Assembly: GCA_902776305.1 (NCBI GenBank)
Contig: CACYPS010000023.1
Coordinates: 1-41,842 of the forward strand
From: an uncultured Lachnospiraceae bacterium
GTDB taxonomy: Bacteria; Bacillota; Clostridia; Lachnospirales; Lachnospiraceae
Direction: 5' to 3'
DNA length: 41,842 bases
The position numbers and the translations under genes were made by a program. The notes under the pieces were generated by a model. That model ran no database searches. It was not told where the DNA came from and saw only the letters and a list, made by a program, of their open reading frames with translations. Positions 1-41,842 of this stretch are shown here, in pieces. Positions within the stretch are counted from its first letter, which is position 1, and every line of letters starts with the position of its first letter.

Positions 1-471
1 GTGTACGCCGGCTTTTGTTCCGTTGCTGCTGGCATGCTCATAGTTTTTCACCGTCGTTTTCAAAGTCATAGTGATCGACTGACCGGGAGTCAGCGATGCC
101 GGCGGTTTCATGCACTCATAATAGTCGTCGCTGCGGAAGTAATTGCGTGCATCTTGATAATAACCGCCGGAACGCGTAAACCGCACCGTTCCGTCAGAGT
201 CTTCTTCAAAAGAATATGTAACGTCATAATATTCGTTGTGTCTGTCATCCGAAAGAGTGTGGGATGTATCGACCAGGACCCATCTGGGACCGGAAGAACT
301 GGCAGAGCCGGTATTTTCAGATTGGCTGTTGTTACTCGAGACAGCTTTTTTTGCAAAACCGAACGAACGGTCGTACAATTCTTTTACGAATACCCTAGCG
401 GCAGGAACTAGTGAGAATAGTGAGAAAACAAGTATCAGCGACAGTAATGGCAGATAGATTCGTTTTTTCAT
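1..471 (-). CDS. Partial secreted or membrane-anchored protein of unknown function (3' end outside window)
   Basis: An open frame of 157 codons runs from an ATG at 471-469 to the left edge without a stop. A GGAGGA ribosome site lies 6 bases upstream of the ATG. The product starts MKKRIYLPLLSLILVFSLFS, a basic start followed by a hydrophobic stretch, which is a signal peptide or anchor. No lipobox cysteine is seen. The rest is hydrophilic, rich in Ser, Tyr and Asp, and I recognise no family. The start overlaps the stop of the upstream TPR remnant as ATGA, so the two were probably translationally coupled. Confidence 0.72.
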   Translation of the reverse strand, partial: MKKRIYLPLLSLILVFSLFSLVPAARVFVKELYDRSFGFAKKAVSSNNSQSENTGSASSSGPRWVLVDTSHTLSDDRHNEYYDVTYSFEEDSDGTVRFTRSGGYYQDARNYFRSDDYYECMKPPASLTPGQSITMTLKTTVKNYEHASSNGTKAGVH

Positions 472-722
472 GGTTGATCCTCCAACAATAATAATTTATA
501 TTTCATCCGGAATTCAACAATCTCGGTGCTGTCCTTTGGGTCTATGGTATTCGGATGGTTTCCTCCAAGTTTTGATAGTTGTACAACATACGCCTTCTTA
601 TAGTATTCGAGTGCCTTCTCGTAGTCCACTTGCTCTGCATACACCCAGGCTATGTTGTGGTACGTTGCCGCCGTATCCGAATTCTCCGGGCCAAACACCC
701 GCTCGCGGATTCGGAATCTCAA
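468..722 (-). pseudogene. Tetratricopeptide-repeat protein, 3' remnant
   Basis: The frame encodes about one and a half TPR units of the kinesin-light-chain type: RERVFGPENSDTAATYHNIA, then YEKALEYYKKA, then a degenerate LGGNHPNT segment. Proteins of this type normally carry many such repeats, but only 84 codons remain and the only in-frame start is TTG. The sequence upstream (723-795) has a good GGGAGGAGG site leading into an ATG directly followed by a stop, which suggests a deletion removed most of the gene. It could still be expressed as a small peptide. TPR proteins mediate protein-protein contacts; no specific role can be inferred. Confidence 0.55.
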
Positions 723-969
723 TCATAATATTAGCCTTTTTGAGTACATGCTGTTTTGTTACATCCTCCTCCCTACATGACATATTGAAAAACACTGCTT
801 ATCCTTATTGATACTCTACTAATCGACAAAAAAGCCGGTTCTATCTCTTTTCCATCGAAATAATCTCCTCTGCAATCTTCCTCCTGTATATATTTAGAAT
901 ACCATTATCTACATATTTTTGCCACTTAAAAAGCACCTATCACGAAGGCGGTCCTCTAAAAAGACAGAT
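723..969. other. Intergenic stretch, no gene recognised
   Basis: AT-rich sequence with only short frames on either strand. It contains the orphan ribosome site of the TPR remnant near 770-780. Nothing else is supported. Confidence 0.5.
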
Positions 970-1452
970 TCATCCATGTGATATGATCCCCCTAAAGTCA
1001 ACGTCTGCTTCCTTTTCATTCAGGCGCCTGAAGCGGAGCCGGAGGCTCTCCTTTACCGGTTCGCGCGGATTGTATGTAAGGTATTCCATCGAGATGGGCC
1101 ATTTTGTATGCTCCGTTCAGGACGTGGAAATGGCCATTTCAATGCGGCACTTCCTTTCGCTTACATTCACACTGTCATCCCCGCACCATATCATGGCGTC
1201 TTCGGGACTGATGACAGGCCGGATATCGGCAAGGCTGTTCCAGGATGCCAGGCAGCCTGCCGCTGTGAGGTCGAACAGGAACACATAGACCTGTTCCTTT
1301 GCTGCACCGTCCATCTCAAGAGCCATTGTCTCGATCTGCGGTGCATGGTTCCACCTTGTGTAATAATCCTCGATAAACTTGTATAACTTCCTGTGCGGAT
1401 CCCCAAGCGCCGCCGCTTTTTCCTTGATGAATTCATCCGTAAAATATCTCAT
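970..1452 (-). pseudogene. LexA-type winged-helix protein interrupted by an in-frame TGA
   Basis: From the ATG at 1452 (preceded by AAAGGGATGACTGA) the frame gives 111 residues, reaches TGA at 1119-1117, then continues in the same frame for 48 residues with protein-like composition (including SMEYLTYNPREPVKESLRLR) to a TGA at 972-970. Residues 20-70 have the spacing of the LexA N-terminal winged helix: KLYKFIEDYYTRWNHAP, a recognition-helix region, then a VFLFDLTAAGCLAS wing. It follows the S24 repressor and a small gene on the same strand. Either the gene is broken by one nonsense mutation or the shorter 111-residue product is the real one. No S24 peptidase part is present. Confidence 0.6.
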
Positions 1453-1527
1453 TCAGTCATCCCTTTCCGGAGCGGATCTCCTGTTCTGTAATAATCCATT
1501 TGAAATATGTTGCTTCCCTTCGCCGTT

Positions 1528-1836
1528 TTAGAACGATATGTCCTCAGCTATCGGATTTTTTGTTTCCACGAACCAGCGGCATGCGTCCGGGGCGTCCTCA
1601 TAGAACAGCCTTGCTTCCTGCCCCCTCACCCGGACGAAATAGCATATCCCGCAGCCGCCGGCCTTGCGGCTGGCAGCCCGCTGGTGGCGGTAAATGCGGT
1701 CAATCATGTATTTTTCGCCGGTAGGAGACAGCCTGATGTACTTCGGCTCCATGGCGCCGCCCGGCGAATAGACCACGCCGACTTCGACATACAGCTTATA
1801 GCTCCCCTTTTTCCCGGCACTGTCCCTGTCCTCCAT
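1528..1836 (-). CDS. Small conserved-looking protein in the SOS-like unit, function unknown
   Basis: The ATG at 1836 has an AAAGGGGTG ribosome site. The 102-residue product is soluble and contains MEPKYIRLSPTGEKYMIDRI and GGCGICYFVRVRGQEARLFYED, with no transmembrane segment. I do not recognise a named family. Small genes of this kind often travel with LexA-like repressors and Y-family polymerases in Clostridia, but no polymerase gene is present here. It lies between the LexA-like gene (upstream, separated by a terminator-like hairpin) and the winged-helix pseudogene (75 bases downstream). Confidence 0.6.
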   Translation of the reverse strand: MEDRDSAGKKGSYKLYVEVGVVYSPGGAMEPKYIRLSPTGEKYMIDRIYRHQRAASRKAGGCGICYFVRVRGQEARLFYEDAPDACRWFVETKNPIAEDISF

Positions 1837-1870
1837 GTCAGTTTTTCACCCCTTTCAAAAAATCCAATTA

Positions 1871-1901
1871 ATCTCTGACGCATAATTCTTGCGTCAGAGA
1901 T
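1871..1901 (-). terminator. Stem-loop after the LexA-like gene
   Basis: On the minus strand ATCTCTGACGCA and TGCGTCAGAGAT form a perfect 12-bp stem with a 7-base loop. A TTTTTT run follows eight bases later. It sits between the LexA-like gene and the 102-residue gene, so it could terminate or attenuate read-through. The U-run is a little too distant for an ideal terminator. Confidence 0.5.
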
Positions 1902-1904
1902 CAA

Positions 1905-1992
1905 GCCTCCGGCAGATCGCAGCCGCGCAACGAGGAAGGTGCTTTGCACCTTGCGCGGCGCGACAAGAACACCAAGGCGTTCTTGATAATAT
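1905..1992. repeat. Composite hairpin element, copy E1
   Basis: Nested palindromes: read on the minus strand, GCCGCGCAA pairs with TTGCGCGGC around an inner AAGGTGC/GCACCTT hairpin, preceded by an AAGAAC/GTTCTT hairpin. Most of it is repeated at 28029-28100, and its first hairpin and the bases after it recur at 29607. It lies directly after the stop of the LexA-like gene. Confidence 0.65.
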
Positions 1993-1997
1993 ATTTT

Positions 1998-2612
1998 TTA
2001 CTTCTCCTTGATCACGTGGCTGACGATACCCTGGCAGACAAGCTCCTTTATCAGGATCTTCCTGTCCCCATATACCGCCCGGTTGCAGTACTCAAGGATG
2101 ACCTGCCCGGATCCGGGGTCCGTGCCGCCGTACTTCTTCAGCGTGTTGCGGTTCTCCGCATCGAGGGCGATGACGAGGTCTCCCTTCTTCGGCTCTGCTT
2201 TCTGCCGGATCACCAGAAGGTCCCCGTCCGCGATCCCTTCGTCCTCCATGGAATCCCCGGAAGCGTGCAGGATGTAGAAGGGGCCTGCGCCGAAGATCGC
2301 AGTCGGGAGGGCGGCGACGCACTCGACATTTTCCTCCTCATACGTCAGCTCGCCGCAGGGGACGCTGCCGACCATCGGGGCCTGTATGCGGTCCGTCCGG
2401 AGCTTTTCCATCTTGTCCACGATGAGCCTGCCGCCCTGATAGGAGAGCATCCCGCGCTCGTTCATGGCCACTAGGTAGTTCTGCGCTGTGCTCCTGGCAA
2501 CGCCGAAATGATGGGCAATCTCTGTCGTGGAAGGCGTCCGGTCATTCTCGATATAGAATCCGCCGATATATGCATTTATTTTTTTCATTAATTCCGTGTC
2601 TTTATGTCTCAT
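1998..2612 (-). CDS. LexA-like repressor with S24 self-cleavage domain
   Basis: The 204-residue size is usual for LexA. Residues 7-65 form a winged helix (PSTTEIAHHFGVARSTAQNY, then a RGMLSYQGGRLIV wing). Residues 78-200 are an S24 peptidase: cleavage region PMVGSVPCGE with a Cys86-Gly87 bond, where chromosomal LexA usually has Ala-Gly; catalytic Ser121 in HASGDSMEDEG; and catalytic Lys159 in NTLKKYG. By family, RecA-ssDNA filaments would trigger self-cleavage and derepress target genes. A GAGGGGGTGA ribosome site precedes the ATG. The Cys-Gly bond, the neighbouring tRNA array and the hairpin elements suggest a mobile-element SOS regulator rather than the housekeeping LexA; that is inference. 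Confidence 0.85.
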   Translation of the reverse strand: MRHKDTELMKKINAYIGGFYIENDRTPSTTEIAHHFGVARSTAQNYLVAMNERGMLSYQGGRLIVDKMEKLRTDRIQAPMVGSVPCGELTYEEENVECVAALPTAIFGAGPFYILHASGDSMEDEGIADGDLLVIRQKAEPKKGDLVIALDAENRNTLKKYGGTDPGSGQVILEYCNRAVYGDRKILIKELVCQGIVSHVIKEK

Positions 2613-3036
2613 TCAGTCACCCCCTCGGGCCTGCAAAAAATTCTATCGTGAGCAGACCGCTTTTTTTATTAACAATGATAACAAACGGATATTCGATATG
2701 CAAGATAAATTTTCGATAAGAAACGAGACGTCGCTCATGAACGACATCCTGTGAAGTTGTGCAGGCAATTTTCGGTTTTCATGATCATTTTTTAGACATT
2801 AAGAATGCGCTTTATATTACGGGTAGAATGACAAACCAGACCGGTCAGGGTATTATGTTTACAGAAAACAATGAAAGGAAAGGTCCGAGAAGATGAAGTG
2901 CATCCATGTTTTATCAAGTTCATACGTTCTTTATCTGTCCCTTCTGCCCTATGGCAGCAAGGTCAGTTTGACGTGTGGGAAAACTCCGGTAAAGCAAGGG
3001 CATCCATGATCTTCATGTTAAGAACCATAGATCATA
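2613..3036. other. Leader region between the LexA-like gene and the tRNA array
   Basis: TTCGATA occurs twice as direct repeats (2693-2699 and about 2713), 20 bases apart and close to the LexA-like start; they are candidate operator half-sites. A plus-strand promoter candidate has TAGACA at 2793 and TATTAC at 2815 (16-base spacer). Short plus-strand frames after 2870 lack convincing coding character. Confidence 0.3.
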
Positions 3037-3038
3037 AG

Positions 3039-3078
3039 CCGTCTGTCTGGGGAGATTTCCACGCAGGCGGTTTTTATT
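3039..3078 (+). terminator. Rho-independent terminator just before the tRNA array
   Basis: CCGTCTG pairs with CAGGCGG, with an inner TGGGGA/TTTCCA extension, followed by TTTTTATTTT. It would end a plus-strand transcript coming from the 2790-2880 promoter region. The first tRNA begins 2-3 bases after the T-run. Confidence 0.6.
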
Positions 3079-3080
3079 TT

Positions 3081-3191
3081 GGGCAGAGAGCCTTACCGCA
3101 AGGGCACCTGACGCGACGGCACAAAGTGCCTAGTCCACCGGATAAATCAGGTACATCAGAAACACCGTTGGTGCAACTCCAACCCTGCCCA
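3081..3191 (+). tRNA. Interrupted tRNA-like gene, 28 extra bases in the anticodon loop
   Basis: Acceptor GGGCAGA pairs with CCTGCCC at six of seven positions. The D stem is GCC/GGC. The anticodon stem is CCTGA (3107-3111)/TCAGG (3147-3151), and the T-arm is GTTGG-TGCAACT-CCAAC. The anticodon 'loop' is 35 bases instead of 7. Bases 3113-3136 are the reverse complement, at 23 of 24 positions, of a hairpin in the T-loop of the gene at 3649. The stem sequences resemble Met(CAT)-type tRNAs, but no anticodon can be read without knowing whether and where the insert is removed. The T-loop has G in place of the usual second T. No CCA is encoded. Confidence 0.6.
3113..3136 (-). repeat. 24-nt hairpin insert in a tRNA anticodon loop
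   Basis: Contains GGCAC/GTGCC arms around AAA. It matches 3756-3779 in inverted orientation with one mismatch. See the gene at 3081. Confidence 0.7.
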
Positions 3192-3197
3192 CTTTCT

Positions 3198-3271
3198 GCT
3201 CCCGTATCCCAATCGGAAGAGGGTGCTGGTTTAAACCCGGTCCAGTGTGAGTTCGAATCTCACCGGGAGTA
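3198..3271 (+). tRNA. Class I tRNA with anticodon TAA
   Basis: A regular 74-base cloverleaf: acceptor GCTCCCG/CGGGAGT, D stem CCC/GGG, anticodon arm GCTGG-TTTAAAC-CCGGT, 5-base variable loop, T-arm GTGAG-TTCGAAT-CTCAC. The anticodon at positions 34-36 is TAA, which would read the Leu codon UUA. Bacterial tRNA-Leu has a long variable arm and this molecule does not, so its amino-acid identity is doubtful. Confidence 0.75.
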
Positions 3272-3276
3272 TTGAT

Positions 3277-3362
3277 GCCTCTGTAGCAGAACGGAATATG
3301 CGCCGGGCTAAGGACCCGGGCCGGACTAAGATCCAGTGTGAGTTCGAATCTCACCAGGGGCA
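3277..3362 (+). tRNA. tRNA-Leu(AAG)
   Basis: An 86-base class II cloverleaf: acceptor GCCTCTG/CAGGGGC, anticodon arm CCGGG-CTAAGGA-CCCGG with anticodon AAG, variable arm with GGA/TCC, T-arm GTGAG-TTCGAAT-CTCAC. The T-arm and the bases before it are identical to those of the preceding tRNA, which points to recent duplication or recombination between array members. A34 in a Leu tRNA is uncommon in bacteria. Confidence 0.8.
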
Positions 3363-3367
3363 CTTGC

Positions 3368-3486
3368 GCAGGAGTGACGGAACTGGAATACGTATCTGCT
3401 TCAAATACAGAGTTGAGCGGCTTGTCCGCGATGCTTCTTGACCACAGGTCAAGAAGATACCCGTGGTTCAACTCCCTTCTCCTGTA
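3368..3486 (+). tRNA. Interrupted tRNA-Leu(CAA)-like gene with an extra hairpin before the T-arm
   Basis: Acceptor GCAGGAG/CTCCTGT pairs over all seven positions (one G-T). The D arm is ACG/CGT. The anticodon arm TCTGC-TTCAAAT-ACAGA reads CAA. A normal-looking variable arm GCGG/CCGC (3417-3429) is followed by an additional perfect 10-bp hairpin, CTTCTTGACC/GGTCAAGAAG (3434-3456). The T-stem that should precede the loop TTCAACT is poorly paired. At 119 bases the gene is about 30 longer than a normal tRNA-Leu. Confidence 0.6.
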
Positions 3487-3490
3487 CTTT

Positions 3491-3646
3491 ATACCCAGGT
3501 GCGAAATTGGTAAACGGACATGACTCAGACTCATGTGCCCTTACGGGCTTACGGGTTCGGTCTCCGCTCCGCTTCGGTCGGCGCTCTTCGTGCCCTGTGG
3601 GTAGAACGGATGTCCACTGGACATCCAGCGCCCCGTCATGGGTATT
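3491..3646 (+). tRNA. Interrupted tRNA-Leu(CAG), 76-nt T-loop
   Basis: Acceptor ATACCCA/TGGGTAT pairs perfectly. The anticodon arm ACATGA-CTCAGAC-TCATGT reads CAG, and the variable arm is GCCC/GGGC. T-stem ACGGG (3551-3555) pairs with CCCGT (3632-3636). Between the T-stem strands are 76 bases instead of 7, starting with the expected TTCG. The insert shares its sequence with those in the genes at 4871 and 5167 but carries 18 extra bases. Two unpaired bases separate the T-stem from the acceptor. Confidence 0.72.
3556..3631 (+). repeat. T-loop insert, copy A (76 nt)
   Basis: It begins TTCGGTCT, contains CTCCGCTTCGGTCGGCGCT, then 18 bases absent from copies B and C, then the hairpin GGATGTCC-ACT-GGACATCC (3608-3626), and ends CAGCGC. 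The GCGCT/AGCGC segments can close a long stem around the hairpin. Confidence 0.8.
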
Positions 3647-3648
3647 AC

Positions 3649-3796
3649 GCTGTGATGCCACAACTGGTAATGGGCCGGTAGCGACCAAGCGCAGCGCGTA
3701 GTCCCCGAAGGGGAAAAACCGGTGATCCGTGCAGGCGGACTGGGGGGTTCCTAAAGGACTAGGCACTTCGTGCCGTCGCAAGTCCCTCTCACAGCG
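3649..3796 (+). tRNA. Doubly interrupted class II tRNA-like gene (probably Ser or Leu type)
   Basis: Acceptor GCTGTGA/TCACAGC pairs perfectly. Anticodon stem CCGGT (3675-3679)/ACCGG (3718-3722) encloses 38 bases instead of 7. The variable arm is TCCG/CGGA. T-stem GGGGG (3743-3747)/CCCTC (3784-3788) encloses 36 bases. Removing 29 bases (3751-3779) from this second loop leaves exactly TTCAAGT, a canonical T-loop. The anticodon cannot be read with confidence; the stem sequence is like Ser tRNAs. Confidence 0.62.
3751..3779 (+). repeat. 29-nt insert in a T-loop, hairpin shared with the tRNA at 3081
   Basis: Bases 3756-3779 contain the GGCAC-TTC-GTGCC hairpin and are the inverted form of 3113-3136. 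The insert lies between T-loop bases TTC and AAGT. Confidence 0.72.
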
Positions 3797-3800
3797 CTTT

Positions 3801-3886
3801 GCAGACATGGCTGAATTGGCAAAAGCACTTCCCCGCTAAGGAAGGTCCGGGTGACCGGAATGCAGGACCCGGACCTGCTGTCTGCG
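3801..3886 (+). tRNA. tRNA-Ser(GCT)-like with aberrant T-loop
   Basis: Acceptor GCAGACA/TGTCTGC pairs perfectly. The D arm is GCT/AGC, the anticodon arm CTTCC-CCGCTAA-GGAAG reads GCT, the variable arm is TCCGG/CCGGA, and the T-stem is GCAGG/CCTGC. The T-loop is ACCCGGA and lacks the invariant TTC. AGGTCCGGGT (3843-3852) is perfectly complementary to ACCCGGACCT (3867-3876), so an alternative fold would destroy the T-arm. U33 is also replaced by C. Confidence 0.68.
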
Positions 3887-3917
3887 TTCAGATGCCGCAT
3901 GCAGGCATTATCTGAAC
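3886..3917. repeat. Palindrome abutting the 3' end of the tRNA-Ser-like gene
   Basis: GTTCAGAT (3886-3893) and ATCTGAAC (3910-3917) with inner GCC/GGC form a hairpin that begins at the discriminator base of the preceding tRNA. No T-run follows, so it is not an obvious terminator. Confidence 0.5.
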
Positions 3918-3922
3918 ATTTA

Positions 3923-3956
3923 TACCGGGAGTATAATGACACGGTAATTTTTTTAT
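3923..3956 (+). terminator. Weak terminator-like hairpin after the first tRNA block
   Basis: TACCG and CGGTA flank a 14-base loop and are followed by ATTTTTTT. The stem is short, so efficiency is uncertain, but the position after the last tRNA of the block fits. Confidence 0.4.
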
Positions 3957-4212
3957 GCTATAGTAAGGATAGATAAAAAATTAGGATCTAAGGTCCGGAA
4001 AGGTAAGGCAATGCTGCAGATACATATGAACAGCTTAATGAATACATATCGCCCGTATGATCTTCAGGGAATTATTCTGCCCTCAGCCGATAAAGCTGAA
4101 AGGCTTAATAAGACATGCCTAAAAATGGCCGGATCAAGTGGATATCTGGAACCAGGTGCATCTAAACACATGCTGGGATAATCAGATAAATTACAGTTAC
4201 TTTGCTGAGACT
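3957..4212 (+). other. Non-coding interval, possible small RNA
   Basis: It lies between a -10-like TATAGT near 3959 and the strong terminator at 4213. It has no long frame with a ribosome site. Local pairings such as AGGG/CCCT around 4068-4085 are visible. I recognise no known RNA family here. A transcript of about 240 bases is possible but unproven. Confidence 0.25.
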
Positions 4213-4243
4213 GCCGCTTGTCCGAAAAGACAGGCGGTTTTTT
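4213..4243 (+). terminator. Strong rho-independent terminator
   Basis: GCCGCTTGTC and GACAGGCGG form a stable stem with a CGAAAA loop, followed directly by TTTTTTT. Confidence 0.78.
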
Positions 4244-4377
4244 ATGTCATAGGAAACTTCGTTCCCTATGACATAAAAACGCTTCGCGAGGATGCGACTG
4301 ATGCGCAGTTGAAGATGCAAGCTGACGCTTGCGCGCATCAGCGCGCAAAGAGTCGCAAAGCGACTCTTTGTTATGTC
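4243..4377. repeat. Composite hairpin element, E4
   Basis: Three successive palindromes: TATGTCATAGG/CCTATGACATA; CTGATGCGC/GCGCATCAG with an inner GCAAG/CTTGC; and AAGAGTCGC/GCGACTCTT. The apical GGAAACTTCGTTCCC is of the same kind as in the element at 40122. It is placed between the preceding terminator and the short frame at 4396. Confidence 0.55.
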
Positions 4378-4395
4378 GTATTTTGGAGGATTATT

Positions 4396-4515
4396 ATGAA
4401 TAGGTATTTACGAGATTACAGTATTATGAACCTGCTCCCGTCGGGGGAGATGAGAGAAAAGAAGATAAAAACAGAAGACACTGATCATGAAATAAATCAG
4501 AATAAGGCAGCATAG
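4396..4515 (+). CDS. Possible 39-residue peptide upstream of the XRE regulator
   Basis: ATG at 4396 has a good TTTTGGAGG site seven bases upstream. The product MNRYLRDYSIMNLLPSGEMR and on is charged and lysine-rich towards the end, with no transmembrane segment. It ends 44 bases before the XRE gene. A GCCGGCAC/GTGCCGGC hairpin (4514-4534) covers its last codons and the gap. It may be a leader peptide or a truncated gene. Confidence 0.4.
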   Translation: MNRYLRDYSIMNLLPSGEMREKKIKTEDTDHEINQNKAA

Positions 4516-4559
4516 CCGGCACTCCCCGTGCCGGCACTGCCGGAACAGGGAGGTGCGAT

Positions 4560-4808
4560 ATGATGGAGATTCCGTCTATAAACACTGTCGCAACCGGACA
4601 AAACATAAACAGGTTGAGAATAGCAGCCGGTCTTTCTGTAAGGGACATGCAGATTGTGTTTGGTTTTTCTACCCCGCAGGCGATCTACAAATGGTTCAGG
4701 GGTACGGCAATGCCTACCATTGACAACCTGGTCATATTGGCAGCTATGCTGGATGTGACTTTGGACGAGATCGTAGTGGTAGATACCATCACGATAAGAG
4801 TTGGCTGA
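4560..4808 (+). CDS. Small XRE-family helix-turn-helix regulator
   Basis: 82 residues with GGGAGGTGCGAT before the ATG. Residues 12-70 form a Cro/C1-type helix-turn-helix: GQNINRLRIAAGLSVRDMQI, FGFSTPQAIYKWFRGTAMPT as recognition region, then DNLVILAAMLDVTLDEIVVVD. Very similar single-domain regulators are common in Lachnospiraceae. It sits inside the tRNA array, between two tRNA blocks on the same strand, and is followed by a GC-rich palindrome (4837-4859). Targets are unknown; autoregulation or control of neighbouring mobile DNA is plausible. Confidence 0.85.
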   Translation: MMEIPSINTVATGQNINRLRIAAGLSVRDMQIVFGFSTPQAIYKWFRGTAMPTIDNLVILAAMLDVTLDEIVVVDTITIRVG

Positions 4809-4836
4809 AGAAAATGTTTGCATATTAAAAAGAAGG

Positions 4837-4859
4837 CGGGCCGGAATACGCCGGCCCGC
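4837..4859. repeat. GC-rich palindrome between the regulator and the second tRNA block
   Basis: CGGGCCGG and CCGGCCCG flank a short loop. No T-run follows. It may act as a processing or termination hairpin. Confidence 0.45.
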
Positions 4860-4870
4860 ACAGGATACAT

Positions 4871-4993
4871 AGCTCCATAGTATAACGGTTAGTACACCGG
4901 ACTGTCTATCCGGAGGCGCGGGTTCGGTCTACACTCCGTTTCGGTCGGCGCTGAACGGATGTCCACTGGACATCCAGCGCCCCGCTGGGGTTG
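4871..4993 (+). tRNA. Interrupted tRNA-Asp(GTC), 58-nt T-loop
   Basis: Acceptor AGCTCCA/TGGGGTT forms seven pairs with two G-T. The D arm is standard (GTATAACGGTTAGTAC). Anticodon arm CCGGA-CTGTCTA-TCCGG reads GTC. T-stem GCGGG (4918-4922) pairs with CCCGC (4981-4985). The loop is 58 bases (4923-4980) instead of 7. Apart from that insert the gene is a textbook tRNA-Asp, so the interruption is clear and not an artefact of a poor tRNA call. Discriminator G. Confidence 0.8.
4923..4980 (+). repeat. T-loop insert, copy B (58 nt)
   Basis: Shares TTCGGTCT, CTCCG, CGGTCGGCGCT, the GGATGTCC-ACT-GGACATCC hairpin (4957-4975) and final CAGCGC with copies A and C. Its length is identical to copy C. Confidence 0.82.
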
Positions 4994-4998
4994 CTTCT

Positions 4999-5069
4999 TG
5001 AGAACGTGGTGTAATGGCAGCACGCTGCGCCTGGGACGCAGAGGAGCGGTTCGAGTCCGACGTTTTCAA
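4999..5069 (+). tRNA. tRNA-Pro(TGG)-like
   Basis: Acceptor TGAGAAC/GTTTTCA pairs throughout (one G-T). The D arm is GTG/CAC, anticodon arm CTGCG-CCTGGGA-CGCAG reads TGG, and the T-arm has TTCGAGT but only three good stem pairs. C is found at position 33 where U is nearly universal. Uninterrupted. Confidence 0.7.
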
Positions 5070-5073
5070 TCAT

Positions 5074-5146
5074 CGAAGTGTAGTTCAGTCAGAAGAACAT
5101 CCGTCTGATACGCGGAAGGTCAGTGGTGCAATTCCACTCACTTCGA
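5074..5146 (+). tRNA. tRNA-Ile(GAT)
   Basis: A 73-base cloverleaf: acceptor CGAAGTG/CACTTCG, D stem GTTC/GAAC, anticodon arm TCCGT-CTGATAC-GCGGA reading GAT, T-arm AGTGG-TGCAATT-CCACT. The T-loop has TGC instead of TTC, as in the first tRNA of the array. C1-G72 is unlike the usual G1-C72. Uninterrupted. Confidence 0.78.
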
Positions 5147-5166
5147 TTTGCCGGTATAAAAACATA

Positions 5167-5289
5167 GCGGGTGAGTGGAACGGAAGACCATTTCAGCCTC
5201 ATAAACTGAAGATAGCAGGTTCGGTCTTCGCTCCGCTCCGGTCGGCGCTAAACGAACGTCCACTGGACGTTCAGCGCCCTGCACCCGCA
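5167..5289 (+). tRNA. Interrupted tRNA-Met(CAT)-like, 58-nt T-loop
   Basis: Acceptor GCGGGT/ACCCGC gives six pairs. The D stem is TGG/CCA, anticodon arm TCAGC-CTCATAA-ACTGA reads CAT (closing pair mismatched), and T-stem GCAGG (5215-5219) pairs with CCTGC (5278-5282). The T-loop is 58 bases (5220-5277), exactly the length seen in the Asp gene. Met versus lysidine-Ile identity cannot be decided. Confidence 0.72.
5220..5277 (+). repeat. T-loop insert, copy C (58 nt)
   Basis: Same plan as copy B. The hairpin reads GAACGTCC-ACT-GGACGTTC (5254-5272): two positions differ from copies A and B on both arms, and pairing is kept. Confidence 0.82.
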
Positions 5290-5293
5290 ACTA

Positions 5294-5367
5294 TTGCAGA
5301 ATGGCTCGAAAGGGAGGCAGCACCCTCATAAGGTGTAATATGCCGGTTCGAATCCGGCTTCTGCAAC
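5294..5367 (+). tRNA. tRNA-Met/Ile2(CAT), uninterrupted
   Basis: Acceptor TTGCAGA/TCTGCAA is perfect. The anticodon arm GCACC-CTCATAA-GGTGT reads CAT, and the T-arm GCCGG-TTCGAAT-CCGGC is canonical. There is no insert and no encoded CCA. It lacks the three G-C pairs of an initiator anticodon stem. Confidence 0.82.
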
Positions 5368-5423
5368 GCAACTGTCATGCCCATCTATCCCCGTAGGCAT
5401 AAAGATAGTTAAGACTTCCTTTT

Positions 5424-7004
5424 TTATCCCAGCGCCCTCAGCACCATTTCCCTGTAGCCGTTCACTGCCGCCTCCGGTCCCTCGATCCGGATCTTCCCGT
5501 CCCACTGGAACACCCAGCTGTAGAAAGTGGGGGAGAGGCAGACCTTCACCCTGGTCCTGAAATGATCAATGTCCACGATCTCTACCGGGATATCCCTGCC
5601 GAACTTGTCGATGACGCCCTTCATGACCTCGTTGCAGCATAAAAACGCCACTTCCTCCGGTTCCTGGCTGTCATACATGCGGAAGACCTCCCGTGTATAG
5701 CGGGCCACATCGAAATCCTCGGGTGCCGGTAAGGCGTCCACAGGTAAGATTTCAGGTGCTTCGTAGATCCTGTCCACGCGGTACGTGCGGATCTCCTCGT
5801 TCTTATGGTTCCAGCCGACCATGTAGTAATAATCCCCGTTCCAGATCAGTGTATAGGGGCTCACGACATAAGGCCTGCCGTCGTTCCGCAGCACTTTTTT
5901 CTTGTGCACGTCCACGTCCGTGTAGAAGAAATATATGCGCTTTCCCGTGTTGATCGCCTCATTTATGGCGTCGACGATATAATAGCCCTTCTCATTTCCG
6001 GACCGCACCCTGCCGGAGGTGTGCAGGTTCCTCTTGAGCTTTGCTGCATTTGTCTCATTTGTCAGCTTCAGCAGCTTGTCGACCAGGAGCCGGCTCTTCT
6101 TCTGGGTGATGAACTTGGAGGATTCCACCGCGTCGATCAGCACCTTGAGCTCCGGCAGCTCGAACTGGCTGCTGTCGAGATAGTATTTGTTCTGGCGGGA
6201 CCTCCGCGCATGCACATCGATCCCGGCGGCCCTCATCATCTCAATGTCCCCGGGGACGGTCGTGCGGTGCATGGTTATGCCGTGCTCCTTCTCCATGATG
6301 GCCCGGATCTGGTTGGTCGTCAGCTGGTGGTCGGCGTCGGTATAGCGCAGGAGGAGCTGGTACATGTACAGCACGCGCAGGCGGATATCATTCCGGTTCA
6401 GGTTGGGGTCCACCTCGATCCTGCGTGCAGCCTCCTTCGCCTCCCGGTCCTGCATAATGACAGCAGCGATGGTCTCGGCGGCGAGCCTTGAACCGGCCTC
6501 GCCGGGATCCCGTCCGTTTTTTGCGTAGAGCCCCTGCGTTTCCTGCATTTCGCTGAACTTCTGTCCGACATCCGCGAGCAGGGCTTTATTCTGCCCGGCG
6601 GCCTCGAGATAAGCGTCATGAAGGCGGCCTGCCATTTCCTCATGTCGTATCCATCCGATCTCCTGCATGGCAGGACTGTCTTTCTGATAGGCCCAGGTGG
6701 TGAAGAGGAGGGGAGTGGCCCGCTCTTCCCTGATCCAGCTGCAGAGCTTCCCGACACTTTTGAGGAAGGAATTCCTTGCTGTCAGCGGCAGGCTGCCCAT
6801 CTCCTGAAGGACGACGTAGTCCCAGAATTCCTCATCCAGTGCGGCCTGTGTCCTTCTTCCCAGTTCGGAATCCGGGTCCAGATGTTCCGCAAGGCAGGCC
6901 CCGACACGGGTATGGTGCACGACTTCCGCTCCGGTGAGCCCGGCGAGCGTGGCGGGCATATCATTTGCAGATGTAAAGCTGTTCCCGAGCATAAGGATGC
7001 GCAT
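5424..7004 (-). CDS. SGNH-hydrolase-like domain fused to a WYL-domain transcriptional regulator
   Basis: 526 residues in one uninterrupted frame. Residues 1-185 have the order of an SGNH/GDSL hydrolase: block I ILMLGNSFTSA (Ser9), FWDYVVLQEMGS, TTWAYQ, and a C-terminal block YAKNGRDPGEAGSRLAAE. In active enzymes of this type the last block is usually D-G-x-H-P-S-x-x-G; here the Asp is Asn163 and the His is Asp166, so catalysis is probably lost. Residues 205-280 are a winged-helix segment, 340-440 a WYL domain (YYYMVGWNHKNEEIRTYRVD) and 450-525 the WCX extension typical of WYL regulators. WYL regulators bind DNA and sense ligands such as nucleic acids or nucleotides. The DUF6440 gene lies 33 bases upstream on the same strand. 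Confidence 0.8.
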   Translation of the reverse strand: MRILMLGNSFTSANDMPATLAGLTGAEVVHHTRVGACLAEHLDPDSELGRRTQAALDEEFWDYVVLQEMGSLPLTARNSFLKSVGKLCSWIREERATPLLFTTWAYQKDSPAMQEIGWIRHEEMAGRLHDAYLEAAGQNKALLADVGQKFSEMQETQGLYAKNGRDPGEAGSRLAAETIAAVIMQDREAKEAARRIEVDPNLNRNDIRLRVLYMYQLLLRYTDADHQLTTNQIRAIMEKEHGITMHRTTVPGDIEMMRAAGIDVHARRSRQNKYYLDSSQFELPELKVLIDAVESSKFITQKKSRLLVDKLLKLTNETNAAKLKRNLHTSGRVRSGNEKGYYIVDAINEAINTGKRIYFFYTDVDVHKKKVLRNDGRPYVVSPYTLIWNGDYYYMVGWNHKNEEIRTYRVDRIYEAPEILPVDALPAPEDFDVARYTREVFRMYDSQEPEEVAFLCCNEVMKGVIDKFGRDIPVEIVDIDHFRTRVKVCLSPTFYSWVFQWDGKIRIEGPEAAVNGYREMVLRALG

Positions 7005-7037
7005 AATTTTCCTCCAATCAAACCCATATCCTGAATC

Positions 7038-7220
7038 TTATCTGTTCACGACCGTTGTGATCACCGGCTTTCCCTCCCGGTCCAGCAGGGGGGTCATGCC
7101 GCCGGCATATCCGCTAACATGGAAGACATAGTTCACACCGGTCTCTTTGTCTACCCAGATCTCGGTGATGTTCATGGTTCCCTGGGAATAAACTTTTTCG
7201 AATCTGTCGTTTTTTGCCAT
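7038..7220 (-). CDS. DUF6440 family small protein
   Basis: 60 residues, starting MAKNDRFEKVYSQGTMNITE and containing IWVDKETGVNYVFHVSGYAG and the near-invariant GMTPLLDREGKPV. This matches the short DUF6440 proteins common in Firmicutes, whose function is unknown. A GGGAGGAAAATCAA site precedes the ATG. It may be co-transcribed with the SGNH-WYL gene downstream. Confidence 0.85.
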   Translation of the reverse strand: MAKNDRFEKVYSQGTMNITEIWVDKETGVNYVFHVSGYAGGMTPLLDREGKPVITTVVNR

Positions 7221-7446
7221 TTGATTTTCCTCCCGTGAGATTAAGTGTAAGGTATTTTAAAGCCCTTTGCTTACCGTATAGTATAATATATACGCAGACA
7301 TTTGTTGATAAACAAGTTTTCCTACAATTTTTGTCCGACAAGTATTGGGACAGTAATAACTATTACGTGCAGTTGCGGAAAGTCTTTGCGCTTGGGGTGT
7401 TTTTTAGAATCAGATGAGCTTCAGTATGGAATAACGGAAGAGATGT

Positions 7447-7794
7447 TTGAGCCGGTCACTTCAGAGTTCGATACATCATGATTATAGGATACTAGTTTTG
7501 AAATGTTTTGAAAATACAAACATCCTGCCGGCGTATGTTTTGGGCGACTCGAGACCATACAGGATAAATGAAGACGCCATAAAAGCGATCAAGGATGAGC
7601 TGCTCACAGGACGAGGCGTGAGTGTTGGATATTATGCCGATCAATCAAGAATAGAATTGAGACATTTGATTACAGAGTTGAAATGTTTTGAATATTATGA
7701 AACGGGCAATTGCGACCAGAACAATTCACCGAGTTTTCAAAGAAAAATGTATATTGGCGTTGCAGCTTGGGACATGAAGGGGCTACATATATAA
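7447..7794 (+). pseudogene. Fragment resembling a C1A-type cysteine-protease/surface protein
   Basis: The middle of this 115-codon frame (INEDAIKAIKDELLTGRGVS, then VGYYADQS) looks like the segment preceding the catalytic His region of papain-like proteins found on the surface of gut Clostridia. The flanks do not match, no good ribosome site precedes it, and neither the catalytic Cys nor His region is present. I treat it as a remnant; the assignment rests on one motif only. Confidence 0.35.
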
Positions 7795-7925
7795 ATAATC
7801 GAAATAGACAGAATTCTGGATGCTCTATCTGCTGCGGAAAAATGGTACTAAACAAGCAGGAGCTATAATGGCCCCTGCTCTGAGATTTATCTCTCTATTT
7901 TTGTTCCTCAACCCACTGTTAACCA

Positions 7926-8369
7926 TTATTTATTATACAGAGCTTCCACTTTATAATTTCTTGCTTCCTCCAATGTTTCCGGCAGCGGATAATATGCATG
8001 CAGTTTATCGGCGTTCTGCTGTGAAGCCGGAAAGCCGTATTTAATGTCGAACGGAACCCAGCAGTCACGTTCATATCTACTGTCAAGAGCCAGACTGGCT
8101 GCATAAAAGCTGAGATACACTGTGCTGTTCCGGTACTCTTTATCTGCTAAACCCGCATCACATGCTTTCCCTATCCATCGATACAGCAAGGCTTTTTCCC
8201 GGTCTGACCAATTTCTTATTTTGTCCTTGATTTCATAATAATACTCGATACGGGCATTGGGCATTTTATCTGCTACGATATTCAAGATTTCTTCGGCATT
8301 CAGGGTCTCTTCTGCCTGCTTAAACGTTTTATTCTGATTACCTTTAAAAAACTTACCAAATATACCCAT
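7926..8369 (-). CDS. Soluble protein sharing a domain with the membrane protein at 10297-11691
   Basis: 147 residues, ATG preceded by AAAGGAGTAGAAGA. No signal peptide. Residues 55-145 (RNWSDREKALLYRWIGKACD, TVYLSFYAASLALDS, YYPLPETLEEARNY) correspond to the part of the 464-residue protein with SAWSDKDKAFYYFIAGGAAR, NLAFYAAQVSCDP and KYPLPKNLQETRDY. It is the last gene of a four-gene minus-strand operon. No known family is recognised. Confidence 0.75.
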   Translation of the reverse strand: MGIFGKFFKGNQNKTFKQAEETLNAEEILNIVADKMPNARIEYYYEIKDKIRNWSDREKALLYRWIGKACDAGLADKEYRNSTVYLSFYAASLALDSRYERDCWVPFDIKYGFPASQQNADKLHAYYPLPETLEEARNYKVEALYNK

Positions 8370-8394
8370 TTCTTCTACTCCTTTCCAAGATTTA

Positions 8395-9564
8395 TTACAT
8401 GAGCTCTTTCAAAATCGCTGACAACGATGCTTCTACTCTGCTTTTATCGGGTAGGGAACCATAATACGCTTCCGGAGAAGGCGTCATGGATTTGTCTATG
8501 TAAATCTCATCCGGTATATTCCCCTGGATCTGATCAAGCTCCTCAATGACTTCTCCGTCGATTGATTCCTTTGTTATTTTGACCACATTCAACATAGCCC
8601 GTATTCCGGATTCGTACGTTCCCACCTGCATATAATCTGCCTTTACACGGATAATGTATTCAACTTCTTCCCATGTATCCGGCCTGACTTCTAAAGGAAG
8701 GGCAGCGGTGTATGAGCAGTCTTCTTTGGTATTCCAGTTACATTCTGTATACGAGTTGCCGGGAAGTTTGTTGTAGTCGCAATTCCAGATCACCATGTAT
8801 TTTCCCGAACCATTTGTACCCAACTGCGGTATCTCTGAGACCGGTATCTCTATTTCGTTGATACTGCCGTTCAGTTCTCCTGCTTCGGAAAAGCTGTCCT
8901 GCCATGCACAAAGATATCGTAGTTTTTCATTTGCAGTAGAAGGTTCATCAAATACATATACTTTCGAAGATGCTTCTGCACCGCCGGTTTTTATGACCAG
9001 CTCTGTGCTGCCCGGATTCAGAGCTTTCAGCACAAAATGTTTATTTGGATCGGACACTTCCGTCAGCTCTGCGATTTCTTCATCCGTAATCTCCCATACC
9101 ACCCGCTGACCTTTGCTGAGGGTCTTAGGCTCCGTATTATAGGTAATGGTTATTTTTTCACCTTTCAGCAATGTATAGGAAGGATAATTTAACTGTATAG
9201 ATTCGATATTCTTCTCAACAACGACATTAAAGACTTCGGAATATCTCTTGTTTCCGACGATTAATTCAGCACTGGCGGTTTCTTTACCGGAAAGGTAACT
9301 GGGATGCGTCTGTATGCCGGTCACTATACCATCATGAATCTCTGCGGTATCGCCTGTAATGGTCCAGGTAAAGTCGGCAGCTGTCTTTCCTTCCGGAATA
9401 TTTTCCAGAGGGAATGCAGCGCTTTCTCCTACAGAGATGTAAACCGGCTCCTCATGATAGACATAGACAGTTTCTTTTTGTTTTGTACATGATGTAATGG
9501 GCAATAAACACAACATAAAAATTTGTATTATGATCCATCTTTTTTTTGAATTTACTTTTTCCAT
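8395..9564 (-). CDS. Lipoprotein with bacterial Ig-like repeats
   Basis: 389 residues. A basic N-terminus, a hydrophobic stretch and the lipobox LPITSC indicate lipidation and display outside the membrane. Residues about 40-110 and 120-200 resemble BIG2-type Ig-like domains (ISVGESAAFPLENIPEGK and the motif ALNPGSTELVIKT). The C-terminal 180 residues are of unknown fold. It overlaps the upstream gene by 13 bases, so the two are translationally coupled. Role unknown; probably an envelope or adhesion component of this operon. Confidence 0.8.
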   Translation of the reverse strand: MEKVNSKKRWIIIQIFMLCLLPITSCTKQKETVYVYHEEPVYISVGESAAFPLENIPEGKTAADFTWTITGDTAEIHDGIVTGIQTHPSYLSGKETASAELIVGNKRYSEVFNVVVEKNIESIQLNYPSYTLLKGEKITITYNTEPKTLSKGQRVVWEITDEEIAELTEVSDPNKHFVLKALNPGSTELVIKTGGAEASSKVYVFDEPSTANEKLRYLCAWQDSFSEAGELNGSINEIEIPVSEIPQLGTNGSGKYMVIWNCDYNKLPGNSYTECNWNTKEDCSYTAALPLEVRPDTWEEVEYIIRVKADYMQVGTYESGIRAMLNVVKITKESIDGEVIEELDQIQGNIPDEIYIDKSMTPSPEAYYGSLPDKSRVEASLSAILKELM

Positions 9565-10169
9565 ATGCTTGTTCCTATTGTTTGCTTCAGCAAAGGATCA
9601 TTGGGGGCTTTTCCGCTTTCGGAACGGGTATAATAGCCCAGATTCCGTATATCATGTGTACTGATCCCGGTAAAGACAGAAGCCAATGCTACATCACCAT
9701 CCTCATCTGTGAATGATTTTCTTGGACGCAGTTGCCAGAAGGCTGCAGCCAGAAATGCGACAGCTCCCAAAAAGAACAGCGCGTTCATAATCATCAGACC
9801 AGTACCACTTGAGAATCCGCCAAAACAGGCAAGAACGATGCCGAATACCAGAAACAGAATCCCAAAGAAAAGAAATAAAGCAAAATCTCTTTTAACAATC
9901 CGGTTCTGATATTCCCATCGCAGGCAGTCATCACACAAGTATCGGCGCACAGGCGGGGCATAGCTATACTGCTTTGTGGTAGCCAGACGAGAATCTGCAG
10001 TTATATGCCGCTCTAATGTGGTGATATGCAGGCGGCCGAATGCGTATTCCTTAGCGTGATCTGTCGAACCGCAGATGTAACATCCGCCATGTACTCCTTC
10101 TTTTCCACGAGCCTTCCAAAGCCTGGAATCCTTTGTTTTATCCTCGATCGGTTTTGTCCAGTCGATCAT
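9552..10169 (-). CDS. Membrane protein with a cytoplasmic CxxC zinc-ribbon-like region
   Basis: 205 residues with AAGGAGGATGAATC before the ATG. The N-terminal 95 residues carry CYICGSTDH and RRYLCDDCLRW, two CxxC pairs that could bind zinc. Two transmembrane segments follow (about 96-118 and 125-147). The C-terminal 55 residues are hydrophilic and end TIGTSIWKK. It overlaps the lipoprotein gene. No named family is recognised. Confidence 0.78.
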   Translation of the reverse strand: MIDWTKPIEDKTKDSRLWKARGKEGVHGGCYICGSTDHAKEYAFGRLHITTLERHITADSRLATTKQYSYAPPVRRYLCDDCLRWEYQNRIVKRDFALFLFFGILFLVFGIVLACFGGFSSGTGLMIMNALFFLGAVAFLAAAFWQLRPRKSFTDEDGDVALASVFTGISTHDIRNLGYYTRSESGKAPNDPLLKQTIGTSIWKK

Positions 10170-10296
10170 GATTCATCCTCCTTGCGCTGGTTTATGGCTT
10201 ATATACCGGCATCAATCCAAATATTGCTTTATATCTTTGAAATTTTCATTGCCCCTCTGTAAGTCACACAGGTGAAACGGCATCCGGGGCAGGATG

Positions 10297-11691
10297 TCAG
10301 TCAGACCAGTCTCCGATTCCATCCCAGATCCTGGAAAGCTCCGGTGCATACATCGGCATCTGTTGTTTGAACCGCATATACAGCTGGTGCATGCCACCGA
10401 CTCCGCTTACAAGCGGGATCTTTGCATCATAGATCTTCTGCCCGACGGCCTGTATTCCCGCCGTATCCAATTCGGGATAGGAACGGAAAAGAGCAGTGAG
10501 GTCTTTCAGTCCCTGATCCAGAGTATACGCAGTATCAGCGACATTTGTGTCTTTGGAGTTGTCACTTATGCCGCAGACATAGTCTCTCGTCTCCTGCAGA
10601 TTCTTTGGCAAAGGATACTTTTCACACATCCGCTGAATGCTTTCAGGTGTTGGGGTATCGGGAATACTGTCTCCTTCAGCATCACGAAGATGATTCCAGC
10701 CCATACTCGTCGGGGCAGGATCACAGGAAACCTGCGCAGCATAGAAGGCAAGATTGGATTTATTATCCTTGAAAAGAACCCGCGCAGCACCGCCGGCAAT
10801 AAAGTAATAGAAAGCTTTGTCCTTGTCTGACCATGCGCTGACGCTGTCCTGCATGGCAAAAAACTTCTCCATACGTTTTTCTGGCGAACCGATATTCTGC
10901 AGGTTTAGAAGTTCCGCGTGGGCATATTCGGCAGGAATATGACCGCTGTCATATCCTCCGTTTTCTTTTTTCAATTCCAATAATTCTTTCTCGGCAGTTT
11001 CTTTTACCTGCGTATGGTATTCCCAGATATTGGTGGGCAGATTTTTCAGTCTGTTCAAATCTTTTTCCGCATCCTTGCCGGCGATCTTTCTGAGCATACA
11101 TGTTAATCCGGCCGCACCGTTCCACCAGCCGTAGGAAACCTGTCCTGCTCCGCAGCTGATCAGATATTCTCTGATTGCTGTTATCGCGTCTTTCCCTCCG
11201 GCAAGAAGCTGTTCTTCCAGTTCTTTCTTTCTGGGATTATCCGCAAATAGGTTTTCCTCATGGGCATATGCATTAGCCAGCTGTTTATAGTGATGTATCA
11301 AACGAAGGGAATCTGCTTGTGAAGAATGTTGAGCCTCTTTGATTGCATAAAGATTACCGGCTCCAAGCTCCTTGTAAAGTTCTTTTTTTACAGCCTTAGA
11401 CATGGTATCTTCCTTAGGCTGAACAGACTTGTTTTGGGGATTGGTATCTGACTGTGATGCTTTCCATTTTTTATAACTCAAGATTCCCTTGATACCAACG
11501 AAAGCAAATGCAGCAGCAAATCCCAGGATCAGCAACACATAGAGAGCCATATTTCCATGTTTCTCAGACACCGAGCGTGCGCCCATAGGTAAAGCGATGA
11601 GCATTCCGCCAGTACAAATCAGAAGATACACGGATCCGATCAGTTGAAGGATACGCAATGCCTTGTTATTCGTTCCCGTCTTTTTTTTCAT
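10297..11691 (-). CDS. Two-pass membrane protein with a large soluble C-terminus, unknown function
   Basis: 464 residues, ATG preceded by GAAGGAAGATAAAAG. Two transmembrane segments (about 15-36 and 48-68) precede a helical soluble region. Residues about 275-375 are shared with the 147-residue protein at the other end of the operon. First gene of the operon 10297-11691, 9552-10169, 8395-9564, 7926-8369. An extended -10 (TGCTATACT on the minus strand, 11736-11744) lies 45 bases upstream of the start. The paralogous ends suggest the products act in one envelope complex, which is inference. Confidence 0.75.
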   Translation of the reverse strand: MKKKTGTNNKALRILQLIGSVYLLICTGGMLIALPMGARSVSEKHGNMALYVLLILGFAAAFAFVGIKGILSYKKWKASQSDTNPQNKSVQPKEDTMSKAVKKELYKELGAGNLYAIKEAQHSSQADSLRLIHHYKQLANAYAHEENLFADNPRKKELEEQLLAGGKDAITAIREYLISCGAGQVSYGWWNGAAGLTCMLRKIAGKDAEKDLNRLKNLPTNIWEYHTQVKETAEKELLELKKENGGYDSGHIPAEYAHAELLNLQNIGSPEKRMEKFFAMQDSVSAWSDKDKAFYYFIAGGAARVLFKDNKSNLAFYAAQVSCDPAPTSMGWNHLRDAEGDSIPDTPTPESIQRMCEKYPLPKNLQETRDYVCGISDNSKDTNVADTAYTLDQGLKDLTALFRSYPELDTAGIQAVGQKIYDAKIPLVSGVGGMHQLYMRFKQQMPMYAPELSRIWDGIGDWSD

Positions 11692-11735
11692 CTTTTATCT
11701 TCCTTCCGCATTGAATCGAATAATTATTTATTTTT

Positions 11736-11744
11736 AGTATAGCA
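11736..11744 (-). promoter_or_regulatory. Extended -10 promoter of the envelope operon
   Basis: TGCTATACT on the minus strand, 45 bases before the ATG of the 464-residue protein. No convincing -35 is seen at 17 bases, as is usual for extended -10 promoters. Confidence 0.4.
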
Positions 11745-11804
11745 AAATGCCCCTGCAATATGCTGGACTGGCTGTCCACTAGCACCCTTTATCGTGAAAT
11801 AATC

Positions 11805-11834
11805 AAAAAAAGAAGCCCGTACATGACGGGCGTT
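11805..11834. terminator. Bidirectional terminator hairpin
   Basis: GCCCGT-ACATG-ACGGGC (11815-11831). On the minus strand it is followed by TTCTTTTTTT, on the plus strand by GTTTTAC. It ends the truncated gene 11858-12031. A second hairpin, GGGCGG/CCGCCC with TCTTTTG, lies at 11896-11920 within that gene. Confidence 0.6.
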
Positions 11835-11857
11835 TTACTTTTGCATGAAAAGAAAAT

Positions 11858-12031
11858 TCACTGTGTCTTGATATATCTGATCTTTATTATGTTCCGGGCG
11901 GTGCAAGCCGCCCTCTTTTGTATATATTCTGTGCCGTCCCGTGCCGTAAACGGCTCAGCGAGGCCCTTGCCGAACTTGATGCTGAGCTCTTCGATCTCTG
12001 CTCTGTTTTCCGTTCCGTTCATTTTATCCAT
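11858..12031 (-). pseudogene. Truncated small gene resembling an integrative-element protein (N-terminal part)
   Basis: GGGAGGAATATCAG precedes an ATG opening a 57-residue frame: MDKMNGTENRAEIEELSIKF and then GKGLAEPFTARDGTEYIQKR. This resembles the N-terminus of small proteins on Gram-positive conjugative elements, in which the AEPFTxxxG motif is followed by about 100 more residues. Here the frame runs into an inverted repeat (GGGCGG/CCGCCC) and stops shortly after. It lies just outside the outer copy of the tRNA-Gln core (12087). Confidence 0.5.
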
Positions 12032-12086
12032 CTGATATTCCTCCCGTGATTCCCCGACCCGTGCATCTGCTGCGGACAGCCCCTTT

Positions 12087-12131
12087 AGCTGGGCTACAAG
12101 GATTCGAACCTTGAAATGACGGAGTCAGAGT
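12087..12131 (-). other. Partial tRNA-Gln 3' end, putative attachment site copy 1
   Basis: 45 bases identical to the 3' part (anticodon loop to acceptor) of the tRNA-Gln at 27745-27816, same orientation. Identity stops abruptly at 12132. It marks the outer end of the outer island. Confidence 0.8.
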
Positions 12132-12571
12132 GAGCTGGGAAATTTTGGAAATTCCTTTATTTATGCGCTTTTTCCGCTGTGAACTCCGGTCACTCAATGA
12201 TTACGCATGTTACAGGTCAGTTTGGATCAGTAAATAAATCCTTACCAGTAGGCTATTTTCCGCGTCAAAAACGGTTGTTTTTCCACAAATCTTTTTCGGT
12301 TCGGAAAATGCTTGATCTATCTCTCAGCATATGAGTTCACAGCTTATAAAGGTTCTGTATCAGCTGCATCCCCTGTTCCTTACTGATAGTCGAAAAACAT
12401 CACAGTCCAAGCGCTGATGCCGCGTCTTTTTTCAGAACCGGATTCTTGCGTGCCAAATATAGAAAATAAAAGAAGAGGCACTGTGAAGCCGGCGTAAAAT
12501 GATCCACAGCTTATTTTTTCTCTTTGTCGAAACGAATGCTCATGCTTTCATTTCCCTTCTTTACTGTTCAT
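12132..12571. other. Non-coding interval next to attachment copy 1
   Basis: 440 bases with no supported gene on either strand and no clear repeats. Possibly decayed mobile-element DNA. Confidence 0.4.
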
Positions 12572-14617
12572 TCATTCTATCCATGTAACCGCAATAACCG
12601 TCTTTTCTGTGCTTTCAGGAAGCTTCACCGTGTGAAGATTGCCTTCGCTCACCGTCTCATGCGTCACGTCAACCCCTCCGGCAGTCACACGCGCGATCTT
12701 CCGCTCCGAAAGGAAAGTCACATTTCCGGTACCTTTCAGAAGCACAGTGTCCGTGTCGCCCTCCGAAAAGAACGCCTGAACCGCCATGAAACCGGCATAC
12801 TTGTCGGTGAGGCCCGCGCAGCTGCTGTTCTTTCCCTTCGGCAGGAACACGTACCATCTGTAATCATCCGGGCCAAGACTCCCGGTCAGAGCTTCATTTC
12901 CTGAAAGCACCAAAGCCTTCCGTCCCGTAAAGTCGTAAACGAAATACGTCTCATCTGTATCAAGCTCCGGTATCTCCGAAGGTGCGACCGTATAGGCCTG
13001 TTTTTCCCCGGTAAGGTTGTACACTGCAATGCCGCCGGCCTTCCCGCTCCCATAGCGCCCGTAATTGGTGAGCTTAAGAGCTCCCTCTTTCATTGGATCC
13101 GTGAAAATGCACTCCTCCGCAGGCTTAGCCGACCGCGCCATCATGAGAACTTCGCCGTCCGCGTAAGCGAGTGGCTTTAAGACCTCCGCCTCGGTCACCC
13201 CGATCCGGTCGCTCACGTAGACCGGGCCGCCGCTCACGGCCCGAAGCAGCGCGTGCTTTTTCGCATGCCTGTGCCTGGTCCAGAACATATCCCAGTCACA
13301 GCAGTAGACCTCGTTGTGGTATACCGCGTTGTAAGCGTTCTGTAAAAGATGTTCCGCGAAGCTCTCCTCCTTCGCCGGCAGGAAATCATCACTGTTTCTC
13401 GAGACCGCTGAGGAGGGACGCGCGAGAATATTTTCCATCGCCATGCCCATGCAGTTGATCACTGCGCCGCCCATGAGGCTTGTGCCGCTCTCGAGAGAAA
13501 AACCTATCTTCCCGGCCGCATCCGCGATCGGAAAGCTGTTTCTATAGTAGAAGGGGACTGCGCTCTGCCCGTCCACCTTGACAAAATCGATTCCTTCGCG
13601 TTTCAGGATCTCGTACCATTCTTTGTAAAATAAAGCCCCCATGACCGGATCCGGCACAAGCCGTCCCGCCGGATTCATGAAAAGACTTCCGCCTGCCTGC
13701 TTCTCCGCAGGGCTTCCCGGGGCCGTTCCGTCCCAGTAGCCGCCGAGCGCATGCCAGACGCCGAACCAGTCGACGGAGGTCTCCTTTCGGATATCGTCCG
13801 TCATGGTCTTAAAACCGTCCGGGAATTTGATATGGTCCGGCTTCATGTCAGCCAGCATCTTCTCCTCAGCCCCGAACCAGCCGTCGTCGATGAGGATCCA
13901 GCGCACCGGAACCTCCTTTTCCTTGAGTTCCGCTGCCTTTACACGGATTTTCTCCTCCGTGACGTCCGTGTAAAATGCATCCCAGCTGCACCAGCCGAGA
14001 TACCTAAACATCTCCGGCAGGTACCTGCTTTCACGCAGCTTAAGCCCTGTCTTCCCGGCGAGATGGGCAAACACCTTATGCACGGCTTCCGCCGCCGTTT
14101 TTCCGCAGCCCGCGTAAAAGAGGGTTTCGTGTACATCCGCAATGCCGCCGAGGCCTGCGGTCATCTTAAAAACCAGCTTACCCGGCTCTCCGCCGGCGAG
14201 GCAGGCTTTGAAGTTCTTTCCCACCATCGGGAGTAAACAGATCACACGGTCTTTCATTTTAAAGAGAGCGATCTGAGTCTTCTCCGGGATGTCCGCGGTA
14301 TTGTCTATGAAGGCCGGCCGCGTCCACCAGGGGTTAAACATATAGAAGGCCGTGATCTTCCCGGGTATTTCCGCAAGAGGGACGGACACGGCAATCGGGT
14401 CATCCGTCTCAAGGAACGGCACATCCGTGAATGTCTCACGTCTGACGGAAATATCCACAGCCGCCTTAAGGATGCCGTCCTCCTCAGACGTTTTTATTTC
14501 AAACGTAACATCGTCCGAAGCAAGCGGGCCGCCGTTGACCGGGACAAGGGCCTTTGTGCGTGTTTTTTTCTGCCGAATAGCTTCGATATTCCAGGAGGTG
14601 AGTGCAATCATTTTCAT
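12572..14617 (-). CDS. Sip1-related alpha-galactosidase (GH36-like)
   Basis: 681 residues covering the whole family length. N-terminal beta-sandwich (1-200), then a TIM barrel: YLGWCSWDAFYTDV (207-220), RWILIDDGWFG, FVKVDGQS with nucleophile Asp349, and SRNSDDF with the acid/base Asp at 410-411. The C-terminal beta domain starts near 560. Such enzymes hydrolyse alpha-galactosides such as raffinose-type sugars or melibiose. No signal peptide, so it is cytoplasmic and acts on imported sugar. It overlaps by 4 bases the DUF624 gene upstream, a family found in sugar ABC operons, but no transporter remains here. Confidence 0.88.
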   Translation of the reverse strand: MKMIALTSWNIEAIRQKKTRTKALVPVNGGPLASDDVTFEIKTSEEDGILKAAVDISVRRETFTDVPFLETDDPIAVSVPLAEIPGKITAFYMFNPWWTRPAFIDNTADIPEKTQIALFKMKDRVICLLPMVGKNFKACLAGGEPGKLVFKMTAGLGGIADVHETLFYAGCGKTAAEAVHKVFAHLAGKTGLKLRESRYLPEMFRYLGWCSWDAFYTDVTEEKIRVKAAELKEKEVPVRWILIDDGWFGAEEKMLADMKPDHIKFPDGFKTMTDDIRKETSVDWFGVWHALGGYWDGTAPGSPAEKQAGGSLFMNPAGRLVPDPVMGALFYKEWYEILKREGIDFVKVDGQSAVPFYYRNSFPIADAAGKIGFSLESGTSLMGGAVINCMGMAMENILARPSSAVSRNSDDFLPAKEESFAEHLLQNAYNAVYHNEVYCCDWDMFWTRHRHAKKHALLRAVSGGPVYVSDRIGVTEAEVLKPLAYADGEVLMMARSAKPAEECIFTDPMKEGALKLTNYGRYGSGKAGGIAVYNLTGEKQAYTVAPSEIPELDTDETYFVYDFTGRKALVLSGNEALTGSLGPDDYRWYVFLPKGKNSSCAGLTDKYAGFMAVQAFFSEGDTDTVLLKGTGNVTFLSERKIARVTAGGVDVTHETVSEGNLHTVKLPESTEKTVIAVTWIE

Positions 14618-15125
14618 ATCCTTTCCGTCCTTTTATGGAGACTTAAGACCCGGTCGATCGGTTTCATAAGAAGCTTTGTGACGGTCATACCGAGAATGGC
14701 ACAGCCGAAGAAGCAGAAAATGAACGCATACAAAGGCTCGTTTACTGTATCAAGTCTGATCAGTATGAGCGGTATCACGTAGACGGTCATCGAGCCGGCC
14801 GTCCCCAGCGGGGACAATAATATAGTTTCTAATGCCATTTTGATTATATCCTTTATGCCCCCTCTGCACAGGCAAGCACAGGAAAAACCGACATAAAGAC
14901 TGCAAAAACCGTGAGCATGACTGCCGCGACGATTGAAGAAAGATACTTCATGGGGCCTGCCCAGGACGCACAGACCTGAAGGTTCACGGAACCCATGAGC
15001 ATGACGCCCACGAAGAAGAGCCAGATAATCATGCTGCGGAAGAAATTTCGGCGGAGTCCCTTTATATAGACCTTTACCGGGTTGATAGCGCCCCCGCTCA
15101 TGTTTACCCTGTCGTTCTCTTCCAT
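14614..15125 (-). pseudogene. DUF624 (YesL-like) membrane protein, truncated and frameshifted
   Basis: Two frames together give one membrane protein. 15125-14853 encodes MEENDRVNMSGGAINPVKVY, KGLRRNFFRSMIIWLFFVGV and a second hydrophobic segment, ending VLACAEGA. 14838-14614 continues with MALETILLSPLGTAGSMTVY and two more membrane segments. The junction is a run of five G (about 14859-14863 on the minus strand); a sixth G would join the frames. YesL proteins are about 200 residues and the usual first membrane helix is missing, so the 5' end is also lost. These proteins accompany carbohydrate ABC transporters. Confidence 0.6.
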
Positions 15126-15420
15126 ATGTCAGGCGAATGAAAACCTGACAGACATCCATAAACATTCCACGCGGAAGCGTGAAGACAGAAATAAATCAGA
15201 GATTCAGAAAGGATATAAAGATCATGAATACAATTATCGAAAAGGAACTTATCTATAAATCAAGCAAAACCCGATCAGATACCTGGTCGGGTTTTGTTTG
15301 TCATAAAATAGGCAAATGTGGAAAAACACGATTTTTTCACCCTGATTTTGTGACAACATCATTGATATTCCCCCTGAAAATGTGCATAATATAAGTAGCT
15401 CGTATTGGGAGAAAAATATA
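15126..15420. other. Intergenic region with a bidirectional hairpin
   Basis: AAAACCCGA/TCGGGTTTT (15266-15294), followed by GTTTG on the plus strand and preceded by an A-rich tract, can terminate in both directions. A short frame from ATG 15224 has an AGAAAGGA site but runs through the hairpin and is not convincing. Confidence 0.45.
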
Positions 15421-16800
15421 ATGTATTTGAAAAGAAAAGTAGACGCATTTCTTTCCGAGTGGAAAGAAGTTCCGGACAGAAAACCTCTGATCATCAAAGG
15501 GAGTCGACAGGTTGGCAAAACAGAATCCGTCCTGCATTTCGCAGCGGAACACTATGAAAGCATCATTGAGATAAATTTCGTCAGAGACGAAAAATATAAG
15601 GGAATCATATCAGATGGATATGAAGTCTCAACCATTATCAAAAATATTTCTCTGATTGATCCGTCGAAGCGTTTTATTCCCGGGAAAACTCTGATTTTCT
15701 TTGATGAGATTACTGCGTTTCCGGAAATAGCCACATCACTCAAGTTTTTCGCCATTGACAGACAGTTCGATGTGATCTGCAGCGGCTCCATGCTTGGTGT
15801 AAATTACAGAAAAATCGAAAGCAACAGTGTCGGGTACAAAAAGGACTACGATATGTACTCGATGGACTTTGAGGAGTTCCTGTGGGCCAAAGGGTATGGG
15901 GAGGATACCGTCACAGATATACTATCACATATGCAGAATCTTAAACCCTTCAGCGAGTTGGAAATGAGTGTGTATCATTCACTATTCCTTGATTTCAGCA
16001 TTCTGGGAGGGATGCCGGAAGTTGTTAAGGAATATATTCAAAAAAATACATTTGAGGGCTCGCTCGATATCCAGAAACAATTGATTTCCGACTACAGAGA
16101 AGACATCCGAAAATATGCGGAAGGGATTGACCAGACGAGAATCATCAACGTCTTCAACAGAATTGCCCCCCAGCTTGCTCGAGAAAATAAGAAGTTTCAG
16201 ATTTCAAAGGTCGCGCCGGGGGCGAGATTCCGTGATTATCGGGGCTGTGCAGAATGGCTTGCTGATGCGGGGATAGTCAACATCTGTTATTGTATGGACT
16301 TCCCGGAACTTCCACTCGGAGGCAATTATAATCCGGATGTTTTTAAACTGTATTTTGCTGACACAGGGCTTTTGGTCTCCATGCTCGATGACGAATCACA
16401 GGAGGATCTTCGTGCCAATAAAAACTTGGGCGTATATAAAGGCGCACTATATGAAAATATGATCGGCGAGGCGCTGGTTAAACAAGGCTATAAATTGTAT
16501 TACTACCGACGGGATAATTCCACTCTTGAAGAAGATTTCTTTATTCGTTCCGCATCTTCTCTTATTCCATTGGAAGTAAAAGCCAGAAGCGGTAAGAGTA
16601 AATCGCTGAGTACACTGATCAGGTCTGACCGATATCCGGACATCTTCTATGGTTTTAAGTTGTCATATAACAACATCGGACACGATGCCGGCATTTATAC
16701 TTTTCCTTATTTCTGCACATTTTTGATGAAAAGATTCATGAAGGGATTTCATGCAGAAGAAGATTTGCTTTGTCCGCGTAATACAGGTTCTGGTCTATGA
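15421..16800 (+). CDS. AAA ATPase with DUF4143 C-terminal domain
   Basis: ATG at 15421 with GGGAGAAA upstream gives 459 residues. Walker A IIKGSRQVGKTES (24-36), Walker B TLIFFDEIT, and a sensor-like SGSML form the ATPase half. The C-terminal half is DUF4143, with a PD-(D/E)XK-like core (EEDFFIRS, then LIPLEVKARSG). Proteins of this architecture are abundant in gut Clostridia and often sit on genomic islands; function is unknown, possibly nucleic-acid or defence related. Lone plus-strand gene in the outer island. Confidence 0.85.
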   Translation: MYLKRKVDAFLSEWKEVPDRKPLIIKGSRQVGKTESVLHFAAEHYESIIEINFVRDEKYKGIISDGYEVSTIIKNISLIDPSKRFIPGKTLIFFDEITAFPEIATSLKFFAIDRQFDVICSGSMLGVNYRKIESNSVGYKKDYDMYSMDFEEFLWAKGYGEDTVTDILSHMQNLKPFSELEMSVYHSLFLDFSILGGMPEVVKEYIQKNTFEGSLDIQKQLISDYREDIRKYAEGIDQTRIINVFNRIAPQLARENKKFQISKVAPGARFRDYRGCAEWLADAGIVNICYCMDFPELPLGGNYNPDVFKLYFADTGLLVSMLDDESQEDLRANKNLGVYKGALYENMIGEALVKQGYKLYYYRRDNSTLEEDFFIRSASSLIPLEVKARSGKSKSLSTLIRSDRYPDIFYGFKLSYNNIGHDAGIYTFPYFCTFLMKRFMKGFHAEEDLLCPRNTGSGL

Positions 16801-16814
16801 ATTAGCAAAAGGAA

Positions 16815-16943
16815 ATGCGCAGGTTAGAAGGCATGGCGGATATCAGAAAGCGGGCCGCTGAAGACGCCCTGCGGGCTGCTGCGAGAGTTCAGCACCAGGA
16901 AATGGAAATCAAGGAAGCTCAGCGCGCCGCAATAGGAATGTAA
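16815..16943 (+). pseudogene. Short coiled-coil frame, probable gene remnant
   Basis: 42 residues, MRRLEGMADIRKRAAEDALR then AAARVQHQEMEIKEAQRAAI, strongly helical and charged. An AAAAGG site lies just before the ATG. It looks like the C-terminal coiled coil of a longer protein. Starts 15 bases after the ATPase stop. Confidence 0.3.
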
Positions 16944-16987
16944 TAAAAGTTCGCGGCACATGTCTGAAGCTCTTACATAAAGCAGAA

Positions 16988-17038
16988 TCAAGGCTCCCCC
17001 ACTGATATGAACGTCAGTTTTGGGGACGCCTTTTTTGT
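16988..17038 (+). terminator. Rho-independent terminator
   Basis: GGCTCCCCCACTGA pairs with TCAGTTTTGGGGACGCC, followed by TTTTTTG. It ends the ATPase transcript. Confidence 0.7.
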
Positions 17039-17419
17039 TTGATTGATTTTCATTTTTTTAACTTAGGGAGAATCAGGTCTTTGACAGGGATTCTTTGATT
17101 CATCAGCTCTCCTCCGTCAATTGACCTGAAATCTGAGAAAAATGCTATCCTTAACAGGTCTGTCCTTTATTACATTATATGCCGGCACTATCATTTTAAA
17201 CAGCATATATTCTGAATGTCTTCTTTGGGTGATATATTTCTAAGTTCTATGCACCATTTTTGCGGCATCCTTTTCCGGTTCGACTTCAAAGGGCGGAGTC
17301 AGAGTCCAATGCTCATTTTACGAAAAGCGCATAACTATGCGGTTTTTCGAGGTTCCTTCCCTGCCGTACAGCCAATTCATTATCCATTGTGAATCATCCT
17401 TTCGAGAATTTAACAGACA
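17039..17419. other. Decayed sequence, no intact gene
   Basis: Only fragments are visible. On the minus strand near 17300 a short peptide-like stretch reads HWTLTPPFEVEPEKDAAKMV between stops. A 24-codon minus-strand frame from 17389 has a GAAAGGATG site. I cannot identify the parents. Confidence 0.3.
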
Positions 17420-17640
17420 CTGTCTGTTAAAATTTCGTCTGACTTCAGGAAGATCTTCTGTCAGTTCAGAAACATCCGTGATATCACATTAGAACGCATC
17501 ACAGATCTTTGCCAGCTTTCCATGCTGATACCTTTATTCTTTCCCATGTTTGCAATCATATTTGTAGTCAGACCAGCGGCTACTCTCAAATCTTCCTTCT
17601 CATATTCTTATCCAAAAGTGTGTCAGAGAGGCAAAAAACC
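17420..17640 (-). pseudogene. XRE-type regulator remnant with frameshift and stop
   Basis: Minus-strand pieces read LRVAAGLTTNMIANMGKNKG and ISMES, then after one missing base LAKICDAF, a stop, and CDITDVSELTEDLPEVRRNF. Together these match the short helix-turn-helix regulators of Clostridia in which MGKN is followed by a SMExLAKIC helix. One frameshift and one nonsense codon make it non-functional. Confidence 0.6.
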
Positions 17641-17865
17641 GGTAAGCTTCGTGTTGCCTCCATCTTTGTTAAAACCTTCTCTCAACACAAAAAGTTTAGC
17701 ACAAATCTTGTGTTTTGGCATGCTATTCTTGCATGGCTGCTTAAGGAGTGCTTTTTGATTCTGTTTAAGGTTACAATTTGGTTCTAATTTATTTAGAACG
17801 AAAACAAAATACCCCGTAAAAAGCAGGAAATGCCGGCTGATTCGTCGTTTTTTGGATTAGTATCA

Positions 17866-18014
17866 TTCAGGAATTGTCGGGAATTGTTTGCTGAAACAAG
17901 AAAATAACCAGAATTGTCCAGGAAATGAGAAACAAAAAAGGCCTAAATCTTACGATTTAGACCTTTAGCTGGGCTACAAGGATTCGAACCTTGAAACGAC
18001 GGAATCAGAGTTCG

Positions 18015-18015
<1 letters not shown>
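17866..18015 (-). repeat. Extended direct repeat of the tRNA-Gln 3' region (attachment copy 2)
   Basis: Bases 17967-18011 match the 45-base tRNA-Gln core with two mismatches. Similarity continues through the downstream terminator (GGTCTAAATC/GATTTAGGCC, 17935-17962) to about 17866, matching 27646-27742. Same orientation as the tRNA at 27745. It separates the outer and inner islands, and the stop codon of the phospho-beta-glucosidase lies 4 bases beyond the core. Confidence 0.8.
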
Positions 18016-21300
<3,285 letters not shown>

Positions 21301-21407
21301 CTGTATTGATCCTCCGATACACTGCTGTTTGCTGTTTACACCCGTATTGTAAAAAACTCTGTTCGTCGATGAGCGAAATTTTCAAATTCTGAAAAAAAGG
21401 TTGTTCG

Positions 21408-21436
21408 TTGTTCAAAACAGCGGTATTTGATATACT
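21408..21436 (+). promoter_or_regulatory. Promoter of the RpiR regulator gene
   Basis: TTGTTC and TATACT are separated by 17 bases, 75 bases upstream of the regulator ATG. GAAATTTTC (21375-21383) between the divergent genes is a small palindrome that could be an operator. Confidence 0.6.
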
Positions 21437-21511
21437 GAGTTTATATCTCAGTGCGAGATGTTCCCCACTTCCTCAGGGGGTGAGACTTGAACTCAGTCGG
21501 AGGTCTACGTT

Positions 21512-22267
21512 ATGTATCTACTCGATAAATTGAGCAGTATTCTGAACAGCGATGACAGAAGCAGCACGCTGTATTCATTTGCCTATTATGTATACACACA
21601 TTTATTTGAAGTGTCGGATATGACAATCAATGAATTATCCGGAAATTGTATGCTTTCCAACGCGTCCGTGTCGCGAATGATCACAAAAATCGGATTTGCA
21701 AATTATAAAGAATTCCGAGAAATGTGTGAGGAAATCACCAGACAATACAAACTGGAAAATCCCGACCGGAATCATTTTATGATCACTCCCAACAACATTG
21801 CGGATGTGATGACCAATATTCTGGGTCCGGCTCTGGCGGCGATTCGCGAAAATGATTTGGACTGTTTTCTCTCTTATCTGGCCCCGGGACATACTGTGGC
21901 AGTCACAGGAATGGTCAACATGCGCACCGTGGCTGTACAGATTCAACAGAATCTTCACACCCGTTCCGGGTATCATGTGATCGTTCCGAGTGATCTGTCT
22001 GTTCTTCGGGATCTTTCAGAAGACGACCGGGTGATTATTTTGTCCGTGAGAGGCAATTACATCATCCTGTCTGAAATTATGGAAACACTTATGGATTGTA
22101 AAGCAGGTAAGCTTCTTGTGACAACGACGCATAACCCCCGCAAGCAGGATTATCCGTTTGACCACGTGGTTCGTCTGGCTTCACCGGTGCCTCAATATTT
22201 GATCAATAATTATCTTGTGGAAATGTTTGTCACTATGGCCTTGTGCCGGGCCGGGCTTTATGACTGA
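21512..22267 (+). CDS. RpiR/MurR-family transcriptional regulator with SIS domain
   Basis: 251 residues. N-terminal RpiR helix-turn-helix (MTINELSGNCMLSNASVSRM, then ITKIGFANYKEFREM). The C-terminal SIS domain (about 105-245) has HTVAVTGMVNMRTVAVQIQQ and DRVIILSVRGNYIILSEIM, which normally binds a sugar phosphate. It is divergent from bglP and probably controls it in response to a phosphorylated beta-glucoside; that link is inferred from position. Confidence 0.88.
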   Translation: MYLLDKLSSILNSDDRSSTLYSFAYYVYTHLFEVSDMTINELSGNCMLSNASVSRMITKIGFANYKEFREMCEEITRQYKLENPDRNHFMITPNNIADVMTNILGPALAAIRENDLDCFLSYLAPGHTVAVTGMVNMRTVAVQIQQNLHTRSGYHVIVPSDLSVLRDLSEDDRVIILSVRGNYIILSEIMETLMDCKAGKLLVTTTHNPRKQDYPFDHVVRLASPVPQYLINNYLVEMFVTMALCRAGLYD

Positions 22268-22307
22268 TTGAGAATCCGATTATTACTTACATGAGAACCC
22301 TTACACT

Positions 22308-22350
22308 CAAAAACCGCCTCCAGCACATTGTTGAGAGACGGTCTGTTTTT
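22308..22350 (+). terminator. Terminator of the RpiR gene
   Basis: Imperfect hairpin from ACCGCCTC to GAGAGACGGT, followed by CTGTTTTTG. Confidence 0.5.
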
Positions 22351-22389
22351 GAAAAATACAGTATCTGATTTATTTTTAATAATTGTGAA

Positions 22390-22639
22390 TTACATCATGT
22401 CTATTCTAAATGTTCCAATATCCAGCTTTAGTTTTCCGCTATGATAGTCCCGATGGCATTGATCGCAAAGAGTCACAATGTTTTTCGTAATTCCTGGACC
22501 ACCTTCACTTACATAAATTACATGATGCCCCTGTGCGTTTTCACAATACTTGCCACAAATCATGCAGATGTTACCATCTCTCTCTTTTGCTTCTTTCTGA
22601 GCTTTTATGTGGCTTGTTCAGTAATCCCGCCCTGCATAT
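22390..22639 (-). pseudogene. HNH endonuclease remnant
   Basis: A 73-residue frame contains GNICMICGKYC, GHHVIY, GGPGITKNIVTLCDQCHRDY and HSGKLKLDIG: the CxxC, HH and N-x-x-x-L-C-x-x-C-H parts of an HNH nuclease. It opens directly after an in-frame TGA (22620-22618), and the codons before it still look coding (YAGRDY). No start codon is available. It continues from the stop of the ATPase gene upstream, so it is a truncated or nonsense-interrupted gene. Confidence 0.65.
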
Positions 22640-24046
22640 TTACTGCTCAATATCATACAGATCTTCCAGTGTCAGCAGCTTCACCTTCTCCGAATCAGCA
22701 GTTTCTTTTACCCATTCTGTATAGCCGCTTAAAGAGAAAAAAACATATTGAACCTCGTCATACTTTTTGTCAATCAGGCCTTTTCGATCAATCAGAGCCT
22801 CATAAACTGCTTTGTCTATGGGTTCATTTTTGAATTTGCATTCTCCAAGCACAGCCTGATTGTTTATATTGTCTATCCCTACAACATCTATGTCTGTTGG
22901 CTTTCGGTCATGCCCCTGCCCCCACCATTTTCCTGTGTTTGTTACAAGACAGTTTAACTCACCATCGAGCCCTTTTAGCAGTATATAATGTCTGCACATG
23001 TACTCAAAGATTTCCCCCATGTATTCGTGCAGCTTTCCTTTTACATTTTTATTGTAATATATCTCCCCCCTGCCCATCTCTATTGCCGCTTTTGCCATTG
23101 GGACAAAACGATACCAGAAGCGATACATTCCGTCAGTGATCTCATAGCTTACTTTCTTTTTGTTTTTTTCATCTGTCATGGCATGAATTTTTGATATTAC
23201 ACCTACAGTCATCAAGTTTTTTAAGACATAGGAAAGCGTTGCCGTTGATTCATGCGTTTTATCTGATATTTCATTGACCTTGTTTGCTCCGTTTGAACAC
23301 GCTTCGATAACGGAGTTATAGGTATTCACCGTTCGAAATTCCTGCATCAGAAGATTATGGGGCTCTTCATAAAGATAACCGGATGTCGTAAAATAGTTTT
23401 CTATCAGGTTCCTATCGAGTGTCAGTGTATCATCGAACAGAGTCAGGTATTTAGCCACACCACCCGTAACACCATATACGATTGCTTTTTCTTCCACGGA
23501 GTAGTGCGGGACAAACTTGCCGGAATCCAGGTAATCAAATGGCTTTAAGAAAATCTGATTTGTTCTTCTGCCAAAAATCGGACTTTTTTCACTCAGGACT
23601 TCCTTTTCCATGAAGCTGATCGCAGACCCACTTATTATCAAATAGACATTTCCAGTTGCCAGAATCGTGTCAATCGCAATCTGAAACCTTGACAAAAAAG
23701 ATGCATCCGTTTCTGCAATATACGGTATTTCGTCTATCGCCATAATCAATCTTTCATTCCGACAGTAATTGCCCACAAATTTGAAGAAATTCTCTAAATC
23801 GTTAAATTCTACTCCCGAAAGTTCCGGTACCACATCTTCAACAAATTGCCTTCCCCACTTCTTAACATTATCTTCAAGACTTGTTTTTGAAGCGACATAA
23901 TATGACGCCCGCTTGTCTTTTATAAATTCCGTGATCAACGTGGATTTGCCTATTCGCCTGCGTCCATAGATGACAGTCATTTGGAAGCCCGGCTTATTAT
24001 ATGTATCCTGTAAAATTGCGAGTTCCTTTTCTCTGGCGATAAACAC
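22640..24046 (-). CDS. AAA ATPase with DUF234-type C-terminal domain
   Basis: I choose GTG at 24046 because GAGAGG lies 8 bases upstream; a GTG at 24055 is too close to that site. 468 residues. Walker A IYGRRRIGKST, Walker B LIMAIDEIPY, sensor IISGSAISFM. The middle has a winged helix (NKVNEISDKTHESTATLSYV). The C-terminus is a PD-(D/E)XK-like domain with DIDVVG and VLGECKFKNEP. Archaeal and clostridial ATPases of this type have no settled function; the Asp and Glu-x-Lys residues suggest nuclease ability. Confidence 0.85.
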   Translation of the reverse strand: MFIAREKELAILQDTYNKPGFQMTVIYGRRRIGKSTLITEFIKDKRASYYVASKTSLEDNVKKWGRQFVEDVVPELSGVEFNDLENFFKFVGNYCRNERLIMAIDEIPYIAETDASFLSRFQIAIDTILATGNVYLIISGSAISFMEKEVLSEKSPIFGRRTNQIFLKPFDYLDSGKFVPHYSVEEKAIVYGVTGGVAKYLTLFDDTLTLDRNLIENYFTTSGYLYEEPHNLLMQEFRTVNTYNSVIEACSNGANKVNEISDKTHESTATLSYVLKNLMTVGVISKIHAMTDEKNKKKVSYEITDGMYRFWYRFVPMAKAAIEMGRGEIYYNKNVKGKLHEYMGEIFEYMCRHYILLKGLDGELNCLVTNTGKWWGQGHDRKPTDIDVVGIDNINNQAVLGECKFKNEPIDKAVYEALIDRKGLIDKKYDEVQYVFFSLSGYTEWVKETADSEKVKLLTLEDLYDIEQ

Positions 24047-24200
24047 GGTCTGCACCTCTCTTTTTAGTTAATTTAAATTTACTAAAATGTATTTTAGCAT
24101 ACTGCCTTATATAGTCAATCTCTCCTCTGATTTTTGACTGAAAAAATGGGCGAACCATGTATAAGCCTACTACAGCTATGAAGTCCGATAATGTCAGCAT
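23997..24200 (-). CDS. Possible small hydrophobic peptide, holin-like toxin type
   Basis: A very strong site (AAAGGAGGGCTTGTC) precedes an ATG at 24200. The product starts MLTLSDFIAVVGLYMVRPFF, with spacing similar to the short membrane peptides annotated as holin-like toxins in Firmicutes, then becomes charged and overlaps the ATPase start. The tail may be a frameshift product. Low certainty. Confidence 0.3.
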   Translation of the reverse strand: MLTLSDFIAVVGLYMVRPFFQSKIRGEIDYIRQYAKIHFSKFKLTKKRGADRVYRQRKGTRNFTGYI

Positions 24201-24383
24201 GACAAGCCCTCCTTTCGAAGAGATTCCCTTTTCAGGGTTTCTATGTAAACAGAGTTCACAGTACTCCGAATATCGGGCAACCGCCTACCGTGTAATGAAA
24301 GTAAATGGCTATGAATAATGAGATAATATTAGAGACGCAGTCTAATAGAAAAAGCCGATTTCATATTCCGTTGGAACAGACTG

Positions 24384-24412
24384 TTGGAAACGGCATCCGA
24401 AAAGTGTAAAAT
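24384..24412 (+). promoter_or_regulatory. Promoter of the ATPase-nuclease gene
   Basis: TTGGAA, 17 bases, TAAAAT. The ATG is 41 bases downstream with GGACGGAGGATAACC between them. Confidence 0.65.
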
Positions 24413-24453
24413 GAAAGACAGAAGCCAATCCTTGGACGGAGGATAACCTTATT

Positions 24454-26211
24454 ATGAAAAAAATCGGAATCGGATACGAAAATTACAGGGATTTTATTGA
24501 CCAGGATCTTTATTACGTGGATAAGACCCTTTTTATTCGCGATATCCTTGAAAAAGGGGGCATAGTGACCCTTCTGACCCGTCCCAGACGATTCGGAAAG
24601 TCTCTGAATCTGTCCATGCTTCAGACCTTCTTTGAAATGGAATTAGATGAAGATGGCAATATCAAGGATAACTCCCGATACTTCACCGGAATGAAAGTGA
24701 TGGAGTGCGGAGTAGACGTCCTCTCTAAGATGGGAAAATATCCGGTCATCAAGCTGAGCCTCAAGGGGGCAAAGCAGCCGGACTTCTCTCAGTCTTTCCT
24801 GATGCTGCGAAAAGAAATCATCGATGAATACAGCAGGCACAGTTATCTGAAAGATTCCACACGGCTCGATGAGAAGGAAAGGCAACGTTTTCGGGAACTC
24901 TGGCTGGGAGAAAACGACTGGTCTGAGCGCGCAAAGAAATTTACAGGCAGAGAGGAACGGGAATACGCCCTCCGTGAAGAGTGCGGAAAATACGCTGCTT
25001 CTCTCAAAGAACTCAGCTATTTTCTGAAAAAGCATCATGGCACAAACACGATCATTCTGATCGACGAGTATGATGTTCCTCTGGAAAATGCCTGGCAGCA
25101 CCATTTTTATGATGAGATGGTCAGTTTCATCCGTTCGCTCTTTGAGTTCGCGCTGAAGACAAATGACTCGCTGGAATTTGCCGTAATTACCGGCTGCCTC
25201 AGGATCAGCAAAGAAAGCATCTTTACAGGCATGAACAACCTGAATGTCATCTCCATCCGGTCAGACAATTTTGCGGAAGCCTTCGGTTTCACTGAGGGCG
25301 AAACCATGCAGATGCTTGCGGATTACGGCATAGCCCATAAAGCTGATGAAGTACGCAAATGGTACGACGGATACCTTTTCGGGAATCAGGAAATCTATAA
25401 TCCCTGGAGCGTGACCAAATATGTATATGGACAGTTGGACAGGCCGGATTCTTTCCCCGAGCCCTATTGGTCCAACACCTCTTCCAACTCAATTATAAAG
25501 GAGCTGATCCTCCGATCGAATGAAAGTATCAGGGAAGAGCTGGACATCCTGATTCAGGGCGGAACTATCGAAAAGCGTATACACGAAGACATTACTTACG
25601 CGGACGTGTATGAGACGGAAGACAATATCTGGAATTTCCTGTTCTTCACCGGGTATATGAAAAAGGTTTCTGAAAGATGGGACGGTGAAGATATTTTTGT
25701 TTCTATGAGAATTCCTAATCTGGAAGTAAAAAGTGTTTACAGACATCAGATCAGGTCCTGGTTTGACAGAATTGTGGTGAGCACTGACCGCAATGAGCTT
25801 TATGCGGCAATCATGCGCAAAGATACAGAAGCAATGGAAAATATCCTGACGGATCTGCTCGAAAAATCCATCAGTACATTCGACAGCGATGAGAGCTTCT
25901 ACCATGGCTATCTGCTGTCCATGCTGACCGGATTTCCGTCCTACGGGGCAAGAGCCAACAGGGAGGAAGGGGACGGCAGGCCGGACATTGTCCTTTATCC
26001 CAGGAAGCCGAGAGACCCGGCCTATATATTTGAGTTGAAAGTCCGCAAGAAGTATAACCGGATGGCTGACGGGCTTTCGGAGGCATATGACCAGATAGAG
26101 ACCCGCCGCTATGAGGACGGCATCCTGGATGACGGGTACGCCGGGGTCGTGTCATTTGCGATATGCTTCTGCAAGAAGAGCTGTATTGCGGGGCTGTATA
26201 CACATAGATGA
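24454..26211 (+). CDS. AAA-ATPase-like protein with PD-(D/E)XK nuclease domain
   Basis: 585 residues, full family length. N-terminal GIGYENYRDFIDQDLYYVDK and Walker A LLTRPRRFGKSLNLSM (41-56), Walker B TIILIDEYDVPL, NPWSVTKYVY, and C-terminal nuclease core GRPDIVLYPRKP, then AYIFELKVRKK (Asp and Glu-x-Lys present). This architecture (AAA-ATPase_like plus PDDEXK_9) exists in many copies in gut Bacteroidota and Clostridia genomes. Function unknown; a nucleic-acid or defence role is often suspected. Confidence 0.9.
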   Translation: MKKIGIGYENYRDFIDQDLYYVDKTLFIRDILEKGGIVTLLTRPRRFGKSLNLSMLQTFFEMELDEDGNIKDNSRYFTGMKVMECGVDVLSKMGKYPVIKLSLKGAKQPDFSQSFLMLRKEIIDEYSRHSYLKDSTRLDEKERQRFRELWLGENDWSERAKKFTGREEREYALREECGKYAASLKELSYFLKKHHGTNTIILIDEYDVPLENAWQHHFYDEMVSFIRSLFEFALKTNDSLEFAVITGCLRISKESIFTGMNNLNVISIRSDNFAEAFGFTEGETMQMLADYGIAHKADEVRKWYDGYLFGNQEIYNPWSVTKYVYGQLDRPDSFPEPYWSNTSSNSIIKELILRSNESIREELDILIQGGTIEKRIHEDITYADVYETEDNIWNFLFFTGYMKKVSERWDGEDIFVSMRIPNLEVKSVYRHQIRSWFDRIVVSTDRNELYAAIMRKDTEAMENILTDLLEKSISTFDSDESFYHGYLLSMLTGFPSYGARANREEGDGRPDIVLYPRKPRDPAYIFELKVRKKYNRMADGLSEAYDQIETRRYEDGILDDGYAGVVSFAICFCKKSCIAGLYTHR

Positions 26212-26217
26212 GGGGAA

Positions 26218-26240
26218 GGGCTGCTTACAGCAGCCCCTTA
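26218..26240. terminator. Hairpin after the ATPase-nuclease gene
   Basis: GGGCTGC-TTACA-GCAGCCC, 7-bp perfect stem with only CTTA after it. Probably a weak terminator. Confidence 0.45.
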
Positions 26241-26297
26241 CATAATTTGCTTCAAGTCCGGCACTTAATTATCCGGACACTATAATCCGGACAATCG

Positions 26298-26336
26298 AAG
26301 GGGCTCTCGCACTAAGCAAATTTTGCGACAGTCCCC
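26298..26336. repeat. Collapsed inverted repeat related to the MITE-like unit at 27923
   Basis: GGGGCTCTCGCA and TGCGACAGTCCCC are separated by only about a dozen bases. The ends match the terminal sequence GGGGCTGTCGCA at 27923. Probably two transposon ends fused after loss of the interior. Confidence 0.5.
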
Positions 26337-26400
26337 ATTCATCTTCAAATTTGTTAATGGTAACTGTTTACTGACGGCAGTTTTGATATCAGACCCCGGG

Positions 26401-26442
26401 CAAAAAGGGGTCAGACCCCGCCCGGGGTCTGACCCTTTTTTC
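26401..26442. terminator. Strong bidirectional terminator
   Basis: AAAAAGGGGTCAGACCCC pairs with GGGGTCTGACCCTTTTTT around GCCC. It is ideally placed to end the minus-strand esterase fragment and the plus-strand ATPase transcript. Confidence 0.75.
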
Positions 26443-26467
26443 AATTACGATATGTTATTGGATTCCC

Positions 26468-27379
26468 TTACTGAGCATTCACACTCGCCCAGAGATCCGC
26501 CGCACCGGTATGCGCATCGAGATCCGCGGAGAACCATCTGCCGTTCATGATGTTCTTTATGATGTAGTCCTTCTGTTCAGCCGTTACCGTCTCATCCGCA
26601 TCGAGCGCCGAGATGATCTCTTCGTTCGATTTGAATACATTTGCGGTCGTGACACTTGCTGTTGTTGCGTCGGCATCCAGAATGAGTGTCTGCTTGTCAG
26701 CGCTTGTCCATGTCGGCCATTCCACATCCAGACCTTCTCCATTCGGGTTGCCTGTCGTAAGGAAGTTCTTCAGATATGCATTGTACTTATCTGCCATATC
26801 CTGATAACCTGCAGCACTGAAATCATAAAGAGTGGAGTAACCGTTCACGGATGAAAGCATGGGAACAAAGATACCGTGGAAAGCGCCGAACAGCGGAATC
26901 GTACTTGCGGAATTCTGGCCGCCGTAATTGACCTGGACAAGGTACATATCAGAGTTATATGCCGCATCCATCTTCTCAGCGCTCAGCTGTGTGTTGAATA
27001 CGCGGTAGAAATCACTGCCGTATGTATCTGTGAATGTTACAGCAGCTGCCTTCTGGTCAGTATCCTCGATTGTCTCAAAGTACGGATCCGTGCATCCGAA
27101 GAATGTAAACTCGGAAGAACCGGTCAGCATCATGAGCGGCACATCATTTATATAGGAGTTGCTGTCAAATCCCTCTGCCGGGAGAACAATGCCATCCGCG
27201 TAGAGGTGCGGGAATACGGACATGCGAATGCCTGCATTTGCGCAAAGCGGAGCAAGCCGTTCATCGGAAATCGAGTACAGATACTCTTTCACTTCTTCGT
27301 TATCCTGCTTTAGCCACTCTGCAGCCTCTGCGTCTGTGGCTGCCTTACCGTCTTCGACAGCGAGATTCTTTTGCTTCAT
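26468..27379 (-). pseudogene. Type-B carboxylesterase, C-terminal fragment
   Basis: The 303-residue frame matches the C-terminal half of carboxylesterase/lipase type B proteins: KMDAAYNSDMYLVQVNYGGQ, GAFHGIFVPM (the catalytic-His region, here FHG), YNAYLKNFLTTGNPNGEGLD, VEWPTWTSAD. The N-terminal half with the GxSxG nucleophile is absent. The 5' side joins a truncated antitoxin-like gene near 27380, so an ancestral gene was cut by a deletion or rearrangement. The fragment cannot be an active esterase by itself. Confidence 0.7.
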
Positions 27380-27446
27380 ATTCCTTATCGAACAATGCTT
27401 TTTGCTTTGGATCGTTTGTTATAAATTCATCAAATGTTGAAGCCAT
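27348..27446 (-). pseudogene. Truncated antitoxin-like gene, N-terminal part
   Basis: GGGAGGGAAAATAA precedes ATG 27446. The frame starts MASTFDEFITNDPKQKALFD, typical of small helix-turn-helix antitoxins, but after KEYEA it runs into sequence belonging to the esterase fragment in another frame and stops. It marks a rearrangement junction. Confidence 0.5.
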
Positions 27447-27708
27447 TTATTTTCCCTCCCCAATAACATGTTTTACGCCACACCAATTTCCGTCTACCGT
27501 CATAGACCAGCATATGGGTAGAATGCTCCTATCCGGTACATGCTATTGCTCTTTAAATCTTTGCATTCTACCCTATTATTTTATACCACACCAACATACG
27601 CCGCAATCAAAGCATTCATGAATCAGTACGAAACAGTACGGATCAGGAATTGTCAGGAATTGTATGCGAAATCGTGAAAACAACCAGAATTGTCCAGGAA
27701 ATGAGAAA
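27447..27708. other. Intergenic stretch with the outer part of the island repeat
   Basis: Contains a dyad around GGGTAGAATGC (27512-27577) and, from 27646, the repeat shared with 17866-17966. No gene is supported. Confidence 0.4.
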
Positions 27709-27741
27709 CAAAAAAGGCCTAAATCTTACGATTTAGACCTT
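27709..27741 (-). terminator. tRNA-Gln terminator
   Basis: GGTCTAAATC-GTAA-GATTTAGGCC followed by TTTTTTG on the minus strand, starting 4 bases after the tRNA. Duplicated at 17933-17965. Confidence 0.75.
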
Positions 27742-27744
27742 AAG

Positions 27745-27816
27745 CTGGGCTACAAGGATTCGAACCTTGAAATGACGGAGTCAGAGTCCGTTGCCTTACC
27801 ATTTGGCGATAGCCCA
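27745..27816 (-). tRNA. tRNA-Gln(CTG)
   Basis: Complete 72-base cloverleaf: acceptor TGGGCTA/TAGCCCA, D arm GCC/GGC, anticodon arm CGGA-CTCTGAC-TCCG reading CTG, T-arm CAAGG-TTCGAAT-CCTTG. Discriminator G, no encoded CCA. Its 3' 45 bases are repeated at 17967 and 12087, so the gene is the likely integration target of two islands. Confidence 0.92.
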
Positions 27817-27922
27817 ATATCTGCAACAGATAGGATTATACTCTAAGAAAGCCAAAAAGGCAAGAACTATTTTCAAATTTTTTTATTTTCAGCAGCGCAA
27901 TCGATATCACTCTGACAGATAA

Positions 27923-28006
27923 GGGGCTGTCGCACCGGGTAATGTCACAACTATGCGGCAGGCATTTGCCCGTGATAGTGGTGCCACGCCTGTGTGCGAT
28001 AGCCCC
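27923..28006. mobile_element. MITE-like 84-bp palindromic element
   Basis: Terminal inverted repeats GGGGCTGTCGCAC (27923-27935) and GTGCGATAGCCCC (27994-28006) match at all but one position if G-T is allowed. Ends of this type occur in IS elements. The interior holds further small dyads and no frame. A collapsed relative lies at 26298. Confidence 0.55.
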
Positions 28007-28028
28007 CTCTTATGTTGAATGCATTATT

Positions 28029-28100
28029 ATGAACGTTTCGGCGTTCTTGTCGCGCCGCGCAGGGTGCGAAGCACCTTCTTTAATGCGCTGCTGCGATCCG
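28029..28100. repeat. Composite hairpin element, copy E2
   Basis: Reads GAACGTTTCGGCGTTC, then TTGTCGCGCCGCGCA, GGTGC-GAA-GCACC, TGCGCTGCTGCGAT. Aligned to the reverse complement of 1905-1992 it keeps most bases and all hairpins. It lies just beyond the stop of the NCS2 permease. Confidence 0.65.
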
Positions 28101-28110
28101 CCGTGCCTAT

Positions 28111-29469
28111 TTACAGCATGATATATTTCAGAACAAATACAACTGCCAGAACATACATCAGCGGAGAGATCTTCTTTGTCTTGCCTGCAAGAAGATGAAG
28201 CACGACATAGGAGATGATTCCAAGTGAGATGCCTTCAGAGATAGAATACAGGAAAGGCATTGCCATGATAGCGATGAAAGCCGGGATGGCTTCCAGTACA
28301 TCACTCCAGTCAAGCTTTACGACCTGCTGCATCATCATGAAACCTACGATGATCAGAGCCGGTGCGGTTGCAAATGAAGGTACTGTCAGGAAGATCGGTG
28401 AAAGGAGCAGGGAGAGTGCGAACAGAGCGCCTGTCGTGATCGCAGTCAGACCTGTACGTCCGCCTTCAGCGATACCGGAAGTAGACTCAACAAAGGTCGT
28501 GATCGTGGATGTACCGAGTCCGGCACCGACTGTTGTAGCAACAGCGTCTGCGAGCAGAGCGCCCTTGATGCCCGGGAGATGTCCTTCCTCGTCCAGCATG
28601 TCAGCCTTGGATGCGCAGCCGATCAGAGTTCCCAGTGTATCGAAGATATCAACGAACAGGAATGAGAACATGACGACGAAGAAGTTGACAGTTCCGATGA
28701 CCGAGAAGTCCAGTTTGAACAGTGTCGGAGCGATTGAAGCCGGTGCGGAAACGATACCGGAAGGAATCAGGCTGTAGAAACCTGCATCCGGATTCGGAAC
28801 GTAAATACCGACGAGCTGGCAGAGAATTCCGAGTGCCCATGTTACCAGAATACCGATCAGAAGATTTCCCTTGACCTGACGGATGACCAGGAAAGCTGTG
28901 AGCAGGATGCCGATCAGAGCCAGAAGAACTGTGATGCCCTCTGTGTTGAATGTACCTTCCTTGATGGAATTGCTGAATGAGAACATCGTTACCAGTGTGG
29001 CGCTATCTACGCAGATGTGTGCATTCTGCAGACCGATAAAGCAGATGAAAAGACCGATACCTACGGAAACGCCGATCTTTAATGTGCCCGGGATGGCGTT
29101 GAAGATCGCTTCACGTACATTTGTGACAGAGAGGACGATGAAAAGAAGTCCTTCTGCAAAGACTGCGGTCAGAGCCATTTCCCAGGAATAGCCCATGCCC
29201 AGTACGACCGTGTAGGCAAAGTAGGCGTTCAATCCCATGCCTGCAGAAAGTGCAAACGGGAGATTGGCAAAAAGTGCCATACATAAGCAGCCGATTGCCG
29301 ACGCAAGAGCAGTTGCCGTAAAGACGGCGCCGCTGTCCATTCCTGAAGCGGAAAGAATGCCGGGGTTAACGGCCAGGATATAGGCCATTGTCATGAATGT
29401 GGTGATACCGGCCATGACTTCGGTTCTGACGTCGGTACCGTGCTCCTTTAGCTTGAAAAATTTCTCCAT
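28111..29469 (-). CDS. NCS2-family nucleobase permease (hypoxanthine/guanine type)
   Basis: 452 residues. MEKFFKLKEHGTDVRTEVMA and GITTFMTMAYILAVNPGILS are the typical N-terminus of AzgA/PbuG-like permeases; AGMGLNAYFAYTVVL and VFVDIFDTLGTLIG-like signatures follow. About 12-14 membrane segments. Imports purine bases with protons. GAGGAGGC precedes the ATG. It has its own promoter and a leader of about 45 bases, with no room for a purine riboswitch. Confidence 0.92.
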   Translation of the reverse strand: MEKFFKLKEHGTDVRTEVMAGITTFMTMAYILAVNPGILSASGMDSGAVFTATALASAIGCLCMALFANLPFALSAGMGLNAYFAYTVVLGMGYSWEMALTAVFAEGLLFIVLSVTNVREAIFNAIPGTLKIGVSVGIGLFICFIGLQNAHICVDSATLVTMFSFSNSIKEGTFNTEGITVLLALIGILLTAFLVIRQVKGNLLIGILVTWALGILCQLVGIYVPNPDAGFYSLIPSGIVSAPASIAPTLFKLDFSVIGTVNFFVVMFSFLFVDIFDTLGTLIGCASKADMLDEEGHLPGIKGALLADAVATTVGAGLGTSTITTFVESTSGIAEGGRTGLTAITTGALFALSLLLSPIFLTVPSFATAPALIIVGFMMMQQVVKLDWSDVLEAIPAFIAIMAMPFLYSISEGISLGIISYVVLHLLAGKTKKISPLMYVLAVVFVLKYIML

Positions 29470-29512
29470 TAAAAAGCCTCCTCATTAAGAAATTTTAAAA
29501 AGAACCTTCCGT

Positions 29513-29541
29513 AGTATCTCACAAAAAATGTTGCAGTTCAA
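29513..29541 (-). promoter_or_regulatory. Promoter of the NCS2 permease gene
   Basis: Minus strand TTGAAC (29541-29536), 17 bases, GATACT (29518-29513). The start codon is 44 bases downstream. Confidence 0.65.
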
Positions 29542-29606
29542 GCCTAAGCGTTTCTTCTTTTGCTCACTTTACATGTAAAATGTCATTACTTGTACAGCTG
29601 AACCTT

Positions 29607-29780
29607 CAAGAACGCCTTGGCGTTCTTACCGCGACGTGCATAAGCATGCGTAACAATGCTCCAGTGGAGCATTGTGTAGCTGAGGCTTTTATTCTTCATC
29701 GTGAGATTGTACTCACGATGAAGCCGGGTTTCACTTTGCGCGCGTATCTCATGACTCAAGTCACGAGTATTGCGCGATGA
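29607..29780. repeat. Composite hairpin element, E3
   Basis: Successive palindromes AAGAACGCC/GGCGTTCTT, CAATGCTCCA/TGGAGCATTG and CTTCATCGTGAG/CTCACGATGAAG. The first hairpin and the bases after it match E1 and E2. The apical TCCAGTGGA resembles the TCCACTGGA of the tRNA T-loop inserts. Together with E2 it brackets the permease gene. Confidence 0.6.
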
Positions 29781-29941
29781 ACCATAAAAATCTTGACCGA
29801 ATATTTGAATTTGGCTATATTGAAAAATGTCAGGCTCGTTTTCGCGGCATGAGCCGCAGGTCATCGGAACCTTATACTTTCGCTGTTTTCACGATCCGGG
29901 AAACAGCCATATGAATATGATAAATGTAATAAGTTACACAC
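29781..29941. other. Upstream region of the sugar-sensing operon
   Basis: Contains dyads (GCGGC around 29845; CTGTTTTC/GGAAACAG around 29885-29907) and an AT-rich -10-like stretch near 29917. There is no strong ribosome site before the ATG at 29942, so the operon start is less certain. Confidence 0.35.
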
Positions 29942-30925
29942 ATGAAAGAAGATAAGCTTATAAACATAATTACAAATGCATGTCCGACTATCTGCTTTAT
30001 GCTGTTGGTTTCCGTCAGCTGTCTTTTTTTCGTGTCAGGCATCGATACATCTCTGATGCAGGTGAAGGGAGAGCATGTCTTCGGTGCGACTTATATGACT
30101 ATGAACAACCCGTATTATCAGCTGCTTGATGATCAGATCCGAACACTGATTGAGGCAAATGGCGACCGGCTGATCTCGAGGGACGCCAGCATGGATTCTG
30201 ATAAGCAACTGGATCAGATATTGGAATTGATTGACGCCGGCGTGGAAGTTTTGTTCCTCACGCCGGTGGAGTGGGATAATCTGCGGCCGGCTCTCGAAAA
30301 AGCCGATGCTGCCGGCGTTCCCGTCATAGTTGTCGATACTCCCGTCAAAGACAGAGACCTTGTTTCCTGCTCGGTTCTATCCGATAATTATGAGGCGGGC
30401 GTACTCTGCGGAAAGCACCTTCTTTCCATAAGGGATTCAGCCAACATCCTGCTGCTCGAGCACGTTACTGCGGAGAGCGGAAAGCAGAGAATCAGGGGAT
30501 TCCTTGATACGATCCGCGGACATGAGGGTTTTAATGTCCTCGGGGAGGGAGAGTCTGACGGTCAGATCGAAAATGCCATGATGGTCATGGAAAAACTCCT
30601 GAAAGAACATCCGGAGGCGGACACTTTGATGGCGCTCAACGATCCGAGCGCATTCGGAGGAATGGCAGCCATCCGCGGTGCGGGTCTTACAGATCGTTTT
30701 CTGGTCTATGGCGTTGATGGAACGCCTGAGGCCAAAGGTATGGTAAAAGACGGGATGATGACTGCGACTTGCGCTCAGTTCCCTCTGATTGTCTCAGAGA
30801 GGACTGTGGAGCAGGGATACAGGTTCCTCAGGGAGGACATAAGCTATGGAGAAGAGGTGATCGTTCCTGTAGAACTCATCACCCGGGATAATGTCGATCG
30901 TTTCAATATTAACGGGTGGCAGTGA
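29942..30925 (+). CDS. Membrane-anchored periplasmic-binding (ribose type) sugar sensor
   Basis: 327 residues. One hydrophobic segment (about 15-34) without a lipobox, then a full Peripla_BP_4 fold: FGATYMTMNNPYYQLLDDQI, PVIVVDTPV, NYEAGVLCGKHLL, ALNDPSAFGG, FLVYGVDGTPEAKGMVKDG. Such proteins placed before a histidine kinase (for example XylFII with LytS in Clostridium beijerinckii) act as extracellular sugar sensors rather than transport components. No ABC genes are nearby. It overlaps the kinase gene as TGATG. Confidence 0.85.
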   Translation: MKEDKLINIITNACPTICFMLLVSVSCLFFVSGIDTSLMQVKGEHVFGATYMTMNNPYYQLLDDQIRTLIEANGDRLISRDASMDSDKQLDQILELIDAGVEVLFLTPVEWDNLRPALEKADAAGVPVIVVDTPVKDRDLVSCSVLSDNYEAGVLCGKHLLSIRDSANILLLEHVTAESGKQRIRGFLDTIRGHEGFNVLGEGESDGQIENAMMVMEKLLKEHPEADTLMALNDPSAFGGMAAIRGAGLTDRFLVYGVDGTPEAKGMVKDGMMTATCAQFPLIVSERTVEQGYRFLREDISYGEEVIVPVELITRDNVDRFNINGWQ

Positions 30926-32289
30926 TGGAAAGTAGGAAATTACAGAAGCGGATCCTGTATGCGATGATGCTGGTCAACCTGTTTGTTATCATGTACTACG
31001 TCATTGTCTGCACGGTATCAAAGTCAGTCATCTGTGAGATGAATATGGCTTACGCATTTTTATCCAATTCAGGATGCATACCGCATGACACCTTTACTCT
31101 CTGCAGAGATCTACTTATATATTATGGAGCGCTGTGTGCCCTGATTCTTGCCAAAGAGGATATCTATGACGAGAATATTCTGAATCGCGTCCTGATATGT
31201 GCGGGAGAAATGGCGCTCAGTTTAATAGTTGTCCGTACACTGAATTTCTATTACAGCGGAATAGCGCTGCTGGTCCTGGCAGATCTGCTGTATTACGAAA
31301 ACAAAAAGGTGCCCAGAGTATTCTTCATCGTATTGCAGGTTCTGGAATTCGTCATCGGAAATGATGCAATCCTTTCTTATTTTGATAACAACATTCAGTT
31401 TTCCTCATATTTGTCCGGTTTTGATCCCATGGTGCGAAGCTGGATAATCGTCGCGGAAAGCCTCATGACATTTACAAATATTCTTTTGTTCCTGCTGTTT
31501 GTTCTCACGATGATCATTCGGCAGAAAGCAGAAAATTCAAGAATTCTGCGGCTTAATATGGCTCTCTCCGGCAAGAATGCCGAGCTTCATGAAGCAAATG
31601 TAAAGCTGCAGGAGTACAGCGAGACCATCAAGCGTATGACGGAGATAGAAGAACGGAACCGGTTGGCCAGGGAAATCCATGATACTCTGGGACACGCTCT
31701 GACCGGAATTGTTGTAAGTGCGGATGCGGGAAAAATTCTGTTCGATGCGGCGCCTGAGGAGGCGAAAGCGCGATTTGACGTGATCGGGCAGACCGCAAGA
31801 CAGGGACTCGAGGATGTGCGCAGATCCATTCGCGCGCTGCGTCCCGATGCTTTGGAAAGTCACGACCTGGAGTCTGCTCTGGAGAAAATGATTGAGAACT
31901 TCCGTGAGACGACCGGAGCTGACATACGATACGCGCAGGAGGCAGGAAAACTTCTTCTGGCTCAGGATGAGGAGGTCACGGTTTACAGGATTGTTCAGGA
32001 GGGTATGACCAATGCAATCCGGCACGGCGAGGCTACACAGATAAATCTGATCATAGACAGAAAAGACAGGAATCTGAGAGTCCGGATTTTTGACAACGGC
32101 GTCGGAATGCAGGGGAAGAAGACCGGCTTCGGATTGAATTATATGAAGGAACGCGTGGAACTGCTGAAAGGGACTCTTCGCTACGGCAACAGAGAGGATG
32201 GCAGCAGAGGCTTCTTCCTGGAGGCGGAAATACCGGTAAGGGGCGTGAATCCGGAAACGGAAATACCGAAAGGCAGCGTGGGCCTGTAA
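30925..32289 (+). CDS. Sensor histidine kinase (HisKA_3 type)
   Basis: I choose ATG 30925, which overlaps the previous stop, rather than the ATG at 30916. 454 residues. Residues 10-200 hold six or seven membrane segments. A coiled coil (205-245) leads to the dimerisation helix with His252 in LAREIHDTLGHALTG. The HATPase has VYRIVQEGMTNAIRHG, IFDNGVGM and GFGLNYMKERVELLKG. It probably receives the signal from the adjacent binding proteins and phosphorylates the next gene product. Confidence 0.9.
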   Translation: MESRKLQKRILYAMMLVNLFVIMYYVIVCTVSKSVICEMNMAYAFLSNSGCIPHDTFTLCRDLLIYYGALCALILAKEDIYDENILNRVLICAGEMALSLIVVRTLNFYYSGIALLVLADLLYYENKKVPRVFFIVLQVLEFVIGNDAILSYFDNNIQFSSYLSGFDPMVRSWIIVAESLMTFTNILLFLLFVLTMIIRQKAENSRILRLNMALSGKNAELHEANVKLQEYSETIKRMTEIEERNRLAREIHDTLGHALTGIVVSADAGKILFDAAPEEAKARFDVIGQTARQGLEDVRRSIRALRPDALESHDLESALEKMIENFRETTGADIRYAQEAGKLLLAQDEEVTVYRIVQEGMTNAIRHGEATQINLIIDRKDRNLRVRIFDNGVGMQGKKTGFGLNYMKERVELLKGTLRYGNREDGSRGFFLEAEIPVRGVNPETEIPKGSVGL

Positions 32290-32387
32290 CCGAAAATCCG
32301 GTTGGCTGTATGAATCTGTGAGAAAAACCGTTTACAGCATGGAACGGGAACAGAAGACAATTTGGAGCATGCACTTGGAGGGATAGA

Positions 32388-33074
32388 ATGATAAAAGTGA
32401 TGATTGTGGATGATCAGGAACTGATTCGTCAAAGCCTGAAAATTGTACTCGGAGTGAACAGCGATATGGAAGTCGTCTGCATGACAGGGGACGGAGATGA
32501 GACGCTTCGGAAACTCAGGGAGATGCGCCCCGAAAGCAGGCCGGATGTAATCCTTATGGATATCCGGATGCCGGTGATGGATGGGGTCGAGTGTACTGCG
32601 CTCATCAAGAAGAACTATCCGGATATAAAGGTTATCGCGCTTACGACATTTGATGACAACGAGTTCATATTCGGGGCATTGAAAAACGGGGCGAGCGGAT
32701 ATTTGCTGAAAGGAAGCAGTGTGGAGGAGCTGTCTGAGGCGATCCGGACTGTTCATACGGGAGGCGCGATGCTCAATCCGACTGTTGCAAACACCGTCAT
32801 TCGCCAGTTCTCCACCATGGCCCAGAATATCGTGAGTCCGGAGCTTTCGGATCTGAATACGGATGAAATAACCAAAAGCGAATGGTACATCATACAGGCC
32901 GTTGCCAGAGGCATGTCGAACAAGGAAATCGCCGAAACACTGTGGCTGTCTCAGGGAACTGTCCGCAATTCCATCAGCAGCATACTCAATAAACTGCATT
33001 TGCGTGACAGGACCCAGCTGGCTATCTGGGCGATACAGACAGGAGTAGTGAATAAGGATCTATTTGATATATGA
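32388..33074 (+). CDS. NarL/LuxR-type response regulator
   Basis: 228 residues with TGGAGGGATAGA before the ATG. Receiver domain: Asp8/Asp9, phospho-acceptor Asp58 in VILMDIRMPVMDG, switch Thr in VIALTTFDDNE. C-terminal LuxR helix-turn-helix: SNKEIAETLWLSQGTVRNSI, then SSILNKLHLRDRTQLAIWAI. Forms a two-component system with the kinase just upstream. Its likely target is the palindrome at 34591. Confidence 0.92.
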   Translation: MIKVMIVDDQELIRQSLKIVLGVNSDMEVVCMTGDGDETLRKLREMRPESRPDVILMDIRMPVMDGVECTALIKKNYPDIKVIALTTFDDNEFIFGALKNGASGYLLKGSSVEELSEAIRTVHTGGAMLNPTVANTVIRQFSTMAQNIVSPELSDLNTDEITKSEWYIIQAVARGMSNKEIAETLWLSQGTVRNSISSILNKLHLRDRTQLAIWAIQTGVVNKDLFDI

Positions 33075-34372
33075 AAGAATGGTTTATAAGAGGATGCGTG
33101 ATCGTCTCATCGGTTCTTCTGTATGTGCTTTTCTGGTATAACACATTAAAACCGATCGAGCTTACGGTAGGCGTCTACGCGGGCAGTTACTGGGGTACGT
33201 CTGTCGGGAACATGTATCAGGTCCTTGACAAAGCGATCCGCATATATGAGGAGGAACATCCGGGGGTGAAAGTCCGGTACGTCAGCGGTATCGGAAAGGA
33301 CGACTACAGTGAATGGCTTGCGGAACAGTTCATGAAAGGGACGGGACCGGACCTGTTCTTCGTCCTCCCGGAGGATTTTTCGCTACTGGCTTATACCGGA
33401 GCACTCTATCCGCTGGATGATACCATAAGGCAGGATGAAGCGTTCGATCTGTCCTGCTATTACGAGGCGTGTAAGAATGCCGGTCAGATGGCAGGCCGCC
33501 AATATGCACTGCCCTACGAGAGTGTCCCGACGCTGATGTTCGTCAATAAAAGTCTCCTTGAGGAATACGGTATCAACATGCCGTCACACTCCTGGACTTG
33601 GGATGATTTCTACCGAATCTGCAGTCAGATCACCGAAGCTTCCGCCGAAGGGTCGAAGGAGAAGGCGTACGGAGTGTACAACTACAGCTGGACGGATATG
33701 CTTTATGCAAATGACGCCGTCCTTTTCTCGGAAGACGGCAAAAAATGTTATCTCGGAAACCTGAAAGTCCGAGACGCCGTGCTGTTCGATCAGAAACTGA
33801 GGGAGCTGAATAACGGCTATACCGTCACGGCCAGGGACTTCGATTCCGGCAGAGTTGCCTTCCGACCGTTCCTGTTTTCGGATTACAAGGTTTACCAGCC
33901 GTATCCCTGGCGTGTGAAGAAGTACTCGAACTTTGAGTGGGACTGCGTGGAGATGCCGGCAGGTCCGAGCGGCAGCAACGTATGTGAGATAGAATCCACT
34001 CTGATTGGTATGAATTCGCGTACCCGTCATAAGGAAATGGTATGGGATCTCATGAAGCTCCTGTCCGCAGATGAAGATCTTCAGAAAGAGATGTTCTCGT
34101 CATCAGTAGGGCTCTCACCACTGATTGCCGTTGCGGAGGACAGGGAAGTGCTGGACAGGCTGTTCCAGGGTGTGCCGGGCGATAAGGCTATCGATCGCGA
34201 AGTTATCCATGATATTATGAATACGGGCGTGGCGGCTCCGAGATTCCGGAGATACAGTCAGGCAAAAATCATGGCGGAGAGCGCGGTGGATTCTGCGTTG
34301 GAGAGCGGAAAGGCGCTGGAGAATTATCTGACCAGTTCGCAGCATGATATAAATATTTTGCTGGGGGCGTGA
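33071..34372 (+). CDS. Membrane-anchored extracellular solute-binding protein (family 1 type)
   Basis: 433 residues, overlapping the regulator gene by 4 bases. N-terminal anchor GCVIVSSVLLYVLFWY without lipobox, then a solute-binding fold: IRIYEEEHPGVKVRYVSGIG, KGTGPDLFFVLPEDFSLLAY, TGALYPLDD, YALPYESVPTLMFVNKSLLE, HSWTWDDFYRICSQI. No ABC permease or ATPase follows, so it is better read as a second sensory partner of the kinase than as a transporter part. Confidence 0.82.
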   Translation: MKEWFIRGCVIVSSVLLYVLFWYNTLKPIELTVGVYAGSYWGTSVGNMYQVLDKAIRIYEEEHPGVKVRYVSGIGKDDYSEWLAEQFMKGTGPDLFFVLPEDFSLLAYTGALYPLDDTIRQDEAFDLSCYYEACKNAGQMAGRQYALPYESVPTLMFVNKSLLEEYGINMPSHSWTWDDFYRICSQITEASAEGSKEKAYGVYNYSWTDMLYANDAVLFSEDGKKCYLGNLKVRDAVLFDQKLRELNNGYTVTARDFDSGRVAFRPFLFSDYKVYQPYPWRVKKYSNFEWDCVEMPAGPSGSNVCEIESTLIGMNSRTRHKEMVWDLMKLLSADEDLQKEMFSSSVGLSPLIAVAEDREVLDRLFQGVPGDKAIDREVIHDIMNTGVAAPRFRRYSQAKIMAESAVDSALESGKALENYLTSSQHDINILLGA

Positions 34373-34590
34373 GAGATAAGATAAGCGCAATATTCCCGGG
34401 CATTGTTCTGCGTCCGTGGGCAAGCGGGGATGCAATAAGATCCGGATACTTTAAATACAGATAGGATATCTGCGTTCTCGGACATGCGGACATGCCGGGA
34501 TTTGATTAGGAATTATACTCGACTATGCATGGTCAATGTGATGAACCATATTGATTATGCATATTTTTTTTTATGTAATTTTCATAAAAA

Positions 34591-34608
34591 ACATGACAAA
34601 TGTCATGT
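34591..34608. promoter_or_regulatory. Perfect 18-bp palindrome, candidate response-regulator site
   Basis: ACATGACA-AA-TGTCATGT. It ends 21 bases before the -35 element of the PTS promoter, centred near -65. The placement fits an activator of the LuxR class, and such a regulator is encoded just upstream. The link is inference. Confidence 0.6.
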
Positions 34609-34629
34609 CGAATCTATGACGATGTTCAG

Positions 34630-34658
34630 TTGTTGGGTATAAGTAAAACCTATAGAAT
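34630..34658 (+). promoter_or_regulatory. Promoter of the mannose-family PTS operon
   Basis: TTGTTG, 17 bases, TAGAAT. The transcript start would fall near 34665, giving a leader of about 60 bases. Confidence 0.55.
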
Positions 34659-34726
34659 AACATCATCAGGCTCATAGCCGGCGAGCTGTAAGGTTATCAA
34701 TTTCAAGAAGGTGAGGTGAGAACAAA

Positions 34727-35158
34727 TTGAGATACGTGTTAATTGTTAGTCACGGAATGTTTGCAAACGGCATTCATGACGCAGTCAAGATGCTCAGCGG
34801 AAACGAGAGCGATGAGATTCGTTCAATCGGACTGCTGAGAGACATGGGAGCAGACGAATTTGCAGTCGAGTTCCGCAAAATTCTTCCGGAACTGGGACCG
34901 GAAGACGAAATTATCATGTTTGCGGATATCGTCGGAGGATCACCGCTCTCCACAGCGGCCAATGTCATTGCCGAAGAAGGTCTCCTTGACAAGACTCTCA
35001 TGATCGGTGGAATGAATCTTCCGCTCGTTCTGACAGGAGTACTGTCCAAAGATGATATGACATTTGACGAAATCAAGACAGAGCTTCTCGAAGATGCAGC
35101 CGCAGGGGTTAAAGTTTTCTCCGTTGAAACGGAAGCCGGCGCAGATGATGATATCTGA
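34727..35158 (+). CDS. PTS mannose/fructose/sorbose family EIIA
   Basis: 143 residues starting at TTG (AGGTGAGGTGAG upstream). Phosphorylated His9 in YVLIVSHGMFANGIHDAV. VGGSPLSTAAN and MIGGMNLPLVL are typical of the EIIA-Man fold. Cytoplasmic; receives phosphate from HPr and passes it to EIIB. First gene of an operon with EIIB, EIIC and EIID; the sugar cannot be named. Confidence 0.9.
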   Translation: MRYVLIVSHGMFANGIHDAVKMLSGNESDEIRSIGLLRDMGADEFAVEFRKILPELGPEDEIIMFADIVGGSPLSTAANVIAEEGLLDKTLMIGGMNLPLVLTGVLSKDDMTFDEIKTELLEDAAAGVKVFSVETEAGADDDI

Positions 35159-35189
35159 CAAGTATTGAAAAGAGAAAGGAAACAAAGAA

Positions 35190-35687
35190 ATGGCAGTAAG
35201 TTTTATTCGTGTTGACGACAGAATGATTCATGGACAGACTGTTACACGTTGGTCACTGGAGTATCCGTGCACAGGTCTTATCGCAGTCAATGATGCAGCT
35301 GCAAAGAACCCGGTTCTGAAGCAGGCATATAAGAGCGCTTCCGATAAGAAGACATTTGTATGGGGCGTACAGGAATTCCTTGACAAGTCCCCGAAGGTAC
35401 TCGCTTCCAAAGATCAGTATTTCCTGATCACAAAGAACCCGATTGACATGAAGAAGATCCTGGTCGACGGCAATTTTGATCCGCAGGGCGTTAAGACCGT
35501 CATTATCGGACCGTGCAACGACAGACCGGGCGCTAAGAAGCTGGGCAACAATCAGTCCATCACACAGGAAGAGGCTGAAGCTCTCGAAGCAATCATGCAG
35601 AAGGGCTATGAAGTTGAATTCGCACTGATTAAAGAAGCAGCTATCGGAAACTGGAAGAAGTTCAGAGGCCAGTTCGGCTTTAACTGA
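35190..35687 (+). CDS. PTS mannose-family EIIB
   Basis: 165 residues with AAAGGAAACAAAGAA before the ATG. Phosphorylated His14 in FIRVDDRMIHGQTVTRW, the family signature. Transfers phosphate from EIIA to the sugar carried by EIIC/EIID. 31 bases after EIIA. Confidence 0.92.
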   Translation: MAVSFIRVDDRMIHGQTVTRWSLEYPCTGLIAVNDAAAKNPVLKQAYKSASDKKTFVWGVQEFLDKSPKVLASKDQYFLITKNPIDMKKILVDGNFDPQGVKTVIIGPCNDRPGAKKLGNNQSITQEEAEALEAIMQKGYEVEFALIKEAAIGNWKKFRGQFGFN

Positions 35688-35704
35688 TAAGGAGGAGTTC
35701 CGTT

Positions 35705-36562
35705 ATGTCAATCAGTATAATTCAGGCAATCATTTTAGGATTGTTTGCATCCCTTTCATCTATGCCCGGTATGGGAAGTTCCTCTATCGGTAACTATACA
35801 CTGGGTCGTCCGTTGGTCGGCGGTCTGGTCTGCGGTATAGTCCTTGGCGACATTAAGACCGGTATTCTCGTCGGTGTTGCGATGCAGATCGTTTATATCG
35901 CTCTGGTTACTCCGGGCGGAACGGTTTCAGCCGACGTTCGTGCAGTATCTTATATCGGTATCCCGCTGGCAATGCTCGCAATCAAATCCCAGGGTCTGGA
36001 TCCTGCTTCTGAACAGGGTATGGCTCTTGCTACTTCCTTCGGCGCGATGGTCGGTACTGTCGGTACTGTTCTTTTCTACGGTACAGCAACACTTAACCTT
36101 GTATGGCAGCACATCGGCTGGAAGGCAATCGAGAACAGGAACTACAAGCAGATTTTCCTTGTAGACCGCGTATATCCGTGGATTTCCCACCTTGCATTCT
36201 CCATGATCCCGACAGTCATCATGTGTATGCTCGGAGCACCTGTTGTTGATGCAATCAAGACACATCTTCCGATGGACGGTCTTGCAATGAAGACACTGTT
36301 CACAGTAGGTTCACTTCTTCCCTGCGTTGGTATTGCGATTCTTCTGAAACAGATCGTACGCAACGTCACTGATTTCATTCCGTATCTTACAGGCTTTGTT
36401 TTCGCCAGAAGTATCGGAATCAACCTTGTATCTGCTACTGTAGTTGCTGGCATGTTCGCAATCCTTGTTTACAGACTGAAGCTGATCCAGGTATCTAGAC
36501 CTGCAGCAGCAGCCGGAGCCGGAGGAGGCGCATATGACGACGATGAGGAGGAGGATATCTGA
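35705..36562 (+). CDS. PTS mannose-family EIIC
   Basis: 285 residues with AAGGAGGAGTTCCGTT before the ATG. Multi-pass membrane protein: SSMPGMGSSSIGNYTLGRPL, GLVCGIVLGDIKTGILVGVA and MQIVYIALVTPGGTVSADVR are family motifs. An unusual C-terminal tail of Ala/Gly followed by about eight acidic residues. Two bases separate it from EIID. Confidence 0.9.
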   Translation: MSISIIQAIILGLFASLSSMPGMGSSSIGNYTLGRPLVGGLVCGIVLGDIKTGILVGVAMQIVYIALVTPGGTVSADVRAVSYIGIPLAMLAIKSQGLDPASEQGMALATSFGAMVGTVGTVLFYGTATLNLVWQHIGWKAIENRNYKQIFLVDRVYPWISHLAFSMIPTVIMCMLGAPVVDAIKTHLPMDGLAMKTLFTVGSLLPCVGIAILLKQIVRNVTDFIPYLTGFVFARSIGINLVSATVVAGMFAILVYRLKLIQVSRPAAAAGAGGGAYDDDEEEDI

Positions 36563-36564
36563 CG

Positions 36565-37407
36565 ATGAGTACTGAGAAAAAACTTTCCAAAAAGGCTTTA
36601 AGTAAGTCATTTCACAATTGGTATTGGGGACATCTGACCTGCTTCTCACAGGAGCACATGCAGACATTCGGTTACCTGCACGCCATGCTTCCGCTCTGCG
36701 AAGAACTGTATGCGGATGATGATGAAGCTAAGGCTAAGGCCATGAGCACATACACCGCATTCTTTAACACAGAGCCGCAGCTCGGTACTGTTATCGTAGG
36801 TATGACAGCCGGTCTTGAAGAGTCAAGAGCAAACGGCGATGAGGAAGTCGATGACGAGACCATCAACGGTCTTCGTGCAGGTCTTATGGGACCGATCGCA
36901 GGTATCGGTGACTCTCTGGTAGTCGGTACCGTTATCCCGATCCTCCTTGGTATCGCAATGGGTATGTCCGGCGGCGGATCACCGCTCGGCGCTATTTTCT
37001 ACATCATTGTATGGAACCTTTTCGCATACTTCGGAATGCGTTATCTGTACAATACAGGTTACAAACTCGGTGGCCAGGCCGTTGAATTCCTGGTTGGCGC
37101 ACAGGGTGAAGCTATCCGTGATGCTGTCTCCACTCTGGGCGGATTCGTTATCGGTGCAGTTTCAGCTACATGGGTCTCTGTAACGACTGCGTTCAAGCTT
37201 GTCAATGCCGAAGGTGAAACCTACCTCAGCCTTCAGCAGAAGCTGGACGAAGTATTCCCGGGATTACTGACAGCAATCGTAATTATCCTTTGCTGGTGGC
37301 TGATGGCTAAGAAGAAGAGATCTCCGATTCAGGTCATGCTGATTCTTGTAGTTGTAGCTCTGGTCGGCTGCTTGATCGGATTCTTCGATCCGGGTCTGAC
37401 ATACTAA
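36565..37407 (+). CDS. PTS mannose-family EIID
   Basis: 280 residues. SFHNWYWGHLTCFSQEHMQT, GTVIVGMTAGLEESRANG, LMGPIAGIGDSLVVGTVIPI and three to four C-terminal membrane segments identify EIID. Works with EIIC as the sugar channel. The GAGGAGGATATCTGACG before the ATG overlaps the acidic tail codons of EIIC. Confidence 0.92.
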   Translation: MSTEKKLSKKALSKSFHNWYWGHLTCFSQEHMQTFGYLHAMLPLCEELYADDDEAKAKAMSTYTAFFNTEPQLGTVIVGMTAGLEESRANGDEEVDDETINGLRAGLMGPIAGIGDSLVVGTVIPILLGIAMGMSGGGSPLGAIFYIIVWNLFAYFGMRYLYNTGYKLGGQAVEFLVGAQGEAIRDAVSTLGGFVIGAVSATWVSVTTAFKLVNAEGETYLSLQQKLDEVFPGLLTAIVIILCWWLMAKKKRSPIQVMLILVVVALVGCLIGFFDPGLTY

Positions 37408-37444
37408 TTTTAAACGAGAATTGAATTGTTTCTGAAACGACCGA

Positions 37445-37485
37445 GCAGGGGCGGGAACGTATGCTTCCTGTCCCTGTTGTTTAAG
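37445..37485 (+). terminator. Hairpin after EIID
   Basis: AGCAGGGGCGGGAA pairs imperfectly with TTCCTGTCCCTGTT, followed by GTTT. It may reduce read-through into the last two genes of the operon. Confidence 0.5.
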
Positions 37486-37498
37486 AAAGGATACTTTT

Positions 37499-37801
37499 AT
37501 GAACGCGGAACTTCTTGCTGAAGAGGCCCGGCTGCAGGAAGCAGCTTTGAAACGTCTCGGTCACTGGCTGGCAGCGTGCCTGGCAGTCTCCTCAATGGGC
37601 GTCCTTCTCATATATTTTGCGCTGTCAGCACCGCAGAAAAATATCTGGCTCGTTATACTCGGGGTCATAATTTTGCTACTCGGGGCAGCGGGAGGCATCA
37701 CCATTGGGCTTGGAATCAGGAACGGAAGGAACAATGTCCGCAAGATTCTACGGGCTATCGAGCAGCAAAAGAAGCCGCAGGTTCAGGATCCTGAGAACTG
37801 A
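37499..37801 (+). CDS. Small two-pass membrane protein
   Basis: 100 residues with AAGAAAGGATACTTTT before the ATG. Two hydrophobic segments (about 22-43 and 49-72) with a short outside turn, and a basic C-terminus (RNNVRKILRAIEQQKKPQ). No family recognised. It lies between EIID and the HAD gene and is probably co-transcribed. Confidence 0.7.
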   Translation: MNAELLAEEARLQEAALKRLGHWLAACLAVSSMGVLLIYFALSAPQKNIWLVILGVIILLLGAAGGITIGLGIRNGRNNVRKILRAIEQQKKPQVQDPEN

Positions 37802-37821
37802 ACTGGGGGCAGAGTTTGAAT

Positions 37822-38640
37822 ATGCAGGAGTATTCGATGCTGTTTCTCGATATTGACGGGACGGTTCTGGATACACAGAACAGGATTTCCCCAAATCTGA
37901 AGCAGCTCTTTAAAAAACTGAATCAGGAAGAAATTTCGATTGTCCTGAATTCTTCCCGATCTCCGAGCGGCGCGATGGAAACACGCCGTGAGACCGGCCT
38001 CCGGAATCCCTGCATCTGCTACGGAGGAGGGCTGGTCGTTGGTGATAAGGAACAGATCATCGCCGAATGCGGCATTCCGGTGGAAGAAGCTCTGGAACTC
38101 TACAGGTTCATTCAGACACTTCCGTACGATATCAATGTAAATTTTTTCGTTTACGATGTGTGGATAACGGACAACAAAGCGCATCCCATGGTCGTGCGGG
38201 AGTCAGATATCACGGGACTTGGACCGGTGGAGTGTAACCTTGAGAGTATAGGTTCATTTGCAGAATCTATTCATAAGATTCTTTGTATCGGAAGTCACGA
38301 GGCGTTGGAAGAGCTTGTACGGCGGAAAGAGGAGAAGTTTGGCGGCATGGAAATGCTGTTTTCCAAAGCCGGCTATCTGGAGATAACGAGCCGAAAAGCG
38401 AACAAGGGCAGAGCGGTCAGGACCGTGTGCGACTATTACGGCATATCGCCGGAGAACACCGTGGCGGTCGGGGACGAAATGATCGACAGTTCCATGTTCG
38501 AGGCCTGCGGGCTCGGCATTGCGATGGGCAATTCGCCGGAGAAGCTGAAGCTTCTGGCGGATATGGTCGCGCCGTCTGCGGATGACGACGGGCTGTATGA
38601 GGTGCTGAAAGACTTGCCTCTCAGGCGGGCATCAAAATGA
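37822..38640 (+). CDS. Cof-type HAD-IIB phosphatase
   Basis: I prefer ATG 37822 (a TTG at 37816 is also in frame); GGGGGCAG is upstream. 272 residues. HAD motif I MLFLDIDGTVLDT, motif II SIVLNSSRS, motif III Lys in ANKGRAVRTV, motif IV VAVGDEMIDSSMFEACG, then LGIAMGNSPEKLK. Such enzymes dephosphorylate sugar phosphates; next to a sugar PTS it may relieve sugar-phosphate stress. Confidence 0.9.
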   Translation: MQEYSMLFLDIDGTVLDTQNRISPNLKQLFKKLNQEEISIVLNSSRSPSGAMETRRETGLRNPCICYGGGLVVGDKEQIIAECGIPVEEALELYRFIQTLPYDINVNFFVYDVWITDNKAHPMVVRESDITGLGPVECNLESIGSFAESIHKILCIGSHEALEELVRRKEEKFGGMEMLFSKAGYLEITSRKANKGRAVRTVCDYYGISPENTVAVGDEMIDSSMFEACGLGIAMGNSPEKLKLLADMVAPSADDDGLYEVLKDLPLRRASK

Positions 38641-38688
38641 CATAGTTTGTGGCATAAGAGATTTTATCTTTTGCTTCCTCACCTTTAT

Positions 38689-38725
38689 ACCCGGCGGGGC
38701 CTATGGGCTTCGCCGGGTTGTTTAT
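38689..38725 (+). terminator. Operon terminator
   Basis: ACCCGGCG and CGCCGGGT with a 14-base loop followed by TGTTTATG. Confidence 0.65.
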
Positions 38726-38767
38726 GTGTATTTAATTATCTGATTTGCTAGGTGGCAGCGTGCAGTT

Positions 38768-39531
38768 ACCGAAGTAGGCGTCAGACAAGCCAATACTTCG
38801 GTAAATGCAGGGTTGGTTTGTTTTGTCGCCGGCATGAAATTACCGAAGCAGGTGACAAACAAGCCAATACTTCGGTAAATGTAGGTTGGCTTGCTTGGTC
38901 GTCGGCGTGCAGTTACCGAAGTAGGCGTCAAACAAGCCAATACTTCGGTAAATGCGTGCTTGGCTTGCTTTGTGTCGGTGTGCAGTTACCGAAGTAGGCG
39001 TCAAACAAGCCAATACTTCGGTAAATGCATGCATGGCTTGCTTGGTCGTCGGCGTGCAGTTACCGAAGTAGGCGTCAAACAAGCCCACACTTCGGTAAAT
39101 GTAGGTTTGGCTTGCTCTGTTGTCGGCGTGCATTTACCGAAGTGGGCGTCAAACAAGCCAATACTTCGGTAAATGTAGGTTTGGTTTGTTTGGTCGCCGG
39201 CATGAAATTACCGAAGAAAACGTCAGACAAGCCAATACTTCGGTAAATGTAGGTTTGGTTTGCTTTGTTGTCGGCGTGGAATTACCGAAGTAGGCGTCAG
39301 ACAAGCCAATACTTCGGTAAATGTAGGTTTGGCTTGCCTTGTCGTCGGCGAGAAATTACCGAAGTAGGCGTCAGACAAGCCAATACTTCGGTAAATGCAG
39401 GGTTGGTTTGCTTTGTCGTCGGCGTGGAATTACCGAAGAAAACGTCAGACTAGCCGATACTTCGGTAAATGCAGGTTTGGCTTGCTTTGTTGTCGGCATG
39501 AAATTACCGAAGTAAAGTAAGAATTGGTGTT
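38768..39531. repeat. 74-bp tandem repeat array, about ten units
   Basis: Units start with ACCGAAG at 38768, 38842, 38915, 38988, 39062, 39136, 39210, 39284, 39358, 39432 and a partial one at 39506. Spacing is 73 or 74 bases throughout. Each unit holds ACCGAAGTA/TACTTCGGT, a 9-bp stem with a 17-base loop, and an overlapping CAAGCCAA/TTGGCTTG pairing that cannot form at the same time. Open frames through the array have no ribosome site and reflect the repeat period. It lies between two convergent transcription units. Confidence 0.92.
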
Positions 39532-39549
39532 TACTTCGTAACTCGGCAA

Positions 39550-40032
39550 TTACTTGTAGCTGCGGAAATACTCCCACGCTTCATCCTCAGGCAACTCGAA
39601 AAGCTCCATAATACTACTTACAATCTCTACGTCGGATATATTGGGATTCATCTGTGCGAGTTTGATAGCACCTATGATCTGTCCTCTTGCTTGTCCTATG
39701 GCCTCGCCTCTTGCCTGTCCTATGGCTTCACCTCTCGCCTCCGCCTCTTTTTCTATCAATTTCATATGTTTCGCTTCATCATATTCTGTTAATACCACAT
39801 CCATTACCTCCGCTTTATGTCTGATGAGAAAATCCGACAGAATACCATCCCTGATGCAGCTGTCCACTGCCGCATTGACAGCGACCAGTATATCTGCTCC
39901 CTGTGCCTGATTCTTTCTTACACGTTCCATGAAGGCTGAGTATTCGGACAGTGTTCGGCATCTATCCATCAGTTCACTATTATTCCCTGTAACAGCGGTT
40001 TACTGTAATTTCGCTCATAATCAGTCCTCCTT
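39550..40032 (-). pseudogene. Rpn-family (PD-(D/E)XK) nuclease gene, internal deletion
   Basis: 39969-39550 encodes the C-terminal 139 residues typical of Rpn/putative-transposase proteins: RKNQAQGADILVAVNAAVDS, TEYDEAKHMKLIEKEAEARG, two GEAIGQAR repeats, and a C-terminal helical segment. Upstream, AGGAGGACTGATT precedes an ATG (40015) starting MSEITVNRCYRE and then three stops. The nuclease core between these two parts is gone. Only the coiled-coil and C-terminal domain could be made. Confidence 0.65.
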
Positions 40033-40121
40033 TGCAAGTGCGGCGATTCTAATCGTTGCAAAAGAGGGAATGATTTGGGTAGAAAGCGACAATACATCAG
40101 CAGGTAGTTCCCTAAGATTTA
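40033..40121. other. Intergenic region before the hairpin element
   Basis: No gene; upstream region of the Rpn remnant. Confidence 0.3.
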
Positions 40122-40209
40122 TTATCGGAACCGCTTCGCGAACCCGATAATCATAATTCGGCGCATAAATGCGCCTTTTTATCGAAAGTTGCTGCGCAAC
40201 TTCCGATAA
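40122..40209. repeat. Composite hairpin element, E5
   Basis: TTATCGG/CCGATAA, GGCGCATAAATGCGCC, and an outer ATCG-AAGTTGC/GCAACTT-CGAT hairpin. The apex GGAACCGCTTCGCGAACCC is of the same type as in E4. It sits between divergent genes. Confidence 0.55.
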
Positions 40210-40450
40210 GATATATTATACCTTCCATGCACTCGAAATAAAATCGCAGTATAAAAAATAGTAGGAAAAACGGGCAGAATCGCCCAAATGATAAGTAGAG
40301 ATTGTCTGACAACATAGAGACAGTCGCTGTTAGCAATATATCATTTTGCGGGAATGATTGGAATATATTTCATGACTTACACTGCAAGGTCATTACTCTA
40401 TTGGATATTTTATCGAAGAGAGAAGTGAAAATATAAAAAGAACCTTCAGT
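40210..40450. other. Upstream region of the secreted nuclease
   Basis: AT-rich, with no gene and no clear promoter pair that I can defend. Confidence 0.3.
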
Positions 40451-40537
40451 ATGGTACAATGGAAAAAGAAATTTACAGAATGTAGTATGCTTTTGAACAA
40501 TGTGTACCTTTCTATGAGAATTCTAATATATATAAAT

Positions 40538-41689
40538 ATGAGAAGACTGTCGTATCTACTTTTAACACTTACAATTGCATATTTATTGTGCTCGTGTAAC
40601 CTTTTTGAAGGTGTGAATTCCGTAGACAGCAGTCAGTACCTCACTGAGAAATCCGAGTCCGGTGATGAGCATAATGCCACGGGAGAGCAGGGAAAGATAG
40701 AGGAAAGTGAGCAGGGTACTGGAAACGGTGTGGAATTCTCACCGGAGTCGGTACCTGCATATTCGGGAAACCCCTCAGCGGAAATAAATGGCAATGTTCC
40801 TTATTTCCGGGACAGCGAGCTTACTGCAACTGCTTTTAAGAGATTTCCTGAGCTTGATGAGCTTGGCAGATGCGGAGTCGTGACGGCTTGTCTTGGACCT
40901 GAAACGATGCCCGTTGCTGCAAGAGAATCCATAGGGATGATAAAGCCGTCAGGGTGGCACTTGGAAAAATATGAAGGAATCGATGGAAACTACCTTTATA
41001 ACAGATGTCATCTGATCGGTTACCAGCTGTGCGGAGAGAATGCCAACGAGCTGAATCTGATAACCGGAACCCGATATATGAACACAGAAGGAATGGAACC
41101 GTATGAAAGTGATACGGCGTACTACATACGCAGAACAGGCAATCATGTTCTATACCGTGTAACGCCGGTATTTAACGGAGATGATTTGGTTGCGACAGGA
41201 GTTCTTATGGAAGCCCGGTCGGTGGAGGATGATGATTTCGCTTACTGCGTGTTTTGCTATAATGTTCAGCCGGGGATAGAAATTGACTATGCGACCGGGG
41301 ACAGCTCCCCGGCAGTACAGGATGACAGGTCTCTGGAAGCTGCCGGCAGAGACGAAGAAAAACAGACAGCAGAGCCGGATCATGCGAAGTCAGATGCAGT
41401 GCGGTCTGAAGAAGAAAAATTACAGGATGCGCAGACGGATGCCTGGAATTCAGACAATACACAGACGGAAGGTGAAGACTCAAACAATGCTCCAAGTGGA
41501 GAAACCGCTAAAGAAGAAGACAGTGCAGAAAGCCCGGATTATATACTTAATACGAGCAGTCAGAAGTTCCATAAACCGGATTGCGACAGTGTTGAATCTA
41601 TGGCGGAGCATAACAAAAAAGCATTTTACGGCACCCGGGATGAGGCTATTGCACAGGGATATGATCCGTGTAAGAGATGTAATCCGTAG
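40538..41689 (+). CDS. NucA-like DNA/RNA non-specific endonuclease lipoprotein with Ada-like zinc domain
   Basis: I choose ATG 40538 because it opens a lipoprotein signal MRRLSYLLLTLTIAYLLCSC (Cys20); in-frame ATGs at 40451 and 40514 are possible and no start has a strong ribosome site. 383 residues. A Ser/Glu-rich linker (25-85) leads to the nuclease: HLEKYEGIDGNYLYNRCHLI (His158) and GENANELNLITGTRYMN, the DNA-entry nuclease motif. After an acidic linker (about 255-340) the last 40 residues, HKPDCDSVESM and YGTRDEAIAQGYDPCKRCNP, match the metal-binding fold of Ada, with three Cys and His. An extracellular, membrane-bound nuclease is likely. Confidence 0.85.
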   Translation: MRRLSYLLLTLTIAYLLCSCNLFEGVNSVDSSQYLTEKSESGDEHNATGEQGKIEESEQGTGNGVEFSPESVPAYSGNPSAEINGNVPYFRDSELTATAFKRFPELDELGRCGVVTACLGPETMPVAARESIGMIKPSGWHLEKYEGIDGNYLYNRCHLIGYQLCGENANELNLITGTRYMNTEGMEPYESDTAYYIRRTGNHVLYRVTPVFNGDDLVATGVLMEARSVEDDDFAYCVFCYNVQPGIEIDYATGDSSPAVQDDRSLEAAGRDEEKQTAEPDHAKSDAVRSEEEKLQDAQTDAWNSDNTQTEGEDSNNAPSGETAKEEDSAESPDYILNTSSQKFHKPDCDSVESMAEHNKKAFYGTRDEAIAQGYDPCKRCNP

Positions 41690-41749
41690 AATATTAAGAT
41701 ATGATTCGCGTGGAATCTGTGATTCCTGATGTGAGTAGGGGTAATTTTG

Positions 41750-41796
41750 CAGTTGCCAATAACAGTATATAACGGTATTTTAGTACACTGTTATAT
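41750..41796. repeat. 13-bp inverted repeat after the nuclease gene
   Basis: AACAGTATATAAC and GTTATATACTGTT are separated by about 16 bases. A further GTTATATA follows. Could be an operator for a gene beyond the right edge or a weak terminator. Confidence 0.45.
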
Positions 41797-41842
41797 ACTG
41801 TTATATATTTACTCAGATATCGTTTTATGCTATCCTATATGT

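Follow-up and report, generated by a model that had tools for sequence, protein, structure and literature searches.

The window analyzed here is a stretch of 41,842 nt from the genome of an uncultured Lachnospiraceae bacterium (contig CACYPS010000023.1), with an array of tRNA genes on its forward strand. ARAGORN recognizes uninterrupted genes for tRNA-Leu(TAA) (3197..3272), tRNA-Leu(AAG) (3277..3363), tRNA-Pro(TGG) (4998..5071), tRNA-Ile(GAT) (5073..5147), and tRNA-Met(CAT) (5295..5367). It misses a tRNA-Ser(GCT)-like gene with an odd T-loop, ACCCGGA (3801..3885), whose ortholog in another genome, G019, is called as tRNA-Ser(gct). Two more interrupted genes, absent from an earlier sequence-only reading of this DNA, carry palindromes. 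One (3649..3795; ortholog in G019 called as tRNA-Gly(ccc)) is broken by palindromes of other kinds in the anticodon region and the T-loop. The second (approximately 3368..3486), Leu(CAA)-like and with a weak tRNA match (19.7 bits), has palindromes in its variable arm that are also present in G019.

Three tRNA genes of the array have greatly enlarged T-loops. That of tRNA-Leu(CAG) (3493..3644) measures 76 nt (3556-3631) and is closed by the T-stem ACGGG/CCCGT (3551-3555/3632-3636), that of tRNA-Asp(GTC) (4871..4992) measures 58 nt (4923-4980) and is closed by GCGGG/CCCGC (4918-4922/4981-4985), and that of a Met(CAT)-like tRNA (about 5167..5288) also measures 58 nt (5220-5277) and is closed by GCAGG/CCTGC (5215-5219/5278-5282). 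Sequence and coordinates bear out the loop lengths given in the sequence-only reading, and the three inserts are homologous and in register, as it had claimed. Its description of the stems as complete holds for the most part, but the Leu(CAG) gene has 6/7 acceptor pairs (anticodon and T-stem, 5/5 each), two of the seven acceptor pairs of the Asp(GTC) gene are G-U, and one base of the Met(CAT)-like gene is contested by acceptor and T-stem, so that 6+5 or 7+4 pairs result. All three genes were missed by ARAGORN and by Rfam at the gathering score; the Asp(GTC) gene, at 28.1 bits, falls just below the 29-bit cutoff.

Each enlarged loop holds one forward-strand copy of a palindromic element, matched by our R1 model: copy 1 at 3560..3631 (match 3556-3632, E = 9e-18), copy 2 at 4927..4980 (match 4923-4981, E = 1.6e-19), and copy 3 at 5224..5277 (match 5220-5278, E = 5.9e-20). 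The Leu(CAG) copy, a long form, has 18 additional nt and a net gain of 69 nt, and one short-form copy expands a T-loop from 7 to 58 nt, a net gain of 51 nt. The inserts are not explained by chance. In the core of the element (about 52 nt), a conserved unpaired arm of the TCTCCGCTCCGCTCCGGTC type precedes a hairpin of 14 bp. The hairpin has 8+6 pairs and a bulge, and in a consensus drawn from 62 copies its foot reads CGGTC-GGCGC...GCGCC. Across these copies, 98.7% of cells are paired, both sides have changed in 10 of the 14 pairs, and G-U occurs in 7 of about 856 paired cells; none of 500 shuffles reached the observed covariation. Strong covariation of the hairpin together with the scarcity of G-U pairs suggests a DNA palindrome.

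The element is dispersed well beyond this array. In the same genome, the R1 model finds the three window copies and one more at E < 0.1, the other six matches among those listed having E values of 0.11 to 0.80. The element is present in 16 of 42 genomes of the genus, this one included, with 60 matches in one of them (G020) alone, and a core model with the T-loop letters left out, trained mostly on T-loop copies, has matches in 45 of the 100 genomes sampled from the family. One copy lies in frame in a 4Fe-4S ferredoxin-like gene of the genome studied here, and another in the counterpart of that gene in G021; these two genes are among the 4 of 45 loci tested that have a spanning open frame of at least 60 codons per side. 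The idea of a new class of tRNA intervening sequence is sustained in one respect, the recurrent interruption of the T-loop, but the palindrome is not specific to tRNAs and occurs also in intergenic DNA, in copies of tRNA 3' ends, and in a protein gene. The sequence-only reading had proposed a search that included phages; no phage and no plasmid record matched the insert at E values up to 1, and we rejected a phage or plasmid origin. Viral contigs gave no match to the T-loop pattern and three to a looser core; none of these three contigs has a called tRNA. Among eight open reading frames at the left end of the window, six have no PHROG match and two have regulator- or UmuD-type matches.

The same insert occurs at the same T-loop point in nine further full-length tRNA genes of other genomes, two of which (L136 and L164) are one Arg gene in related genomes. 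The insert is therefore not limited to obviously decayed tRNAs, and the refuting condition that the sequence-only reading had set on this point does not hold. Isolates with an interrupted gene include Eubacterium ramulus strain 21, for Lys(CTT), and Butyrivibrio sp. WCD3002, for Leu(TAG). All nine have 7/7 acceptor pairs, which was the rule for their selection, and the six scored for the anticodon stem have 4 to 5 of 5 pairs. The T-loop is 58 nt long in six of the nine; when a rerun allowed every loop length from 40 to 130, just two more candidates emerged, both resembling chance pairings. The orthologous Leu(CAG) gene of G019 carries a shorter element. Both an occupied and an empty site are found in the genome studied here, as contig C85 has a homologous array with an uninterrupted Asp gene and the empty T-loop TTCGATT.

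There is a strong association of the elements with T-arms, both in tRNA genes and in copied tRNA 3' ends. The T-loop pattern has 102 matches, of which 9 are in full-length tRNA genes and another 49 adjoin a duplicate of a tRNA 3' end. In these 49 cases, the upstream tRNA is intact and its 3' end duplicated, the copies are about 105 to 390 nt apart, and the upstream tRNA ends 47 to 325 nt ahead of the T-loop. An element lies between the 3'-end copies in 5/6, 48/51, and 5/7 cases (control set, 1/1), as detected by a wide expression that misses some elements visible by eye (L311, L329, and L140). When the best match from each of 30 genomes was taken, window included, 13 of the 30 loci contained a tRNA, compared with 2 of 26 control loci, which are on average shorter and one of which, among those two, itself carries the element. 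Flanks that repeat a nearby tRNA's 3' 12-mer exactly occur at 6 of 30 core-model loci versus 4 of 1,100 random positions, a test cruder than reading the flanks, by which more loci look tRNA derived. The duplicated 3' end behind an intact tRNA is a feature shared with integrative elements whose attachment sites are tRNA 3' ends. Unlike those elements, the copies here lie close together with no gene between them in the inspected examples: we saw no integrase gene in these segments, where the element, a terminator, and stretches resembling a T-arm leave no space for one.

Our searches of open-access papers brought up no description of T-loop palindromes in bacterial tRNAs. REP elements are described as GTAG- and CGTC-tagged palindromes (PMC3733652); like them, the element described here is a short DNA palindrome dispersed in many copies, some within genes. 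It differs in lacking a GTAG or CGTC tag at the hairpin foot (the letters CGTC lie inside the stem), in its conserved unpaired arm, in its tie to tRNA T-arms, and in having no linked RAYT (Y1 tyrosine transposase) seen with the palindrome. The main text of that paper does not contain Firmicutes, Clostrid-, or Lachnospir-. The same paper describes Rickettsia palindromic elements (RPE) as in-frame palindromes in protein genes (PMC3733652), and compared by description, these resemble the in-frame insertion in one ferredoxin-like gene of two genomes but differ from the copies in tRNA T-loops. A Y1 transposase was considered as the mover, and neither copy number nor linkage supports it: PF01797 matches occur in 4 of 6 genomes, with none in G020 despite its many elements and none in G037, and among 20 PF01797 loci the element appears only at L307 (a partial match, with the element >800 nt away) and L294 (where the element match is weak). 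Our searches found no mobilizing enzyme.

All three window tRNAs are redundant, with intact isoacceptors elsewhere in the genome: three for Asp(GTC), one being the C85 gene, one for Leu(CAG), and three for Met(CAT). The genomes G438 and G439 have interrupted Cys(GCA) and Leu(TAG) genes, and intact isoacceptors are present there too. In RNAfold predictions, an anticodon stem with a probability of at least 0.3 forms in 0/9 interrupted tRNAs folded (0.00 to 0.29, the window Met reaching 0.29) versus 16/20 intact ones, by a cutoff set after the values were known, in a program blind to modifications and tertiary contacts, and with 4 of the 20 intact tRNAs failing. Because the elements are located in redundant genes of decaying tRNA arrays, the interrupted tRNAs of the window are probably nonfunctional. 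Of the possibilities raised by the sequence-only reading, that of inactive tRNAs fits best, given the isoacceptors and the predicted loss of most of the anticodon stem.

We conclude that the inserts have the look of a mobile repeat and not of a novel type of tRNA intron. It is likely, in our assessment, that a REP/RPE-like mobile palindrome has landed in tRNA T-arms, with redundant tRNAs of the array probably silenced. The window inserts would then be three copies of a short mobile palindromic DNA family, widespread in Lachnospiraceae, that would move as a DNA hairpin, probably single stranded or at a replication fork, through the action of a mobilizing enzyme; tRNA function would be lost through insertion. 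Against this explanation, the interrupted genes are less decayed than old pseudogenes should be, since acceptor and anticodon pairs are kept and the Leu(CAG) interruption is common to two species. The recurrent 58-nt loop of the genes elsewhere could reflect constraint.

A more specific reading, which we put forward tentatively, is that a noncoding DNA hairpin family of Lachnospiraceae lands specifically in tRNA T-arms, as a unit of about 100 to 150 nt without a gene. In its common form it would come with a duplicate of the tRNA 3' end that leaves the tRNA whole, as with integrative elements, and the window tRNAs would be its solo form. Somewhat more doubtful is a recombination route, in place of new insertion, to the copies in full-length tRNAs, in which the element first sat in a downstream 3'-end copy and a deletion between T-arm repeats moved it into the tRNA. 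In Eubacterium ramulus ATCC 29099, tRNA-Lys(CTT) is intact. Downstream of it come a terminator, then half a T-arm in antisense orientation that carries one element, and then a sense half that carries another together with the 3' end. In strain 21, tRNA-Lys(CTT) itself contains this second element (2 differences by eye count) and its intact 3' end is absent; ARAGORN called no Lys gene on the stretches examined of this gapped draft, in which several other tRNA types are missing too. This is a single locus with an unrooted direction of change, and we noticed no duplicated 3' end beside the three window genes. Such a route is compatible with the mobile palindrome that we favor.

It is improbable that the cell produces and uses these tRNAs with the insert kept in place, as an additional arm next to the T-loop. 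The stems are kept, small faults aside, in all 12 interrupted genes (3 in the window and 9 elsewhere), a stable hairpin adjoins the T-stem, and the 58-nt loop recurs in the window Asp and Met genes as well as elsewhere; but the predicted anticodon stems, the redundancy of the window tRNAs, and the copies at sites unrelated to tRNA argue against retention, and the contact between D-loop and T-loop would be lost in a tRNA with so large a T-loop. Removal in RNA, by splicing or by RNase III-like excision that would leave the tRNA in two pieces, in the manner of rRNA intervening sequences, is very unlikely despite the strong hairpin, its constant position, and the archaeal introns at positions 53/54, 56/57, and 59/60 that also interrupt the T-loop region (PMC4090602), as the genome (97% complete) has no match to the splicing endonuclease tRNA_int_endo (PF01974; matched in four archaea as a control), the insert sequence is found outside tRNAs too, no Rfam model of a group I or II intron or self-cleaving ribozyme matched (gathering and lax searches returned only tRNAs and two subthreshold matches taken as chance), the hairpin has only 8+6 bulged pairs, and its scarce G-U pairs do not suggest selection on RNA.

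The palindrome accounts for a class of tRNA genes missed here by ARAGORN and Rfam and cautions against taking such T-loop inserts for introns. The recurrent interruption of otherwise well-formed tRNAs makes bacterial tolerance of a 51-nt T-loop extension directly testable. If the element truly targets T-arms, it would be a mobile DNA of very small size that encodes nothing and is specific for tRNA sites.

The enlarged T-loops that the sequence-only reading had reported in three genes with tRNA parts (3493-5288, forward strand, of the window, contig C23 of its draft genome) are real: the loops of 76, 58, and 58 nt hold up when the coordinates are checked against the sequence, and the mutual homology and shared register of the inserts were confirmed. 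The genes, tRNA-Leu(CAG) (3493-3644), tRNA-Asp(GTC) (4871-4992), and a Met(CAT)-like gene (~5167-5288), are not called by ARAGORN or Rfam at normal thresholds. The Leu(CAG) insert is a long form, with 18 nt more than the other window copies, and a similar extension occurs in dispersed copies of the element in genome G035.

Occupied and empty sites can be paired. Contig C85 of the same 4.08-Mb draft genome carries a homologous array in which the T-loop of Asp is normal (GCGGG-TTCGATT-CCCGC); at the matching site, the window gene reads GCGGG-TTCGGTC, followed by 51 nt and then CCCGC. The G019 counterpart of the Leu(CAG) gene is interrupted by a shorter, diverged element, and the neighboring Gly(CCC) gene there is intact, whereas the corresponding window gene (3649-3795) is disrupted by a pair of palindromes that are not related to the main family; a portion of one recurs, inverted, at 3113-3136. 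In a related array of G021, 11 tRNAs were called, and all of their loops are ordinary in so far as the calls show. In Eubacterium ramulus ATCC 29099, the Lys(CTT) tRNA is intact, and downstream of it the element lies beside a second copy of the tRNA 3' end (the copied-end form); strain 21 has apparently the same element, but within the Lys(CTT) tRNA. Window and G019 also have in common a Leu(CAA)-like tRNA (3368-3486) with a CTTCTTGACC/GGTCAAGAAG palindrome in its variable arm, and a similar palindrome is found in a repeated stretch adjoining the E. ramulus Lys locus.

The element is dispersed well beyond these arrays. A model built from four copies and including T-loop letters located a fourth own-genome copy on contig C13 and matched 16 of 42 genus genomes (own genome counted), with 60 matches in G020. 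A second model, built on the element core alone without T-loop letters, matched 45 of 100 family genomes. Six of 98 genomes in a class-wide sample matched, three from Lachnospiraceae (own genome counted) and three, with weak scores, from other families. A T-loop pattern search of genome contigs returned 89 stretches; the 80 titles listed mostly name Lachnospiraceae bacteria or members of Butyrivibrio, Eubacterium, Blautia, Agathobacter, Acetatifactor, Oribacterium, and similar genera; a few come under Clostridiales, Clostridium sp., or Candidatus Darwinimomas. Across 62 copies, picked by model or by T-loop pattern (a selection biased towards good hairpins), 98.7% of hairpin cells are paired, and both-sided changes occur in 10 of the 14 pairs, a level reached by no shuffle. 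Judged from these alignments, the hairpin is maintained through compensatory change. So few G-U pairs (7 of ~856 paired cells) suggest that it is as DNA that the palindrome is important.

Association with tRNA genes was evaluated at the best core-model match from each of 30 genomes. A tRNA was present at 13 of these 30 loci, compared to 2 of 26 control loci, and the element is also present at one of those two; some bias remains, as control stretches were shorter on average and the core model was trained mainly on T-loop copies. Among 102 T-loop-pattern matches, 76 lie within 1.5 kb of a tRNA, a context that the pattern favors by design. Nine lie inside full-length tRNAs in which all pairs of the acceptor (7/7) and the T-stem (5/5) are present: one each of Leu(TAG), Thr(CGT), Leu(CAG), and Cys(GCA), three of Lys(CTT), and two of Arg(CCT), the Arg pair being a single gene found in related genomes; anticodons were taken from folding analysis or read by eye. 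Their T-loops are 58 nt in six cases, 59 nt in one, and 111 nt, with two elements, in two. Another 49 adjoin a copied 3' end, the corresponding upstream tRNA being intact, and 44 fit neither form under the rules used; this classification covered a limited set of loop lengths, and a rerun with lengths of 40 to 130 added two candidates, chance in appearance. Read by eye, the copied-end form usually begins with an intact tRNA and a terminator; then come an antisense stretch resembling a T-arm, a sense T-arm half that carries the element, and the tRNA 3' end. Four element-bearing genomes gave 113 tRNAs at loci selected through tRNA matches; six of these tRNAs have a copied 3' end, with the element present in five, and the remaining one is a repeated Asp gene.

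The arrays have other features. Upstream of the window's Leu/Ser array, a 38-codon open reading frame (ORF) rich in Leu, Ser, and Tyr codons (2893-3009; MKCIHVLSSSYVLYLSLL...) is followed by a terminator-like hairpin (~3039-3080), and the pair resembles a leader-peptide attenuator serving class II tRNAs. Similar ORFs occur in G021, where the 11 tRNAs called in the array are for Leu, Ser, and Tyr only, and in G034, whose array also includes His, Arg, and Lys. A second short ORF (4026-4181; MNSLMNTYRPYDLQGIILPS...) lies upstream of the Asp/Pro/Ile/Met array and resembles one on C85 (MYTNRIKNTYRLFDLQGTIMP..., L343, 525-686, minus strand). The terminator that follows (~4214-4245) is the same on C85; in the window, ~630 nt with palindromes and a helix-turn-helix (HTH) gene separate it from the Asp gene. 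The interrupted Cys(GCA) of G438 shares contig C105 with a very large array (at least 39 ARAGORN-called tRNAs on stretches taken within 20 kb).

The element is probably a mobile DNA palindrome with a preference for T-arm sequence, itself a small hairpin. Dispersal, association with tRNA ends, and upkeep of the palindrome are the best-shown steps; we infer movement and a mobilizing enzyme. A Y1 transposase was considered as the mover and rejected, as its distribution does not track the element. The element works like REP elements, but without their GTAG or CGTC tag at the hairpin foot, and like Rickettsia palindromic elements (PMC3733652), whereas its likeness to archaeal T-loop introns is limited to position (PMC4090602). 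No description of such T-loop palindromes was found in the open-access literature searched. The copy on C13 sits in reverse orientation and in frame within a ferredoxin-like gene with 4Fe-4S binding domains. This in-frame palindrome is common to two species (L046 and L037), and its inner stem has changed in a compensatory way: the diverged copy in the G021 counterpart has an altered yet fully paired inner stem and has lost one outer pair.

As for the interrupted tRNAs themselves, no archaeal-type splicing endonuclease was matched in the own genome. In predicted folds, the anticodon stem reached a probability of at least 0.3, a cutoff fixed after the values were known (the window Met is at 0.29), in none of nine interrupted tRNAs versus 16 of 20 intact ones; T-stem values were left out, as the T-stem was misplaced in several intact genes. 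Two points speak against simple decay: interrupted genes of other genomes are well formed, and the Leu(CAG) interruption persists in two species. Intact versions exist elsewhere in the own genome for Asp(GTC) (three, one being the C85 gene), Leu(CAG) (one), and Met(CAT) (three, counting as Met CAT genes that could be of initiator, elongator, or Ile type). Intact counterparts also exist in two further genomes, whose interrupted genes are Cys(GCA) and Leu(TAG). Most likely, the interrupted array tRNAs are inactive and are tolerated because they are redundant.
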